Source of the DNA: a bacterium
GTDB taxonomy: Bacteria; SZUA-79; Acidulodesulfobacterales; Acidulodesulfobacteraceae
Length of the DNA stretch: 64,000 nucleotides
NCBI GenBank assembly: GCA_021798875.1
Contig: JAJZBN010000009.1
Location: 1-64,000, forward strand
Direction: 5' to 3'
Shown: piece after piece, positions 1 to 64,000 of the stretch
Layout of the letters: each line of letters opens with the position of its first letter
Numbering within the stretch: the stretch's first letter is position 1
Made by a program: the position numbers and the translations under genes
The notes under the pieces: model-generated
What the model was told of the DNA's origin: nothing
What the model saw: only the letters and a program-made list of their open reading frames with translations
Databases searched by the model: none

Positions 1-101
1 AATCTTATTTAACTTTTTGCGGCGGCTTAATTATCCCCACCCGCCCACCCTTACATCTTAAAATAAATATATATATTAAATGATAATATGTATATTATAC
101 A

Positions 102-176
102 AGATTTATTTATTCTCTTACTCCCGATTGGGTTTGCGGGTAAACCACCCCTGCAGGCTAAAAAAAAATTAAAGGG
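102..176. repeat. Direct repeat, left copy, flanking the first DUF4143 ATPase
   Basis: This segment recurs with a few mismatches at about 1523-1598, just after the ATPase gene. Both copies run from AGATTTATTTATT through a TTACTCCC-type block and TTTGCGGGTAA to a C-rich block and AAAATTAAA. The gene thus lies between two direct repeats of about 75 bp. No transposase is nearby. The remaining bases 1-101 show no gene. Confidence 0.75.
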
Positions 177-217
177 ATTAAAATCAGCTATTATTTCGAC
201 TATAATCTAAAGATGCC

Positions 218-246
218 TTGAATACTATAAAATATTATAGTATAAT
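218..246 (+). promoter_or_regulatory. Candidate sigma-70 promoter giving a leaderless ATPase mRNA
   Basis: TTGAAT at 218-223 and TATAAT at 241-246 are separated by 17 bp. The ATG at 254 lies 7 bases beyond the -10 box, where transcription normally begins, so the mRNA would have essentially no leader. No Shine-Dalgarno sequence precedes the ATG. The TTG at 218 is in frame, but it is better read as the -35 box than as a start codon. Confidence 0.6.
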
Positions 247-253
247 CGAAAGT

Positions 254-1471
254 ATGAAAAATGAAAAAATTGCCCTTATACAGAGAGACGAATATATCAA
301 AGCTATTGAAAATTATATCGATAAGCCCATAATAAAAGTTCTAATAGGTATGCGCAGGGTTGGGAAAAGCGCTATTATGAAGCTTTTAATAGATAAACTG
401 CTTGAAAAAAATATACCCGCTTCTAATATTATTTATATAAATAAAGAATCTCTCGAATTTGATGAAATAAAAAACTACAAAGATTTATATCGATACGTAG
501 TAAATTATTTTAAAGGCGTTAAGAACGGAAAATATATTTTTATCGATGAAATTCAGGAAATTACCGGGTGGGAAAAAACCGTAAACTCTTTTTTAGCCGA
601 TAATTACGGCGATATTATAATATCCGGGTCTAATTCAAAACTGCTATCTTCGGAACTTGCTACCCTGCTAAGCGGCAGATATATAGAGATACCGGTTTAT
701 CCGTTGACCTTTAAAGAATTTTTGCGGTTTCGATTAAAAACAACGAATGACGAAACGGAATTTAAGAATTTTTTGCGTTATGGAGGATTGCCGGGCATAC
801 ATTTGTTGCCTCTAAAGGACGATGCGATAGTCGTTTATCTGAACTCGATATTAAATACCGTTTTATACAACGACGTAATTATAAGACATAAAATCAGGGA
901 TGCAGCCGTATTCGATAAAATAGTTAAATACTTATTCGATAATATAGGCAATATAACGACGGCAAAAAAAATTACGGATTACTTCAAATCGCAAAAAGTG
1001 AAGGTTTCCGTGGATACCGTTTTGAACTATATAAGCTATTTAGAAACAAGCTTAATTATCGACATAGTGCCGAGATACGATATAAAGGGCAAAAAGTTTC
1101 TAGAATTTCACGATAAGATTTTCTTAAACGATATAGGACTTAGAAACGGATTTATAGGTTACAGGGAAAAAGACATTAACGGACTGCTTGAAAATATAGT
1201 ATATAAAGAATTGCAATTCAGAGGCTATAAGGTATCGGTGGGTGTTTTTAATCAATTTGAAATAGATTTTATAGCAGAAAAGCAAAACGATATAAAATAT
1301 ATTCAGGTCTGTTATTTATTAAACGACAAAAATGCGATAGACCGTGAATTCGGCAATTTAGAAAAAATTAAGGACAACTACGAAAAAATCGTAGTCTCTA
1401 TGGATAAATTTTTTCCTGAAGAAAGGAACGGCATAGTTCATAAATATCTAATAGATTTTTTGGATGTATGA
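254..1471 (+). CDS. AAA ATPase with C-terminal DUF4143 domain
   Basis: A 405-residue P-loop ATPase of the AAA_14/DUF4143 type. The N-terminal third has Walker A GMRRVGKS, Walker B YIFIDEIQE and a sensor stretch ISGSNSKLL, followed by the family-typical YPLTFKEFLRF. The C-terminal part has the DUF4143 pattern ENIVYKELQFRGYKV and EIDFIAEK, resembling a nuclease-like fold. Such proteins are common in accessory regions, but their role is not firmly established. ATG 254 is preferred to TTG 218 because the upstream TTG sits in a promoter. Direct repeats flank the gene. A second family member is at 50638-51945. Confidence 0.85.
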   Translation: MKNEKIALIQRDEYIKAIENYIDKPIIKVLIGMRRVGKSAIMKLLIDKLLEKNIPASNIIYINKESLEFDEIKNYKDLYRYVVNYFKGVKNGKYIFIDEIQEITGWEKTVNSFLADNYGDIIISGSNSKLLSSELATLLSGRYIEIPVYPLTFKEFLRFRLKTTNDETEFKNFLRYGGLPGIHLLPLKDDAIVVYLNSILNTVLYNDVIIRHKIRDAAVFDKIVKYLFDNIGNITTAKKITDYFKSQKVKVSVDTVLNYISYLETSLIIDIVPRYDIKGKKFLEFHDKIFLNDIGLRNGFIGYREKDINGLLENIVYKELQFRGYKVSVGVFNQFEIDFIAEKQNDIKYIQVCYLLNDKNAIDREFGNLEKIKDNYEKIVVSMDKFFPEERNGIVHKYLIDFLDV

Positions 1472-1513
1472 ATAGTTAAAGTTAAAGGTGCAGTTAAAGG
1501 TGTAGTTAAAGTT

Positions 1514-1598
1514 AAAGGTGTCAGATTTATTTATTCCCTTACTCCCTATTGGCTTTGCGGGTAATCCCCCCCTGCTAAGAAGAAAATTAAAAAGGATT
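1514..1598. repeat. Direct repeat, right copy, with dispersed AAAGGTGTCAGATTTATTT element
   Basis: This is the right-hand partner of 102-176. It begins with the dispersed motif AAAGGTGTCAGATTTATTT, also found at 3807, 45215 and 45330 and inverted at 32065 and 45390. Just upstream, short tandem copies of AGTTAAAG(GTG) occur at about 1477-1520. Confidence 0.75.
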
Positions 1599-1804
1599 TA
1601 TTCGATTTATTCACTACAACATATATAAAAATATTTATAAGCACTTGTTTCGGTATTCTTACTTATGCCTCTGTTTGTTAACAAATTAGTAATTTTGAAA
1701 GTTAAACTTGCAAAATGTTCTTTTTATATGATATATTATAAATATAATAAATATAATATGATAAAAAGAGATATTGAAAATATTTTAAAAAAACTTGCAA
1801 GTAA

Positions 1805-1966
1805 ATATCTCGAAATTTAAAAAAATTCCTCCGAATAGATAAGACTTTATCCGTCCCATATAGCGGCGCCGTATTTTACGGCGGAAACGTAATACAGCAT
1901 AGAACCGATTTTAAAGTTTTTCCTGCGACTAAAGTATCTGAATTAATAGACTCAGTTTTTGAATAA
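1805..1966 (+). pseudogene. Remnant of an ATPase C-terminus
   Basis: An open frame with no start codon, about 53 codons long, ends at TAA 1964-1966. It contains VPYSGAVFYGGNVIQHRTDF and then FPATKVSELIDSVF. A (F/L)YGG plus polar-Arg pattern before a final hydrophobic stretch is typical of the extreme C-terminus of DUF4143-type ATPases. No N-terminal part is found upstream. The rest of 1599-2042 is AT-rich and shows no gene. Confidence 0.5.
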
Positions 1967-2042
1967 CATTTTTAAAGTAATTAAAAATTGAATATTTCCG
2001 AAAAAATTCAAGATTTATTTATTTTCTTATTTCTAATATAAT

Positions 2043-2372
2043 CTATGCAGTCTTATTATCCCTATATTTAGACCAAGATATATTAGGGTCTAACATAGAG
2101 ATTTTTGAAAATCTTTTTCTGAAAGAAATTATTTTGCCGATAGAACTTTCAGAGATGCCGATATCAGCCGCAAATGTTTTATTTTGCTTTACAATATAAA
2201 AACCCATGTCGTCAAGTCTTTCTATAAAATGTATTATATTTTCGCCTATTAACCAATACAAACGGGGGTCGGTTTTTTTCTTAGAACGTATAACGGCTTC
2301 CGATAATAATCCTTTTATGCCGCTTAATAAAACGGTATAATCGGTTTCGATAAAACTTAATTCCTGCCTCAT
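2043..2372 (-). CDS. DUF1016 N-terminal-domain fragment (YhcG-like)
   Basis: A 109-residue product resembling only the N-terminal domain of DUF1016/YhcG proteins, shown by the LYWLIGENIIHFIE helix and a closing ISWSKYRD stretch. Full-length family members are around 350 residues and end in a PD-(D/E)XK nuclease domain, which is absent here. The gene follows the GHKL fragment at 2399-2815 on the same strand with a short gap. It is most likely a truncated, non-functional relic, although the domain could act alone as a DNA-binding or partner protein. Confidence 0.6.
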   Translation of the reverse strand: MRQELSFIETDYTVLLSGIKGLLSEAVIRSKKKTDPRLYWLIGENIIHFIERLDDMGFYIVKQNKTFAADIGISESSIGKIISFRKRFSKISMLDPNISWSKYRDNKTA

Positions 2373-2398
2373 ATTTTTTGTTTCGTCGTTAAGTTTGT

Positions 2399-2815
2399 CT
2401 ATTTAGAATTTTCTGATTCAGGCGTTATATATTTCCACGGAGCTTTTTCTTCGTTTTCCAACTTCCATCTTGTTGCGCCGCGGAAATTTCCGTTTGCCGT
2501 TTCAGTAACGACTTCTTTTGCTATAAGCAGTGATAATTTTGCGCCGACTCCCGCAAAACCGATGCCCATGCCTCTGGTCTTTGTCGTCGATGCGATATTA
2601 TGATATCCGTCCAGTTCTTTTTTATCCATTCCTTTCCCGTTATCTATAACGGTCAGGATATATTTTTCGGAATCGACGATAAACCTTATATCGCTTGCAT
2701 GGGAATCGAGCGAATTAGCGACGAGTTCCGTAACGATAACTTCCTCCTGCGGAAACGGATAGGAATCCCGTATATCTTCCAATAGATGATGTAAATTTAC
2801 CCTTGTTTCGCCCAT
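2399..2815 (-). CDS. GHKL (Hsp90-like) ATPase domain, truncated
   Basis: A 138-residue product with the Bergerat ATP-binding fold: N-box VTELVANSLDSHA, G1 box DNGKGM and G2-type GIGFAGVGAK. This matches the HATPase_c_3 group of stand-alone ATPases and the N-terminus of larger MORC-like or defence ATPases. The frame stops soon after the ATPase core, so downstream domains are missing and the gene is probably the 5' remnant of a longer one. The DUF1016 fragment follows. Nearby, 3929-3946 repeats a short piece similar to 2748-2766 of this gene. Confidence 0.65.
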   Translation of the reverse strand: MGETRVNLHHLLEDIRDSYPFPQEEVIVTELVANSLDSHASDIRFIVDSEKYILTVIDNGKGMDKKELDGYHNIASTTKTRGMGIGFAGVGAKLSLLIAKEVVTETANGNFRGATRWKLENEEKAPWKYITPESENSK

Positions 2816-3043
2816 TAGCGGTTATTATTCGACATATATTTTAGTTTATTGTAATTCTTCCCTTACTTTTAAATAAGTATATTCTACGAAATATATAAAA
2901 ATCAAGATTTTTATTTTATATTTTTATTTTATATTTTTGCATTTTGCCGGAACAAAAAAATGTCGGCAGATTTCATTATTTTTTTAACCGACAAGTCGAT
3001 ATAATGATATTTTTAAATACATGAGTCAAAAAACGGCGAATGT

Positions 3044-3086
3044 TTGACTTTCACGTAAATATGTGATATACATAATTATGTGAAAG
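3044..3086 (+). promoter_or_regulatory. Toxin-antitoxin promoter with overlapping palindromic operator
   Basis: TTGACT at 3044-3049 and TATACA at 3067-3072 are spaced by 17 bp. The inverted repeat CTTTCACGTAA (3048-3058) and TTATGTGAAAG (3076-3086) overlaps both boxes. This is where the ribbon-helix-helix antitoxin encoded just downstream would be expected to bind and repress its own operon. Confidence 0.65.
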
Positions 3087-3118
3087 CGTTATGTATATAT
3101 TAAATAAAGGGATATTAT

Positions 3119-3364
3119 ATGGAAAGACAAAATATTACTCTGTCGCTGCCTAAAGCTTTATTGAAAAAAGCTAAAACCATAGCAGTTATGGAAGGCAGAT
3201 CGCTCAGCGATCTTTTAAAAATTACTCTTGAAGAAAAAATAAATCAGGATTCAGGTTATCTGTCGGCAAAAAAAAGACAAATTTCTCTTATGGAAAAAGG
3301 TTTTAACCTTGGAACCGAAGGGCGGATTTCTATAAATAGGGAAGAGCTCCATGAAAGACGATAA
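3119..3364 (+). CDS. Ribbon-helix-helix-type antitoxin
   Basis: An 81-residue basic protein starting MERQNITLSLPKALLKKAK, a strand-helix beginning typical of ribbon-helix-helix antitoxins, followed by GRSLSDLLKITLEE as the second helix. The C-terminal part (NLGTEGRISINREELHERR) would be the toxin-binding tail. Its stop overlaps the start of the PIN-toxin gene by 14 bp, the usual arrangement of a vapBC-like pair. A palindromic operator lies in its promoter. With the toxin frame broken, the antitoxin may now be an orphan. Confidence 0.75.
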   Translation: MERQNITLSLPKALLKKAKTIAVMEGRSLSDLLKITLEEKINQDSGYLSAKKRQISLMEKGFNLGTEGRISINREELHERR

Positions 3365-3808
3365 AATATTTATAGATACTAATTTTTGGTATATGCTTTT
3401 GATATATCTGCAGGAATAAAACATGAAAAAGCTAAAAAAATAGTAGAAAATTGCTGGCGATTAGAAAACGGTATTATCAGCGTACAGGTTCTGGAAGAAT
3501 TTTTTGTTTGCTTAACGAAGAAAATTCCCTCCCCTATAGATTTAATTATAGTAAAGCAAATAATAAAAGACTTTTTGAAATGGAGAACCGTGGCTATAGA
3601 CGGGGATATGATGCTTGAAGCTATAGATATAAGTATCAGACATAAATTTTCTTTCTGGGATTCATTGATTATAGCGTCGGCTGTTTCCGGCGGCGCAAAT
3701 ATAATATTTTCCGAAGACCTCTCTGACAACCAAATAATTGATGGAATTGTTATTAAAAATCCGTTTATTGTCGATAAAAAAAATAAATCCGGTTTTTTTA
3801 ATATTTAA
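3351..3808 (+). pseudogene. PIN-domain (VapC-like) toxin, frameshifted near its start
   Basis: The start at 3351 gives MKDDKIFIDTNF with the first PIN Asp, but that frame stops about 20 codons on. The continuation VYAFDISAGIKHEKAKK lies in another frame from about 3388 to 3808 and has the conserved VLEEF and FWDSLIIASA acidic motifs. Restoring one T in the TTTTT run near 3391 would join them as FIDTNFLVYAFD, the expected PIN beginning. This is therefore a one-base deletion, either a real inactivating mutation or a homopolymer sequencing error. The domain is otherwise full length. Confidence 0.8.
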
Positions 3809-3828
3809 AGGTGTCAGATTTATTTATT
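3807..3828 (+). repeat. Dispersed AAAGGTGTCAGATTTATTTATT element
   Basis: Another copy of the repeat at 1514, overlapping the last bases of the PIN toxin gene. From here to about 4001 no intact gene is visible. Short pieces at 3915-3946 resemble 2052-2067 and 2748-2766, so the stretch looks like recombined debris. Confidence 0.7.
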
Positions 3829-4001
3829 TGTTTTATTAACGATTGCCTTATTTTATCATAATTGAATAATAAAAGTGTTACGGTGGTGAAAAAATTTCCG
3901 CCTTATACTTTATTTACAGTCTTATTATCCCTCTCCTGCGGAAACGTATAGGTTGGTTCTCACGGAAGACTTATGCAAAGCGAAACTATTTTTAAATCTG
4001 A

Positions 4002-4334
4002 TATAATCAATATATTTACTACGATAATTTTAAGAAAGACAGCGGTCATTATGTTTTTCCTATAGAAGAAAAAGCAAAAAAGACTTTAGTCGATATTGCA
4101 TCTAATCAGGCAAAGAAAAGCATGTCCGAAATATTAAAAGAAACCGGACTGTCGCCGGACGTTTTTGCTTTGGAAAATCTTGAGGTTTTTCCGTTCGATT
4201 ATTTATATCCGATAGTCGAAGAATTCGGCATATCTATATGTTTTGATATGGGACACTGGGGCTTAAACGGCTTTATGCCGGAGGAGTTTATAAAAAAAAT
4301 CTACATTAACCGGATAGGTGAAATGCATATATAA
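4002..4334 (+). pseudogene. Internal remnant of a CbiR-like TIM-barrel protein
   Basis: An open frame from just after TGA 3999-4001 to TAA 4332-4334. Its segments FALENLEVFPFDYLYPIVEE, ISICFDMGHWGLNGF and INRIGEMHI match the barrel core of the sugar-phosphate isomerase-like family that includes the cobamide-remodelling enzyme CbiR. The N-terminal half and everything after the MHI strand are missing. The nearest in-frame ATG (4122) would give only 70 residues. This is a relic rather than a working gene; the CbiR assignment rests on motif resemblance only. Confidence 0.55.
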
Positions 4335-4368
4335 GAAACCGTAACGATTTTTTCCGTTCCGATTTTTC

Positions 4369-4397
4369 TTGACTTAATTTTTTATCGGATGTATATT
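4369..4397 (+). promoter_or_regulatory. Promoter of the kdp locus
   Basis: TTGACT at 4369-4374 and TATATT at 4392-4397 have a 17-bp spacer, which would start transcription about 30 bases before the riboswitch aptamer. A second possible -10, TATAAT, lies at 4408-4413. Confidence 0.55.
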
Positions 4398-4434
4398 TAA
4401 AATAAATTATAATATTATTTTTGTAAAAATAGTT

Positions 4435-4575
4435 CTTTGAAAATTAAAGCTTAGTTCCCTTTTATAAATGAGGGAAGCGGAGAAACCAATATTTAGGGGC
4501 GAATATCTTTTCGATAGAGGAATACTCTTTATCCTTAGCCCGTCAGCTAACTTCGTAAGCTATTAAAGAGTTTTA
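4435..4575 (+). ncRNA. ydaO/yuaA-type c-di-AMP riboswitch
   Basis: The stretch contains the conserved blocks of the ydaO-yuaA aptamer in order: a hairpin ending in GCGGAGAAACCA, then AGGGGCGAAT, a hairpin, and AGCCCGTCAGCTAACTTCG. AGCTTA at 4448-4453 can pair with TAAGCT at 4556-4561 to close the aptamer. In characterised cases c-di-AMP binding turns off potassium importers and osmolyte genes, matching the kdp genes that follow. An intrinsic terminator about 150 bases downstream is the probable expression platform. Confidence 0.9.
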
Positions 4576-4724
4576 GATAAAGTTAAATATAATTATATAA
4601 TTAGTTTATAATAAACGTAATATTAGCGGATTATTCATAAAATAAATTTAATTATATTTAATAAATAATATCGCATCGCATGTCTGTAATATAGTTTGTA
4701 ATATAATGCTTTACTTATTACTTT

Positions 4725-4762
4725 AATAGCCGAAGGTTGCAAAACCTCCGGCTATTTTTTTG
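4725..4762 (+). terminator. Intrinsic terminator between riboswitch and kdpF
   Basis: The arms AATAGCCG-AGGTT and AACCT-CGGCTATT form a strong GC-containing hairpin followed by a run of T. It lies after the c-di-AMP aptamer and before the first kdp gene. It is probably the off-state of the riboswitch, though the long gap (about 150 bases) leaves room for another mechanism. Confidence 0.85.
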
Positions 4763-4838
4763 CAAAAAATGTAACATAAGCAGAATAAAACGCTTAAAAT
4801 TTTAATTTATTTTTAATAAGAACGGAGGATGACGATTT

Positions 4839-4925
4839 ATGATAGAAAATATTATTCTTCTTGCAGTTTCGATATTAGTATTGGCATATTTGTTTTATGT
4901 TTTGATATACCCCGATAAATTTTGA
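4839..4925 (+). CDS. kdpF: KdpF small membrane subunit
   Basis: A 28-residue peptide with one membrane helix and the KdpF-typical ending VLIYPDKF, preceded by a good ribosome-binding site (GGAGG at about 4824-4828). In the Kdp P-type ATPase complex KdpF stabilises the KdpABC assembly in the inner membrane. It is the first gene after the c-di-AMP riboswitch and terminator. Confidence 0.85.
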   Translation: MIENIILLAVSILVLAYLFYVLIYPDKF

Positions 4926-5031
4926 ATCATCATTATCATATGCAAAATATCGATGTCAAATTTATAAATTATATAGTAAATGCAATTAGCTTAACAGCTT
5001 TAATTGAAATTTAAAACGGAGGACCGTCAAA

Positions 5032-5118
5032 ATGATAGCGTTTTTAACGGCTTTTGCCGCTATAGCCGCAATGTATATAGTATTGTGGTTTTTTATAGAT
5101 TTTATAAATAAAATTTAA
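5032..5118 (+). CDS. Second small membrane peptide in the kdp operon
   Basis: A 28-codon frame starting MIAFLTAFAAIAAMYIVLWF and ending in DFINKI, preceded by GGAGGACC at about 5019-5026. It is one hydrophobic helix followed by a short polar tail, the same size and layout as KdpF but without the YPxKF ending. It sits between kdpF and kdpA. It may be a duplicated or diverged KdpF or another micro-subunit. I do not recognise a described family. Confidence 0.7.
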   Translation: MIAFLTAFAAIAAMYIVLWFFIDFINKI

Positions 5119-5165
5119 TTTAATTAGACGCAATTACATAATTAAAGATAAAAGAGGTGCGAATA

Positions 5166-6890
5166 ATGACTTATACGGGAGTTTTACAGATTTTAATAAC
5201 GCTTGCCACTATGGTTATAGCTGCAGTGCCGTTAAGCAAATATCTTGCGCATGTTTTTAACGGCGAAGCTACATTTTTAGACGGGATAATAAATCCGGTG
5301 GAAAGTTTGACTTTAAAGTTCCTGAAGGTTAACGGAAATGAAGAAACCGATTGGATTAAATATTTAAAAATCGGTATTATCGTCAATTTTTTTATGTTAG
5401 CGATAGTATATTTAATATTAAGATTTCAAAATTTTCTTCCGTTAAATCAGATGCATTATCCGGGCATATCTTGGGCGCTGGATTTTAATACGGCGATAAG
5501 TTTTATAACCAATACTAACTGGCAAAATTACGCCGGCGAAGAAGCACTATCTAATTTTTCGCAGATGGCGCTTGTTTTCCTGCAGTTTACTTCAGCCGCT
5601 ACAGGACTTGTTTTCGCCGTGGCTTTTATCCGCGGGCTTGTAAGGCGCGAAGCAAAATACGTCGGTAATTTTTATGCGGATTTTATAAAAGCGATTTACA
5701 GGCTTTTTCTGCCTTTGGCGATTATATTTGCGGTTATAATGCTTTGGCAAGGCGTACCGCAGACTTTCGTAATGCAGAAAAAAGTTACTAATATGACCGG
5801 CATTAAACAGAAACTTTCAATGGGACCTGTAGCTTCTATGGTGTCTATAGAAAATCTCGGCACCAACGGAGGTGGTTTTTACGATGCAAATGCAGCGCAG
5901 CCTTATGAAAATCCTAATCCATTTACTAATGCTTTAACGGTATTTATGATGGGGACTATTCCGATAGCGCTTTTTTTAATGTACGGGATAATGATAGGGA
6001 ATAAAAAACATGCGTGGACATTATTTGCCGTTGCTATGACGCTTCTCTTGGTTTGCCTTGCCATAGTTTATTCACAGGAGGCTCACGGTAATCCGTTTCT
6101 TGCTAAGTTAGGAGTTAATATCGTCGCTTCTAAAAATAATCCAGGAGGCAATATGGAGGGGAAACAGGAGCACATAGGAATTGCACAGACTTCTTTATTT
6201 GCAACTGCTACAACGGCATTTACTACCGGCAACGTCGATTCCGCCCACGACAGTTTTATGCCTCTTTCCGGTATGGTTCTAATTGCGGAAATGATGTTAA
6301 ATCTCATATTCGGCGGTAAAGGCGTCGGGCTTTTAAATATGCTCACTATGGTAATTATAGCCGTGTTCATTGCCGGACTTATGGTAGGGCGCACGCCCGA
6401 ATTTCTCGGAAAAAAAATAGAGGCAAAGGAGGTTAAGCTTGCGACTCTCGCAATGTTTGCCCATGCGTTTATTATTCTTATCCCTTTTGCGATAGCATTG
6501 GCTGTGCCGGCGGGATTGGCTGGAATACTAAATCCTGGTCCGCACGGTTTAAGCGAGATTTTATACGCATATACCTCTACGGTCGCCAACAACGGGTCGG
6601 CGTTTGCCGGTCTTAACGGCAATACCCTTTTTTATAATATTTCGCTTGGACTTACGATCTTTTTTGGCAGATATATTCCTATAATCTGCCAGGTTGCGAT
6701 AGCCGGTTCTTTAATCAAAAAGAAAAGCATACCGGAATCCGCCGGAACTTTTCCTGCGCACGGCTTTTTATTTTATACGGTAGTAATGGCAACCATACTG
6801 CTCGTAGGAGCGTTAACGTTTTTTCCCGCGCTGGCGCTTGGACCCGTTGCAGAACATTTTGCTATGATAAAAGGACATCTGTTTTATTAA
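5166..6890 (+). CDS. kdpA: Potassium-transporting ATPase subunit KdpA
   Basis: A 574-residue polytopic membrane protein, slightly longer than the usual ~557. KdpA forms the potassium-selective channel-like part of the Kdp pump. The four pore-loop signatures are visible: FTSAATGL, ENLGTNGGGFY with ANAAQPYENPNP, TTAFTTGNVDSAHDSF and TVANNGSAFAGL. ATG 5166 fits the GAGG at 5153-5156; the in-frame GTG at 5157 is too close to it. It follows kdpF and the extra peptide and precedes kdpC. Confidence 0.97.
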   Translation: MTYTGVLQILITLATMVIAAVPLSKYLAHVFNGEATFLDGIINPVESLTLKFLKVNGNEETDWIKYLKIGIIVNFFMLAIVYLILRFQNFLPLNQMHYPGISWALDFNTAISFITNTNWQNYAGEEALSNFSQMALVFLQFTSAATGLVFAVAFIRGLVRREAKYVGNFYADFIKAIYRLFLPLAIIFAVIMLWQGVPQTFVMQKKVTNMTGIKQKLSMGPVASMVSIENLGTNGGGFYDANAAQPYENPNPFTNALTVFMMGTIPIALFLMYGIMIGNKKHAWTLFAVAMTLLLVCLAIVYSQEAHGNPFLAKLGVNIVASKNNPGGNMEGKQEHIGIAQTSLFATATTAFTTGNVDSAHDSFMPLSGMVLIAEMMLNLIFGGKGVGLLNMLTMVIIAVFIAGLMVGRTPEFLGKKIEAKEVKLATLAMFAHAFIILIPFAIALAVPAGLAGILNPGPHGLSEILYAYTSTVANNGSAFAGLNGNTLFYNISLGLTIFFGRYIPIICQVAIAGSLIKKKSIPESAGTFPAHGFLFYTVVMATILLVGALTFFPALALGPVAEHFAMIKGHLFY

Positions 6891-6917
6891 TAAAACAATT
6901 TAAAGAGGATGTTTATT

Positions 6918-7559
6918 ATGATAAAAGAATTGATAAAAATGATAAAACTAACCGTTTTATTATATATCGTATGCTCGCTCGGCTATACTTTTCTTATCTG
7001 GGGCATAGGAAAAATAGCCTTTCCGTTTCAAGCCGGCGGAAGCCTCGTTTATAAAAATTCAAAACCTATAGGCTCAATGCTTATAGGCGAAAAATTTACT
7101 TCTCCGTATATATTTAACGGAAGGCCGTCTTATGCCGGAAATGGTTACAACGGTACCGAATCGGGCGGCTCTAATTATGCTCCTACAAACGGAAAATATA
7201 TACGGCATGAAAAAAAACTTATTAATAATTTTTTAAAAGAAAATCCTTCCGTTAAAAAAGGCGAAATACCGGTAGATATAGTAACCGGTTCCGGTTCGGG
7301 TTTGGGCCCTTATATTTCTATAGCGGCAGCGTTTGACCAGGTCCCAAGAATATCGTCGTTAACCGGTATACCTAAGTCGGCGCTTTATATGCTTGTTAAG
7401 CGCAATATATCTTACAGGCAATTCGGAATATTCGGAACTCCAGGCGTAAATACTGTGAAATTAAATTTAAAACTATCTTTGCTTATCAAAAAATATAATT
7501 TCAAGCTATATAAACTTATCTTTAAGGGGTTTTTGTTTAAATATACGATTAATAATTAA
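6918..7559 (+). CDS. kdpC: Potassium-transporting ATPase subunit KdpC
   Basis: A 213-residue protein with one N-terminal membrane helix and a periplasmic domain. The family signatures GSMLIGEKFTSPYIFNGRPS, VPVDIVT-like IPVDIVTGSGSGLGPYIS and the QVPRIS...GIP stretch are present. KdpC is thought to help potassium delivery and complex stability. ATG 6918 is chosen because the AGAGG at 6903-6907 is too close to the ATG at 6909. The order is A-C-B instead of the usual A-B-C. The last ~30 residues (from LNLKLS) are basic and hydrophobic and extend past the normal end. Confidence 0.93.
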   Translation: MIKELIKMIKLTVLLYIVCSLGYTFLIWGIGKIAFPFQAGGSLVYKNSKPIGSMLIGEKFTSPYIFNGRPSYAGNGYNGTESGGSNYAPTNGKYIRHEKKLINNFLKENPSVKKGEIPVDIVTGSGSGLGPYISIAAAFDQVPRISSLTGIPKSALYMLVKRNISYRQFGIFGTPGVNTVKLNLKLSLLIKKYNFKLYKLIFKGFLFKYTINN

Positions 7560-7598
7560 TAATTAACTTCAGTTTAATTTTGTACAGAGGAAAAAATA

Positions 7599-9647
7599 AT
7601 GTCGAATAAATCATATTATGTTTCTGCATTCAGTAAGGATATAATGTTATCCGCAATAAAAGATTCGTTTAAAAAGCTTAATCCTAAAATAACGGTTAAA
7701 AATCCGGTTATGTTTGTAGTAGAAATCGGTTCTGTTATTACGACGGCAATATTTATCAAAGATCTTTTTCTTCATGATTTTAAATCTATTTCTTTTGTTT
7801 TTCAGATAACCGTATGGCTCTGGTTTACGGTTTTATTCGCAAATTTTGCCGAAAGCATTTCCGAAGGAAGAGGCAAGGCGCAGGCGGACAGTCTTAGAAG
7901 AACAAAGACCGAGGTAACGGCAAGACTGCTCAAAGAAGACGGTAAAGAGGAAAAAATAAAAGCATCGCTGTTGAGAAAAGGGGATACCGTAATTGCGGAA
8001 ACAGGAGACACGATACCGGCCGATGGAGAAATAATAGAAGGAATCGCTTCGGTAGACGAATCGGCTATTACCGGAGAATCAGCTCCCGTAATAAGGGAAA
8101 GCGGCGGCGATAGAAGCGCCGTAACGGGCGGCACGAAGGTATTGTCGGATAAAATTATAATCAGAATAACGTCTAATCCGGGAGAAAATTTTATAGATAA
8201 AATGATTTCTCTGGTAGAAGGCGCTTCAAGACAGAAAACGCCAAATGAGATTGCCCTTAATATTTTGCTCGTAATGCTTACGGCTATATTTTTAGTCGTA
8301 GTGATTACCCTGGAACCTATGGCGGGTTATTTCCACGGTTACATTTCTCCCGTCATATTGGTAGCTCTTCTTATATGTCTCATACCTACGACTATAGGCG
8401 CCCTGCTTTCGGCCATAGGTATTTCCGGCATGGACAGGCTTGTCAAACATAACGTTATTGCGATGTCGGGAAAAGCAGTCGAGGCCGCGGGCGATGTTAA
8501 CACTCTTCTTTTAGATAAAACCGGAACAATAACTTTCGGTAACAGGATGGCAGTTTCTTTTATTCCGTCGGACGGTTCGGACGTTAATGAATTAGCCGAT
8601 TATGCACAGCTTTCCTCATTAAGCGACGAGACTCCGGAAGGAAGGTCTATAGTAACTTTGGCAAAGCAGTACGGCTTTAGAGGAAGGCATATAGACGAAA
8701 AAAATATAGAGTTTATCCCTTTTTCGGCATTTACCAGAATGAGCGGAGTTAATCTATTAGATAAAAATTTGCAGATAAGAAAAGGTGCGGTCGAAGCGGT
8801 CGTGAAATTCGTTGAGCAGAATAAAGGCAAGGTTTCGGATAAAACCGTAAAAACAGCGGAAGAAATTTCAAAAAAAGGCGGAACGCCGCTTGCCGTCGCA
8901 GTAAATGACCGCATGCTCGGCATTATTCATTTAAAAGACGTCGTAAAGGGAGGAATTAAAGACAGAATAGACAGTCTAAGGAAAATCGGCATTAAAACCG
9001 TTATGATAACAGGCGATAATCCATTAACGGCAAAAGCTATTGCGGACGAAGCGGGAGTGGACGATTTTGTTTCGGAAGCTACGCCTGAAACTAAAATGGC
9101 TTTAATAAAAAAAGAACAATCGATGGGCAAACTCGTTGCGATGACAGGCGACGGCACTAACGACGCTCCCGCTTTAGCCCAGGCCGACGTCGGCGTTGCT
9201 ATGAATACCGGCACTATGGCGGCAAAAGAAGCCGGCAATATGATAGACCTTGATTCTAATCCTACTAAACTGATAGAAATAGTCGAGATAGGCAAACAGC
9301 TTCTTATAACCAGAGGTTCGCTCACGACGTTTTCTATAGCAAACGACGTAGCAAAATATTTTGCCATAATACCGGCAATGTTCGCGCCTATTATTCCGTG
9401 GCTTGCGCCTCTAAATATAATGGGTCTTTCTTCGCCGGAGTCGGCTATACTTTCGGCGGTAATATTCAATGCTATTATAATAATAATACTAATTCCGCTT
9501 GCGTTGAAGGGGGTTAAATATAAGCCTGCATCCGCATCATCGATTTTAACCCGAAATCTTTTGATTTACGGGCTTGGCGGAATAATAGTTCCGTTTATAG
9601 GTATTAAAATAATAGATGTAATCATTACCTACTTGCATCTTATTTAA
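7599..9647 (+). CDS. kdpB: Potassium-transporting P-type ATPase catalytic subunit KdpB
   Basis: A 682-residue P-type ATPase that powers KdpA-mediated uptake. The order is N-terminal helices, actuator loop with TGES, phosphorylation motif DKTGT, nucleotide-binding domain with KGA (in RKGAVEAV), TGDNPLTA, then [16 protein letters not shown] and C-terminal helices. The length equals the family norm. AGAGGAAAA precedes the ATG. All catalytic motifs are intact, so the pump should be active. It lies between kdpC and the reduced kdpD. Confidence 0.97.
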
Positions 9648-9696
9648 GTTATTAGAGTTTTTAAAATTAATTTAAAAATAAAAGAGGCGGCAAAGA

Positions 9697-10854
9697 TTGA
9701 AAATAGAATATAACAGACCGTCGGCGGATTCGATACTTAATAAAATAAAATATTCTTCGAGCGAAACTAACGTTTTTCGGGTGTATCTCGGCGCAGCTCC
9801 TGGGACGGGCAAAACGTTTATGATGCTAGAAGACGGGAATTATTTATTGGAACACGGCATAGACGTCGTTATTGGGTACGTCGAACATCACGGAAGAAAA
9901 GAAACGGAAGCCGAAATAAAAAATCTTGAGATAATTCCAAGAAAAAAAATTGAATATAGAGGGTCTGTTTTTGAAGAACTAGACGTCGAAGCGGTTATTA
10001 AGAGAAAACCTTCGATTGTTTTAATCGATGAGCTTGCGCATAATAATATTCCGGGTTCGGCAAATTTAAAAAGATATCAGGATGTAGTAGAAATTTATAA
10101 AAAAGGCATAAGCGTATTTACGACTTTAAATATATTTCATCTCAATTCTATCGCGGAAAAAGTAGAATCGGAACTTGAAATAAAAGTGAGCGAAAGAGTT
10201 CCTGACTATATCTTAAATTATATAACCGAAATTATAAACGTCGATATTCCTGCGGGAGAATTAATAAAAAGACTTACTTCCGGAAAAATTTATTCTAAAG
10301 AAAAAATTCAAGCCGCTTTAAATAATTTTTTTAAAATCGAAAATCTTATAGTTTTAAGAGAAATTTCATTAAGGACGATAGCCGATGAATTAAGCGCTCA
10401 ATCTAACAAGATAGGGAATCCCGACGATAAAATCGAATTAAAATCTAACGAAAGGGTTTTGGTTTTAATCAGTTCAAATCCTGATTCGGCAAGGCTTTTA
10501 AGAATAGGTTCAAAACTTGCGGGAAGGCTGAATTCCAATTTTTATGTTCTTCATATTAATTTAAAACATAGGGAAAACAATAAATCGGAGGATTACGAAA
10601 GATCTCTTTCAAAAAATATTTCGGTTGCGGAAAATTTAGGAGCCGCTGTTTTTAGTTTTCAGTCGGACGATGTTGTTTCCGGCGTTATAGATTTTGTTAA
10701 AAGCAATAATATTTCTCATCTTGTAATAGGAGCGACAAATGAAAAAAGAAAATTTTTAGGTATATTTCCCAAAAAAAGTATAGTTAACCGTCTCATAGAC
10801 AGTTTGCCGAACGTTTCTTTCCACGTAGTTCCGACAACTTCGGCAGGCATTTAA
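9697..10854 (+). CDS. kdpD: Short KdpD: sensor and USP domains only, no histidine kinase
   Basis: A 385-residue protein with the KdpD N-terminal P-loop domain (LGAAPGTGKTFMML, YVEHHGRKET, LIDELAHNN) and a universal-stress-protein-like domain starting ERVLVLISSNPDSARLLRIG. It lacks the DUF4118 membrane region, the histidine-kinase core and any kdpE neighbour. A full KdpD is ~900 residues. Short KdpDs are known in some bacteria. The USP domain of Staphylococcus aureus KdpD binds c-di-AMP, a tempting parallel with the upstream riboswitch, but the binding motif is not clearly conserved here. The start is TTG, supported by AGAGGCGG at 9683-9690. Confidence 0.88.
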   Translation: MKIEYNRPSADSILNKIKYSSSETNVFRVYLGAAPGTGKTFMMLEDGNYLLEHGIDVVIGYVEHHGRKETEAEIKNLEIIPRKKIEYRGSVFEELDVEAVIKRKPSIVLIDELAHNNIPGSANLKRYQDVVEIYKKGISVFTTLNIFHLNSIAEKVESELEIKVSERVPDYILNYITEIINVDIPAGELIKRLTSGKIYSKEKIQAALNNFFKIENLIVLREISLRTIADELSAQSNKIGNPDDKIELKSNERVLVLISSNPDSARLLRIGSKLAGRLNSNFYVLHINLKHRENNKSEDYERSLSKNISVAENLGAAVFSFQSDDVVSGVIDFVKSNNISHLVIGATNEKRKFLGIFPKKSIVNRLIDSLPNVSFHVVPTTSAGI

Positions 10855-10913
10855 TTTTAACAAGATAGTAACTTTTTAAAATAATTTATATCATAATGCT
10901 CGCTGCATCCGCG

Positions 10914-12287
10914 TCAATCGTCTCCGCCGTAATCCTTGTCTTTTCCCCATAATGTTTTAAGCCGAATTCTAATTTCTTTTTCTTTGCCGATGTTTTCAGG
11001 ACGATAGTATATACGAGACGAAAGTTCTTTAGGAAGATAAGTCTGCTCGATAAAATGATCTTTATAATTATGCGAATATTTATAGCCTTTATGATAATCA
11101 AGGTCTTTCATAAGCTTTGTCGGAGCGTTTCTCAAGTGGAGAGGAACTGCGGCGCCCGGAAATTTTTTAACGTCGCTTAAAGCTTCTTCGATTGCAAGAT
11201 AGCTTGCGTTGGATTTCGGACAAGCCGCAAGATATGTTGCAGTCTGCGACAGAATAATACGAGCTTCCGGCATACCTACTGTATTTACGGCGTTAAAACA
11301 GCTTACCGCTAAATTAAGCGCGTTCGGTTCGGCGTTTCCGATGTCTTCTGAAGCCAAAATTATCATTCTTCTTGCTATAAATTTTACGTCCTCTCCCGAG
11401 TCGAGCATCTTGGCAAGCCAGAAAACCGCCCCGTCGGGATCGCTCCCTCTTAAACTTTTTATAAAAGCAGAAATAGTATTGTAATGTTCTTCGCCGGTTT
11501 TATCGTATCTGGATTTTCTAAGGTAGGCATCCTCGACGGTTTTTGCTGTAAGAACTATATTGCCTTTATCGTCCAGTTTTGCAAGATTAACCGCCATTTC
11601 AAGAGCGTTCAGCATTATTCTAGCATCGCTTCCGGAATACCTTATAAGCGCATTTCTGCCGTCTTTTTCAAGTATAATGTTCTTTTTATTTAAAACTTCG
11701 TCGGTATTAAGCGCCCTCTCAATAATAAGGTTTAAATCTTCCTCGAATAAAGGATTTAAAGTAAATACGGTTACTCTCGATAAAATCGGCGAGTTTATTT
11801 CAAATGACGGGTTTTCGGTCGTAGCTGCGATTAATATAAGGCTTCCTTCCTCTATGGAATGAAGGAGCAGATCCTGCTGCGACTTATTAAAACGGTGAAT
11901 TTCGTCTATAAAAATAATTAACGGTTGTTTGTAGTGCTTAAAGCTTATATTTGCCTTATCTATAATTTCCCGCAGTTCTTTGACGCCGGAAGAAACGGCG
12001 GAAATTTTGTAAAATTCGTAACCTGCGGCATTTGCTATAATGCCTGCAAGAGTCGTTTTTCCGCTTCCAGGCGGTCCCCATAGTATCATCGAGCGGATAA
12101 ATCCAGAATCAAGCATATTCTTTAAAGGTTTGTCTTTGCCTAGAATATGCGTTTGTCCTATAAACTCGGTCAGAGTTTTAGGTCTGAGTCTTTCCGCAAG
12201 CGGCGGCAAAAAACTTTCTGCATTTTTACCGCCGGAAATTTTTTCTTTTATTTTATTGTCGTCGTCATTATTGCCGAATAGATCCAT
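10914..12287 (-). CDS. rarA: Replication-associated recombination protein A (RarA/MgsA)
   Basis: A 457-residue AAA+ ATPase related to clamp loaders. It acts at stalled replication forks and interacts with SSB. Visible motifs are PLAERLRPKTLTEFIGQ, Walker A GPPGSGKTT, Walker B IIFIDEIHRFNKSQQD, sensor 1 AATTENPSFE and the C-terminal MgsA tetramerisation region (AVFWLAKMLDSGED, ASEDIGNA). Length is normal. It lies 53 bp downstream of the Co/Ni transporter on the same strand and converges on the kdp operon. The C-terminal tail after about residue 440 is variable. Confidence 0.95.
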   Translation of the reverse strand: MDLFGNNDDDNKIKEKISGGKNAESFLPPLAERLRPKTLTEFIGQTHILGKDKPLKNMLDSGFIRSMILWGPPGSGKTTLAGIIANAAGYEFYKISAVSSGVKELREIIDKANISFKHYKQPLIIFIDEIHRFNKSQQDLLLHSIEEGSLILIAATTENPSFEINSPILSRVTVFTLNPLFEEDLNLIIERALNTDEVLNKKNIILEKDGRNALIRYSGSDARIMLNALEMAVNLAKLDDKGNIVLTAKTVEDAYLRKSRYDKTGEEHYNTISAFIKSLRGSDPDGAVFWLAKMLDSGEDVKFIARRMIILASEDIGNAEPNALNLAVSCFNAVNTVGMPEARIILSQTATYLAACPKSNASYLAIEEALSDVKKFPGAAVPLHLRNAPTKLMKDLDYHKGYKYSHNYKDHFIEQTYLPKELSSRIYYRPENIGKEKEIRIRLKTLWGKDKDYGGDD

Positions 12288-12340
12288 ACTTATATATTAC
12301 CATAAGATACGGCAATATATAAAAAATATTGTAAAAGGTT

Positions 12341-13369
12341 CTACCTGAAGTTTTCTTCTATTTTAGCAAATTTATAAACGGCAAGAGAACCGAGCCATGC
12401 TATAATTAACGTTGCCGCAATTATTCCGCCGAGCATAGAAAACGAAACGTTTTGTATAAAATTCCAGACAGTAGAATGAAGGTCAAGCTCCATCGCAATG
12501 ACTTGAAGCCATTCCAGAGTTCCTATGCATAATGCTAAAAAAACGGATATGCTTGTTATGGAAATATTGTAAAATATTTTGCGTACGGGATTAACGAATG
12601 CCCAACTGTATGCAAACTGCATTATTACGCCGTCCGTAGAATCTAAAAAAATCATACCCGCCGAAAAAATAAGGGGCAAAATAAATACGTCTATTAGAGG
12701 ATGACCCGAAAGGGCAAACATTGCCGACATCGAAAGTATTGCGACCTCTGTCCCCGTATCGAATCCTAATCCAAAAAGAATGCCTACGAACAGCATCTGC
12801 CAACTGGAAGTTATCAGTTTCATTATTCTATGAAAGTATCTGTACATAAAGCCGCGTTTTAAAAGTTCTTCCTCTAAAGATTTATCCTTATATTTTTTAA
12901 AATTTTTTGCAATTCTTATTATGCTTAAAAGTATAGCGATATTCATAATTGCGATTAAATACAGGAAAAGAGCCGATACTCCTGTGCCTATTACGTTGCT
13001 GATTTTTGAAAAAACCGGATAAGATTTTACAACGTATGCTCCTATCGAAACCGTCATAAAAGTAAGCAAGAAAACCGATAAAGAATGTCCGACCGAAAAG
13101 AAGAATCCAACGCCCACAGGTTTTTTTCCGTCGTTCATTAATTTTCTCGTCGTGTTGTCTATCGCCGCAATATGGTCGGCGTCGAGCGCATGTTTTATAC
13201 CGAAGAAAAAAGCAAGAGCGCCGAGGCTTAAAAGTTTGGGAAATACCTGTGATCTGTCGATTAAAACAGCCGTAGAAATAAATAAATAGGAAATTAATAA
13301 AGAATAAAGAAGAATTACCCTTTGTTTAAAAGTGATTGAACCGATAAAATCGGAAATACGCGAAAACAT
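12341..13369 (-). CDS. NiCoT-family cobalt/nickel permease (HoxN/NixA type)
   Basis: A 342-residue polytopic permease. The NiCoT signature HALDADHIAAIDNTTRKL is in the second helix region, with FFSVGHSLSVF, GILFGLGFDTGTEVA and GMIFLDSTDGVIM further on. These are the conserved metal-path motifs of the HoxN/HupN/NixA family. A cobalamin riboswitch lies immediately upstream, so the transported metal is most likely cobalt for B12 synthesis rather than nickel. rarA follows on the same strand. Confidence 0.93.
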   Translation of the reverse strand: MFSRISDFIGSITFKQRVILLYSLLISYLFISTAVLIDRSQVFPKLLSLGALAFFFGIKHALDADHIAAIDNTTRKLMNDGKKPVGVGFFFSVGHSLSVFLLTFMTVSIGAYVVKSYPVFSKISNVIGTGVSALFLYLIAIMNIAILLSIIRIAKNFKKYKDKSLEEELLKRGFMYRYFHRIMKLITSSWQMLFVGILFGLGFDTGTEVAILSMSAMFALSGHPLIDVFILPLIFSAGMIFLDSTDGVIMQFAYSWAFVNPVRKIFYNISITSISVFLALCIGTLEWLQVIAMELDLHSTVWNFIQNVSFSMLGGIIAATLIIAWLGSLAVYKFAKIEENFR

Positions 13370-13411
13370 AATTAGACCTCCCGCTAATTAATTAAAATTA
13401 ATTAATTTAAT

Positions 13412-13595
13412 CTCAAAGGCAGGTCTTCCGGCTTAAACATGCGGATAATCCGCCTTCCCGGCATAAAATAGCCAGTGGCATACAGGATATCCTTAGCAGT
13501 TATAATTAAAATAATCATAAAAATAACCGCCGGTTATTACGGCTGCGGGTACAGCACGGGCTTTTAACCCGTTTCCCTAAACCTTTAAGTTTAAG
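13412..13595 (-). ncRNA. Cobalamin (AdoCbl) riboswitch
   Basis: Read on the minus strand, the region contains the B12 riboswitch blocks in order: AGGGAAACGGG, AAAAGCCCGTGCTGTACCCG, the B12-box-type TATGCCACTGGC, GGGAAGGC, and AGCCGGAAGACCTGCC at the 3' end. It ends about 40 bases before the start of the Co/Ni permease gene, which it would repress when cobalamin is plentiful. Nothing else is visible between 13596 and 13710. Confidence 0.95.
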
Positions 13596-13711
13596 ATTTA
13601 ATGTTAAAAGTTGAATATAAAAATATTATATATAATATAATATACCCGATAAAATTATTAAGTCAATTAAAATTATTACATTAAAATTATTTTACATGAA
13701 TAAAAGTTGTG

Positions 13712-13740
13712 ACGGTGTCATAATTGAATTCCGGCACCGT
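13712..13740. repeat. Palindromic element of the GTGCCGGAATT family
   Basis: ACGGTG and CACCGT form the ends of an imperfect palindrome around AATTGAATT. It is related to the better copies at 27168, 47018 and 47061. It sits between the divergent permease and fur genes. Confidence 0.6.
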
Positions 13741-13752
13741 ATTATAAAAAAT

Positions 13753-13781
13753 TTGTTTTTACCAGTCAAAAATTTTATAAT
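13753..13781 (+). promoter_or_regulatory. Candidate near-leaderless promoter of fur
   Basis: TTGTTT (13753-13758) and TATAAT (13776-13781) are 17 bp apart, and the ATG at 13790 lies 8 bases after the -10 box. Transcription would start about at the initiation codon, and there is no Shine-Dalgarno sequence. Confidence 0.5.
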
Positions 13782-13789
13782 TTATTATT

Positions 13790-14236
13790 ATGGACAAAAT
13801 AAATAAAAAAGAATTTAAAAATACTTTTATTAAATGCATCGAGGAAAAAGGTCTTAGGTACACGAAACAAAGAGAAGTTATAGTAGATGCTTTTTTTTCG
13901 GCAGGAAGGCATATTACTTCAGAAGAACTGTTTAATATAGTGAAAAGGATATATCCCGAAATAGGATATGCTACCGTGCAAAGAAATTTGAATCTACTAT
14001 GTAAATGCAGTTTAGCGGAAGAAATAAAAATAGGAAAGCAAAAAACAAGATACGAACAAAAATACGGAAACACGCATCATGATCATCTTGTATGCCTGCA
14101 ATGCGGACGGCTCATAGAAGTTAACGACGATAAAATAGAAAAATTGCAAGCAAAACTTGCAAAAAAAAATAATTTTACCCCGATAAAACATAAATTAGAA
14201 ATATACGGAATTTGCGCCGACTGCAAATCAAAATAG
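13790..14236 (+). CDS. Fur-family metal-responsive repressor
   Basis: A 148-residue Fur/PerR-type regulator with an N-terminal winged helix (LRYTKQREVIVDAFF, GYATVQRNLNLL), the metal-site signature HHDHLVCLQCGRLIEV and a C-terminal CADC cysteine pair. HHDHLxCxxCG with the second CxxC is typical of the family. It probably senses iron and controls the adjacent NRAMP-type transporter gene, whose promoter carries Fur-like boxes. PerR, Zur or Mur function cannot be excluded from sequence alone. The start is at 13790, apparently on a leaderless transcript. Confidence 0.9.
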   Translation: MDKINKKEFKNTFIKCIEEKGLRYTKQREVIVDAFFSAGRHITSEELFNIVKRIYPEIGYATVQRNLNLLCKCSLAEEIKIGKQKTRYEQKYGNTHHDHLVCLQCGRLIEVNDDKIEKLQAKLAKKNNFTPIKHKLEIYGICADCKSK

Positions 14237-14285
14237 CCGCTAAAATTTATAAAAAACAACAAATAAATTTGAATTAAATTTTTTG

Positions 14286-14341
14286 TTGACATCGTAAAAT
14301 TATTTTCGTATTATCATTGATAATGATTTTTATTATCATTT
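14286..14341 (+). promoter_or_regulatory. Promoter with overlapping Fur-like boxes
   Basis: TTGACA at 14286-14291 and TATTAT at 14309-14314 are 17 bp apart. The -10 box lies inside a perfect 7-1-7 palindrome ATTATCA-T-TGATAAT (14310-14324), and a further ATTATCA at 14333-14339 makes TGATAAT-7-ATTATCA. Three GATAAT-type half-sites are the hallmark of Fur regulation, so metal-loaded Fur would block this promoter. Confidence 0.85.
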
Positions 14342-14381
14342 AGTATCTATAATAGAATAAAAAGCAAAGGATATTTAATTT

Positions 14382-15731
14382 ATGAAAAATTCCGCTATCG
14401 TGGATCGGGATTACACGGAAGAAAACAATAATAAGGGAAAAAGACGACAAAGAAAGCGGTCAAGAGGGAGATATCCTTTATTTAACAAGAGGTCGCTGTA
14501 TAAAGGGCTTCATTTTTTAAAGGTGTTGGGCCCAGGTTTCATAGTTATGATAGCCGATATGGATGCAGGTTCGGTTACGACTGCAGGCGTTTCGGGCGCT
14601 CAGTGGGGATATAAGCTTATACCTTTGCAAATACTTCTTATACCTATTTTATATCTGATACAATCTATGACGTCGAGGCTTGGATGCGTCACAAGAAAAG
14701 GACACGGCGAGCTTATAAAAGAATATTACGGCAGTAAATGGGCGGCATTTGCAACCGTTACGCTTTTTTTAGTCGTTTTTTCCGCTCTTATTACCGAATT
14801 TTCCGGCATAGCGGCAAGCGGGGAGATATTCGGGATACCGAAAGTTTTCAGCGTAGGAGTAAGTTTTTTAATACTTTTGTTTGTGGTTTTTACCGGAAGT
14901 TACCGCAGGGCGGAGAATATCGCCCTTATTTTTTCTCTTACCGGATTCGTATTTATACCGGCAGCTATTTTTGCGCATCCGGATTATCATCAGCTTGTTT
15001 TCAAAGGGCTGTTCGGTTTGCAGCCGCTCGGCAATAAAGATTATATATGGCTTATAGCGGCAAACGCCGGAGCCGTTATAATGCCGTGGATGATTTATTA
15101 CCAGCAAAGCGCTACGGTCGATAAAAATTTGTGTAAAAAAGACGTTAAACTGGCTGAAACGGATACATTAATTGGAAGTATAGCGACGCAGGTTCTTATG
15201 ATTGCGGTTATAGTTATGACGGCGGCGACTTTGTATAAAGCACACATAGTTCCGTCAACCGCAAAAGCTATCGGTCAGTCCTTAATACCTTTAGCGGGAA
15301 AATACGCAGGGGCTTTGTTTGCCGTCGGTCTTTACAGTTCTAGTCTTTTAGCGGCTTTCGTAGTTTCTATGGCGTTTACTTGGGCGGCGGGAGAAACTTG
15401 GGGATATAAGCACAGTTTAAACCATCGTTTCAGCGAAGCAAAACTTTTTTATTTTATATACATAGCTTTAATTTTTATATCTGCGATGATAGTGCTTATA
15501 CCCGGAATACCTTTAGTAACTATTATGGTTGACGTAGAAGCTGCGAACGGTTTTGCCCTTCCTATAGTGCTTGTATTTTTAATAGTTCTTGCCGGAAGCA
15601 AAAGAATACTCGGAGAATATGCGTATTCTAAAAAATCTATTGCTGTCGTAGGGGCGCTCGGCTTAGTTATGGTTATTCTTGGGATAATAACCGTACTTCC
15701 GCAAACATGGTTAAGTTGTATGCATATATAA
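14382..15731 (+). CDS. NRAMP-family divalent metal transporter, divergent metal-site motifs
   Basis: A 449-residue polytopic membrane protein with a basic N-terminal tail and about 11 helices. GPGFIVMIADMDAGSVTTAG aligns with helix 1 of NRAMP transporters, but the usual DPGN is replaced by DMDAG. In helix 6, IMPWMIYYQQSATVDK replaces the usual MPHN. GHGELIKEYYG is the loop conserved in the family. Fur-like boxes in the promoter point to iron or manganese. The altered motifs leave the metal and mechanism open. AAAGGA precedes the start. The porin-like gene follows after 58 bp. Confidence 0.85.
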   Translation: MKNSAIVDRDYTEENNNKGKRRQRKRSRGRYPLFNKRSLYKGLHFLKVLGPGFIVMIADMDAGSVTTAGVSGAQWGYKLIPLQILLIPILYLIQSMTSRLGCVTRKGHGELIKEYYGSKWAAFATVTLFLVVFSALITEFSGIAASGEIFGIPKVFSVGVSFLILLFVVFTGSYRRAENIALIFSLTGFVFIPAAIFAHPDYHQLVFKGLFGLQPLGNKDYIWLIAANAGAVIMPWMIYYQQSATVDKNLCKKDVKLAETDTLIGSIATQVLMIAVIVMTAATLYKAHIVPSTAKAIGQSLIPLAGKYAGALFAVGLYSSSLLAAFVVSMAFTWAAGETWGYKHSLNHRFSEAKLFYFIYIALIFISAMIVLIPGIPLVTIMVDVEAANGFALPIVLVFLIVLAGSKRILGEYAYSKKSIAVVGALGLVMVILGIITVLPQTWLSCMHI

Positions 15732-15789
15732 TAGCTATATAAAATAAAAAAAGCAAAAAAATCTTTAGCGCTATAAATGTAATAGTAAT

Positions 15790-17079
15790 ATGAAAAACAT
15801 AATCGCAATAGTATCCTGCATTTTATTTTTGTGCGTTTCCGCCTTCAATTCGTATGCAAAGAGCGGTTCATTTTTGTCGCAGATAAAACTGTTCGGCACT
15901 TTTGCCTCGTCTTATACTTATAATTTTGCCAATCCTGTAGCAAACGAGGAATATCTGGACGGCAACTATAACGGAAACTACATAGATAATTATAAGGTAA
16001 ACGGTTTTACCATCAACGAATTTGATATAACGGTTTCAAAAAATGCCTTTTCAAACGGAAGAAATAATTTCGGCATAGGTTTTAAAGTATCTTTAGACAC
16101 AGGAGAAAACATTCAGGATGTAGGACCTTACACGGGAAACTATAATTATTACACTGAATCCTTTTATAGCCGTCCTTTATACGGGTTCAGGCAGTTTTAC
16201 GTTTCTTTTGGAATTCCGGTAGGAAACGGATTAAAAATTGATTTAGGCGAAAAAAATTATTTAATAGGTTTTGAATCATATAATCTTTCAAGGTTGTGGG
16301 AAAATACCTATTCGCTTATAACTGCTATAGAGCCGGGCGAACTTGCGGGAATCTTTTTTGAATATCCCTTTACGAAAAGGCTGAATATGGTTTTCGGCGT
16401 TGCGATGACCGATAACGCTTTGTCGCCTATTGACAGATATCCGACGTTTGAATATATCGCTTCGTATAAACCTTTTAGTTTTTTAAAACTGCATGAAGGA
16501 ATAGTTTACGGCGCCGAAAATTTCGTTATTTACAATAATAATCTTTATCAGGATAATTTAAACAAATTTTTTTATAATTTCATAGACGCGAAATATAAAT
16601 TTTTAAAATATTGGACGGCAGTTTTAGATTACGAAGTCGGTTTAAACGGAGGTATAAACAAATCTATAATATATAGCAGAGGCATAAATCCCGAAGAATT
16701 TAATTCTTCGCAAAATATTTACCCGTCCGCGTTAATTTCGACGTCGGATTCTACTTTCGACAAGTCGCGTTTTTCAGGAATAGCTTTTTATCTGCATCAT
16801 TACGACGTATCGCATTACGGCAGGTTTTCGCAGACTATAAGGGAAGCCGACGTTTCCGATCCGCAAGGCATGTGGGAGGAGGAAAGCGTTCCCGGGATTG
16901 CGTATCGTTATTTCGACTCCACGTTTACTATCGGATACAGGCCGCCCGCCAAAATACTTAAAAACGTACAATTCAGGCTCGAATTTGAAAACCAGACAGC
17001 AAACCGCAGAGTTTACGGCGACGGAAACAGTTTTCAGGACACTATAAACGCTATGGCGGTTTATACTTTCGGCAATTAA
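15790..17079 (+). CDS. Outer-membrane beta-barrel protein (BBP2-like)
   Basis: A 429-residue protein with a signal peptide (hydrophobic stretch then NSYAKSG). The mature part has alternating aromatic and polar strands, starting with LFGTFASSYTYNFANP, which resembles the BBP2/Porin_8-type outer-membrane family. It ends in a strand with a C-terminal YTFGN. It lies 58 bp after the Fur-controlled metal transporter and could be co-transcribed with it, suggesting a metal- or small-solute-permeable porin. The family call is by pattern only. Confidence 0.65.
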   Translation: MKNIIAIVSCILFLCVSAFNSYAKSGSFLSQIKLFGTFASSYTYNFANPVANEEYLDGNYNGNYIDNYKVNGFTINEFDITVSKNAFSNGRNNFGIGFKVSLDTGENIQDVGPYTGNYNYYTESFYSRPLYGFRQFYVSFGIPVGNGLKIDLGEKNYLIGFESYNLSRLWENTYSLITAIEPGELAGIFFEYPFTKRLNMVFGVAMTDNALSPIDRYPTFEYIASYKPFSFLKLHEGIVYGAENFVIYNNNLYQDNLNKFFYNFIDAKYKFLKYWTAVLDYEVGLNGGINKSIIYSRGINPEEFNSSQNIYPSALISTSDSTFDKSRFSGIAFYLHHYDVSHYGRFSQTIREADVSDPQGMWEEESVPGIAYRYFDSTFTIGYRPPAKILKNVQFRLEFENQTANRRVYGDGNSFQDTINAMAVYTFGN

Positions 17080-17126
17080 TTTTGCAGGCGGCTATTCCCT
17101 TTATCCTGCAATAGAATTTTTACTTC

Positions 17127-17154
17127 CTGGATTCCCTCCTACGCGGGAATCCAG
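17127..17154. repeat. Palindromic intergenic hairpin CTGGATTCCC/GGGAATCCAG
   Basis: A near-perfect inverted repeat with a short loop lies after the barrel gene. Hairpins of this sequence type are seen as dispersed intergenic repeats in many proteobacteria. It may also attenuate transcription. Confidence 0.7.
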
Positions 17155-17320
17155 ATTTAATATAGCTTTTGAGTATATAATGTAATTTCTTATGCAGGAT
17201 TAAAGTATTCGGCGAAATTTGACATAAAAAAAATAGATAGTATAATTAAACTATATAGTTTTTAAAAATTATTTATAGGTATATATCGATTAAAAATTTT
17301 ATTTTTTATGGGAGGAAAAG

Positions 17321-17977
17321 ATGTTAAAAAAAATTAAAGTTACGATAATTTCCAATTTGATAGTCCGCGTTTTTATGATTGCTTTTGCGGTTATTTTTCC
17401 CGCCAGCGTTTATGCCAGTTCTGCTTTAAATACTCCATGCGGTTCCGGAAGTTTTGCCGGTACTTCGTATTTATCGACTCCCTGCAGTTCTTCATATAAC
17501 TGCTGTATAGCTCCAAATGAACCAGCAGTAAAAAAAGTTCAACCGGTAGTAAAAAAACAAATTAAAAAATTTGCTGTTAAAAAAGTTGTTATCAAGAAAA
17601 AACCGGTTATCGTCAAAAAAGTTTCGACTTACAATATTTCGGCGAATAGTAACGATATCCATTTTCCATTTAATTCGGCTATGCTTACGTCAAAGGATAT
17701 TGCTATTTTGCACAGAGACGCCGAATATTTAAGGCACAATAAAAACGTCGTCGTTCAGATACAAGGTAATTGCGACAGGAGAGGTTCCGAAGCCTATAAT
17801 CTGGCTCTTGGCTGGAGGAGGGCAAATATAGCAAAATCTTATTTAGAAAAATTGGGCGTAAGCGGAAACAGGTTGAAAACGGTAAGTTTCGGAAAAGAGA
17901 AACCTCTTTGCACTGCTCATACTTTAGCATGTTATGCTATAAACAGAAGAGACCATTTTGCGGTCGTTTCTAAATAA
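17321..17977 (+). CDS. OmpA/Pal-like peptidoglycan-binding protein
   Basis: A 218-residue exported protein. A signal peptide ends near VYASS. A Cys-rich stretch (four to five Cys) and a Lys/Val-rich repeat region (residues ~68-105, KKV-type repeats) precede an OmpA C-terminal domain starting HFPFNSAML. That domain carries QGNCDRRGSEAYNLALGWRR, the diaminopimelate-binding loop, and ends NRRDHFAVV as in Pal. No lipobox Cys lies at the signal cleavage site, so it is not an ordinary Pal lipoprotein. GGAGG precedes the start. It may anchor the envelope to peptidoglycan. Confidence 0.85.
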   Translation: MLKKIKVTIISNLIVRVFMIAFAVIFPASVYASSALNTPCGSGSFAGTSYLSTPCSSSYNCCIAPNEPAVKKVQPVVKKQIKKFAVKKVVIKKKPVIVKKVSTYNISANSNDIHFPFNSAMLTSKDIAILHRDAEYLRHNKNVVVQIQGNCDRRGSEAYNLALGWRRANIAKSYLEKLGVSGNRLKTVSFGKEKPLCTAHTLACYAINRRDHFAVVSK

Positions 17978-18014
17978 TACAACAAAACGGAATTTTAAAA
18001 GTATATATTTAAAA

Positions 18015-18058
18015 AATCCTCTAAATGCTATGATAAGATTTAGAGGATTTTTATTTTT
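18015..18058. terminator. Bidirectional intrinsic terminator
   Basis: AATCCTCTAAAT and ATTTAGAGGATT form a 12-bp hairpin followed by T-rich sequence on the plus strand and preceded by A-rich sequence, so it works for both convergent genes. Confidence 0.9.
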
Positions 18059-18070
18059 AACTTTATATTA

Positions 18071-18691
18071 TTATATCGTATCGGTTTTTAAACCGTATTG
18101 GGCTAATTTTTCTTTAGTTGTAGTGTAATCTTTATGCTGGAAAGCGTTCATTCCTAATTTTGCGGCGGTTTCCACGTTAAAATACCTGTCGTCTATAAAA
18201 AGACTGTCTTCGCTTTTTACGTAGGCAAGATTCATAGCGAGCTTATAAATATTTTCGTCAGGCTTTTTCATTTTTACGAAACATGAAGTTACAAAAAAGT
18301 CGATTAATTCAGTAAGGTTAAACGTTTCCACCCTGTATCTTGAAAGCTCGAGCCCTTCGTTGTTTAATGCTACTACCTTTAGTTTATACTGAGATTTTAA
18401 ATTTTTAAATAACTCTATCATTTCAGGAATAGGCTTTGACTGGTTGAACATAAAATTTTTAAAATCTGCTTTTGAAAAATTCCTCTCGTCGTAAAAGATC
18501 GCTTTATCAAGATAATCGTTTAATGTTATCCTGCCTTCTTCGTATAAAGAGGATAAATATCCATGTCTTTCGGCAAACTCCTCATAATCGATATTGAAAA
18601 TTTTAGAGGCTGATTTTCTTGAAGCAGTATCCCATCCGTTTGTAAGAAGAATATTGCCGATGTCTAAAAATAAAGTAGTAATTTTATCCAT
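18071..18691 (-). CDS. HAD-superfamily hydrolase
   Basis: A 206-residue haloacid-dehalogenase-like protein. Motif I is LFLDIGNILL (nucleophile Asp, with Gly in the DxGN form seen in YihX-like members), motif II is VVALNNEG, and the motif III/IV region is KKPDENIYKLA with LFIDDRYFNVETA. The helical cap lies between motifs I and II. It is probably a sugar-phosphate or nucleotide phosphatase; the substrate is not evident. It stands alone on the minus strand upstream of the shared terminator. Confidence 0.85.
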   Translation of the reverse strand: MDKITTLFLDIGNILLTNGWDTASRKSASKIFNIDYEEFAERHGYLSSLYEEGRITLNDYLDKAIFYDERNFSKADFKNFMFNQSKPIPEMIELFKNLKSQYKLKVVALNNEGLELSRYRVETFNLTELIDFFVTSCFVKMKKPDENIYKLAMNLAYVKSEDSLFIDDRYFNVETAAKLGMNAFQHKDYTTTKEKLAQYGLKTDTI

Positions 18692-18751
18692 TAAACAATA
18701 TATTTATTTAAATTTTAAAATTATATCCTTTCTTTATGCACTTCTTAATTT

Positions 18752-19036
18752 TTAATGTCCGCAAGTTCCGCCGGAACAGCAGCATGCAGGCGCAGGAGAA
18801 GCGGTCTTGCTTTCATCAGCCGATTTTTTTGATTTGCTTCCGCTTCCGGAACTGCCTGAACTTGCATAATCAGTCTTGTACCATCCGGAGCCTTTTAGTA
18901 CGAAACTTGAGTTGGAAATTAATTTTTCTAATTTTCCTCCGCATTTTTCGCACTTTTCAAGCGGTTTTTCATTCATTCCCTGAATTACCTCGATATAATT
19001 TCCGCAGTCTTTGCATTTGTATTCTCTAATAGGCAT
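18752..19036 (-). CDS. FmdB-family zinc-ribbon protein
   Basis: A 94-residue protein with the FmdB/CxxC_CXXC_SSSS zinc ribbon: MPIREYKCKDCGNYIEV, CEKCGGKLEKLI, then FVLKGSGWYKTDY. A Ser/Gly/Lys-rich linker and a Cys-rich end (ACCCSGGTCGH) follow. The N-terminal ribbon is complete with two CxxC pairs. Regulatory or metal-chaperone functions have been suggested for the family, but none is established. The extra Cys cluster at the C-terminus could bind metal. GGAGG precedes the start on the minus strand. Confidence 0.88.
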   Translation of the reverse strand: MPIREYKCKDCGNYIEVIQGMNEKPLEKCEKCGGKLEKLISNSSFVLKGSGWYKTDYASSGSSGSGSKSKKSADESKTASPAPACCCSGGTCGH

Positions 19037-19176
19037 TTAATTTACCTCCTTATTAAATAATATATATTTAATTATATCATAAATTTTATATAATTTACAT
19101 ATCGTTAAAGTTTATAATATAATATAAAATATTTTATATTTTTTTTTCATAGTTTAATTTATAAAAAATTCGGTTT

Positions 19177-19809
19177 ATGGAAAACTTTAAAATCCCTGAA
19201 TATTTCAAATCTTTAAGCGTCGATATTCTTGGCGATATTAAAGCTTTGTTTAAGGTGGAAAAGTATGCGGTCGGAGAAAATATCTTTCTTGAAGGAGACA
19301 AGTCTAAAGGAATATATTTCGTAGCCGAAGGAACAGTCAAAGTTTACAAATCTTCTAAAGACGGTAAAGAGCAGATTTTAAAGTTGATTTATCCTGGCGA
19401 ATCTTTTAACGATATAACGGTTTTCGTCAAAGACGTAAACCCCGCTTCGGCGGATGCAGTTACCGACGTAAAACTATATTTGTTATCCCGCGAAAAAATG
19501 ATAGATCTTATTTATAAACACCCTGAAGTTTCTATTAATATTATAAGAAGTATGTCCGAAAAATTAAGGCATCTTACAAATGCGATAGAAGACCTTTCTC
19601 TTAAACATACGCAGGAAAGAATCGCCAAAATTTTGCTTTTATTCGACGGCGAAAAACTTAGCCAGAAAATAATAGCCGATATCGCAGGAACGGCAAGAGA
19701 AGTAGTGTCGCGCGCACTGAAGGAATTTGCGGCAAAAGGTATTATAAAATTAGATAAAAGGGATATCATAATACTAGACAAAAAAAAGTTGGAGGATTTA
19801 AGCGAATGA
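19177..19809 (+). CDS. Crp/Fnr-family transcriptional regulator
   Basis: A 210-residue regulator with an N-terminal cyclic-nucleotide-binding-like barrel (GENIFLEGDKSKGIYFVAEG, YPGESFND) and a C-terminal helix-turn-helix containing DIAGTAREVVSRALKEFAAK. It has no N-terminal Cys cluster of the FNR type, so it is not an iron-sulfur oxygen sensor. The ligand is unknown. A possible -10 box (TATAAA at 19160) lies close to the start. rsmD follows 18 bp later, so the two are probably co-transcribed. Confidence 0.9.
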   Translation: MENFKIPEYFKSLSVDILGDIKALFKVEKYAVGENIFLEGDKSKGIYFVAEGTVKVYKSSKDGKEQILKLIYPGESFNDITVFVKDVNPASADAVTDVKLYLLSREKMIDLIYKHPEVSINIIRSMSEKLRHLTNAIEDLSLKHTQERIAKILLLFDGEKLSQKIIADIAGTAREVVSRALKEFAAKGIIKLDKRDIIILDKKKLEDLSE

Positions 19810-19827
19810 TAAGGAATAATATAATAT

Positions 19828-20427
19828 ATGCGCATTATAGCCGGTTCATTAAAAGGAAGAATAATACCTAACGTATTCGATATCAAAAACGTTTCTCCGT
19901 CATCCGATTTTTTAAAGGGAGTTCTATTTAACGTGATAGGAGACGATATAAACGGCGCCGTTTTTTGCGATTTATACGCCGGAACGGGTAACGTCGGTTT
20001 CGAGGCTGTTTCGAGGGGCGCCGCTTTCTGCATTTTCGTCGAAAAGTCGCCGGAATTGATATCGATGATTATCAATCTTTCAAAACAGTTCGGTATAGAG
20101 GATAAAGTAAAAATTATAAAGAAGGATTCTTTAAAGGCTTTGGAAAAAGGAATATTGGATGAGTATATGCCCGATTATATATTTGTCGATCCGCCCTACG
20201 ACAAAGGTTTTTGCGAAATTACGGTTAATACAATTATTACCCGATATTCTAAGCGTGAATATCCGCGGGAAAATCTAGCCGGCGGCGAAGACGAAAAAAA
20301 CCGCAGCATAAATATAATTGTCCAGCACGATAAACATGAAATATTATCTCTTGAATATCCGCCTTATAAGCTTATAAATAAAAAAACGCACGGCAAATCT
20401 TTTTTATCGTTTTACCGTGCTGATTAA
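19828..20427 (+). CDS. rsmD: 16S rRNA (guanine-N2)-methyltransferase RsmD
   Basis: A 199-residue SAM-dependent methyltransferase that modifies G966 of 16S rRNA in E. coli. MRIIAGSLKGRII is the typical RsmD beginning, DLYAGTGNVGFEAVSRGA is the SAM-binding motif I, and VDPPYDKGF is the catalytic N/DPPY motif. The length fits the family. AAGGA (19811-19815) precedes the ATG. Often rsmD is next to coaD; here coaD is 11 kb away. Confidence 0.93.
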   Translation: MRIIAGSLKGRIIPNVFDIKNVSPSSDFLKGVLFNVIGDDINGAVFCDLYAGTGNVGFEAVSRGAAFCIFVEKSPELISMIINLSKQFGIEDKVKIIKKDSLKALEKGILDEYMPDYIFVDPPYDKGFCEITVNTIITRYSKREYPRENLAGGEDEKNRSINIIVQHDKHEILSLEYPPYKLINKKTHGKSFLSFYRAD

Positions 20428-20433
20428 ATTACT

Positions 20434-22830
20434 TTAAAAATTCCAATCGCCTTTCCAGTTTTTAATTTCGGGCATATCGTCGTCATATTTTAGTATATAC
20501 TGTTTATGTTCGATCAATCTGCTCTCCATCTCTTTTTTAATATACGCCGCTTTATATTTAAGGGATTCAACTCTGTCGGCTATGTCCATAACGAGATGGA
20601 ATCTGTCCAACTCGTTTCTCACTGCCATATCAAAAGGCGTAGTCGTAGTTCCTTCTTCTTTGTATCCCCTGACGTGTAAATTCGGGTGGTTTTTGCGTCT
20701 GTAGCACAGTCTGTGTATCAGCCATGGATAGCCGTGAAATGCAAAAACAATTGGTTTATTTTCCGTAAAAAGAGTATCGAATTCTTTATCGGATAATCCG
20801 TCTGGATGTTCTTCTTTGGGCGTTAAAGTCATAAGGTCTATTACGTTTATAACCCTTATTTTAAGTTCGGGAACGAGATTGTTTAAAATAGAAACGGCCG
20901 CAAGCGTTTCCAGCGTAGGAACGTCTCCTGCGCATGCCATTACGATATCCGGCTCTTCTCCTCTGTCGTTGCTGGCAAATTCCATAATGCCTAAACCTTT
21001 ATCGCATATTTTAATTGCCGAATCCATATCGTACCACTGAAGCTCTTCCTGCTTTCCCGCGATAATTACGTTGACCCTGTTTCGGCTTCTGAAACACTCG
21101 TTTGCAGTTACCAGAAGCGTATTCGTATCTGATGGGAGATAGACCCTTATATATTTTGGTTTTTTTGTAATCACGTGGTCTATGAAGCCCGGATCCTGGT
21201 GCGAAAAGCCGTTATGGTCCTGCCTCCATACATGCGACGTAAGCAGATAGTTTAAGGAAGGTATAGGCCTTCTCCATTCGACCTCGTCAGCTTCCTTGAG
21301 CCATTTTGCATGCTGGTTAAACATAGAATCTATTATGTGTATAAAGGCCTCATAGCATGAAAAAAAGCCGTGTCTTCCCGTTAGCAGATATCCTTCGAGA
21401 AGTCCTTCGCATGTATGCTCGCTTAAAATTTCGATTACCCTTCCGCTGCGGGCAAGATGGTCGTCAAAGTCGAAAATATCGCCCCACCATTGTCTGTCGG
21501 TATTATCGAAAACAGCGTTTAGCCTGTTTGAATTATGTTCGTCCGGACTGAATATCCTGAAATTATTCATATTTTTCTTGACTATATCGCGCAGGTAAAA
21601 TCCTAAAGTAGTAGTAGCTTTTCCGTAGATAGTCGCAGGTTTTTCCACTTTTTCGGCATAATCTTTAAAATCTGTAAGAATAAGATCTTTCGTTAAAAGT
21701 CCGCCGTTTCCGCAAGGGTTTGCGCCCATTCTTTTATCTTTTTTCGGCGGAAATTCTTTAATTTTGTCGATTAGCGAACCGTTTTCGTCGAATAATGTTT
21801 CCGGCTTGTACGATTTCATCCAGTTTTCCAATATTTTGATATGTTCCGGTTTTTCTTCAAAATCCGTAATAGGAACCTGATGTGCGCGCCAGAAACCTTC
21901 AAGTTTAAGCCCGTCTATTTCTTTCGGACACGTCCAGCCTTTAGGAGTTTTTAATATTAACATGGGATAAAGAGGTCTATGTTCCGCGGATGCCCCGCCG
22001 CTTCCTTTATATTCTTTTTTTATTTTAATTATTTCCCTTGAAATTTTATCCATAATTGCAGCCATTTTGTTATGAGCCGAATTTACCGACTCGTCTTTCA
22101 GAAGGTAGGGCTTATAACCATATCCTTTAAACAGGTCTATAAGTTCTTCTTCGCTTATTCTCGCGAGAATAGTAGGATTGTTAATTTTATATCCGTTTAA
22201 ATGAAGAATAGGAACTACTATACCGTCCGTTTTTGGATTTAAAAATTTATTAATATGCCAGGAAGCCGCCATAGGTCCGGTTTCTGCTTCGCCGTCCCCT
22301 ATGGTGCAAAATACTGTTAAATCAGGATTATCAAGCGCCGCTCCGTAAGCATGGCTCAATGCGTAACCAAGCTCGCCGCCCTCGTGTATAGAGCCTGGCG
22401 TCATAGGAGAAACATGGCTCGGTACGCCGCCTGGAGCGGAAAATTGCCTGAAAAGAGCCTTAACGCCGTCGTAGTTTTGAGGTATATTCGGATAATATTC
22501 GCTGTAAGTTCCTTCAATATAAGTATTGGCGATAATAGCAGGGCCGCCGTGACCCGGTCCCGTTATAAATAATGCGTTTAAATCGAATTTTTTAATAATT
22601 CTGTTTAAATGTTCATAGATGAAATTGAGTCCGGGAGACGTTCCCCAGTGTCCAAGCAGTCTCGGTTTTATATGCTCAAGTTTTAGAGGTTCTTTTAACA
22701 GCGGATTATCCATGAGGTAGATTTGCCCTATAGAAAGATAGTTTGCGGCGTTGAAATATAAATTTAAAATTTCAAGTTCGTCTTCGGTAAGATAATTTTG
22801 ATAATTATAATCTGACTTTCTTTCTTTCAC
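20434..22830 (-). CDS. xfp: Phosphoketolase (xylulose-5-P/fructose-6-P)
   Basis: A 798-residue thiamine-diphosphate enzyme that splits xylulose 5-phosphate and/or fructose 6-phosphate with phosphate to acetyl phosphate and an aldose phosphate. Family motifs include [18 protein letters not shown] near residue 80, TGPGHGGPA, the TPP-binding [14 protein letters not shown], and [13 protein letters not shown] in the C-terminal half. The length is canonical. GGAGGTAAAAAG-like sequence precedes the start. It stands alone between rsmD (convergent) and the copper ATPase. Its presence suggests an acetyl-phosphate branch from sugar phosphates. Confidence 0.97.
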
Positions 22831-22860
22831 TTTTTACCTCCTTATTGAAATTAACTTATA

Positions 22861-25479
22861 TTACATCCTGTCCATTGCTTTTGAATATCTTCTTAAAAGT
22901 ATTGAATTTAAAGAAACGGTTATGCTGGAAACGGCCATAGCGGCGCCTGCAAAAGCCGGAGGTATTAAAAATCCTGTTAATCCGTAAAAAACCCCTGCGG
23001 CTAAAGGTATGCCGAGACCGTTAAAGAAAAAAGCCCAAAAAAGGTTTTGTTTTACTTTAAATAAAGTTTTTCTGCCGAGGGATACGCTTTTATATACGTC
23101 GTTAATGTCGTTTCTTACCAAAATAACGTCGCCCGTTTCCCTTGCTACGTCAGTTCCGCTTCCTATGGCAATTCCGACGTCCGCCGCGGCAAGAGCCGGA
23201 GCGTCGTTTATGCCGTCGCCAACCATTGCTACTTTTAAACCGAGATTCTTTAATTTTTTAATTTCATTGAGTTTTTCGTTCGGCAAAACGTTTGCTATAA
23301 CGTTTTTTTCGTCTATTCCGGCTTGAACGGCGGCGTTCATTGCCGAGTTTATATTGTCGCCCGTTAAAAGATAAACTGAAATACCAAGAGACTTTAATTT
23401 TGATATAGCTTCTTTTGCCGTTTCTTTGACTTTATCGGACAGAGAAATAATGCCTACGATATCGGAACCTACGGATATTCCGATAACCGTTTTCCCTTCT
23501 TTTGCAAATTTTTCGTCAAATTCGTTAAATTCAGTCATATCGAAATTTACGGTTTCCGATTCTTTGAATATTTCTTTTTTGCCTATAATTATCTTTTTGC
23601 CTTCGTAATTTAATTTTATGCCGAATCCGCCTATTTCTTCAAAATTTTCGGGCAAAGATTTTTCCAGCGCAGATTTGTCTTTGGTGTTTTCTTGGCTATA
23701 GTTATCGTAATTTTTATAAGAATGAAATTTATCTGCTATTGCTGCGGCTATAGGATGCGAAGAAAAACTTTCGGCATATGCGGCAATTTTGAGTATTTCA
23801 TTTTCCGGCATACCGTTAAGCGAAATTATATCGGTGACCTCCGGTTTCCCGTACGTAATAGTTCCCGTTTTATCGAAAACTACGGCATCTATCCTTGCAA
23901 TCTCTTCTAAGCTCGACGACTTTTTGATGAGTATTCCTTTTTCTAAACCTATCGAACTTCCGACCATAAGAGCCATAGGCGTAGCAAGACCCATTGCGCA
24001 CGGGCAGGCTATAACTAAAACCGCTATGGAAGCTGACAAGGCAAATAAAAAATCGTAATGGAATACGAACTTCCATGCAATAAACGTTATCAGCGATATT
24101 ATAACTACCGCCGGAACGAAATAATTGGTTACTTCGTCGGCGATACGCTGAATGGGGGCTTTGTCCGCCTGAGCGTCTTCTACCAATCTGACTATTTGAG
24201 ACAGCACGGTATCTTTTCCGACCCTTAACGCTTTAATTTTAACTGCCTGCCCTTTGTTTACGGTAGCCCCGCTTACTTCGCTTCCTTCGCCTTTTTCTGC
24301 AGGAACCGGTTCTCCGGTAAGCATAGATTCGTCTATTTGAGTTTGTCCGTATGTTATTACGCCGTCGACCGGAATTTTATCTCCCTTTTTTACAAGCAGA
24401 ATATCGCCTGGTTTTACGTCCGAAGTATCTATTTCTTTAACCGTTCCGCCGGGTTCGACCAAATTTGCTTTATTTGCCTGAAGTTTAAACAATGCTTTAA
24501 GGGACGAAGCCGCTCTCTGTTTAGATATTTTCTCCAGCAATTTTCCGGTTCTTATAAAAAGAATAAGCAAAACGGAAGTATCGAAGTAAAGTTCGCCTTT
24601 AAATAAAAAAACGGAAGCGGCGGAATAAAAATAAGCGGCTGAAATACCGAGAGAAACCAGTACATCCATATTAGACGAAAAACTTTTTAAAGAATAGTAT
24701 GCGCCTTTATAAAACGTAAGTCCGGCGGTGAACTGAATTATCGTTGCCAGTATAAACAAAGCAGGTATTCTGTAAATGCCCAATATATCGATATAAGTAA
24801 GTATGACGACGGGAATTGCGATTATTAAAGTAAATATCAGCCAGTAAAGATCTTTTTTCCAGTCGGGTATTTTGCTGCGTTTTTTAAATTTTTTCGTACC
24901 CGCCGCCGTATCATTTGTCAGCTTTTCAACGCCGTTTGCATTTTTTTCGTCTTCGGTTTCGTCTATGGGAGTATATCCGCTTTCTACGACGGCTTTAAAT
25001 ATTTCGTCTTTGGAAGTTTTTGAAGGGTCGTAAGATACGGCGCCGCTTTCTCCTACGAAATTTACTACTATCGAGTTTACGCCGTTTAGTTTTCCTACGT
25101 CTTTTTCTATGGCTTTTGCGCAGTTGGTGCAGTGCATTCCTTCTATTTTAAATTTTATATTTTTTGGATTGTCTGCTGAAGATTCGACGTCTGAATTGAC
25201 AATAAAGGCGTTTTGAAGGTCTTGTTTGGGGATTGCTAAACCTGAATCCGTCAAATCGGCTTCAAAACCGGCAAATTCGATCATCTTTATTATTTCTTCG
25301 GGGGAGGGTTTGTCGTTTTCGGTTTCTACGTAAAGAGTTTCGTTGACAAAATTGAGCTTTGCTTGCGTCACACCTTCCATTCTTTTTACCGTATCGGTAA
25401 TAGTTGCGGCACAGGCGGCGCAGTCCATTTTGCTGATTTTAAACTTATAGTTTTTACGAGGCGAGTTTGCAGATTCCAT
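22861..25479 (-). CDS. copA: Copper-exporting P1B-type ATPase with two HMA domains
   Basis: An 872-residue heavy-metal ATPase. There are two N-terminal metal-binding domains, with MDCAACAATI near residue 18 and MHCTNCAKAI near 113. A linker and six to eight helices follow with the CPC metal site in IACPCAMGLATP, TGEP actuator motif, DKTGTITYG phosphorylation site, SHPIA (HP motif), TGDN and GDGINDAPALAAADVG. The CPC and the ending are typical of Cu+ exporters. It is transcribed towards xfp. No CueR- or CsoR-like gene is adjacent. Confidence 0.95.
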   Translation of the reverse strand: MESANSPRKNYKFKISKMDCAACAATITDTVKRMEGVTQAKLNFVNETLYVETENDKPSPEEIIKMIEFAGFEADLTDSGLAIPKQDLQNAFIVNSDVESSADNPKNIKFKIEGMHCTNCAKAIEKDVGKLNGVNSIVVNFVGESGAVSYDPSKTSKDEIFKAVVESGYTPIDETEDEKNANGVEKLTNDTAAGTKKFKKRSKIPDWKKDLYWLIFTLIIAIPVVILTYIDILGIYRIPALFILATIIQFTAGLTFYKGAYYSLKSFSSNMDVLVSLGISAAYFYSAASVFLFKGELYFDTSVLLILFIRTGKLLEKISKQRAASSLKALFKLQANKANLVEPGGTVKEIDTSDVKPGDILLVKKGDKIPVDGVITYGQTQIDESMLTGEPVPAEKGEGSEVSGATVNKGQAVKIKALRVGKDTVLSQIVRLVEDAQADKAPIQRIADEVTNYFVPAVVIISLITFIAWKFVFHYDFLFALSASIAVLVIACPCAMGLATPMALMVGSSIGLEKGILIKKSSSLEEIARIDAVVFDKTGTITYGKPEVTDIISLNGMPENEILKIAAYAESFSSHPIAAAIADKFHSYKNYDNYSQENTKDKSALEKSLPENFEEIGGFGIKLNYEGKKIIIGKKEIFKESETVNFDMTEFNEFDEKFAKEGKTVIGISVGSDIVGIISLSDKVKETAKEAISKLKSLGISVYLLTGDNINSAMNAAVQAGIDEKNVIANVLPNEKLNEIKKLKNLGLKVAMVGDGINDAPALAAADVGIAIGSGTDVARETGDVILVRNDINDVYKSVSLGRKTLFKVKQNLFWAFFFNGLGIPLAAGVFYGLTGFLIPPAFAGAAMAVSSITVSLNSILLRRYSKAMDRM

Positions 25480-25607
25480 ATATTTATAATATCACATATT
25501 TTCCAGGTTGTAAAATTTATGGACTTAAGTGGCGGTTATATAGTAAAATTTTAATATATCAGATAATTTTTACATGATATGGTTAAGCAAATTTGTTTCG
25601 GTAAATT

Positions 25608-25635
25608 TTGACATTTATATTTTTAGGTATATAAT
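25608..25635 (+). promoter_or_regulatory. Promoter of the dihydrolipoamide-dehydrogenase-like gene
   Basis: TTGACA (25608-25613) and TATAAT (25630-25635) have a 16-bp spacer. The leader to ATG 25726 would be about 84 bases, including GGAG at 25713. Confidence 0.7.
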
Positions 25636-25725
25636 ATGAAGATTCTATTATATGAATAGAATAACAATTGATAATAAAATAATTTGTATTTGTACTTTTC
25701 ATATTAAATTTTGGAGATTAACATT

Positions 25726-27126
25726 ATGGAACAAGTTGATGTATTTACTATCGGGGCAGGCGGAGGAGCATATCCCGCCGCTTTCAGACTTGCTAAAGCC
25801 GGAAAAAAAGTAGTTATGGCAGACATTAAAGGAGTTATGAGCGGCAACTGTTTAGAACAGGGTTGCGTTCCTTCTAAAACTATAAGGGAAGCAATAGAAG
25901 TATACAGACTGGCAAAAAAGAGGGAATATTTCGGTTTAAAAGGCGAAAATATGGGATTTGATTACTCTAAAATTATCGATTTTAAAGACAACGTGCAAAA
26001 ATTCAGATATGCTCAGCATGCAAAAGAACTTGAAGAAGCATCAAAAAATTTAAAACTCGTCAAGGGTAAGGCGTCATTTATAGATGAGCATACGGTAAGA
26101 GTAACCGGCGAAAATTTTGAAGAAACATACAAGGCGGACAGTATAATAATCGCAAGCGGCGCAGAACCCTATATACTTCCGATAGAAGGAAAAGAACACT
26201 GCGTTACAAGTACGGACATTTATATTTTGGGAACAAAAATTAAATCTCTTCCAAAATCTATTGCGATACTTGGCGGAGGCTATATAGGAGTGGAAACGGC
26301 TACTTTTTTTAACGAACTGGGAGTGGATGTAACCTTAATTCAAAGAAGCAAAAGAATACTTACCGCTATGGACGAAAGATTTGCTTTGCTTCTTCAAAAT
26401 TCTCTCGACCCGAAAATTAAATTAGAGCTTGGAACGGAAATCAAAAAAATAGAAAAGATACAGGCCGGCGGAGCATATAACTATAATGTTTCATATATAA
26501 AAGACGGAACCTTAAAAGCGGTAAACGCCGATATGGTGCTTATGGCATACGGCAGAAAACCGGTCATACCCGAAGGCACGGATAAGTTAGGAGTAGAATT
26601 TGATAAAAAAGGCAGGATAAAAATAAACAGCGCTATTCAGACTAATATTCCGCATATTTATGCATCGGGCGACGTGAACGGACTTTCGATGCTTTTTCAT
26701 TCGGCGGAAAGACAGTCTTTAGTTTGCGGAAATAATATTTTTGCCGGCAATACTCCTATCGATTATATGGATTTTAATGCCGTGCCGACTACGGTTTTTA
26801 CGTTTCCTAAAGCCGCGTATGCAGGTATCATGCCTTCACAGGCGGAAAAAGCGGGCATCGATGTTCTTGAATGCTCATACGATTTCGTCGTCGATGCTAA
26901 AGCTCAGATATATAACGAACTAAAAGGAGAAATAAGGGAATTTTTCGATGCTAAAACTTTAAAAATAATCGGCGCATGGGTAATTGGAATAGATGCCGAA
27001 CTTTTAATAGGCGAATTGGTAACGGCAATACAAAATTCTTTAGACATCCGTATAGTAGCCGGACTTTCAAACCAGCATCCTACAAGCAGCGAAGGCATAG
27101 CCAAAGCGGCAAGAAAACTGCTTTAA
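25726..27126 (+). CDS. Flavoprotein disulfide reductase (dihydrolipoamide dehydrogenase-like)
   Basis: A 466-residue class-I pyridine nucleotide-disulfide oxidoreductase. It has the FAD motif TIGAGGGAYPAAFRLAKAG, the redox-active pair in NCLEQGCVPSK, the NAD(P)-binding ILGGGYIGVETATFF, YASGDVNG as the second FAD motif, and the C-terminal catalytic His-Glu in QHPTSSEGIA. It resembles Lpd, but no E2 or lipoyl gene is near, so the substrate is uncertain; mercuric- or glutathione-reductase-like use is possible. ATG 25726 has GGAG 10 bases upstream; the in-frame TTG 25711 lies inside that site. Confidence 0.85.
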   Translation: MEQVDVFTIGAGGGAYPAAFRLAKAGKKVVMADIKGVMSGNCLEQGCVPSKTIREAIEVYRLAKKREYFGLKGENMGFDYSKIIDFKDNVQKFRYAQHAKELEEASKNLKLVKGKASFIDEHTVRVTGENFEETYKADSIIIASGAEPYILPIEGKEHCVTSTDIYILGTKIKSLPKSIAILGGGYIGVETATFFNELGVDVTLIQRSKRILTAMDERFALLLQNSLDPKIKLELGTEIKKIEKIQAGGAYNYNVSYIKDGTLKAVNADMVLMAYGRKPVIPEGTDKLGVEFDKKGRIKINSAIQTNIPHIYASGDVNGLSMLFHSAERQSLVCGNNIFAGNTPIDYMDFNAVPTTVFTFPKAAYAGIMPSQAEKAGIDVLECSYDFVVDAKAQIYNELKGEIREFFDAKTLKIIGAWVIGIDAELLIGELVTAIQNSLDIRIVAGLSNQHPTSSEGIAKAARKLL

Positions 27127-27167
27127 ATTTATCTAAATACATAAGATATTGTTTTATTATGATGCTT

Positions 27168-27196
27168 ATGGTGCCGAAATTTAATTCCGGCACCAT
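27168..27196. repeat. Palindromic element of the GTGCCGGAATT family
   Basis: ATGGTGCCG and CGGCACCAT surround AAATTTAATTC, making a hairpin between two convergent genes. It is a copy of the element at 47018 and 47061 and may terminate transcription. Confidence 0.75.
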
Positions 27197-27249
27197 AAAA
27201 AACTGATTATAATATTTTTTTCAAAGGTATTGCAAAAGTGTAATTGTAA

Positions 27250-27837
27250 CTAAAATGAATTATTTTGATTATGCAAAATAATTTCGGCGGCTTGTTTTAA
27301 ATCTTTAACGTAAAAGTCCGGAATAATATTATCGTCGTGTTCATACATATCGTTTCTGATGTAGAACGATTTTAAACCCGAATTTTTTGCAAGCATTATA
27401 TCGCTGTCTTTATCGCCTATCATGAATGACCTGCCGGTATCTATATTAAACTTTTCTACTCCCTTAAGCACCATTCCCGCAGACGGTTTCCTGCAGGAGC
27501 ATTTAATATTATAAGGTTCTACCGTTCCTTTATCGTGGTGAGGACAGAAATATAAATCGTCTATTCTAATTCCGTTATCTTCGTATATTTGAAGAAGCCT
27601 GTCGTGAACCGACGCCAAATCATCCATACTAAAAAATCCTTTTGCTACTCCTGCCTGATTAGTAACTATTATAAGCAAATACCCTGCAGTTTTTAAGGCT
27701 TTAAGAGCCTCTAAAGAGCCGGGCATTATAATTATATCTTCGGGATTTTTTAAATACCCCACGTCTTTAATTAATACTCCGTCTCTGTCCAAAAAAACGC
27801 ATTTGTTATTATTCATATTATTTATTTTTTTATTCAT
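27250..27837 (-). CDS. gmhB: D-glycero-D-manno-heptose 1,7-bisphosphate 7-phosphatase
   Basis: A 195-residue HAD phosphatase of the histidinol-phosphatase/GmhB group, which removes the 7-phosphate during ADP-heptose synthesis for LPS core. Motif I is FLDRDGVLIKDVGYL, motif II is IIVTNQAGVAKG, the zinc-binding loop is CPHHDKG...CSCRKP, and motif IV is MIGDKDSDIMLA. The annotated ATG overlaps the end of lpxL by 8 bp; an ATG 21 bases further in is also plausible. It is last in an lpxK-lpxL-gmhB cluster on the minus strand. Confidence 0.93.
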   Translation of the reverse strand: MNKKINNMNNNKCVFLDRDGVLIKDVGYLKNPEDIIIMPGSLEALKALKTAGYLLIIVTNQAGVAKGFFSMDDLASVHDRLLQIYEDNGIRIDDLYFCPHHDKGTVEPYNIKCSCRKPSAGMVLKGVEKFNIDTGRSFMIGDKDSDIMLAKNSGLKSFYIRNDMYEHDDNIIPDFYVKDLKQAAEIILHNQNNSF

Positions 27838-28750
27838 TATCCGGTCTTGTTTTCCACCTGTTATGTATCCAGAACCACTGTTCGGGATATTGCCTTATTA
27901 TGTCTTCGATTTTTTCGTTAAACATTTTCAAAATATTCATGGTATCCGTCTTTCTGTCGCCGGTATATTTTATGTCAAGGGGTGGCTCTATTATAAGGCG
28001 GTGTTTTGAGTAATTTTTTTTATTTTCGTCATTTTCGTTAATTCTAACTATAAAAGCCGGAACGACCGGAAGTTTAGTTTTTGCGGCGATGTTTGCCATA
28101 CCGGGCATAGTGCAGGCTTTAACGCCGAAAAAATCGACGAAGACGCCGATGCGCTTAGAGGCATTTTCGTCCGGCAGAAATCCGACGATTTCTTTTTTGT
28201 TTAACGCCGAAATTATATTTTTTACGGCATTTTCCCTATTATAGATAACTTTGTTTCCAGAAGCGGTTCTTAAATCGTATAAAATTTTTTCTATGTAAGG
28301 ATTGTCGAGAGGCCTTGCAAGTACGTTGCCTTTATAGCCTTTCAGCCCGAAGGTTTTTGCGAGAAGTTCCCAGTTGCCGAAATGAGCGGTAAGCAAGAGT
28401 ACCCCCTGTCCGCCGTATATGTTCTTAATATTTTCAAAATCCGATTCTACGAAATCGTCGATATTGCTTTCATTATATTTATTTAGTCTGAAAATTTCGA
28501 CGAACGTCATGCCGAGATTTTTATAAAATTTTATCGCTATATCGTTCAGTTCATTCTCGGTTTTAGCCGGAAATGCAATTTTTAGGTTATTCAGAGTGTG
28601 TTTTCTGTGCTTTTTATCGATTTTATAAAATAACAGCCCCAAAAATCTGCCTATTTTTAGAGACAGACCCTGCGGCAATATATTCAAAAATGTATAAAAA
28701 GAATATACCAAAACATATTCGGAGTATGCAAGAGCTTTATTTTTTTTCAT
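27830..28750 (-). CDS. lpxL: Lipid A acyltransferase (LpxL/HtrB family)
   Basis: About 306 residues with an N-terminal membrane helix. It transfers an acyl chain from acyl-ACP to the lipid A precursor at the inner membrane. The catalytic HxxxxD/E signature is seen as LLTAHFGNWELLAK, with LARPLDNPYIE and VGFLPDENASKRIGVFVDFF downstream as in the family. ATG 28750 gives the usual length; an in-frame start at 28795 would add 15 residues and overlap lpxK. The gene follows lpxK by 11 bp and overlaps gmhB by 8 bp, suggesting coupling. Confidence 0.92.
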   Translation of the reverse strand: MKKNKALAYSEYVLVYSFYTFLNILPQGLSLKIGRFLGLLFYKIDKKHRKHTLNNLKIAFPAKTENELNDIAIKFYKNLGMTFVEIFRLNKYNESNIDDFVESDFENIKNIYGGQGVLLLTAHFGNWELLAKTFGLKGYKGNVLARPLDNPYIEKILYDLRTASGNKVIYNRENAVKNIISALNKKEIVGFLPDENASKRIGVFVDFFGVKACTMPGMANIAAKTKLPVVPAFIVRINENDENKKNYSKHRLIIEPPLDIKYTGDRKTDTMNILKMFNEKIEDIIRQYPEQWFWIHNRWKTRPDNE

Positions 28751-28761
28751 ATATTTTAAAA

Positions 28762-29847
28762 TTACGACAGATTGTTTCGTTTGCTGCGCCCGCAATGTCG
28801 ATTGTAAACATCGTAAATATGTTCATAAAAATTTCCGTCTATAATAATATCGAAGTCTAAATAATAAATTTTATCGAATTCATCATTATTTATGTCATTA
28901 TGTATGCCGGATAAATCTTTAAAATTAAACCGCTTTAACTTTACGTAATCCTTTAAAGTCGTAACGGCTATATATTTATCGTCGGAATGAAGTATGTTCG
29001 TTATTTCTTTAAAATCGGTTTCGGTGTATTCATAATGGTCGTTAAATTCCATTTTATAATCCGCAGGCGCTTCGCATTCCGTTAAATTTTCATAAAAGTA
29101 ATATGAATTGCCTATTGCGCATACGGCAAGAATTTTACCGCCTTTAGCTTTAAATGCTTTTAAATCTTCTATAGATATAACGTTTTTTTGAGATATAAGT
29201 TTATTCGGTTTGTAATAAGAATAAAATACGGAGCAATTTTTATTGTATTTTTTTAATTTATTTTCTATAGAGGCTTTAAAAGAAGAAGATGTCGAATTTT
29301 CCAAAAGTTCCGGTCTGCATTTGTTTATAACTATAATATCGGCATATTTTAAAGCGCTTAGCGGTTCTCTTAAAATTCCTGCCGGTATTACGTTTTGTAT
29401 GAATATATCTATGCTTGCGTCTATTAGAATTATGTTAATATCTTTTTTAATGTTTAACGCCGTGAAACCGTCGTCTAAAATGGCGATTCTTTTATTTCCG
29501 TCGAATTCGTCGTGAACGTCTTTGTAGGCGCATTTGTATGTTATGTCTATAACTTCTGCTTCCGCTGCTTCCGTTCCTATCTCTACCGCTACCCCTTCTT
29601 CCGCTCCTCTTTCTGCCGATTGGTTATCAATGATTTTCTTATTTTCTATCTGCATCGCGTCTAAAAAGTCGATATTGCCGCCGGCATCCGTCCCCGTCTT
29701 CCATTCCATTTCGGCAAGATTGTAATATATTTCGTCGTTATTAAGGCAGGTTTTGGCCGCCGCCAGTCTGTTTTTAGATACGATAACCGGAATATCTATT
29801 TTTTTAGATTTAAATTTTTCGATTAAAAGGAGGACTTCATCGGGCAA
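28762..29847 (-). pseudogene. lpxK: Tetraacyldisaccharide 4'-kinase, C-terminal part after frameshift
   Basis: A 361-codon frame without its own N-terminus. DDGFTALNIKKDINIILIDA and PAGILREPLSALKYADIIVI match the DGFQH and LREP motifs of LpxK, which phosphorylates the lipid A disaccharide. In this frame the reading extends upstream to about 29908 (VYVAAWEYEIP then PDEVLLL), joining the other half. A long acidic insertion before the DGF motif (Ala/Glu-rich) is unusual. The TTG at 29847 is not a likely independent start. The gene works only if the frames are joined. Confidence 0.85.
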
Positions 29848-29885
29848 TTTATTCCTTGATTCCGGAATTTCATATTCCCATGCAG

Positions 29886-30236
29886 CTACATAGACTTTTT
29901 TTTTAAGCGGCCTTTATATCCGCGGGTTATAATGCACGGTTTTAATTCTTTTTCGTATAAATATTCGGCCAAACTATAAGAAAACGGAGTTTTTCCGGAT
30001 CCGCCCATGTTTATGTTTCCGAAACTTATAGTAAATAATCCTGATTCTTCCGCTTTTACACTTCCAACAACTCTTTTTATTTTAGAAAAGAGTATAACGG
30101 CGAAAGATAATAAAATAAGGGGAAGTTTAGCGCATAATTTTAATAATCCGGCAAAACCGCCCTCGTTCCTTTCGTTATTTTCCGTCTTTTTTGATTCGTT
30201 GGTCAAGAAATTTACGATATATTTATAAAATTTCAT
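29886..30236 (-). pseudogene. lpxK: Tetraacyldisaccharide 4'-kinase, N-terminal part before frameshift
   Basis: This 116-codon frame begins with a membrane-proximal helix (LPLILLSFAVILFS) and contains the LpxK P-loop ISFGNINMGGSGKTPFSYSL and ITRGYKGRL. It then runs into nine A residues on the minus strand (29896-29904) and stops at KKKSM. A one-base slip in this A9 run places it in frame with 28762-29908. Since lpxK is essential in most Gram-negatives that make lipid A, a sequencing or assembly error or productive slippage is more likely than true loss. Confidence 0.88.
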
Positions 30237-30264
30237 TTTTATTCATTTTATATTTCTATTTAAT

Positions 30265-31461
30265 TTATACTGAATCCGCCGATTCTTTTATTCTGTTTAG
30301 CCCTTCTTTTATTACGTCTAATCCGGTGGCAAAAGATAATCTTATATAATTATCGTTGCCGAATTCAACTCCTGGAACGGCCGCAACGAGATATTTGTCT
30401 AAAATATGATCGCAATATTCGGAAGAAGAATTAATCGTTTCGCCTTTTGAATTTTTTAATTTTCCGAAAACTTTTGAAATATCTACGAAAAGATAGAAAG
30501 CGCCGTCCGGTTTAACGGGGGTCATACTTTTTATGTTTTTCTCAAAAAAATCGAGCATATAATCCCTTCTTTTTTGAAATTCGCCGCGCATCATATCGGT
30601 GAATTCGTATCCTCCTTTTAACGCCGCAAGAGCGCCGTACTGGGCAAAGGTAGTCGGATTGGAGGTACTCTGCGACTGTATATTGTTCATGGCCGCAATT
30701 AAATCTTTAGGTCCTGCGGTATAACCTATTCTGAAGCCAGTCATGGAATAAGTTTTAGACACGGCGTTGACGGCGATAGTATATTCTTTCATAGATTTAT
30801 CCGCCATTAAAACGTTAAAAAACTTTTTGCCGTCGAATATAATCTTTTCGTATATATCGTCGGTTATTATATATAGCCCTTGTCTTTTAGCAAAATCAGC
30901 GACTTCTATTATATCTTTTTCGTCCATCATAACGCCGGTCGGATTTGACGGACTGTTTATTATGACGCCCCTTGTTTTGGCGGTAACGCTGTTTTGAAAT
31001 ATTTCAAGATTGAATTTAAAACCGTTTTTTGAAGTATCCGCTATTACCGGAACTCCGCCGGAAAGTTTTATAATTTCCGTATATGAAACCCAGTACGGCG
31101 AAGGAACTATTATTTCGTCGCCTTCGTTAAGCATAGCCGTAAATATATTATATAAAGAATGTTTTCCGCCGCAGGACACGAGTATTTCCGAATTTTCGTA
31201 TCTTACCCCGTAGTCTTCGGCAAACTTTTCTGTTATTGCAGTTTTCAGTTCGTCTATTCCCGAAACCGGAGTATATTTAGTCTGCCCTTTGTCAAGAGCT
31301 TCTTTAACTGCTTGCTTTATATAGTCCGGCGTGTCGAAATCCGGTTCTCCGGCGCCGAAACCCACTACGTTTTTTCCTTCGTTTTTTAATGTTTTTGCTT
31401 TAGCCGTGATGGCAAGGGTAGCCGACGGCTTTATTAAAGAAGCTCTACATGAGAGTTTCAT
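30265..31461 (-). CDS. Class I aminotransferase (aspartate aminotransferase type)
   Basis: A 398-residue PLP enzyme of fold type I, subgroup I-gamma as in bacterial AspC/AspB. MKLSCRASLIKPSATLAIT is a usual beginning. GAGEPDFDTPDYIK, VVINSPSNPTG-like VIINSPSNPTG, the PLP-lysine region NAVSKTYSMTGFRIGY and the C-terminal NDNYIRLSFAT are all present. The most likely reaction is aspartate/2-oxoglutarate transamination. ATG 31461 has AGGAG 7 bases upstream and overlaps the 3' end of coaD by 17 bp, indicating translational coupling. Confidence 0.93.
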   Translation of the reverse strand: MKLSCRASLIKPSATLAITAKAKTLKNEGKNVVGFGAGEPDFDTPDYIKQAVKEALDKGQTKYTPVSGIDELKTAITEKFAEDYGVRYENSEILVSCGGKHSLYNIFTAMLNEGDEIIVPSPYWVSYTEIIKLSGGVPVIADTSKNGFKFNLEIFQNSVTAKTRGVIINSPSNPTGVMMDEKDIIEVADFAKRQGLYIITDDIYEKIIFDGKKFFNVLMADKSMKEYTIAVNAVSKTYSMTGFRIGYTAGPKDLIAAMNNIQSQSTSNPTTFAQYGALAALKGGYEFTDMMRGEFQKRRDYMLDFFEKNIKSMTPVKPDGAFYLFVDISKVFGKLKNSKGETINSSSEYCDHILDKYLVAAVPGVEFGNDNYIRLSFATGLDVIKEGLNRIKESADSV

Positions 31462-31981
31462 CGTTTTCTCCTTTTGCGTAAATTTTTGAAAGCTCTTCGG
31501 CAATCGCCGGAGGAACCATACTTGAAACATCCCCTCCAAGCCTTGAAATTTCTTTTACTATCGTGGAACTTAAAAAAGAATATTTTTCCGCAGTCATCAT
31601 AAATATAGTTTCGATGTCCGAATTTAACGTTCTGTTCGTAGTAGCAAGCTGAAGCTCGTACTCGAAGTCCGAGACCGCCCTTAATCCCCTTATTATAACT
31701 TTTGCGTCTATACTTTCCACGTACTTTACTAAAAGACCTTTTAAGCCTATCACTTCTACTCGGCCTGAATCGATATCCCTATCGTCTTTTATTGTTTCGT
31801 TTATAAGCTCTATGCGCTTAGACTGCGGGAAAATATACGGTTTTTTTTTATTACAGGCCACGGCTATAATAACCCTGTCGAATATATTTAGGCTTCTCTT
31901 TAAAATATCTAAATGGCCGTAAGTTACAGGGTCAAACGAACCAGGATAAACACCCGTCTTATATTTAATTAAATTTGACAT
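31445..31981 (-). CDS. coaD: Phosphopantetheine adenylyltransferase
   Basis: A 178-residue nucleotidyltransferase of coenzyme A synthesis. It joins 4'-phosphopantetheine and ATP to dephospho-CoA. It shows GVYPGSFDPVTYGHLDIL with the T/HxGH signature, IIRGLRAVSDFEYELQLA, and EKYSFLSSTIVKEI near the C-terminus. The frame is open further upstream, but ATG 31981 gives family length and has AAGG nearby; the extension runs into a dispersed repeat. The coaBC gene of the same pathway lies at 47815. Confidence 0.95.
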   Translation of the reverse strand: MSNLIKYKTGVYPGSFDPVTYGHLDILKRSLNIFDRVIIAVACNKKKPYIFPQSKRIELINETIKDDRDIDSGRVEVIGLKGLLVKYVESIDAKVIIRGLRAVSDFEYELQLATTNRTLNSDIETIFMMTAEKYSFLSSTIVKEISRLGGDVSSMVPPAIAEELSKIYAKGENDETLM

Positions 31982-32064
31982 AAACCTTATTTTTACCATA
32001 AAACCGATAAAAAAGCAAACAGGAAAAGTTTCTTTTGCGCTGCAAAACCAATCGGCAGTAAGAG

Positions 32065-32086
32065 AATAAATAAATCTGACACCTTT
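32065..32086 (-). repeat. Dispersed AAAGGTGTCAGATTTATTTATT element, inverted
   Basis: A 22-bp exact match, on the minus strand, to the element at 3807-3828. It sits in the space between coaD and rpsT. Confidence 0.75.
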
Positions 32087-32187
32087 AAGGAGAGCTTTTT
32101 GCAATTTTTTATTGATTTATTTTTTAAAATCTGGTAAATTAAAAAATCTATCTATAATTTTTTAATATAAAAAAGGAGTATTTTATT

Positions 32188-32454
32188 ATGGCGAATCATA
32201 AATCTGCCGAAAAAAGAGCGAGACAGACCGAAAAAAGAACGGAAAGAAACAGGCGCAGTATTTCTAAAATGAAAACGGGCATAAAGAAATTTCAAGCCGC
32301 GGTTGCCGAAAACGATAAAGAAAAAGCATTATCTCTTTTTAATTTAAACGTATCTTATATTATGCAGTTAGCCGCAAAAAAAATTATACACGGTAATAAC
32401 GCATCGAGAAAAGTTTCGGCTCTTGCCAAACTTAAGAATTCTATAAACGGTTAA
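32188..32454 (+). CDS. rpsT: 30S ribosomal protein S20
   Basis: An 88-residue basic protein of the small ribosomal subunit binding 16S rRNA. MANHKSAEKRARQTEKRTER and the C-terminal VSYIMQLAAKKIIHGNNASRKVS are signature stretches. Length is normal. AAGGAG precedes the ATG with good spacing. Its 3' end overlaps the convergent holA gene by 14 bp. Confidence 0.97.
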   Translation: MANHKSAEKRARQTEKRTERNRRSISKMKTGIKKFQAAVAENDKEKALSLFNLNVSYIMQLAAKKIIHGNNASRKVSALAKLKNSING

Positions 32455-33430
32455 GTTTAAAAATAAATTCTTCGAAAATAATATCCGGCGGATAAGACGT
32501 CGTTTTAAGTTTTAAATCGACATCTTCCAAAAGTTTAACTATTTTTCTCAACTCCGCCGCATTAAATAAAGAAATACGTTTTAAAAATTTACCCTTAAGA
32601 AACGGTAAAACGGCATTAGAATTCAATATCGTTTCGATGTTAATGCCGGATTTCTCCTGAATTTTTGCCCTATGAAGTTTTTTCACGTCATTGTATAATA
32701 TGGATATAATTTTTATCGGTTCTTCGCCGTCCGCGTAAAGAACGTCGAACATGAAAAAAGCCGCTTTGAAATCTTTGTCTAATATTTTGTCGGTTAAATC
32801 GAATACGCTGAATTTTTTTGAAAAAGATATAATAGATTTTATTTTTTCTATAGGTATTTCGGTTTTTATTTTTGCGTCTGCAGATTTTGAGCCGGCGTTA
32901 ATCCCTGAAGCGATTTTATCTAATTCGGAATCTATGTTAAGCAGATTATTTCCGGTATATCGCATTATATAGTAAGCCGATTCCTCAGATATAGATATGC
33001 CTTTCTCCTTTGCCAAATTTTTAATATAAGACGGTATTTCATTGTCGTATAGCTTTCTAACTTTATTTAACTTAAAATGATTTTTATTTTTTAATTCTTT
33101 AAAAAATTTCCAGTTTTCGTTTATTTTAGGTTCGCCATAATAAAAGATTACCAATGTAGAAGGCGAAGGAGATTTTACATATTCAAGTATGCTTTCGTCG
33201 TTAAGGAACGAATCGTCGAAATCTTCCGCTTGAACTATTCTCTTTTCGGCAAATGCGGGGTAGCTTTCCGCAATATTCAAAAATTCCGAAGGAGAAGGCG
33301 CGATAAGCTTATCGAAATTGAAGTCGTATTCGCTTTCCGAAAGCGTGCCCGATTTTATTTTCTCTATTTCTCTATTTATCCTGAAATTGTCTTCGCCGTA
33401 AAAAAAATATATTAAAACTTCGTTAGTCAT
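32441..33430 (-). CDS. holA: DNA polymerase III subunit delta
   Basis: A 329-residue clamp-loader subunit that opens the beta clamp. The N-terminal domain starts VLIYFFYGEDNFRINREI (a P-loop-like region without a functional Walker A, normal for delta), followed by FDEDSF-like stretches and the C-terminal helical collar (LKGKFLKRISLFNAAELRKI, LLEDVDLKLKT). The ending resembles the LED.DxxLK pattern of HolA. It converges on rpsT, the neighbour with which it is often linked, with overlapping ends. Confidence 0.88.
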   Translation of the reverse strand: MTNEVLIYFFYGEDNFRINREIEKIKSGTLSESEYDFNFDKLIAPSPSEFLNIAESYPAFAEKRIVQAEDFDDSFLNDESILEYVKSPSPSTLVIFYYGEPKINENWKFFKELKNKNHFKLNKVRKLYDNEIPSYIKNLAKEKGISISEESAYYIMRYTGNNLLNIDSELDKIASGINAGSKSADAKIKTEIPIEKIKSIISFSKKFSVFDLTDKILDKDFKAAFFMFDVLYADGEEPIKIISILYNDVKKLHRAKIQEKSGINIETILNSNAVLPFLKGKFLKRISLFNAAELRKIVKLLEDVDLKLKTTSYPPDIIFEEFIFKLNRL

Positions 33431-33481
33431 ATTATGATTTTATAATAAAAATTTTTTTTTTAAAAGTTATCGTTTTATAGG

Positions 33482-33513
33482 TTGACAATTTTAATATATT
33501 TTATTAATATAAT
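33482..33513 (+). promoter_or_regulatory. Promoter of secG
   Basis: TTGACA at 33482-33487 pairs with TATAAT at 33508-33513 (20-bp gap) or with TAATAT at 33505 (17 bp). The two in-frame ATGs at 33519 and 33525 lie within 12 bases of the -10 box, so the mRNA would be leaderless or nearly so. Confidence 0.55.
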
Positions 33514-33518
33514 CTATT

Positions 33519-33845
33519 ATGATTATGTTTTTAACTATTTTATTGATTGTATCCGCAGTATTTTTAGTTATCGTTATTCTTATGCAGCAGGGTAAAGGGC
33601 AGGAGATGGGGGCGGTCTTCGGAGGTAGTTCGCAGACTGTTTTCGGGGCGTCCGGAGCGGGAAATTTTTTAACTAAAGCAACTGCAGTAATAGCTATTAT
33701 TTTTATGGCTTCCGCTTTTTTTATTTCTTATATTACCGCACAGAAGGAAAAAGGAATTAATATTTCTTCAAAATATACTGCTGCAAAAACTGTAAAATCG
33801 TCTATGGCAGCCAAAAAAGCACCGGTTAAAAACAGTTCTAAATAA
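33519..33845 (+). CDS. secG: Preprotein translocase subunit SecG
   Basis: A 108-residue inner-membrane protein with two helices. LVIVILMQQGKGQEMGAVFG and GGSSQTVFGASGAGNFLTKA form the conserved cytoplasmic loop, and a Lys-rich tail follows. SecG assists SecYE-mediated export. It stands alone upstream of tRNA-Leu. Starts at 33519 or 33525 are both possible; no Shine-Dalgarno sequence is present. Confidence 0.95.
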   Translation: MIMFLTILLIVSAVFLVIVILMQQGKGQEMGAVFGGSSQTVFGASGAGNFLTKATAVIAIIFMASAFFISYITAQKEKGINISSKYTAAKTVKSSMAAKKAPVKNSSK

Positions 33846-33882
33846 TTTAATTTGATTTTTATTAATTTGTTTTATATATGAT

Positions 33883-33968
33883 GCCGAAGTGGTGGAACTG
33901 GTAGACACACCATCTTAAGGGGGTGGCGGACAAAATCCGTGCCGGTTCGATTCCGGCCTTCGGCACCA
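33883..33968 (+). tRNA. tRNA-Leu, anticodon AAG
   Basis: A long-variable-arm tRNA with acceptor arms GCCGAAG and CTTCGGC, discriminator A and encoded CCA (33966-33968). The D-loop contains GGTAGA, the T arm is GCCGG-TTCGATT-CCGGC. The anticodon stem CCATC/GGTGG encloses loop TTAAGGG, giving anticodon AAG. This would read CUU/CUC leucine codons if A34 is edited to inosine. Many bacteria use GAG here. Confidence 0.93.
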
Positions 33969-34008
33969 CCTTTTATTTTAAAAATTCACTTAGTTACTCT
34001 TTGCGCAT

Positions 34009-34977
34009 TTATTGAATTGCAGTGCTGCCTATCAAATTTTTTTTTGACATCAAAATAATAAATTCTCTTAAAAAAGCGACGTTATAAAGTTCGGAGTTTT
34101 TTTCCATAAAGTTTAAAGCGTCGGTTACGCTCATTTTAATTCTGTACGGCCTGTTTCGCGTAAGCGAATCGAACCTGTTTGCGATAATAACTATTTTTCC
34201 GTACGTCGAAATATCTTCTTCCATTTTTCCGAAAGGATATCCGGTACCGTTTGAAGCTTCATGATGTTCAAGGACGCCGTTTATTATATTTTTATTATCT
34301 ATGCCGTTCGCAATTAAAATTTCTTTGGAATATATGGGATGCATTTTTATTTCTTCGGCCTCTTTTTCGGATAAGCCGTTCTTCGACAATATTTCTCTGG
34401 GTATTTTTAATTTTCCTATATCGTGAGTCAGTCCCGCAAAACCTATTTCATATAAAGATATTTTACTTGAAAAACCCAGCCTGTTTGCTAAAGCCATAGC
34501 GTATATACTGACGTTCATACCATGTCCGACTTCATTATAATCATAGCTGGAAAGATTAAGCAAATTCATAAAAGCGAATTCGCTCATCAATAAATATTCT
34601 ACAGTAGTTTCTATGGATTTTTTAATATTTTCCTGATTATCTTTAAGATTTCCGGTAGTTATAACGTATTCGGCATAAATTTTTGAATACGTATAAATTT
34701 TTACGGCTTTTTCTTCAAAATTATAATCGGGCGATTTTATAATGTATTCTATATGATCCAGCATATCGTTGTCATATTTATCTTTATCTTTTGTTTCTAT
34801 ATATAGTTTTTCTACCCCGTTATTTTTAAGTCTTAACGCATCGCTTTGAGAAAAAATAAGCGCTTTAGACCTATATAAAATATAATTATCACCGGATTTT
34901 AGATACAGAGGATAATCGGAATTTTTACCGAATATTAAACTTTCTATAACTATAGGCGTATATTGCTTTTTTTCCAT
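34009..34977 (-). CDS. HD-GYP domain phosphodiesterase
   Basis: A 322-residue protein. The N-terminal ~110 residues show no recognisable sensor. The HD-GYP domain follows with GLTHDIGKLKIPREIL (HD), HPIYSKEIL, and LEHHEASNGTGYP, in which the DGTGYP of the family is NGTGYP. HD-GYP proteins hydrolyse cyclic di-GMP or related dinucleotides. The metal-binding His and Asp residues appear intact. It lies alone on the minus strand after the MBL-fold gene. Whether it acts on c-di-GMP, or has any link to the c-di-AMP riboswitch, is unknown. Confidence 0.87.
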   Translation of the reverse strand: MEKKQYTPIVIESLIFGKNSDYPLYLKSGDNYILYRSKALIFSQSDALRLKNNGVEKLYIETKDKDKYDNDMLDHIEYIIKSPDYNFEEKAVKIYTYSKIYAEYVITTGNLKDNQENIKKSIETTVEYLLMSEFAFMNLLNLSSYDYNEVGHGMNVSIYAMALANRLGFSSKISLYEIGFAGLTHDIGKLKIPREILSKNGLSEKEAEEIKMHPIYSKEILIANGIDNKNIINGVLEHHEASNGTGYPFGKMEEDISTYGKIVIIANRFDSLTRNRPYRIKMSVTDALNFMEKNSELYNVAFLREFIILMSKKNLIGSTAIQ

Positions 34978-35001
34978 TTAGTTTTATTATATAGTTGGTT
35001 T

Positions 35002-35667
35002 TCAAATAATTTCAGATTTCAGCCCCATCTTGCGGACGTTTTCGGCAAATTCCTCGGCCTGTCTTTTTTCGCCGACTATCGTTCCATAGTGCATAGGTAT
35101 AGACGTATCGGCTTTTATAACGGCAGCCGCTTCAATAGCTTCGCTCGGAGTCATAACGTAAGTTCCGCTCACGGGAATAAACAGAAGATCTATCTTTTCT
35201 TTTGATAGGTCTTTCATTTCCGGTATTAGGTCGGTATCGCCGGTGTGATATATTTTAACTCCCTTAAACGTAACTATAAAACCTAATTTTTTGTCTTCTT
35301 TAGGATGATAAACCTTACCCGGTTCCCTAAATTTATTGATATTATAAGCAGGTACGCCTTTAATATGCAAATCTTTAAAATCTAAAGAATCCCCCGGTTT
35401 TATAATTACTATTTCATTGTCGTATAATCCGTCTATTTCTTCGTTAGTCATCTCGTTCATAAACAAAACGGTGGAATCTTTAAGTATTTTATGGATATCG
35501 TCGGGAGAGAAATGATCAAAGTGTTCATGAGATACAAAAATGTAATCCGCTTTGGGTTCGTCTCCGTGTAATTTGAAAGGGTCAAAATATAAGCATGTCT
35601 TACCATCGCTGACTAAAAAACTGTCGTGGCAGAATCTTTTAATTTCCAATCCTTTATAGTTAAACAT
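35002..35667 (-). CDS. UPF0173-type metal-dependent hydrolase (MBL fold)
   Basis: A 221-residue metallo-beta-lactamase-fold protein with the metal motif VSHEHFDHFSPDD (HxHxDH), YHTGDTDLIPEM, and IPMHYGTIVGEK near the end. This matches the UPF0173/YtkL group. The natural substrate is not established for the group. GGAGG precedes the start on the minus strand. Confidence 0.88.
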   Translation of the reverse strand: MFNYKGLEIKRFCHDSFLVSDGKTCLYFDPFKLHGDEPKADYIFVSHEHFDHFSPDDIHKILKDSTVLFMNEMTNEEIDGLYDNEIVIIKPGDSLDFKDLHIKGVPAYNINKFREPGKVYHPKEDKKLGFIVTFKGVKIYHTGDTDLIPEMKDLSKEKIDLLFIPVSGTYVMTPSEAIEAAAVIKADTSIPMHYGTIVGEKRQAEEFAENVRKMGLKSEII

Positions 35668-35917
35668 AATAGCCTCCCAATAAATGATATATTATTATAA
35701 ATAAACGATAAAAGTAAATAAAATTAATTCTTATTTTAAATTTTATCATATATTTTATTTATTTGTTAAAATTTTCAAATAATTTGTCTGATTAATATAA
35801 AACTAAGTAAAATATATATTGTAATTATATGTATTTGTCATATATAATAATGTAATAATTTTATGTTTAAGGTTAAATAATTAAAATTATACAATAATAA
35901 AAAGTAAGGAGAAAATT

Positions 35918-36931
35918 ATGGCAAATTTAAGAATTGCGATTAACGGGTTCGGAAGAATAGGCAGAAACGTTTTTAGGGTTTTTCAGGATATGATCGCCAA
36001 AGGAGAACATGTTGAAATCGTTGCGATTAACGATATTACCAATCCTCAGGTGCTTGCCCATCTTTTAAAGTACGATTCCGTTCACGGCAAAGCTCCTTTC
36101 TATGTAGGTTATGACGTAGACCATATAATTGCCGACGACAGAGAAACATTGATAACCGCAATAAAAGACCCGTCTGAACTTTTATGGAAGCATCTTGGCG
36201 TAGATTTGGTAATTGAATCCACAGGGCTTTTCACTAAAAGAGACGATGCCGAAAAACATTTAAAGGCAGGCGCTAAAAAGGTTTTAATTTCGGCGCCGGC
36301 ACATGATCCCGATGCCACTATAGTTCTTGGCGTTAACGATAAAAATTACGATAAAAGTAAACATTTTATAGTTTCTATGGCATCATGCACCACAAACTGT
36401 CTTGCTCCGGTAGCAAAAGTGCTTAATGAAAATTTTACAATAGAAAAAGGAAATATGACCACCGCCCATTCTTATACCAACGATCAGAGAATATTGGATT
36501 TGCCGCATAAAGATTTGAGAAGGGCAAGAGCTGCCGCCGTTTCTATAATTCCAACTACTACTGGTGCTGCAAAAGCTCTGTGTGAAGTTCTTCCCGAACT
36601 TAAAGACAAGCTTGACGGAATGTCTTTAAGAGTACCCACGCCCGATGTTTCTATTAACGATTTAGTCTGTAAAGTTTCTAAAAAAACTACGGTTTTAGAA
36701 GTTAATTCAAAATTGGAGGAGGCAGCCGATACATATTTGAAAGGAATTTTGGGATTCAGCAAAGAGCCTCTTGTTTCTATAGACTACAGGGGCGATTCCC
36801 ATTCTTCCATAGTAGATTCTTTGAGTACTAAAGTTATAGGCGACGACCTCGTTAAAGTTCTGGCATGGTACGATAATGAGTGGGGTTACTCTACGCGGCT
36901 TGCCGAAATGGCCGTATTTATGATGAAATAA
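35918..36931 (+). CDS. gap: Glyceraldehyde-3-phosphate dehydrogenase
   Basis: A 337-residue type I GAPDH of glycolysis/gluconeogenesis. It has the NAD-binding INGFGRIGRNVFRVF, the catalytic Cys in SMASCTTNCLAPVAKVL, TTAHSYTNDQRILD, and the C-terminal WYDNEWGYSTRLAEM. Length and motifs are complete. AAGGAG precedes the ATG. pgk follows, a common pair. The 35668-35917 gap is AT-rich, with only promoter-like sequence visible. Confidence 0.98.
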   Translation: MANLRIAINGFGRIGRNVFRVFQDMIAKGEHVEIVAINDITNPQVLAHLLKYDSVHGKAPFYVGYDVDHIIADDRETLITAIKDPSELLWKHLGVDLVIESTGLFTKRDDAEKHLKAGAKKVLISAPAHDPDATIVLGVNDKNYDKSKHFIVSMASCTTNCLAPVAKVLNENFTIEKGNMTTAHSYTNDQRILDLPHKDLRRARAAAVSIIPTTTGAAKALCEVLPELKDKLDGMSLRVPTPDVSINDLVCKVSKKTTVLEVNSKLEEAADTYLKGILGFSKEPLVSIDYRGDSHSSIVDSLSTKVIGDDLVKVLAWYDNEWGYSTRLAEMAVFMMK

Positions 36932-37005
36932 ATATATTTATAATTAATTTAGCAATGATTATATATAATATAAGCAATAAAGAATAGGAAATAAGGAATT
37001 TGATT

Positions 37006-38226
37006 ATGAATAATATCGTTTATATAGACGAAATCGACATAAAAAATAAAACGCTTCTTATAAGAGTCGATTTTAACGTTCCGCTTGACCAAAACGGCAA
37101 TATTACCGACGATACCCGCATAAGAGCAGTTCTGCCGACTATTAATTATTGCCTCGACGAAAACGCAAAAATTATCTTAATGTCACATATGGGACGGCCG
37201 AAAGGCAAAAAAGTTCCCGAACTATCCCTTTTAGTCGTTGCTAAAAGGTTGAGCAGGCTTTTAGACAAGGACGTAAAATTTGTCGGCGAATGCGTAGGCG
37301 AGTTAGCGGAAAGCACGGTTAAATCCGCAGGTTTGGGCGATATAATACTGCTTGAAAACTTAAGATTTTACGCTGAAGAAACTAAAAACGACGAAGAATT
37401 CGGCAAAAAATTAGCCTCCCTCTGTGATATATACGTTAACGACGCTTTTGCGACGGCTCACAGATCGCATGCTTCAAACGTAGCTGTTACTAAATTCGTC
37501 AAGAAATGCGCTGCAGGTTTTCTTATAAGAAAAGAACTTAACTATTTCAACAGGGCTATTGAAAACCCTATGAAACCTTTTGTCGCTATAATTGGCGGAG
37601 CGAAAGTGTCGGGCAAGATAGAAGTTCTTTCTAATTTAGCCGAAAAAGTGGATAAATTAATAATAGGCGGGGCAATGTCGAACACTTTTCTTAAGGCACT
37701 AGGTCACGACGTCGGTGCTTCCCTCGTAGAAGACGAAATGTTGGAATACGCTAAAAAAACGCTTGAAAAAGTAAGCGAAAAAAAGATTAAACTTTATTTG
37801 CCGGTCGACGCGGTAGTCGCCGACAGATTAGCGCCGGATGCGGAAACTAAGGTTACGACTATTCAGGAAATTCCTAAAGGCTGGCTTGCTTTAGATATAG
37901 GTCCGGCTACCGTAACCCTTTTCACCGAAGCTATTCAAAATGCTAAAACTATAGTATGGAACGGACCTATGGGCGTATTTGAAATGGATGCTTTCAGCAG
38001 AGGTACGTTTGCTTTAGTTTCAAGCGTCGCAAACGCTTATGCCATGACTATAGTCGGCGGCGGCGATACGGACGTTGCGCTTCACAGAGCCGGAGAATTT
38101 GCAAAAATGTCTTATGTTTCTACCGGCGGCGGCGCTTTTCTTGAACTTTTAGAAGGAAAAAAACTGCCCGGCATCGAAGCATTAATCGAATGTTCAAAGA
38201 AAAATAATTTAAAACCGCTAATTTAA
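37006..38226 (+). CDS. pgk: Phosphoglycerate kinase
   Basis: A 406-residue kinase converting 1,3-bisphosphoglycerate and ADP to 3-phosphoglycerate and ATP. RVDFNVPLDQNG, LMSHMGRPKG, the hinge IGGAKVSGKI and the nucleotide-binding WNGPMGVFE and TIVGGGDTDVAL are all present. ATG 37006 is preferred to the in-frame TTG 37000, which lies too near the AAGGA at 36992. It follows gap and precedes lspA by 17 bp. Confidence 0.98.
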   Translation: MNNIVYIDEIDIKNKTLLIRVDFNVPLDQNGNITDDTRIRAVLPTINYCLDENAKIILMSHMGRPKGKKVPELSLLVVAKRLSRLLDKDVKFVGECVGELAESTVKSAGLGDIILLENLRFYAEETKNDEEFGKKLASLCDIYVNDAFATAHRSHASNVAVTKFVKKCAAGFLIRKELNYFNRAIENPMKPFVAIIGGAKVSGKIEVLSNLAEKVDKLIIGGAMSNTFLKALGHDVGASLVEDEMLEYAKKTLEKVSEKKIKLYLPVDAVVADRLAPDAETKVTTIQEIPKGWLALDIGPATVTLFTEAIQNAKTIVWNGPMGVFEMDAFSRGTFALVSSVANAYAMTIVGGGDTDVALHRAGEFAKMSYVSTGGGAFLELLEGKKLPGIEALIECSKKNNLKPLI

Positions 38227-38243
38227 AAACTCAATTAATCTTA

Positions 38244-38705
38244 ATGAAAAAAAAAATCATAATCTTAATATCGGTTTTTTTTCCTGTCTTAATTTTAGAC
38301 CAGTTATTGAAATATATAGTTAATAATAAAATATCGTTAATCGGAAAAATTACGGTAATAAAGCATTATTTTAATATCGTGCATGTCGATAATACGGGCG
38401 TTGCTTTCGGACTTATGAGCGGATATTCAAATATCCTGATTATATTTCTTACGGCTTTAATAATTGCGGCGTTAATATATTTTTTATTTAAAACAAAAAT
38501 AAATTCCTACTTGCTGTTTATATCTTCCTCGTTAATTATTTCAGGCGCTTTTTCAAATCTGTTAAGCAGAATATTTCAGGGATATGTCGTTGATTTTCTC
38601 GACTTTCATATTTACGCATATCACTGGCCGAGTTTTAATATTGCCGACAGCTGCGTAGTAGTCGGCACTATCTTGTTTTTCATATCCATAATGAAATATA
38701 TTTAA
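38244..38705 (+). CDS. lspA: Lipoprotein signal peptidase
   Basis: A 153-residue inner-membrane aspartyl protease that removes signal peptides from prolipoproteins. Four helices are evident. VDNTGVAFGL, GAFSNLLSR and the two catalytic aspartates in VVDFLDF and FNIADSCVV match the family, whose motifs are normally GGA(L/I)GN and FN.AD. It sits 17 bp after pgk and 41 bp before leuS, without a clear ribosome-binding site. LptE at 41362 is a likely substrate. Confidence 0.95.
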   Translation: MKKKIIILISVFFPVLILDQLLKYIVNNKISLIGKITVIKHYFNIVHVDNTGVAFGLMSGYSNILIIFLTALIIAALIYFLFKTKINSYLLFISSSLIISGAFSNLLSRIFQGYVVDFLDFHIYAYHWPSFNIADSCVVVGTILFFISIMKYI

Positions 38706-38746
38706 ATATGTTTATATTTTTATTTTAATTTACGGTTTTAGTTTAT

Positions 38747-41320
38747 ATGTATAATTTTCAAGAAATAGAAAAAAAATGGCAAAATATATGGGAAAACGAT
38801 AAAGTTTTTTTCGTTAAAAATGAAAAAGATTCTTTAAACGTTCCTAAATTTTACTGTTTAGAAATGTTTCCTTATCCTTCCGGAAGAATACATATGGGTC
38901 ATGTAAGAAACTATGCTATAGGCGACGCAATAGCCAGGTTTAAACGTATAAAAGGTTATAACGTCCTGCATCCCATAGGTTTCGACAGTTTTGGACTTCC
39001 CGCCGAAAATGCGGCGATAAAACATAAGACTAATCCTGCCGAATGGACTAAAAGCAATATCGAATACATGATAAAACAGCTTAAAGAATTAGGTTTTTCT
39101 TACGATTGGAGCAGGCTGGTAATTACTTCCGAGCCTGAATATTATAAATGGGAACAGCTATTTTTTTTAAGAATGTATAAAAAAGGTTTAGCTTATAAGA
39201 AAAATTCCTTGGTAAACTGGTGCGGATCATGCAGCACTACCCTTGCCAACGAACAGGTGGAAGACGGTAAATGCTGGAGGTGCGGCAGCGACGTAACCGT
39301 TAAAAATATGGACCAGTGGTTTTTTAAAATTACGGCTTATGCAGAAGAACTGCTTAAAGACATAGACACTCTGGAAGGCTGGCCGGATAAAGTAAAAATT
39401 ATGCAAAAAAACTGGATAGGCAAAAGTTCCGGTTTAACGGTAAATTTTAAAATAGCAGGTTCAGATGAAAATTTTATAGAAATATTCACTACGCGCCCAG
39501 ATACAATATTCGGCGCAACATATATCGCCGTGTCTCCTCTTCATCCTGCCGCTAAAAATTTAATCAAAAATTCTAAAGATTTAGAGAAATTGGAAACTAT
39601 GAGGCATAACTCGTTAGTTTCTAAAGATATTTCGGAAAAGGAAGGATTTTTTACGGGTTCTTATGCAGTTAATCCTTTTACGGATAAAAAGATACCAGTA
39701 TTTATAGCAAATTTTGTATTAATGGATTATGGAACCGGCGCAATTATGTCTGTTCCTGCCCACGATGCAAGGGATTTTGAATTTGCAAAAAAATACGGGA
39801 TAGAAATAATTCAAGTTATAGAACCGGCAAAAGAAGCAGAGACAAATAATACTTCCGAAGACACGGCGGATATGCCTTATACGGACGGCGGAATACTCGT
39901 AAATTCAGGCGATTTTAGCGGTATTGCTTCCGAAGATGCAAAAGAAAAAATAGCCGATTTTGCCGAAAAAAAAGGTATAGGAAAAAAAGTTACCAACTAC
40001 AGGCTGAGGGACTGGGGAATATCGAGACAGAGATATTGGGGGTGTCCTATACCTATAGTATATTGCGAAAAATGCGGAATAGTTCCGCTTAACGAAAACG
40101 ACCTGCCTTTAATACTGCCGGACGACGTCGTGTTTACGGGAGAAGGCGCTTCCCCTCTTAAAAAGCATAAATCGTTTATAGATACAAAATGTCCCAAATG
40201 CGGAGGAAAAGCCGAGCGGGAAACCGATACCATGGATACTTTCGTAGAGTCGTCGTGGTATTTTTTAAGATATACTCTTTCAGAAGAAAAAGAAAAAAAT
40301 CCGTTTAAAAGCGAAGATGTTCGTTACTGGCTGCCGGTTGATCAGTATATAGGCGGAGTAGAGCATGCAGTTATGCATCTGCTGTATTCAAGATTTTTCG
40401 TTAAGGCGTTGAGGGATTTAAATTATATAGCGTTAGACGAACCTTTTAAAAATCTTCTTACGCAGGGAATGGTCATAAAAAACGGCGCAAAAATGTCTAA
40501 ATCCAAAGGCAACGTCGTAGATCCCGACGGACTTATTAAAAAATTAGGCGCAGATACGGTAAGATTATTCGTGCTTTTTGCCGCCCCCCCAGAAAAAGAT
40601 CTTGAATGGAGCGATTCAGGAGTAGAAGGGGCATACAGATTTATTAATAAATTTTATAAAATCGCGGCAGATTTTTCCGAAATAGTAAAAGATGCTGAAG
40701 GCAAATTTTACGTAGAAGGTTCAAATATTTCGCAGTCTTCGTCCAATGCTGCAAGTTTAAATATTTCTGCGTACGAAATAAAGAAAGCCGACGTAAATCC
40801 GTCGGTTAAGGAATTAATTTACAGATTAAACGGCATTATCGAAAAAACCGAAACCGAAATGAACGGACGCTATCATTTTAACACGGTTATCAGTTCGTCG
40901 ATGGAATTAATTAACGCTTTTAACGATTTTACCGGAGCTTTAGGCAGGGAAAAACTTGCATTATTAAATAAATCCGATAAATATCTGTTGAAACATTTTT
41001 TAAATTCGGTTATTTTGATATTATATGCTTTTATTCCTCACGTATGTTCCGAAATATTTGAAATTTTAAACGGCTCTTTCATAGAAGACGAAAACTGGCC
41101 CGAAAAAATAGATGCAGGATATTCGAAAGAAAATTGCAATATAGCGGTGCAGGTAAACGGAAAGATGAGAGATGTCGTAACAGCTGGTATTGATTCGGAC
41201 GAAGAAACTGTCTTAAAAACGGCTCTGAACAGTCCAAAAATTAAAAAATACGCAGAAGATAAGAGCGTAATTAAAAAAGTTATATACGTAAAAAATAAAC
41301 TGTTAAACATTATCGTTTAA
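38747..41320 (+). CDS. leuS: Leucyl-tRNA synthetase
   Basis: An 857-residue class I aminoacyl-tRNA synthetase. The first HIGH-type signature is PYPSGRIHMGHVRNY, the editing domain contains FTTRPDTIFGATY and VPAHDARDFEFA, a zinc-binding region has CGSCSTTL and CWRCG, and KMSKS appears as GAKMSKSKGNVVDPD. The length is normal. No clear Shine-Dalgarno sequence precedes the ATG. lptE follows after 41 bp, the same order as in enterobacteria. Confidence 0.98.
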   Translation: MYNFQEIEKKWQNIWENDKVFFVKNEKDSLNVPKFYCLEMFPYPSGRIHMGHVRNYAIGDAIARFKRIKGYNVLHPIGFDSFGLPAENAAIKHKTNPAEWTKSNIEYMIKQLKELGFSYDWSRLVITSEPEYYKWEQLFFLRMYKKGLAYKKNSLVNWCGSCSTTLANEQVEDGKCWRCGSDVTVKNMDQWFFKITAYAEELLKDIDTLEGWPDKVKIMQKNWIGKSSGLTVNFKIAGSDENFIEIFTTRPDTIFGATYIAVSPLHPAAKNLIKNSKDLEKLETMRHNSLVSKDISEKEGFFTGSYAVNPFTDKKIPVFIANFVLMDYGTGAIMSVPAHDARDFEFAKKYGIEIIQVIEPAKEAETNNTSEDTADMPYTDGGILVNSGDFSGIASEDAKEKIADFAEKKGIGKKVTNYRLRDWGISRQRYWGCPIPIVYCEKCGIVPLNENDLPLILPDDVVFTGEGASPLKKHKSFIDTKCPKCGGKAERETDTMDTFVESSWYFLRYTLSEEKEKNPFKSEDVRYWLPVDQYIGGVEHAVMHLLYSRFFVKALRDLNYIALDEPFKNLLTQGMVIKNGAKMSKSKGNVVDPDGLIKKLGADTVRLFVLFAAPPEKDLEWSDSGVEGAYRFINKFYKIAADFSEIVKDAEGKFYVEGSNISQSSSNAASLNISAYEIKKADVNPSVKELIYRLNGIIEKTETEMNGRYHFNTVISSSMELINAFNDFTGALGREKLALLNKSDKYLLKHFLNSVILILYAFIPHVCSEIFEILNGSFIEDENWPEKIDAGYSKENCNIAVQVNGKMRDVVTAGIDSDEETVLKTALNSPKIKKYAEDKSVIKKVIYVKNKLLNIIV

Positions 41321-41361
41321 TTGTTTTATATAATTTTCAATAATTTCCAAATTTAAATCGT

Positions 41362-41943
41362 ATGAATTTTAAAAAAAAAGCATTATTATTATCTATAATA
41401 ATTATCCTTGCCGCCGGTTTTTCTGCCGGATGCGGTTTCAAAGTGTTAAACGGCAGCGAAAGTTCCGTTAAAGAGAGTTTGCCGGCAAACGGCGGTAAAA
41501 AATCAAAAAGATATAACGATATATCCGGAATTTACGTAAAACCTTTTAAAGATCTAACCTATAAAAGCGGCGTCGGCGTTTATTTTTCAAATAATATAGC
41601 AAAATTTTTGAATATGCAGACGTATATGTTTACTTCAAACGAAAACAACGCTTTCTATTATCTGTCAGGAAAAATAACTTCCGTGCAGAATAACGTAATG
41701 TCATATACGGGCGTAGCAGCTGCAGTTGATTATGATATTACCGTGAACGTAACCGTCAGCATGTATAATACCGGCGGAAAGATAATTTTCAGGAACGTAA
41801 ATTTTTCCTCAAGCGCCACGTATTATAATTATATAAACCCCCTTGTAGCCCATAAACAGGAAAAAGAGGCAATAATAAGAGCTTCCAGAAGAATTGCAAG
41901 AAAAATTGTAATATATATAGAATCTAAAAAATTAACTTCTTGA
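41362..41943 (+). CDS. lptE: LptE-like LPS-assembly lipoprotein
   Basis: A 193-residue lipoprotein. Signal peptide with lipobox FSAGC and mature start CGFKVL, similar to the CGxxxx start of LptE. The remainder has the LptE-like IYVKPFKDLTYKSGVG, YYLSGKITSVQN and a C-terminal IRASRRIARKIV helix. LptE plugs the LptD barrel that places LPS in the outer membrane. Sequence conservation in LptE is low, so the call leans on its position directly after leuS and on the lipobox. Confidence 0.82.
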   Translation: MNFKKKALLLSIIIILAAGFSAGCGFKVLNGSESSVKESLPANGGKKSKRYNDISGIYVKPFKDLTYKSGVGVYFSNNIAKFLNMQTYMFTSNENNAFYYLSGKITSVQNNVMSYTGVAAAVDYDITVNVTVSMYNTGGKIIFRNVNFSSSATYYNYINPLVAHKQEKEAIIRASRRIARKIVIYIESKKLTS

Positions 41944-41962
41944 CGGTTTAATTAATATCGTT

Positions 41963-42544
41963 TTATCGTTCAAAATTATAATTTTTATAATTTTTTATTT
42001 TTTTATATAAGACGAGCGTTATTTTAGCGAATAAATATCCGATTATTGCGCCGGCGATAACGTCCAAAGGATAATGTTCGCCGTCGTAAACTCTTGAAAA
42101 CGCCACTACATAAGCCAATATATAAAATACTTTTTTATGTTTGGGAAACATATAAGATAATGCGACAGCAAGGGAAAAAGCCGTCACCGTATGCCCTGAA
42201 GGAAAAGAATTTTCGGTTAAGTGTCTGCCTAAAACATTTACGTGAACCTTTCCTTCTTCGATAAGAGAGTGAAGCGCTACTATTGGTCTCGGCCTGTGGA
42301 CGGCTTTTTTTATTATAATGTCTACGATCCCTGGAACTATTTGAGTTAAAAAAAGCAAAAAAAACGATTCTTTAAATTTTTGACGGTTATAATAATAAAC
42401 GTACAAAAGTACGAGCCAGTAAACGACCCAGCCGTTGCCGAGATTGGTAACCGCTCTCATATTGTCGTTTAATAAGGAAAAGTGAAAATTGTTATTGATG
42501 ATTAAAAAAAGTGCCGTATCTAAATGCAGAATGTAAGAAAGCAT
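41963..42544 (-). CDS. PAP2-family membrane phosphatase
   Basis: A 193-residue membrane protein with the three lipid-phosphatase motifs in order: KKAVHRPRP, FPSGHTVTAF and SRVYDGEHYPLDVIAG. It belongs to the PAP2 family and may act on undecaprenyl pyrophosphate, phosphatidic acid or a lipid A phosphate. The position between lptE and a sugar-nucleotide gene fits an envelope role; the substrate is not evident. The start ATG is at 42544. Confidence 0.9.
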   Translation of the reverse strand: MLSYILHLDTALFLIINNNFHFSLLNDNMRAVTNLGNGWVVYWLVLLYVYYYNRQKFKESFFLLFLTQIVPGIVDIIIKKAVHRPRPIVALHSLIEEGKVHVNVLGRHLTENSFPSGHTVTAFSLAVALSYMFPKHKKVFYILAYVVAFSRVYDGEHYPLDVIAGAIIGYLFAKITLVLYKKIKNYKNYNFER

Positions 42545-42668
42545 AATTTTTATTTTGATTTTATTATTTAATAAGATATAATTTTAATAGAATAATTGCG
42601 ATATTGCAACATTAAAAGTTGTTTTGGCAAAATTGTATTAAAGTTTAAAACCTATCGGAGGACAAAAT

Positions 42669-45188
42669 ATGCAGGCCGTTATTATGGCAGGAGGTTTTGG
42701 AACAAGGCTTAAACCTTTAACCAATAATGCTCCAAAACCGATGATACACATAGCAAACAAACCCATGATGGAGCATGTCGTTAATCTTCTTAAGTCGCAC
42801 GGAATAAACGACCTAATAGTACTTCTGTATGTGCAGCCCGACCTTATTAAAAATTATTTTAAAGACGGTTCTGATTTCGGCGTAAAAATTGAATACGTTC
42901 TTGCCGAAGAAGATTACGGTACTGCCGGTGCGGTAAAAAACGTTGAAAAAATAATTAAAGACGATGATTTCATGGTAATAAGCGCAGATATAATTACCGA
43001 TATAAATATTTCAAAACCTATAGATTTTCATATAGATAAAAAAAATGATGCTACAATAGTCCTTACACATGTAGAAAACCCCCTGTCTTTCGGTATAGTC
43101 ATAACGGATGCAGAAGGCAGAATAACGAAATTTTTAGAAAAACCGACATGGTCCGAAGTTTTCAGCGATACTATAAATACAGGCATTTACATATTAAACC
43201 GCTCAGTTTTAAAAATGATTCCTGAAAAAAGCGAATTCGATTTTTCCAAAGACCTTTTCCCGCTTTTATTAAAAGACGGAAAAAAACTTTTTGGGCATAT
43301 ATCCAACGGATACTGGAAAGACGTAGGGACGCTTTCGGAATACAGACAGAGCCATTTAGACATTATTGCCGGCAAGATAAATCTTAATATAGACGGCGAA
43401 AAGTTAGGAGATAAAAATATAACAGTAGGCGCAAAAAGCATAGTAGATATTACCTGCGATATAGAAAATTCTATTCTCGGCAAAGACGTTCATATTTTAC
43501 AAAACTGCAAAATTAAAAATTGCGTTATCGGAGACAACTGTACTGTAGGGGAAAACACGTCTGTTAGCGGCTCGGTAATAGGCAAGGCATCAAAGATAGG
43601 CGCAAATTGCGACATCCAGGAATCTATACTCGGATATAAAACTTTTGCAGGAAACAACGTATTTATAGGCGCCGGAGCTGTAGTTTCCGACGTATGTCAT
43701 ATAGGAAACGGCGCCGTGATTAATCCTAACGTTAAAATATGGCCTTTTAAAAACGTCGAAGACGGAGCTATATTATCCGAAAGCCTTATATGGTCGGACA
43801 AATGGAGCGCCAAAATATTCGGTCAATATGGAATAACCGGTCTTGCTAATTTGGAAATAACGCCCGAATTTGCGTCTAAGCTCGGAGCTGCGTTCGGAGC
43901 AACCGTCGGCAAAAACAGGACGATATCAGTATCAAGGGACAGCCATAAAACTTCGCGTCTTTTTTCGAGAGCAATGATGTCGGGCGTTCTTTCGGTAGGC
44001 GTCAACGTTAACGATTTCAGCGATACCCCTATTTCTATAGTCCGCTATCAGGCGAAACAGTTTAAAAGTTCGGGCGGAATACACGTCAGAAAACATCCTT
44101 TCGATAAAAAACTTTTAAATATAAAATTTTTCGATTCTAACGGTTTGGATTTTTCTACACTTGGAGAGCAAAAAATAGAAAGACTGTTTTTCAGGGAAGA
44201 TTATACGAGGGTCGGCTCCGAGGAAACCGGCGAAATTTTTTATCCAACGCACGGCACTGAATATTATACCGACGGGTTTCTTAAAACTATAGACGCAGAA
44301 AGGATTATCAAAAGAAAATTTAAAATAGTAATAGATTATTCTTACGGCAGTTCCAGCAAAATTTTTCCTTCGGTAATAGGCAAACTCGGTATAGATTCCG
44401 TTCATTTAAATGCTAATTTAGACCAGACTAAAATAACTAAAACCGAAAGGGAATTCAAAAAATCCCTCAAGGAACTGTCGAGTATAGTAAGGTCTATTAA
44501 CGCCGACCTTGGAATTTTTATAGACAACGGCGGGGAAAAGATATATTTTTGCGACGAAAACGGCGATAACATAGACGGCAATACCGCTTTAACCTTGATG
44601 TCTATGCTGGTAATGAAGACTGAGAAGAAGATTCAGTCTATTTCCGTACCGGTAAATTCTTCATTTAATATATTAAAAATGGCAAAAGAACACGACTACG
44701 AGATAATTTACGCAAAAAATTCTTCGAGCTGCCTTATGGAGAAAGCCGGAAATTCAAATATATATTTTGCCGGAGACAATGAAGGCGGCTATATCTACCC
44801 TGGTTTTATGCCCGCATACGACGGAATGTATTCGGCTATAAAACTGCTTGAAATGCTTGCAAAACTTGACAGTTCTATAAAAAACGAGATGAGGTTTATA
44901 GAACCGACGTATTTTGAATACAAAAAAGTTCCATGTCCTACTGAGCTTAAGGGTTTTATTATGAGGAAGTTTTTTGAAAAATATTCGGACGAAAATGTTT
45001 TGTTGATAGACGGAATAAAACTTATGAAGCCTCAAGGCTGGGTTCTTGCGTATCCCGCTTCGGAAGGTGCCCATTTTGAAATTTTTTCGGAAAGCAAAGA
45101 CAAAGATACCGCCGCAGCTTTAATTGCTCAATTTCACTCCGATATTGAGTCTTGGAAAGCCGAAAGAGATATGAGCCCGCTGTCGTAG
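42669..45188 (+). CDS. Sugar-1-phosphate guanylyltransferase fused to a phosphomannomutase-like domain
   Basis: An 839-residue fusion. Residues 1-230 are a nucleotidyltransferase (IMAGGFGTRLKPLTNNAPKP, ADIITDIN, WKDVGT). About 250-380 are left-handed beta-helix repeats. About 390-835 are a phosphohexomutase fold. The mutase half lacks the usual TASHNP phosphoserine loop (SSGGIHVRKHP instead) and DGDGDR metal loop (FIDNGGEKIY instead), so it probably has no mutase activity and may be regulatory. Such fusions with a degenerate mutase half occur in other bacteria. The product is probably GDP-mannose or a related nucleotide sugar. GGAGG precedes the ATG. Confidence 0.88.
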   Translation: MQAVIMAGGFGTRLKPLTNNAPKPMIHIANKPMMEHVVNLLKSHGINDLIVLLYVQPDLIKNYFKDGSDFGVKIEYVLAEEDYGTAGAVKNVEKIIKDDDFMVISADIITDINISKPIDFHIDKKNDATIVLTHVENPLSFGIVITDAEGRITKFLEKPTWSEVFSDTINTGIYILNRSVLKMIPEKSEFDFSKDLFPLLLKDGKKLFGHISNGYWKDVGTLSEYRQSHLDIIAGKINLNIDGEKLGDKNITVGAKSIVDITCDIENSILGKDVHILQNCKIKNCVIGDNCTVGENTSVSGSVIGKASKIGANCDIQESILGYKTFAGNNVFIGAGAVVSDVCHIGNGAVINPNVKIWPFKNVEDGAILSESLIWSDKWSAKIFGQYGITGLANLEITPEFASKLGAAFGATVGKNRTISVSRDSHKTSRLFSRAMMSGVLSVGVNVNDFSDTPISIVRYQAKQFKSSGGIHVRKHPFDKKLLNIKFFDSNGLDFSTLGEQKIERLFFREDYTRVGSEETGEIFYPTHGTEYYTDGFLKTIDAERIIKRKFKIVIDYSYGSSSKIFPSVIGKLGIDSVHLNANLDQTKITKTEREFKKSLKELSSIVRSINADLGIFIDNGGEKIYFCDENGDNIDGNTALTLMSMLVMKTEKKIQSISVPVNSSFNILKMAKEHDYEIIYAKNSSSCLMEKAGNSNIYFAGDNEGGYIYPGFMPAYDGMYSAIKLLEMLAKLDSSIKNEMRFIEPTYFEYKKVPCPTELKGFIMRKFFEKYSDENVLLIDGIKLMKPQGWVLAYPASEGAHFEIFSESKDKDTAAALIAQFHSDIESWKAERDMSPLS

Positions 45189-45214
45189 AGCGTATAGAAT
45201 AGAGAGGAAAAAGG

Positions 45215-45416
45215 AAAAAGGTGTCAGATTTATTTTCATCAAACGAAATATAGATAAGACGGAAAGGTATAGTTATCGGATTTTATTTTCCGCGTCTGTA
45301 AAGGGATAGAAAAAGGTGTAGGATTGAGGAAAAGGTGTCAGATTTTATTTTCCGCATCAAAATATGAATAATTTATAAAAATATAATTGCGGAAAATTAA
45401 TCTGACACCTTTTCCG
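45215..45416. repeat. AAAGGTGTCAGATTTTATTT repeat cluster with an 88-bp inverted repeat
   Basis: This is a direct copy at 45215-45236, a second at 45330, and an inverted copy ending near 45415. The last two form a long hairpin: 45328-45357 pairs with 45388-45415, with a ~30-base loop. Repeats with such ends flank IS200-like or REP-associated transposases in other bacteria, but none is present here. The remainder of 45417-45539 is AT-rich leader of the next gene. Confidence 0.8.
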
Positions 45417-45539
45417 AAAGGATATAAGCATAAGCATAAGCACATAAAAATATAAGTTATAAACATATTATAAACATTAAAAATTTATAATTTTAATATA
45501 TTAATCATATAAATATAATTTTCAAAAAAAGGAGAACGA

Positions 45540-47015
45540 ATGAACAGCTCTTTTGAAATAGAATTCGGAACTTCGGGCTACAGAGGAAAAATAGCGGACG
45601 ATTTTACTTACGAATCAGTCAAACTCGTTTCGCAGGCCGTATGCGATTTTTTAAAAGAAAAATATAAAGGGTCTTTTCCTTCTAAACAGATTATAGTCGG
45701 TTACGATACGCGTTTTTTATCGGAAGAATTTGCTAAAATAAGCGCCTGCGTGTTTTGCGCAAACGGTTTTAACGTAATTTTCGCCGATACTTTTACGCCC
45801 ACGCCTGTTATCGCAATTAAAATTTTAAAAGAAAAAGCTCTCGGCGCCATAAACATTACGGCAAGCCATAATCCTTACAATTATAACGGCATAAAATTCT
45901 CGCCCGATTGGGGAGGGCCTGCTCTGCCTGAAGATACCGAAATCTTAACTAAAAAATCAAACGAACTTCTTAAAAATCCAAGATATAATTTTATGGATTT
46001 TAACGAAGCCAAGAAAAGCGGATTATTAAAAGAAGAAGATTTTATCGGCTATTATACGGAACTCGTAAAATCAAAACTAAATTTAAAACTTATCAAAGAA
46101 AACGCAGGCAATTTATATCCTTTTATTACATCTCTGCACGGCACCTCCAAAGGCATAATAGGAAAAATTATCGGGGAAGAGGGTTATGAATTTAAAGAAA
46201 TATACGAGGAAAGAGACGCTTTTTTTGCCCCAGGATTTGCCCCCGACCCGTCTGCGAAGAATTTAAAAGATATGGGAAAGACGGTTAAGGAATATAATAA
46301 AAAAAAAGACGAAGCTAAATCTAAAAAAACCGCTATAGGGCTTGCAACGGACGGAGACGCCGACAGATACGGCGTGCTTGACGAAGACGGAGAGTTCGTC
46401 GAACCTAATATTATTTTTCCGCTTCTTTACAATTATTATATCGAAGGCAAGGGAATAAAAGGAGACGCTGCAAGAAGCGTCGCTACGACGGCTTTGGTGG
46501 ACAGGGTAGCAAAACATTACGGCTTTAAAGTTATAGAAACTCCCGTCGGTTTTAAATATCTCGGCAAACTTATCTCGGAAGAAAAGGTCGTAATTGCCGG
46601 CGAAGAGTCTTCCGGACTTACGGTAATCGGACATACGCCCGACAAAGACGGAATTTATACCTGCCTTTTAGTCTTGGAAATGATTGCTTATTACAAAAAA
46701 CCCCTGAAAGTTTTGGTAAAAGACCTTCTTGAAAAATTCGGACCGATATTTACTAAAAGAATTAACGTACCGGTTAATAAAGAAAAATTCAAAGCCGAAA
46801 TAGACGAAAAAATGGAAAAATTTCCGGATGTTTTTAAAGGCAGGAAAGTTACCGGAAAAAATGTTACCGACGGCTATAAAGTATTCTTCGACGACGATTC
46901 ATGGCTCTTGGCAAGGCTTTCCGGAACGGAAGATCTTATGCGCATATACGGCGAAGCGGACACCGAACAAAATCTCGACGTCCTGATATCCGCTTTCCAT
47001 GAGTACTTAATATAA
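45540..47015 (+). CDS. Phosphoglucomutase/phosphomannomutase family
   Basis: A 491-residue alpha-D-phosphohexomutase. All four signature loops are present: TASHNPYNYNGIKF with the active Ser, DGDADRYG binding Mg2+, GEESSG for sugar specificity, and RLSGTEDLMRIYGEA for phosphate binding. It interconverts hexose 1- and 6-phosphates. The intact active site contrasts with the degenerate mutase half of the upstream gene and may supply its mannose 1-phosphate. AAGGAG precedes the ATG. Confidence 0.95.
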   Translation: MNSSFEIEFGTSGYRGKIADDFTYESVKLVSQAVCDFLKEKYKGSFPSKQIIVGYDTRFLSEEFAKISACVFCANGFNVIFADTFTPTPVIAIKILKEKALGAINITASHNPYNYNGIKFSPDWGGPALPEDTEILTKKSNELLKNPRYNFMDFNEAKKSGLLKEEDFIGYYTELVKSKLNLKLIKENAGNLYPFITSLHGTSKGIIGKIIGEEGYEFKEIYEERDAFFAPGFAPDPSAKNLKDMGKTVKEYNKKKDEAKSKKTAIGLATDGDADRYGVLDEDGEFVEPNIIFPLLYNYYIEGKGIKGDAARSVATTALVDRVAKHYGFKVIETPVGFKYLGKLISEEKVVIAGEESSGLTVIGHTPDKDGIYTCLLVLEMIAYYKKPLKVLVKDLLEKFGPIFTKRINVPVNKEKFKAEIDEKMEKFPDVFKGRKVTGKNVTDGYKVFFDDDSWLLARLSGTEDLMRIYGEADTEQNLDVLISAFHEYLI

Positions 47016-47017
47016 AC

Positions 47018-47085
47018 ACAGTGCCAGAATTCAATTCTGGCACTGTAACAAATTGAAAAAGGTGCCGGAATTCAATTCTGGCACC
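47018..47085. repeat. Two tandem GTGCCGGAATTC palindromes
   Basis: Two palindromes built on GTGCC(A/G)GAATTCAATTCTGGCAC lie at 47018-47046 and 47061-47085, 15 bases apart and 3 bases after the phosphohexomutase stop. They may end its transcript. Related copies are at 13712 and 27168. Confidence 0.85.
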
Positions 47086-47139
47086 ATCACAAAATGGAAA
47101 AGATCAGAATAAACATAAAACGAAAAAGGATGAAATTTA

Positions 47140-47784
47140 ATGAAATTTTACACTATACCGGCGGGACCTTTTGAAGTAAATACCTATATTGTATTCGACG
47201 ATAATGCCGCAGAAACCAAAAACGGCAGAAAAGCAGGTTTTATAATTGACCCGGGCGGGCAGGAAAAGAAAATCGAAAAAATAATCAATGACGAAAATAT
47301 CGATTTAAAATTTATATTAAATACGCACTGTCATATAGACCACGTTTTAATGGATAATTATTTTAAAGAAAAATATGGTATCGATATAATGGCTGCGAAA
47401 GAAGAAGAGTATATACTTAAAAACTTAAAGGAACAAGCGGAATATCTCGGCTTTGAATATACCGGAGAGGTTAAGATAGACAAGTATTTAAAAGACGGCG
47501 AAATCATAGAAATCGAAGGCATTAAAATCCTTCCTATTTTTACGCCCGGACATTCCCCCGGCGGCGTCTCGTTTTTAGTAAACGATACGCATCTTTTCAG
47601 CGGCGATACGCTTTTTAGAAATACCGTAGGAAGGACAGATATACTTGGCGGCTCGTCGGAGCAGTTAATAAGTTCTATTAAAAATAAACTAATGGTCTTA
47701 GACGATTCTTTAAAGGTTTATCCTGGTCACGGCGAACCTACTACCATAGGCTACGAAAGAAAATTCAACCCTTATTTAATATAA
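47140..47784 (+). CDS. MBL-fold hydrolase (glyoxalase II-like)
   Basis: A 214-residue metallo-beta-lactamase-fold enzyme. Motifs are NTHCHIDHVLMD (HxHxDH), TPGHSPGGVSFL, FSGDTLFRNTVGR and VYPGHGEPTTIG. This matches the short glyoxalase II-like or YcbL group, which act on thioesters such as S-lactoylglutathione or other substrates. The true substrate cannot be told. It lies 30 bp before coaBC. Confidence 0.9.
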   Translation: MKFYTIPAGPFEVNTYIVFDDNAAETKNGRKAGFIIDPGGQEKKIEKIINDENIDLKFILNTHCHIDHVLMDNYFKEKYGIDIMAAKEEEYILKNLKEQAEYLGFEYTGEVKIDKYLKDGEIIEIEGIKILPIFTPGHSPGGVSFLVNDTHLFSGDTLFRNTVGRTDILGGSSEQLISSIKNKLMVLDDSLKVYPGHGEPTTIGYERKFNPYLI

Positions 47785-47814
47785 ATTAAATTTATTTTTT
47801 AATTTTTTTAAAAA

Positions 47815-49038
47815 ATGAGCCTGAATAATAAAAATATACTCCTTTGTATTACCGGTTCTATCTCATGCTACAAAAGCGTCGATTTATACAGAAGACTTAA
47901 AAAAGCAGGAGCAAAGGTAAAGATTGTCGTCAGCAGCTCCGCGGCAAAATTTATTTCGCCTTATATTTTTGAATCTTTCGGCGAAGAGGTTTTTGAAGAC
48001 GATGCTTTTAAAAGCCCGCTGTCGCATATCGATTTATCGAAATTCGTCGATATTATACTTATAGCTCCGGCAACTTATAACACAATCAACAAATTTGCCT
48101 CAGGCATTGCCGATACGCTTATTACTTTAACTGTTGCAGCTGCGCCGGATAAGCCGAAACTTATTGTTCCAGCTATGAATCCCAATATGTATGCCAATAA
48201 AATATTAAAAGAAAATCTTAAAAAACTTTCCTTGTTTAATTTTTCCGTAATTTCGCCGGCAACAGGCGCCGCCGCCTGCGGCGATTTCGGCGAAGGCAGG
48301 TTTCCGGAAATAGACGATATTGTTTTTGAAGTCGAATCCGCGTTAAAAGAAAAAAGATTAAAAGACAAAAAAGTTCTCGTTACCGCTGGCGCTACTAAGG
48401 AGTATCTGGATCCCATTAGGTTTATGTCCAACGGTTCAAGCGGAAAAATGGGTATAAGTCTTGCTAACGCGGCGCTTAAAGCAGGCGCCGAAGTTACGCT
48501 TATCGCGCTTAATCTTAATATAGATAACGGAAGCAGCATAGGCGGTTGCGCCAAATACGTAAACGGACGCATAAAAGTTATAAACCGTACCGACTTTGCC
48601 GGACTTAAAGAGGCTCTTCTCGACGAATTTAAAAAAACCGATATTCTTTTTATGGCGGCTGCGGTTTCGGATTATAGCTTTAAAGAAAAAAGTCCCATAA
48701 AAATAAAAACAAAGGATGTCTGCGAAACTGAACCCACTCCAACCCTTAAAATAGAACTAATTCAAAACGAAGATTTATTGAAAGCCGTTTCCAAAATCAA
48801 AAAAGAAGGGCAAATAGTTTTCGGATTTGCCGCCGAAACCGATTCCGTATTAGAAAACGGACGTAAAAAACTTGCCGAAAAATCCTTAGACTACATTTTT
48901 ATAAACGACGTATCGAAAGATATTATCGGCTCCGACGAAAACGAAGGCTTTTTAATAAATAAGTCCGGCGAAATAAAAAACTTCAAAAGGGAAAGCAAAG
49001 AAAGTCTTGCGGAAAAATTAATTGAAGAAATATCGTAA
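47815..49038 (+). CDS. coaBC: Bifunctional phosphopantothenoylcysteine decarboxylase/synthetase
   Basis: A 407-residue two-domain enzyme of coenzyme A synthesis. Residues 1-180 are the flavin CoaC decarboxylase, with GSISCYKSVDLYRRL, APATYNTINKFASGIADTL, PAMNPNMY and AACGDFGEGRFPE. Residues 185-407 are CoaB synthetase, with VTAGATKEYLDPIRFMSN, GSSGKMG, FMAAAVSDY and GFAAET. The length is normal. No clear ribosome-binding site is present. It ends the housekeeping segment. Confidence 0.96.
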   Translation: MSLNNKNILLCITGSISCYKSVDLYRRLKKAGAKVKIVVSSSAAKFISPYIFESFGEEVFEDDAFKSPLSHIDLSKFVDIILIAPATYNTINKFASGIADTLITLTVAAAPDKPKLIVPAMNPNMYANKILKENLKKLSLFNFSVISPATGAAACGDFGEGRFPEIDDIVFEVESALKEKRLKDKKVLVTAGATKEYLDPIRFMSNGSSGKMGISLANAALKAGAEVTLIALNLNIDNGSSIGGCAKYVNGRIKVINRTDFAGLKEALLDEFKKTDILFMAAAVSDYSFKEKSPIKIKTKDVCETEPTPTLKIELIQNEDLLKAVSKIKKEGQIVFGFAAETDSVLENGRKKLAEKSLDYIFINDVSKDIIGSDENEGFLINKSGEIKNFKRESKESLAEKLIEEIS

Positions 49039-49082
49039 AACATATTACCTTTATTTGTGGTTTAATATCTGAGTCTAATCTC

Positions 49083-49136
49083 TTGACACAAAAAATTTTA
49101 AACGGTATACTATTTCATATAAATTTGCATACCGTT
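49083..49136 (+). promoter_or_regulatory. vapBC promoter with palindromic operator
   Basis: TTGACA (49083-49088) and TATACT (49106-49111) have a 17-bp spacer. The inverted repeat AACGGTATAC (49101-49110) and GCATACCGTT (49127-49136) covers the -10 box and start site, the place where an AbrB-type antitoxin would autorepress. Confidence 0.8.
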
Positions 49137-49233
49137 ATTTTTTGGTTTTATTAAAGGCTTAAAATTGAAATAAAGCAAAATATTAATATATTAAAGATAT
49201 AAATTTAATAAAACAAAATTAGGAGAATAATTA

Positions 49234-49455
49234 ATGTCTAAGGTTACGGCAAAATTTCAGATTACAATACCGCAGGATATCAGAAAAGACCTTTGTATTA
49301 ATCCAGGTTCTAATGTGGATATAGTTAAAGAAAACGATAGATTCGTTCTTGTAGTAAATCCTATTGAAGAAATAAAAAAAAAATGGCGCGGAAGATTTAA
49401 AAACGAGCAGACTGTGGATGACTACATAAACAGTGTTAGAGGAAAAATAAATTAA
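49234..49455 (+). CDS. VapB-type antitoxin (SpoVT/AbrB fold)
   Basis: A 73-residue swapped-hairpin AbrB protein: KVTAKFQITIPQDIRKDL and GSNVDIVKENDRFVL. The C-terminal tail (WRGRFKNEQTVDDYINSVRG) probably binds the toxin. AGGAG precedes the ATG. Two bases separate its stop from the toxin start, and the operator lies 100 bases upstream. Confidence 0.9.
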   Translation: MSKVTAKFQITIPQDIRKDLCINPGSNVDIVKENDRFVLVVNPIEEIKKKWRGRFKNEQTVDDYINSVRGKIN

Positions 49456-49457
49456 AA

Positions 49458-49898
49458 ATGAAAATTTGCGTTGACACATCCATTCTTATCGATATTTTAA
49501 AGGATGAAGATGTCTCATTCCAAAATATTTTATACATGGCAATCGAAGAAAATCAGGACTTAAAAATCCCCTCGGTAGTTTATGCTGAGCTGATGCCGCA
49601 ATTTAAAAATAACATCAAACTTCTAAATTTATTTTTAAAAGACCATAAAATCAAAACAGATTCGCTCGATATAGAATCTGCAAAAACCGCCGCAATAAGA
49701 TGGACTGAATATCTAAAGAAAAAGTCAAAGATAAAATGCCCGACGTGCGGAACTCTGCTTGATAATAAAGAACATATTTTATCGGATTTCTATATCGGCG
49801 GTTATGCTTTAACACATTGCAATGCCATTATAACCAAAGACAGAGGGATTTATAAAAAGTATTTTCCTGATTTAAAACCTTATGCATGTTGTATTTAA
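49458..49898 (+). CDS. VapC-type PIN-domain toxin with CPTCG insert
   Basis: A 146-residue PIN-domain ribonuclease. The first Asp is in CVDTSILIDIL, the acidic residue of motif 2 in VVYAELMPQF, and the last aspartates in LSDFYIGGYAL and ITKDRGIYKKYFPDL. A short insertion, KIKCPTCGTLLDNKEHI, carries a CxxC that could bind zinc or a disulfide; similar inserts are seen in some VapCs. It would cleave RNA when freed from the adjacent antitoxin. Confidence 0.88.
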   Translation: MKICVDTSILIDILKDEDVSFQNILYMAIEENQDLKIPSVVYAELMPQFKNNIKLLNLFLKDHKIKTDSLDIESAKTAAIRWTEYLKKKSKIKCPTCGTLLDNKEHILSDFYIGGYALTHCNAIITKDRGIYKKYFPDLKPYACCI

Positions 49899-49947
49899 TC
49901 CCGCAATAGTTATTCTGCTATTGATTTTTTAGATGGTTTTCGCATAA

Positions 49948-50097
49948 GTTAGCGGCACAATATTGAGAGAAAATTTAGAAAAAAGTATCAAGTTTATATT
50001 ACCTATAGGAAATATAAGAAATTATAAACTTTTTTATTTTTCGGGAAGAAATTTTGAATGTGAAAAAATCTGTAATGAGAATAAAAAATTTTATTGA
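49948..50097 (+). other. Unassigned open-frame fragment
   Basis: A start-less open frame of about 49 codons ending at TGA 50095-50097 encodes ILRENLEKSIKFILPIGNIR and then NYKLFYFSGRNFECEK. I cannot assign it. It may be the end of a lost gene between vapBC and the CRISPR remnant. Confidence 0.3.
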
Positions 50098-50108
50098 GCA
50101 GTCAAAAA

Positions 50109-50279
50109 ATGATTAAAAAATTATTTCTTTTTCTAATTATTGTTATTATTTTTCTTGCCGGCAAGGCAGATGCCTTTTCCGTATTAAGCCCACCCTACAA
50201 CCAGTCCGACCCCAACTTTAATAAACTTGCAATGCGGGTTTATAATTCCGGTAGTCCTTATACTATAATGTCCCTATAA
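50109..50279 (+). CDS. Short secreted peptide, probably a truncated gene
   Basis: A 56-codon frame with a strong signal peptide (IKKLFLFLIIVIIFLAGKAD) followed by AFSVLSPPYNQSDPNFNKLA. It ends soon after, so it looks like the 5' part of a longer exported protein. An in-frame TTG at 50094 exists, but the ATG is preferable. No family is recognised. 50280-50412 is AT-rich, without a visible gene. Confidence 0.4.
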   Translation: MIKKLFLFLIIVIIFLAGKADAFSVLSPPYNQSDPNFNKLAMRVYNSGSPYTIMSL

Positions 50280-50412
50280 ATTAATACAACCCTAATAGGT
50301 GGATTCGGAATATGCAAATATCCAGAAATTATTGTAAAATTATAATAATCTAACCTAAATTTTTTAACGGGGGTTTTTAGAAATGCGAACGCTAAAGAAT
50401 ATCTGCTCAAAC

Positions 50413-50525
50413 GTTAGAATATTTCCCTGATTTATAAGGGATTGCGACGTCTTAGTATAGTGACGTCATCGTTCTCGTCACTACTATTAGTTAGAATATT
50501 TGCCTGATTTATAAGGTGTTGCGTG
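50413..50525. CRISPR. CRISPR mini-array: two repeats, one spacer
   Basis: Two 36-bp repeats (50413-50448, 50490-50525) enclose a 41-bp unique spacer. Both share GTTAGAATATTT and CCTGATTTATAAGG with the potential stem CCCT...AGGG; the second copy differs at a few bases, as terminal repeats often do. The repeat is also found at 52032, 63449 and 63525. No cas1, cas2 or complete effector lies in the window. Transcript direction is unknown. Confidence 0.8.
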
Positions 50526-50602
50526 TATATTAAGAAACCGATAAAATATGATATTATGACTATAAGTAACGACATAAAGGAATTTATATTACATTATTTT
50601 CC

Positions 50603-50631
50603 TTGACACAGGTAAATAAAAACAGTAAAAT
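50603..50631 (+). promoter_or_regulatory. Promoter giving a leaderless DUF4143 ATPase mRNA
   Basis: TTGACA at 50603-50608 and TAAAAT at 50626-50631 have a 17-bp spacer. The ATG at 50638 is 6 bases beyond the -10 box, so the message would start at the initiation codon. No Shine-Dalgarno sequence exists. Confidence 0.75.
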
Positions 50632-50637
50632 TTCCTT

Positions 50638-51945
50638 ATGATAAGGAAAGAAATAATTAAAAGTATAATACGCGAATTTCATACCGGCAAAATTCCCAAT
50701 TCAATAAAAAGAGATATATCGTTGCCCGATGAATCTAATAAAATTATATCAATAGTTGGCGCAAGAAGGGCAGGGAAAACCTATCTTCTTTTTCAAAAAA
50801 TTAATGAATTATTAGAAAAAGGATATAGTGTAGAAAACATTTTGTATATAAACTTTGAAGACGAAAGGCTTGAACTTAAAAAAGACGAACTTGATTTGAT
50901 TTTACAATCTTATCGTGAACTTTATCCTGATACCGATATATCAAACATTTACATTTTCTTTGACGAAATACAGAATATAGAGGGATGGGAAAGATTCGTC
51001 AGAAGAATTTACGACACCCTATCGAAAAATATTTATATAACAGGCTCTAATTCTAAACTGCTTGGTGAAGAAATAGCGACTTCTTTAAGGGGCAGAACCT
51101 TAATGTATGAAGTGCCGCCTCTGTCATTTAAAGAATTTTTGAGATTTAATAATTTTAACTATAAAGCGCCGATTGATTTTTATAGTCCTGAAAAAAAAGC
51201 AAAAATAAAAAAATACTTTAAAGATTATATGGTATATGGGGGGTTTCCCGAAATATTGTTCTTAGAGAAAGAATTAAAGATAAAAACTTTGCAGGAATAT
51301 TTTGAAGTGATGCTTTACAGAGATTTGGCGGAAAGATACAGCATTAAAGACACATATGTTTTAAAATATTTTTTAAAACGCTTAATCGAAAATTCTACCA
51401 AGTTGGTTTCAGTAAATAAGATATTTAATGAATTAAAATCAGAAGGTTTCAAAATTGGGAAAGATACTATTTATAAATTTTTAGACTATACCGAGAATTC
51501 AAATGTAATTAAGCTTCTAAGAAAGTACTATACTTCTTTGCACAAAAAAGAATTCGGCGAAAAAAAAGTATATCCCGTTGATAACGGTTTTATTACCGCT
51601 TTAAGTTTTATCGGAACACAGAATTACGGAAAACTATTGGAAAACGTCATATTTCATGAATTATCGATAAAATTCAAAGAAATATATTACTATAGAGAAA
51701 AAAAGGAATGCGACTTTGTAATATTTAAGAACGCAGAGCCTTCCCTAATTCAAGTTGCATATTCATTAGATGACGATGTAACCTTAAAAAGAGAAATCGA
51801 AGGCATAGCTTATGCATGTAAATATTTTAAAACCGATAAAGCAGAGATAATTACTTTCGACGATTACAAAGAGTCACGATTAGAAACCGACGATATAACT
51901 ATTAACATAATTCCGGCATGGCAGTATTTATTGCAGTTATATTAA
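50638..51945 (+). CDS. AAA ATPase with DUF4143 domain, between CRISPR repeats
   Basis: A 435-residue AAA_14/DUF4143 ATPase. Walker A is GARRAGKTYLL, Walker B YIFFDEIQNIEGWE, then ITGSNSKLLGEEIATSLRGR and PPLSFKEFLRF. The C-terminal DUF4143 domain carries LLENVIFHELSIKF and YYREKKECDFVIFK, a nuclease-like pattern. Full length. It lies between two CRISPR-type repeats whose flanks also match (50490-50560 and 52032-52105), as if the gene were inserted within, or carried by, a CRISPR-associated segment. Its function is unknown. Confidence 0.9.
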   Translation: MIRKEIIKSIIREFHTGKIPNSIKRDISLPDESNKIISIVGARRAGKTYLLFQKINELLEKGYSVENILYINFEDERLELKKDELDLILQSYRELYPDTDISNIYIFFDEIQNIEGWERFVRRIYDTLSKNIYITGSNSKLLGEEIATSLRGRTLMYEVPPLSFKEFLRFNNFNYKAPIDFYSPEKKAKIKKYFKDYMVYGGFPEILFLEKELKIKTLQEYFEVMLYRDLAERYSIKDTYVLKYFLKRLIENSTKLVSVNKIFNELKSEGFKIGKDTIYKFLDYTENSNVIKLLRKYYTSLHKKEFGEKKVYPVDNGFITALSFIGTQNYGKLLENVIFHELSIKFKEIYYYREKKECDFVIFKNAEPSLIQVAYSLDDDVTLKREIEGIAYACKYFKTDKAEIITFDDYKESRLETDDITINIIPAWQYLLQLY

Positions 51946-52018
51946 ACGCAGTTATAATTATCCCATGATTTCGGATATTGACGCATCATCAGGTTTTTCC
52001 GCTTTTTCTCCTTGCCAA

Positions 52019-52067
52019 GTTAGAATATTTCGTAAGAATATTTTCCTGATTTATAAGGGATTGTGTG
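52019..52067. CRISPR. Orphan degenerate CRISPR repeat
   Basis: A partial repeat (52019-52031) is directly followed by a full 36-bp degenerate copy (52032-52067) with CCTGATTTATAAGGGATTG. The following 40 bases (TATTAAGAAACCG...) match those after the repeat at 50490-50525, so this end is a duplicate of that site. There is no spacer. Confidence 0.7.
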
Positions 52068-52178
52068 TATTAAGAAACCGGAAAATAAAATATGGTATAA
52101 TGATTAATTATAATTTATATGTTATGACTCAAAATAATTGCTTATTATTAAAGAATAAAAAAAGAAGAATATGATATT

Positions 52179-52445
52179 ATGATTTACAAATATAACGTTC
52201 CGTTTTGGTTTATTCCGGAAGACGGTACGCTCTCTGACCTGACGTTAATCACTCAAGTTCTATTGTATGGACAGCCGAAGGATATTATAAATTTAGTAAA
52301 TGATTACGGTCTTGAAAAATGTTACGAAATATTTAAAGAAAACGTTTATCCTCAAAAAAATATGCGGGGAAGAACCGTAAAATTATTAGAGGTTATTTTT
52401 AATGCGTTATTCAAGTATCAAGGAAAACACATGGAACGCTGCTAA
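52179..52445 (+). CDS. Small protein paired with AbiEii-type nucleotidyltransferase
   Basis: An 88-residue protein (IPEDGTLSDLTLITQVLLYG, then DIINLVNDYGLEKCYEIFKE) typical in layout of the small partner of AbiEii-like toxins, where it would be the antitoxin. It overlaps the next gene by 44 bp, which is strong evidence for a functional pair. The resemblance to DUF6922-type proteins is tentative. Confidence 0.65.
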   Translation: MIYKYNVPFWFIPEDGTLSDLTLITQVLLYGQPKDIINLVNDYGLEKCYEIFKENVYPQKNMRGRTVKLLEVIFNALFKYQGKHMERC

Positions 52446-53052
52446 GCTTTTGTCGGAAGACGAAATAATTAAGGATTTCGTACTCGTCGGCGGCACAGCT
52501 CTTGCTTTACATATAGAACACAGGCTTTCCGAAGACTTAGATTTATTTACCGAAAAAAAATATATAAATAACGATAAGATTAGAAATACCGTTAAGAAAA
52601 TATTTAAAGATTACACCATATTAGAAGAAGATGAAGGTTATATCGAATTTTTTGCAAGCAATACTAAATTAACCTTTTACTCTTTTGGAATGCCTATAAA
52701 ACACGAACAGTTAATAAATAATTTGAATATTGCGACGCTCGATGAATGTATTGCGATGAAAGCACATGCTATAACTATAAGAAATTCATACAAAGACCAT
52801 TACGATATGTATTGTATTTTAGCGGAAGGAATAGATTTAACGAAAATAGTAGAATTGACCGAGGAGAAATACAAAACTGCTTTTAATACTAAATTATTTT
52901 TATCAAAACTTTTAGTAGAAATACCTGAAGATGCATTGGAAAAACCTAAATATAAGATTACAAGTAAAGACATAAAGGAATTTATGGAAAATAAAATAGA
53001 AAGTTTTATATGCGTATTAAAAAATAGATATGATATATTAAACAATAAGTAA
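52402..53052 (+). CDS. AbiEii/AbiGii-type nucleotidyltransferase toxin
   Basis: A 216-residue nucleotidyltransferase. FVLVGGTALALHIEHRLSED is the helix-GG motif with LSEDLDLF, giving the two metal-binding Asp residues (DLDLF). KAHAITIRNSYKDHYDMYCI is the C-terminal conserved region. AbiEii-family proteins are toxins of type IV toxin-antitoxin or abortive-infection systems. It overlaps the preceding small gene. Confidence 0.85.
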   Translation: MRYSSIKENTWNAAKLLSEDEIIKDFVLVGGTALALHIEHRLSEDLDLFTEKKYINNDKIRNTVKKIFKDYTILEEDEGYIEFFASNTKLTFYSFGMPIKHEQLINNLNIATLDECIAMKAHAITIRNSYKDHYDMYCILAEGIDLTKIVELTEEKYKTAFNTKLFLSKLLVEIPEDALEKPKYKITSKDIKEFMENKIESFICVLKNRYDILNNK

Positions 53053-53069
53053 ATACTCTAGATATTTAC

Positions 53070-53245
53070 AAGTTGACTTAAGTATTTTTAATTCATTTAA
53101 TCTATATTATACTTTATCATACTTGATCTTTAATCTATTCATAGATGCATTAAATTGTGACGTGATGTTTATGTAATGAATTATAGTAATGCATATTATT
53201 GTAATATTCATTATTATAAAAATCAACTGAAAAAAATTGCGTTTC
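53070..53245. repeat. Degenerate copy of the 5' end and upstream region of the ATPase at 57522-58829
   Basis: 53070-53100 matches 58780-58812, which is the start of the minus-strand ATPase reading frame (AGTTGACTTAAGTAT...), and 53182-53245 matches 58948-59010 (TATAGTAATGCATATTATTG...). The order is kept, so a copy of this region was here and the rest was lost. Confidence 0.75.
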
Positions 53246-53452
53246 TATATTCGTTTGTTTTTTAAATAAAAACGTGCTATTATTTATATTATATTTATCA
53301 TAATGCATAATAAATCGGATTGTATCCGATTAAATACGCAAATTAAAATAATAAATTATTATTATATTTTTAATAGTTGGACGCAAAATAAGAGTAAAGC
53401 TAAGAGTAAGAGTTAAGATAAAGATAAAGAATGAAACCAAAAGTATATAGTA

Positions 53453-53599
53453 TATGACGAATGACGATATCTTATTGGAGCAAAAGCTTAAAGAACTTTC
53501 GCCGACCCTTATATCACGGCGTTTTATCGTCCGTTCTTAGAAATATCGGGTATAAAAGACCTAATATTTTATGGTATAATTTACATATAATAAAACAAA
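53453..53599 (+). other. Gene-less stretch with an ORF fragment
   Basis: A 28-codon frame (MTNDDILLEQKLKELSPTL) and, in another frame, AFYRPFLEISGIKDLIFYG suggest a decayed gene. I do not recognise a family. Otherwise 53246-53713 is AT-rich, with no visible gene. Confidence 0.25.
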
Positions 53600-53713
53600 A
53601 AATATTCAATAAGTCGATATAAACACCGCTCTTTATATTTATAATTTATTAATTTATATTTATGTTATATTAATTAAATTTATTTAAAAATTAAACGCAG
53701 GAAGATTATTAAT

Positions 53714-54418
53714 ATGGGTTACGCTTTAAGAAAAATATATCCTGACGATATCAATACGGGAATTTATACGTTTAAAGACTACCTTAAACTTCCAGAGGGA
53801 AGCCCTTACCAACTTATCGAAGGAGAATTAATAATGTCGCCGTCGCCGAACAGTTACCACCAGACTATTTCAAAAAATTTAGAATTCATTTTGATAGGCT
53901 ATACAAAAGCAAATAAATCGGGTATAGTTTTGGATGCCCCTATAGACGTTTATATAGACGAAAAAAACGTTTTTCAGCCCGACATTATTTTTATATCCAA
54001 GGAAAATAAATCTATTTTAAGGAAAAAAGGCATAGTAGGCGCTCCCGACCTTGTAATTGAAATTTTATCCGTAAGCACTATGGGCTATGACGAGATAGTT
54101 AAAAAAAATATATATTTAGAAGCCGGCGTCAAGGAATACATAACCGTAAACCCTTCGGAAAAAATCATAAAAACCTATATCGATAAAAACTATTTAAAGC
54201 CCGACAGGCGAGTCGTTTCGGATAATACAAATAACATCAAGCCATTAAATAAAACTTACGCTTTAAGTTCAAACTATTCAGCGGACATACAGACTATTGA
54301 AACATGTTATTCTGATACCGCAGAACTGTTTATAAATATATTAGAACTGGGTATTCCCCTTAAAGATATTTTTGAGCCCGATTCTGAATATCAGTTAAAT
54401 GACGAAGACGGCGAATAA
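53714..54418 (+). CDS. Uma2-family (DUF820) endonuclease-like protein
   Basis: A 234-residue PD-(D/E)XK-fold protein. It has YLKLPEGSPYQLIEGELIMS near the N-terminus, FQPDIIFISKENKSIL, and the GAPDLVIEILSVST motif with the catalytic Asp/Glu, followed by KNIYLEAGVKEYITVNPSEK. Uma2 proteins are putative nucleases abundant in cyanobacteria and others; roles are mostly unknown. AGGAAG precedes the ATG. The C-terminal 60 residues are variable. Confidence 0.88.
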   Translation: MGYALRKIYPDDINTGIYTFKDYLKLPEGSPYQLIEGELIMSPSPNSYHQTISKNLEFILIGYTKANKSGIVLDAPIDVYIDEKNVFQPDIIFISKENKSILRKKGIVGAPDLVIEILSVSTMGYDEIVKKNIYLEAGVKEYITVNPSEKIIKTYIDKNYLKPDRRVVSDNTNNIKPLNKTYALSSNYSADIQTIETCYSDTAELFINILELGIPLKDIFEPDSEYQLNDEDGE

Positions 54419-54552
54419 TTCTAATCCCTTCTTACTTTATAAATAAATCTTTATTTCTGACACTTTATTTATTAATCAGCTTCCTGGCAAAAAAGTTCGG
54501 GATTAAGAAGCCGAGCAAGGCATAATGTATGGAGTCTGGAGTCTGTCTGTCC

Positions 54553-54702
54553 TTGTTTAACGGAGATAGCGAGATTTATAAATATATAAAACAAGCCGAT
54601 GAAATTTTCATACCGTCCATAGCGATTGGAGAGTTGTATTACGGTGCGCATAAATCTTTAAATAGCCGGCAAAACATTAGCAAAAGTTCGTATGATATCT
54701 AA
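54553..54702 (+). pseudogene. PIN-toxin (VapC) fragment joined to another gene's tail
   Basis: An open frame of 49 codons with DSEIYKYIKQADEIFIPSIA and IGELYYGAHKS, a VapC middle part with the acidic IGELYYG motif. Near 54680 it runs into AGCAAAAGTTCGTATGAT, which belongs to the 3' end of the 59516-60169 gene. The frame is a recombination product. Confidence 0.6.
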
Positions 54703-54801
54703 GAAGAACTAAACAGTTGTCCTATAGACGATTTTGGAAATGTCAATGTATATGATGATGTGGATGTTAGTAATGCTATGAACGATTAATTTTTTAATTT
54801 T
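54680..54801 (+). repeat. Copy of the 3' end of the membrane gene at 59516-60169
   Basis: From AGCAAAAGTTCG to GAACGATTAATTTTTT this is nearly identical to about 60059-60181. It encodes EELNSCPIDDFGNVNVYDD and a stop at 54787. It lacks the rest of the gene. Confidence 0.85.
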
Positions 54802-54830
54802 AAGTATATTTTCGACTAGGAGATTCTATT

Positions 54831-54974
54831 ATGTTAAAAGAAAATGAAAATGAAATAAAAGAAAAAGCATTATCGTATCTAAAAAAAGTCTTAGGCAAAG
54901 ATACAAGTTCATTTAGGATAACCTGCGAGAATCCTCTCCTTTTCAAAGAAGAGATGAAAGCAGACTATATGTAA
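54831..54974 (+). CDS. Small protein of unknown function
   Basis: A 47-codon frame with good RBS (AGGAGA, 54818-54823): KEKALSYLKKVLGKD then FRITCENPLLFKEEM. No family is recognised. It could be the beginning of a lost longer gene. 54975-55161 is AT-rich without further genes. Confidence 0.4.
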   Translation: MLKENENEIKEKALSYLKKVLGKDTSSFRITCENPLLFKEEMKADYM

Positions 54975-55161
54975 TTATTAAATACGTTTTTACATAAAAT
55001 ATTTTCTTTGATTTATATCATATTTTATGTATAATTTATACATCAAATATCCGTAATAATAATTTTTTGTTGTAAAACTTGCTTTGGAGGAGACTATACA
55101 TAGATTTTATATATTTATAATAGATATAGATAAAGTGAGATTATAATATTAATAATTTGTA

Positions 55162-55896
55162 ATGAATTCAAAAAATTTAGACGCTGAATTTAATGCGTCC
55201 TTAAAAGAAATAGACGCCGTCGATTCGTCTTATCAAATCTCCGTAAAGCCAGATAAAGAGCTTGCGCTTTTTCTTTTTAAAAAAGATAAAATCGATTATA
55301 TTTATAACGTATGCTCATTGGAAGGCAATCCAATGACTTTCCCTGAAGTGCAGACTCTTTTGGACGGAATTACCGTCGGCGGTCATAAAATAGAAGACGA
55401 ACAGCAGGTTTTAAACCAGAATAAAAGCGTTTCTCTTTTATTTTCCTTGCTTCAAAATAATGAATTTAAATTAGACAAAGAAATATTCTGCAAACTTAAT
55501 AAATTAGTGGCTGAAGGCGAATCGCTTAAACCAGGTGAATTCAGGACTGGGCAGGTAACTATAGGAGGAGCGGAATATATCCCACCTAAAGCTGAACAGT
55601 TGGACGAGCTGTTTATTCAAGGCGTTAAAAAAATTTCAAAGATTGAAAATCCCGTTATCCGTTCTTTCGTATTTTTCGGTTTCGGAAGTAGGCATCAATT
55701 TTTCTGGGACGGAAATAAAAGAACGAGCAGGCTTATGGCCAACGGAGTTTTGCTTGAAAACGGCTATCAGGCTTTAAATATTAAAGCAAAAGACAAACTT
55801 GAATTTAATAAAACTATGGTAGAGTTTTATAATTCCGGCAATTATAACGTTTTGCTGTCGTACCTTGTGCCTTATTACGAACATTCGCTGCATTAA
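55162..55896 (+). CDS. Fic-domain AMP-transferase-like protein
   Basis: A 244-residue Fic protein. The catalytic motif is HQFFWDGNKRTSRLMAN (canonical HPFx(D/E)GN(G/K)R, so His, Asp, Gly and Asn are kept, and Pro is Gln). An N-terminal SLEGN resembles the inhibitory helix motif with its Glu. AEYIPPKAEQLDELF and GEFRTGQVTIGG flank the flap region. It could transfer AMP to a target and inhibit growth. It lacks a separate antitoxin neighbour. Confidence 0.87.
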   Translation: MNSKNLDAEFNASLKEIDAVDSSYQISVKPDKELALFLFKKDKIDYIYNVCSLEGNPMTFPEVQTLLDGITVGGHKIEDEQQVLNQNKSVSLLFSLLQNNEFKLDKEIFCKLNKLVAEGESLKPGEFRTGQVTIGGAEYIPPKAEQLDELFIQGVKKISKIENPVIRSFVFFGFGSRHQFFWDGNKRTSRLMANGVLLENGYQALNIKAKDKLEFNKTMVEFYNSGNYNVLLSYLVPYYEHSLH

Positions 55897-56081
55897 AAAT
55901 ATTAAAAATTTTAAAATTATAAAAATTAATATTAATAAGCAGTTTTAAGTCGTTTTTCTTAATAAAAAAATAATGTTGTTTTTTGAAAAAAAAATTATAT
56001 ACGTATTATAATTATAATAAAATTCATTATAATTATTTTATTCAATAAAATTTATAAAATTTTAAATATATTATATATAAT

Positions 56082-56739
56082 ATGGATAACGAAAATTTTG
56101 ATAAATTTATAGAAGAAACAATATTTCCGCAGCTTGAGCCTTTAGAAAAATCACGGCAGGAAAAGGTCAATATATTTTGGGTAGTAGTTGTATTTATTGC
56201 AATACTTAATATAGTAGCATTTATTATGATGCAGAGTTTATTTACTATATTTTTATATTACTTTTATCTTTGTTTGCAGTTGGTATAACTAAAAATTCAT
56301 TATTTAAAAATTACGACGCTGAATTTTCTTCGCATGCCATAGGCAATATCGCAAAATTTATTGATAAAAATCTGACGTATAACAGAAATGCTTTTATTTT
56401 TCAAAACGAGTATAAAGCAAGCAAGCTTTTTTTAACAGCTTACGATTTAACAGTTTGTTCGATGTTTACGGGAACGATCCAGTGGTATCTATGTATGCTA
56501 TTTCTACAAGTTTAATGGACAGATTGCTGAATTTTAAGAAAAAAACAAATTCCAAAATAAACATGTCGTTAATAAATTCCACGCTTTTTCTTGCCATTAG
56601 CGGTTATAAGCCATTCAAAGTGCCTGTATTCGATACCGTTTATAATAAAAATTTATATTACGGATATTTAAACCAACTGAAATTTGCTACCGGCATAGTC
56701 GATGAATTTAATTTGAATACGAGAATATGGAGCGTTTAG
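56082..56739 (+). pseudogene. DUF3137-like membrane protein, broken by two frameshifts
   Basis: Three adjacent frames encode successive parts: 56082-56288 (FDKFIEETIFPQLEPLEKSR plus a helix), 56270-56515 (second helix and FKNYDAEFSSHAIGNI), and 56455-56739 (FDVYGNDPVVSMYAISTSLM, IVDEFNLNTRIWSV). The last matches the DUF3137 C-terminus. Single-base shifts near 56265 and 56450 would join them, though part of the middle seems lost. DUF3137 genes often accompany lemA, as here. Confidence 0.75.
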
Positions 56740-56825
56740 TAAAGCGAATATTATGTTAAAAGAATATTATTGAAAAATTTAAAAATATAAAATAATTTTT
56801 TTAAAATCGTGAGTCGGAGGATTAT

Positions 56826-57395
56826 ATGAACTTTATATTTTGGTTTTTTATTATTGCTGTCGTTATAATATTCATAGCCGCAATTTCGATGTATAACACG
56901 CTAATATCGAGAAGAAACGGTGTTAAGTACGCATATTCAAGTATAGACGCACTTTTAAAGAAAAGGTTTGATTTAATCCCCAATCTTGTTTCCGCCGCAA
57001 AAGAGTATATGAATTACGAAAAAAATCTTTTAAATCAGCTTACGGAACTTAGGACTTCCTTTAAGCCCGGCACTATGAATCCTCAGGAATTGGACAGCCT
57101 CGACGCTAAATCTGCTATGTTAATTAAAGGAATATTTGCAGTAGCCGAAAACTATCCTGATTTAAAAGCAAGCCAAAACATATTGCAGCTTCAAGCCGCC
57201 CTTAACGAAGTCGAGGAACAGATTTCGGCTGCAAGAAGGGCTTACAATGCTGCCGTTATGGTGTATAATAACGCCGTCAACCATTTCCCGTCCAATATGA
57301 TAGCAAATGCATTTAATTTTCAGCCTTCGGATTCATTTTCCATACCGGAAGGCGAAAGGCAGAACGTGGACGTCAAAGCTTTATTTAAGAATTAA
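56826..57395 (+). CDS. lemA: LemA-family protein
   Basis: A 189-residue protein with an N-terminal membrane helix and a helical-bundle domain: YNTLISRRNGVKYAYSSIDA, KKRFDLIPNLVSAAKEYM, then AENYPDLKASQNILQLQAAL and ARRAYNAAVMVYNNAVNHFP. All are LemA signatures and the length is normal. GTCGGAGG precedes the ATG. Its usual partner, DUF3137, is broken upstream. The function of LemA is poorly known. Confidence 0.95.
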   Translation: MNFIFWFFIIAVVIIFIAAISMYNTLISRRNGVKYAYSSIDALLKKRFDLIPNLVSAAKEYMNYEKNLLNQLTELRTSFKPGTMNPQELDSLDAKSAMLIKGIFAVAENYPDLKASQNILQLQAALNEVEEQISAARRAYNAAVMVYNNAVNHFPSNMIANAFNFQPSDSFSIPEGERQNVDVKALFKN

Positions 57396-57423
57396 AAATA
57401 AATAAAACGATTAATTTTATCTA

Positions 57424-57515
57424 ATTTCTCAATTGCGGACACGGCAAAATGCCGACAAAACTGTTTATTTTGCTAAACATATTTAAAAGAAAATCTTTAA
57501 GTCTAATAGACTATC
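57424..57515 (+). pseudogene. Remnant of the 5' end of a HelD/UvrD-like helicase
   Basis: The stretch matches about 60183-60285, with ATG at 57449 encoding KLFILLNIFKRKSLSLID against KPFALLNIFERKSLILID of the intact helicase. It is cut off at the end of the minus-strand ATPase gene. The helicase was thus once also next to lemA. Confidence 0.75.
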
Positions 57516-57521
57516 CGCTTA

Positions 57522-58829
57522 TTAACAGTCGTCCAAGGAAAAACCTTTATATTCAAAACTATATTCTTTAAATCTTTCAATTAATTTTTTTGATTTTTCC
57601 TTAAGTTTGTTTAGATTAATTTTTTGAGGATTTAATTTTACTTCGCATATCAATATTTTTTTTTCTATATCGTTTACCGCAACGATATCTATTTCGTTTT
57701 TATTGCCTTTTTCCCAATATGTGCCGATGTTAGAGAACTTATTTGATAATTTAAGCTTTTCTATAAAATATTTTTCCAAAAAATATCCGCTGAATGTATT
57801 AAAATCACGATTTACTATATCTTTTACATACTTAAGGTTCCCTATTTCTATCGCGCTCCTATAACCGTATATAAATCTGAACCAGAAATTTAAAAAATTA
57901 TCTTCTATGACATATTTTTGAATCCTGCCGCCTTCTTTCGCAAAAATAGGTCTTACTCTTTTAATTATATTGTATTCATTTTCAAGCCTGTCGAGGTATC
58001 CGCCTATATTTTTCTCAAGAATTGATTCTATTTCGCTCCTTGACGTTTTAGAGTTTGCAATTAAAGAAAGAATAGAAAAATAAACGGTATACTCCTTACC
58101 GAATTCTTCTACCAGCAGGTCTTTTCCTTCGTTTAAAAATACTGAATTTTCCTCCAGAATATTTTCAAGCATTTTATCGTATGTCAATGCGCCGCTATCG
58201 ACAAAAATTTCCGCATATTTTGCTATTCCTCCGGTAAACACGTAGAAACTGAACAAATCTTTTTTATCTAAATGAAGCTTGTTTTCTAACATTATTTCTT
58301 TTAATGTATCTACATCGAAAGGTTTTAAATATATTTTTTTGTCTGCCCTGCCGAATAGAGGCTCTTTTGAATTTTCAAATATTTTTTTCATCAGCGAATA
58401 TATTGATCCGCTCAGGATTAAATTCATTTTAGATTTATCTTTATGCATATCCCATATATTTTGCATATCTGAATAAATAGAAGGGTTTATATTATAAAAT
58501 TCCTGAAATTCGTCTATAGCTACGGTAATATTTTTTTCTTCCGAAAAAATCATGAGGTATTCAAATAAATCTTTAAAACTTGTAATCTTCCCGATTATTC
58601 TTTTATTTAATTTGTCTTGAATTAATGCGGTAAACTCTTCGCATAAAAGTTTTTCGTCTTTTCTTGCCGCAAACAGATAGATAAGGTCGTCTTTGAAGGC
58701 TTCAAGTATAAGTTTTGTTTTCCCTATCCTTCTTCTGCCGGTAATTACCGTCATTTTGGAACTTTTTAGAGAAGATTCCCAAGTTGACTTAAGTATCTTT
58801 AATTCATTTAATCTGTCGTAAAATTTCAT
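57522..58829 (-). CDS. ATPase_2/DUF234 AAA ATPase
   Basis: A 435-residue ATPase of the archaeal-type ATPase_2 (PF01637) plus DUF234 (PF03008) architecture. Walker A is ITGRRRIGKTKLIL, Walker B ITVAIDEFQEFY, and ILSGSIYSLMKKIF follows with KPFDVDTLKEIM. The C-terminal DUF234 part has NFLNFWFRFIYGYRS and KNEIDIVAVN...KILICEVKLNP, a nuclease-like pattern with E/D and EVK. AAGG lies before the start. The 5' end and leader were copied to 53070-53245. Confidence 0.88.
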   Translation of the reverse strand: MKFYDRLNELKILKSTWESSLKSSKMTVITGRRRIGKTKLILEAFKDDLIYLFAARKDEKLLCEEFTALIQDKLNKRIIGKITSFKDLFEYLMIFSEEKNITVAIDEFQEFYNINPSIYSDMQNIWDMHKDKSKMNLILSGSIYSLMKKIFENSKEPLFGRADKKIYLKPFDVDTLKEIMLENKLHLDKKDLFSFYVFTGGIAKYAEIFVDSGALTYDKMLENILEENSVFLNEGKDLLVEEFGKEYTVYFSILSLIANSKTSRSEIESILEKNIGGYLDRLENEYNIIKRVRPIFAKEGGRIQKYVIEDNFLNFWFRFIYGYRSAIEIGNLKYVKDIVNRDFNTFSGYFLEKYFIEKLKLSNKFSNIGTYWEKGNKNEIDIVAVNDIEKKILICEVKLNPQKINLNKLKEKSKKLIERFKEYSFEYKGFSLDDC

Positions 58830-58895
58830 ATCGCCTTATGATAATATTGTTAATTATATATAACCGCATTTAAAATTATATTTTAAATTTATCAT

Positions 58896-59010
58896 GGATG
58901 CGCCAAACCGTGACAACTGAGCCTTAAGCCCGTGCATTATAGTAACTTATAGTAATGCATATTATTGTAATATTCATTACTATAAAAATCAACAGAAAAA
59001 ATTGCGTTTC
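58896..59010. repeat. Original of the duplicated leader (see 53070-53245)
   Basis: This contains TATAGTAATGCATATTATTG and AAAATCAAC(A/T)GAAAA in common with 53182-53245. It lies upstream of the ATPase. The rest of 58830-59162 is AT-rich, with no gene. Confidence 0.7.
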
Positions 59011-59162
59011 AATATTTCCAAACATATATTCTTTAATTTCTTTTTCAAAATAAGCTGACGCCGATACAATATAATCATACAATATAATCATGTTGACAAA
59101 ATATTCAAAATACATTTAAATATATTTGTATTTAAGATGAAAATATTTAATCGCATATAAAA

Positions 59163-59357
59163 ATGTTTAGAGACCTTTTTTACGGATTAATAATTGGATT
59201 TATAATTGGCACACTCCTCGTCAATATAATAAAACTTGCCTTCTTCCTGTTAACTATAATTATAAAAATCATCATTAAGATAATGAAAAGCATTAACAAT
59301 ATTTTTACAAAAAATAAAGTTGATAATGAAAATTTAAATAATATCAAAACCGTTTAA
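59163..59357 (+). CDS. Small hydrophobic protein
   Basis: A 64-residue protein with one or two membrane helices (LFYGLIIGFIIGTLLVNIIK and LAFFLLTIIIKIIIKIM) and a short polar tail. The family is unknown. It could be a toxin-like peptide or a partner of the next membrane gene. No strong RBS is visible. Confidence 0.45.
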   Translation: MFRDLFYGLIIGFIIGTLLVNIIKLAFFLLTIIIKIIIKIMKSINNIFTKNKVDNENLNNIKTV

Positions 59358-59515
59358 ATTAACTGGTTTAATTATTTAATAATTAATGTAGATGGTTCAG
59401 GTAATATTTGGATATTCAACTATTTCCATTATTTTTTTAAAAAGAGGAAACGTTTATTTAATGAAACTTGGAAAGAAATATCGAATTTATATAATTTTTT
59501 AAAATAAAGCTAATT

Positions 59516-60169
59516 ATGTCTAATTATAAAAGCTTTTTAATTTCTAACGGCAACGAAATTGCCGTTATTGCTTTTTTAGCAATAAGCTTTGTGTTTATCG
59601 TAATCGCTTTATCGGTTATTAGAAAAATACTGTATCGTTTAAGTCCTGCGGCATTTAAATATATTGATTTTATAAGTTCTATAAGGCATTTATTGAATAA
59701 CGGTTCTCACAGATTAGACGAATTTAACGATACGATATATGCCAAATACTATAATAACGGTTTTTATTTATTTTTAAGCAGGATTATTAAATTAATATTT
59801 TCCGTATTTTTGATAAAAAATAAAGAATCTAAGCAGGATAATTATCTTTTATTAGATTTGCTTTTTGAAAACGACAGATTAGCAAAAGAATCGGTAGGTA
59901 AAGGATATCGCCCAGTTGCTACCGTTAAGTATCCTTACATATATTTTACGTTCCAAGGTTCGATATTGTCAAAAGATAATTATTTAAAGGGCGTATTTCC
60001 AAGGAAATTCACAAACAATAATTACAATTCCAATGCTTTTGATTTTTTAGACGATTATAGCAAAAGTTCGTATGATATTGAAAAAGAACTAAACAGTTGT
60101 CCCATAGACGATTTCGGAAATGTCAATATATATGATGATGTGGATGTTAGTAATGTAATGAACGATTAA
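59516..60169 (+). CDS. Membrane protein of unknown function upstream of the helicase
   Basis: A 217-residue protein with one clear N-terminal helix (EIAVIAFLAISFVFIVIALS) and possibly another near FLSRIIKLIFSVFLI, then a soluble region ending YDDVDVSNVMND. I recognise no family. The 3' end is duplicated at 54680-54801. It lies 42 bp before the helicase, so the two are probably one unit. Confidence 0.6.
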   Translation: MSNYKSFLISNGNEIAVIAFLAISFVFIVIALSVIRKILYRLSPAAFKYIDFISSIRHLLNNGSHRLDEFNDTIYAKYYNNGFYLFLSRIIKLIFSVFLIKNKESKQDNYLLLDLLFENDRLAKESVGKGYRPVATVKYPYIYFTFQGSILSKDNYLKGVFPRKFTNNNYNSNAFDFLDDYSKSSYDIEKELNSCPIDDFGNVNIYDDVDVSNVMND

Positions 60170-60211
60170 TTTTTTTTCCAAACTAATTTCCGCAATGCGG
60201 ACGCGGCAAAA

Positions 60212-62716
60212 ATGCAGATAAAACCGTTTGCTTTATTAAACATATTTGAAAGAAAATCCTTAATTTTAATAGACGACCCGCCCACTTTATTTATTTTTAA
60301 AAGCGGCAAAAACAAAACATCTATTAAATACGACGATATTTACGATATAAAATACGGCAGCTCTTTTATTTTTTCTAAAATAGTCGTCATTTTGAATAAT
60401 CGCCCCAGCATTAAACTGTCTTTCATTCCTAAAAACTCTATCAATAATTTTTTACATTCTTTATCCTCTAAGCTCAAATCTATTTGTCTTTTAAAGTTAA
60501 ACGATTTAGGAATAGAAAAATTACGTTCCGATTATAAAGATTTAATGTCTCAGGACAAATATATAGCATATTCCGATATATCTTTGCTTAAAGAAAAATA
60601 CGGCTCTTTAGTAAACTACTGCTCCTATCTCGTAAAATCTTCTATGTATAAGTTGTTTGACGACGCCGATTTATCCCAAAAAATAAAAAACATAGCGGAA
60701 TTTAGGTTTACGGAAGAAATAGAAAAAAGAAACATAAAATATTTAGAAACGGAAAAAAATAAATATAAAAACCTTTTCGTTAGCGAAAAAGGCAATGAGC
60801 TTACCGAAGAGCAAAAAAACGCAATTATAACGCTCGAAGACAGAAACCTTTTAATCGCCGCGGCTGGTTCCGGAAAAACGGAAACGATGCTTTATAAATT
60901 AAAGTATGTTCTGGAAAAAGGCTTATACGAACCTGAACAGATACTTTTGTTGGCTTTTAACAAAAAAGTTAGGGAAGAATTAATTAAAAGAGCAGGTTTA
61001 ATCGGCATTGATTTGGGAAAGGGAAATATCCATACTTTTCATTCTTTCGGGTTTTCGGTTATAAATAAATCGGAAGACAATACGGTTTCGGTAGCCGACG
61101 AAAATTTTGCGAACAGATTTATCAGAAGTTACACTTCCGTTAATAAAAAATTCTTCGGCTATTATGTCGAATTTGTAACCCGCTATTTATCGGATTTAAA
61201 AGAAACTGCCGATCCTTACGCCGAATACAACGATTTATTGGAAAGAGGCAGATATAAAAAAGCCGTAACCGGCAAAGACATTCGTTATAGGACCATAAAA
61301 GGCGAATATGTTAAGTCTTATCAAGAAGCGGTTATCGCAAACTATCTTTACGTAAACGGCGTGAACTATCAATACGAAAAGCCTTATTTTTCAAAAAACA
61401 AAAGAGAGATTATAGCTAATCCTGATTTCTATTATTCAGATATAGATTTATACCACGAGCATTTTGCCGTAGATAATAGCGGTAAATCGGTTTTCGGGGA
61501 AGAATATATAGAAAATATGGATAGAAAAATAAAACTTTATAAGAAAGATAAAGTAGATTTCATTGCGACTACGAGCGGGATGTTTTTTTCAGGCAAACTA
61601 TTAGGCTATCTTAAAAAAGAACTTATTAAGAGAGGTTTAAAATTTATTCCTAAAACCGTATCGGAAATCAACAGAGATTTAAGTAGAATTGGAGAGAGCA
61701 AACTAAACGACTTGCTCGCCAGTTTCCTTGATAATTTTAAGGACAGACAAATTAACCTTGATGAATTAAAACGAAAAGCCAAATCTATCAAATTTTCATA
61801 CGGTAGAAAAAGAAATATTCTGTTTTTAAAAATGTTCGAAGAAGTTTATAACGCTTACGCTAACGAACTTAAAAGCAAAAACATGATAGATTATACCGAT
61901 ATGGCGATAAAAGCCGCAGAAAACATTAATTCCGGCTATTTTATCCCCGATTATAAACTTATTATGATAGACGAGTTTCAGGATATTTCGGATTCTAAAT
62001 TTAATTTGGTAAAAGCCGTTTTGGATAAAAATAAGGACGCAAAACTTTTTGCGGTAGGAGACGACTATCAGGCTATAAACGGTTTTGCAGGATCCAATAT
62101 TAAATATATCTATGACTTCGATAAATATTTTAAAAACGGCGATTACGGCGTAAAAACAGATTTTCTGACTAAAACCTTTAGGTGCGATAAAGGCATAGTC
62201 GATTATTCTTCCGAGTTTATTCAGAAAAACCCTAAACAGATAAAAAAGAGCATAGTTGCCAATACGGATTTAGCCAAAGACGCCGTCGTAATAGTGAACT
62301 ACGAAGAAGATTCGGAGATATTCGCTGACATAGAAGAACTGCTAAAGAACGAAAAAGATAAAACTGTTTTTATATTAAACAGAAAAAATAAATCATTTTT
62401 AAAAAAAGATCTATACGCCGCTGAAATAGATTTGCTTAAAAAGAAATTTAAACCGCAGAACATAATTATATTTAACGACACTATTCACGGTTCAAAAGGT
62501 CTTGAAGCGGATATCGTTTTCTTGATTTATGCGAATAAAAAAAATATTCCTTCCGAAAACGCAAGCGATTCTATTCTTAATCTTGTGTCAGACGCTATTA
62601 ACGAATATCCTTTTGCGGAAGAAAGGCGGCTTTATTACGTTGCTCTAACAAGGGCAAAAGAAAAAGTCGTAATTTACGCGAATAAAAGCTACGAGTCTCC
62701 TTTTTTGAAAGAATAA
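60212..62716 (+). CDS. HelD/UvrD-like superfamily 1 helicase
   Basis: An 834-residue SF1 helicase. An N-terminal ~160-residue domain (PH-like, as in helicase IV) precedes Q-motif TEEQKNAI, motif I AAAGSGKTE, motif II IMIDEFQDIS, motif III GDDYQAINGFAG, motif IV KTFRC, motif V IHGSKGLEADIV and motif VI YYVALTRAKEKV. Between motifs I and II, YQEAVIANYLYVNGVNYQYE then NPDFYYSDIDLYHEHFAVD resembles a PD-(D/E)XK-type insert seen in helicase IV relatives. It unwinds DNA in repair or defence. The first codons lie in a duplicate at 57449. Confidence 0.92.
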   Translation: MQIKPFALLNIFERKSLILIDDPPTLFIFKSGKNKTSIKYDDIYDIKYGSSFIFSKIVVILNNRPSIKLSFIPKNSINNFLHSLSSKLKSICLLKLNDLGIEKLRSDYKDLMSQDKYIAYSDISLLKEKYGSLVNYCSYLVKSSMYKLFDDADLSQKIKNIAEFRFTEEIEKRNIKYLETEKNKYKNLFVSEKGNELTEEQKNAIITLEDRNLLIAAAGSGKTETMLYKLKYVLEKGLYEPEQILLLAFNKKVREELIKRAGLIGIDLGKGNIHTFHSFGFSVINKSEDNTVSVADENFANRFIRSYTSVNKKFFGYYVEFVTRYLSDLKETADPYAEYNDLLERGRYKKAVTGKDIRYRTIKGEYVKSYQEAVIANYLYVNGVNYQYEKPYFSKNKREIIANPDFYYSDIDLYHEHFAVDNSGKSVFGEEYIENMDRKIKLYKKDKVDFIATTSGMFFSGKLLGYLKKELIKRGLKFIPKTVSEINRDLSRIGESKLNDLLASFLDNFKDRQINLDELKRKAKSIKFSYGRKRNILFLKMFEEVYNAYANELKSKNMIDYTDMAIKAAENINSGYFIPDYKLIMIDEFQDISDSKFNLVKAVLDKNKDAKLFAVGDDYQAINGFAGSNIKYIYDFDKYFKNGDYGVKTDFLTKTFRCDKGIVDYSSEFIQKNPKQIKKSIVANTDLAKDAVVIVNYEEDSEIFADIEELLKNEKDKTVFILNRKNKSFLKKDLYAAEIDLLKKKFKPQNIIIFNDTIHGSKGLEADIVFLIYANKKNIPSENASDSILNLVSDAINEYPFAEERRLYYVALTRAKEKVVIYANKSYESPFLKE

Positions 62717-62824
62717 TCAAAAAAATTATAGACGGCTCATTACGAAAGAAAATATAACTCCGAGACCTAGCGTTGCAATTTATGGCGAAATGCTAAAAAA
62801 AACGAACATATGTCATAATTTTCA

Positions 62825-62856
62825 TTGACATACTTTTTAATATTTAATAATATAAT
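62825..62856 (+). promoter_or_regulatory. Candidate promoter of the Cas10-like gene
   Basis: TTGACA (62825-62830) and TATAAT (62851-62856) are 20 bp apart, longer than ideal; other AT-rich -10 matches are nearby. Confidence 0.4.
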
Positions 62857-62925
62857 TGTATTGTTTTTATTATTTAATATAAATAACAACACCAATAAAG
62901 ACAAACTAACACTAACGGAGCTAAA

Positions 62926-62988
62926 AGTGGCAGTTAAATATTTATACGATTTATATGTCGTAAATTTTGGTAAAAAATTATGTCTATA
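62926..62988 (+). CDS. 20-codon leader peptide overlapping the Cas10-like start
   Basis: A GTG start after CGGAGC encodes AVKYLYDLYVVNFGKKLCL. Its stop (62986-62988) lies inside the start of the next gene, suggesting translational coupling. It has a better ribosome-binding site than the downstream ATG. Existence is unproven. Confidence 0.3.
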
Positions 62989-63492
62989 GTTGTTATTATA
63001 GACATAATGTCTATACAAAAATATGTTTATGCTTCGAATAAACTCAAAGAAAATATAGGAGCATCGCTAATTATATCGGGGATTTTTAAAGAAAAAATAA
63101 AGGATCCTTATGATCAATATTTTAAATCTGCATTAGAAAATGGTTATGAAGGCGGCGGTAACGTCGTATTAATTTTCAAAGATATCGACAAAGAAAAAGT
63201 AATAGAGGTTATTAGAGAATTTACTTTACGTATCTTAGAAAAATATCCAGGCATAGATTTAGCCGTTGGAATAGACTTCGATTTTGACGGCACTAATTTA
63301 GACAAAGCATACGCAGAACTCCAAATTTCAAAAAACATATTCATACCTATTTCCAATATTCCTTCACACGGTATTACCGCAGAATGTAACAGAACAGGTT
63401 TGTCATCCGAAATTTTCTATGAGTCTAATAAGCAATCGTCATATATCTGTAAGAATATATCCCTGATTTATAAGGGATTGCGACCCATTTAA
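62980..63492 (+). pseudogene. Cas10/Cmr2-palm-like protein, truncated into a CRISPR repeat
   Basis: A 170-codon frame. VIIDIMSIQKYVYASNKLKE, NIGASLIISGIF and EGGGNVVLIF match the first palm-like domain of Cas10/Cmr2-type proteins, and SHGITAECNRTGLSSEIFYE matches the following strand and loop. These proteins normally run to 600-800 residues. Here, from codon 157 on, CKNISLIYKGLRPI is the translation of a CRISPR repeat, and the frame then ends in the first codons of the spacer. The GGDD palm and all later domains are absent. Confidence 0.7.
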
Positions 63493-63559
63493 AGCCTGGA
63501 GAATTCCACTCACTGCAATCGTATGTAAGAATATTTCCCTGTTTTATAGTGATTGTGAC
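63449..63559. CRISPR. CRISPR mini-array at the 3' end of the Cas10-like frame
   Basis: The 36-bp repeat (63449-63484, AGAATAT and CCCTGATTTATAAGGG) and a 35-bp degenerate one (63525-63559) surround a 40-bp unique spacer. The spacing equals that at 50413-50525. The first repeat is nearly identical to that one. Confidence 0.82.
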
Positions 63560-63680
63560 AAAAGTTGTGTATCCAGTATTGTAAAATCGCAACATTGAAT
63601 TGACCCCCATTTTAATCTAAAATTGATTAATTTTTATGATATAATATTTTTTAGATAAATTTGATGTTAAGAGGTCAGAC

Positions 63681-64000
63681 GTGATTAAAACTCATCATAA
63701 GGTAATTATCGGGGATTCTAGAATAATGAATGACTTAGAGGATGAAAGCGTTCACATTATTATTACGTCCCCTCCATATTGGCAGTTAAAAGACTATGGA
63801 ATGGCCGGTCAAATAGGTTTTAACGACAGCTATGAAAGTTATATAAACAACCTTAATCTTGTTTGGAATGAGTGTTACAGAGTTTTACATAAAGGTTGCA
63901 GATTATGCGTGAACATAGGCGATCAGTTTGCAAGAGCCGTTTATTACGGAAGATACAAGGTGATTCCTATAAGGACGGAAATTATTAAATTCTGCGAAAC
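63681..64000 (+). CDS. DNA methyltransferase, beta-class (N4-cytosine/N6-adenine), partial
   Basis: A GTG start preceded by AAGAGGTC gives VIKTHHKVIIGDSRIMNDLE and then IIITSPPYWQLKDYGMAGQI. TSPPYW is catalytic motif IV near the N-terminus, as in beta-class enzymes where it precedes the SAM-binding motif. YRVLHKGCRLCVNIGDQF follows. The frame is open to the window end (106 complete codons). It may be part of a restriction or other defence system continuing beyond 64000. 63560-63680 has a TATAAT at about 63640, without a clear -35. Confidence 0.9.
   Translation, partial: MIKTHHKVIIGDSRIMNDLEDESVHIIITSPPYWQLKDYGMAGQIGFNDSYESYINNLNLVWNECYRVLHKGCRLCVNIGDQFARAVYYGRYKVIPIRTEIIKFCE

Follow-up and report, generated by a model that had tools for sequence, protein, structure and literature searches.

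The window analysed here, a stretch of 64,000 nucleotides belonging to contig C71 of a bacterial metagenome assembly (126 contigs, 97% complete), carries near its end an open reading frame in which the 5' part of a type III-D cas10 gene runs directly into the tail of a CRISPR array. The features of this locus are as follows, G029 being the MAG YF2.bin53.

62718..62810, + strand: remnant of the N-terminal part of a transposase (31 aa aligned at 61% identity with a 425-aa transposase encoded at G010:C28, E 3e-7)
62934..62979, + strand: conserved sequence just upstream of cas10, the former 5' region of the operon; homology to the DNA upstream of cas10 in G029, G028 and G021:C14 starts at about 62934
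62980..63492, + strand: whole chimeric ORF of 170 aa, namely Cas10 palm1, 12 repeat-encoded residues, then 2 spacer-encoded residues and the stop
62980..63448, + strand: 5' part of type III-D cas10, codons 1-156, palm1 domain; homology ends at 63446-63448
63449..63484, + strand: perfect 36-nt CRISPR repeat GTAAGAATATATCCCTGATTTATAAGGGATTGCGAC, identical to that of the array on contig C107 (roughly 28 repeats, same genome) and with 1 difference from the G029 III-D array repeat
63485..63524, + strand: remaining spacer, 40 nt, between the perfect and degenerate repeats
63525..63559, + strand: degenerate terminal repeat, 35 nt, which has lost the hairpin (-0.7 kcal/mol); here the old array had its trailer end

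A sequence-only reading of this DNA had proposed a Cas10-palm-like gene at 62980, and a profile search of residues 1-156 bore this out: the PADLOC profile for Cas10d (PDLC02057) was matched with an E-value of 9.7e-32 over profile positions 2-153 of 462 (the first third only). The Pfam and NCBIfam profiles gave no usable Cas10 match for the ORF and would by themselves have missed it. The similarity to III-D Cas10 profiles is confined to the N-terminal part, and the fragment is of the HD-less III-D type with the N-terminal palm (palm1) only. Among 98 other genomes the best match was the Cas10 of G029:C194 (89% amino-acid identity over 156 aa), and a more distant relative (about 40% identity) was found in Candidatus Acididesulfobacter diazotrophicus. 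The intact homologues reach about 474-506 aa, and none was found that ends where the window copy does. Since that copy stops at codon 156 of 506, it is not a full-length Cas10 with a palm2 GGDD. The catalytic motif is missing, as the sequence-only reading had noticed, because it is residue 285 of the intact homologue, within the lost part; the motif position of the fragment reads EGGGNVVL. It had also been right that the C-terminus translates a CRISPR repeat, followed by a 40-bp spacer and a degenerate repeat: in CKNISLIYKGLRPI, the codons from C to R are those of the repeat, and the final P and I and the stop are supplied by the spacer.

Structure prediction likewise gave a palm-like fold rather than one outside the RRM/palm kind. 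The AlphaFold model has a palm-like core of moderate confidence at about residues 31-120, and the confidence is very low for residues 121-170, the repeat-encoded tail included. The best Foldseek matches of this model were the minimal CRISPR polymerase (mCpol), GGDEF or cyclase domains and Csm1-type Cas10s, with mCpol OptS (PDB 9pd0) as the top PDB match (E 1.6e-4, query TM 0.43). By sequence, the solved Cas10 closest to the intact homologue is that of the III-D complex (8s9t/8s9u/8s9v, E 5e-17). The fragment model matches this protein weakly; it is full length with palm2, whereas the window copy ends after palm1. No Cas10 relatives were found in the viral contigs searched. Distant relatives of the N-terminus (30-34% identity), annotated as hypothetical proteins, are carried by four cyanobacterial plasmids (AP018315.1, NZ_CP046704.1, NZ_LR882955.1 and NC_019772.1), three of which are predicted to be conjugative.

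The array remnant consists of one perfect and one degenerate repeat around the 40-nt spacer, and cas10 abuts the first repeat at the expected place of the leader. The perfect repeat retains an intact hairpin (-8.2 kcal/mol), and its 23-nt core occurs in five copies in the window (up to 3 mismatches) versus 0 expected (100 shuffles). The spacer has no target match in the phages and viral contigs searched and no second copy in its own genome. A second cas10 suspected at C107:9690-9959 (28% protein match) was rejected, as the region consists of the array leader and the first repeat and contains four stops. Other solitary or relic repeats were observed. At 50413-50525 the window harbors a relic mini-array built on a III-A-type repeat, a 41-nt spacer separating a perfect copy from a degenerate one. 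At 52019-52067 there is a hybrid solitary repeat, in which 13 nt of a repeat start abut a full, slightly degenerate repeat without a spacer; its 3' flank is similar to that of the repeat at 50490. Perfect solitary repeats outside arrays are also present at L076:5485 (G014:C10) and L080:989 (G011:C44), and one of these two sits 3 nt past a stop codon, upstream of a III-A cas10.

A complete III-D effector locus exists in YF2.bin53 (G029:C194, JAKAQK010000067.1). Its genes lie on one strand in the order cas10, Cas7/Cas5-type RAMP, Csx10, two-part Cas7, Csx19, a 711-aa Cas7 with an insertion and a Card1-like CARF nuclease, followed by the leader and the array, and the operon is annotated as III-D (Cas10d, Cas5_IIId/Csx10, Cas7_IIId, Csx19, Card1). 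This locus resembles that of the window in its cas10, in the DNA just upstream of cas10, in its repeat (identical but for one base) and in the strand order from cas10 to array. It differs in being complete, with a 506-aa Cas10 bearing GGDD at 285 and a Pfam palm2 match at 209-355, the effector operon, the nuclease, a leader (84% identical to that of C107) and at least 10 repeats. A cas6 gene is found upstream of cas10 in G021, not in G029.

Comparison with this locus places the joint precisely. The DNA homology between the window and G029 (blastn) begins upstream of the cas10 start and extends to 63446; positions 63447-63448 are also compatible with cas10, the former as a synonymous change and the latter as a match, and the repeat begins at 63449. 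The two corresponding points in G029 are separated by 9,411 bp. No microhomology beyond 3 nt was found at the joint. The sequence-only reading had suggested a relic of a type III locus that collapsed by recombination between repeats, and the first half of this stands: the gene is a type III (III-D) Cas10 relic cut at a CRISPR repeat. The recombination is unsupported, because only the array side of the joint is a repeat and nothing in the intact cas10 resembles the repeat more than chance allows (best match 20/36, equalled by 80 of 200 shuffles). The codon changes on the window branch comprise 11 synonymous and 4 amino-acid changes, compared with 2 and 8 on the G029 branch (overall dN 0.054, dS 0.448). 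Because the frame is open and the changes on the window branch are mostly silent, the break is probably recent.

The rest of cas10 and the two other III-D genes searched for are absent from the window's own genome. A full-length Cas10 query recovered only the N-terminal piece, and neither the III-D large Cas7 nor Csx10 was found genome-wide by searches that were positive in G029 and G021; no operon with Csx10, Cas7 proteins and Csx19 accompanies the window cas10. In the genus, no undeleted or empty version of the site was found, the matches being repeats and transposase pieces only; no sister strain with an undeleted locus at the exact site was found either, the congeners being without a III-D cas10. 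The helicase of G011 lies in a different neighbourhood with no III-D genes.

The relic does lie next to a helicase and a methyltransferase, as had been noted earlier, but neither is part of the III-D operon, and the transposase remnant is situated between the UvrD-like helicase and cas10. From 63681 to 64000, and on to about C71:65757, an N6/N4 DNA methylase and then an MjaI-type restriction endonuclease are encoded, a probable restriction-modification pair. Just past the window, C71 (65822-65948) ends in the same 127 nt within csm5 as does C87 (9921-10047), and C71 carries only the last csm5 codons, straight after the MjaI-type gene. This suggests an assembly fork at k = 127, together with another truncated cas relic or a strain variant. 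The DNA at 56082-56739 is a broken-up homologue of a gene of about 306 aa that G014 and G004 carry intact next to III-A cas10, and the window from 50 to 64 kb has the look of a CRISPR/defence island in decay.

In all likelihood, the window contains a dead III-D CRISPR-Cas locus whose truncated cas10 was fused to the tail of its array by one deletion. The ancestral order would have been cas10, Cas7/Cas5-type RAMP, csx10, cas7, csx19, cas7 with an insertion, Card1-like nuclease, leader and CRISPR array, all on the + strand. A single deletion, at least about 9.4 kb long if the G029 spacing is taken as a guide, would have joined codon 156 of cas10 to the 5' boundary of a repeat close to the array's trailer end, and with it would have gone the catalytic palm2 of Cas10, every remaining III-D effector gene, the leader and almost all spacers. 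The DNA left behind would encode a palm1 fragment ending in a tail that arose by chance from translation of the repeat, and would keep a single spacer and the degenerate last repeat. One such event would explain both the end of homology at the repeat and the missing remainder of cas10, III-D Cas7 and Csx10. With no palm2, no backbone genes and no leader, the III-D effector must be dead, and neither interference, cyclic-oligoadenylate synthesis nor leader-directed spacer acquisition would be expected from the relic. On the other side, the frame of the fragment is still open over 156 codons. The end of C71, 2.4 kb past the joint, is shared with that of C87, and since the assembly is metagenomic and this shared sequence is 127 nt long, strain mixing at the island is possible.

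Such a loss is the ordinary decay of a defence locus, and the intact copy that a related bacterium retains documents it well. In the laboratory, Staphylococcus epidermidis under plasmid selection lost type III-A loci through deletion, IS insertion or point mutation (Jiang et al. 2013, PMC3784566). The likeness lies in the loss of a type III locus via large deletions and IS-related events; however, the deletions there were of 66-306 kb, mostly IS-mediated, and removed the whole locus, whereas that of the window would be of about 9.4 kb, from inside cas10 to inside the array, and its joint carries no IS, the transposase remnant lying on the opposite side of cas10. By this comparison, the window seems to record an event of the same kind in a natural population, and the scar is unusually clear. 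In the literature searched, large type III losses were known and a description of this exact joint was not found.

Three other explanations may be weighed against the deletion. The 170-aa product might be a functional stand-alone Cas10-palm protein like mCpol/OptS, as the sequence-only reading had offered, or an expressed palm1 fragment with a dominant-negative or regulatory role. The open frame, the low dN/dS relative to G029, a promoter-like site at 62825-62853 and the palm-like fold with OptS as its closest structure are in its favour. However, promoter matches were no more numerous than in shuffles (11 vs 7.1 +/- 3.2), a recent break would in any case produce the silent bias, and residues 121-170 are those predicted at very low confidence. 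OptS of the Panoptes system, likewise a small stand-alone Cas10-like palm, is a polymerase that possesses both a catalytic motif of its own and an effector partner; the fragment has neither GGDD nor an equivalent acidic motif, and its neighbours are the UvrD-like helicase, the N6/N4 DNA methylase and the MjaI-type restriction enzyme, with no Panoptes-type effector beside it. As the congeners have no homologue and palm2 is gone from a family of much longer proteins, a working palm protein seems very improbable.

Equally doubtful, and just as improbable, is that Cas1-Cas2 made or chose the joint, the broken cas10 end having attacked the leader-side edge of the repeat in a half-site integration. 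The junction lies exactly at the first base of the repeat, which is the natural attack point of Cas1; a cas1 gene is present on C85, and the cas10 side shows neither microhomology nor repeat-like sequence. Yet repeats recur every 73-79 nt, so that an exact boundary is expected by chance in about 1 of 75 cases (3-5% with an uncertainty of 1-2 nt), the joint could hide a few nucleotides of spacer, the literature searched yielded no precedent, and a single case proves nothing. If it were true, the spacer-acquisition machinery itself would have destroyed its own effector operon. Hardly to be expected, finally, is an assembly chimera, in which a CRISPR array tail would have been wrongly attached to the cas10 of another strain or locus. 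The assembly is from a metagenome, and the identical 127-mer at the ends of C71 and C87 points to graph forks in the island. That overlap, however, suggests k = 127, at which a stretch of 127 identical bases would be required for a false join; no more than a few bases are shared at the joint, and cas10, repeat, spacer, degenerate repeat and unique flank are contiguous with no Ns.

Taking the deletion as the preferred explanation, the locus is a clear fossil of III-D loss, in which the effector was severed within cas10 and fused to the tail of the array; a III-A system whose repeat is almost identical persists in the genome. Its set comprises Cas10-csm2-csm3-csm4-csm5, with csm5 running to the end of C87, a Cas6 homologue is also present, and the repeats of the genome are identical in their last 8 nt. 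If read-through transcription occurs, the leftover spacer could in principle be processed and used in trans by the III-A system and Cas6, at most. For annotators, a Cas10 profile match at this locus does not mean a working system, and the C-terminal residues of the product are a translated repeat. Should further joints of this kind in the family also coincide exactly with repeat edges, it would become testable whether Cas1-Cas2 takes part in the destruction of such loci.
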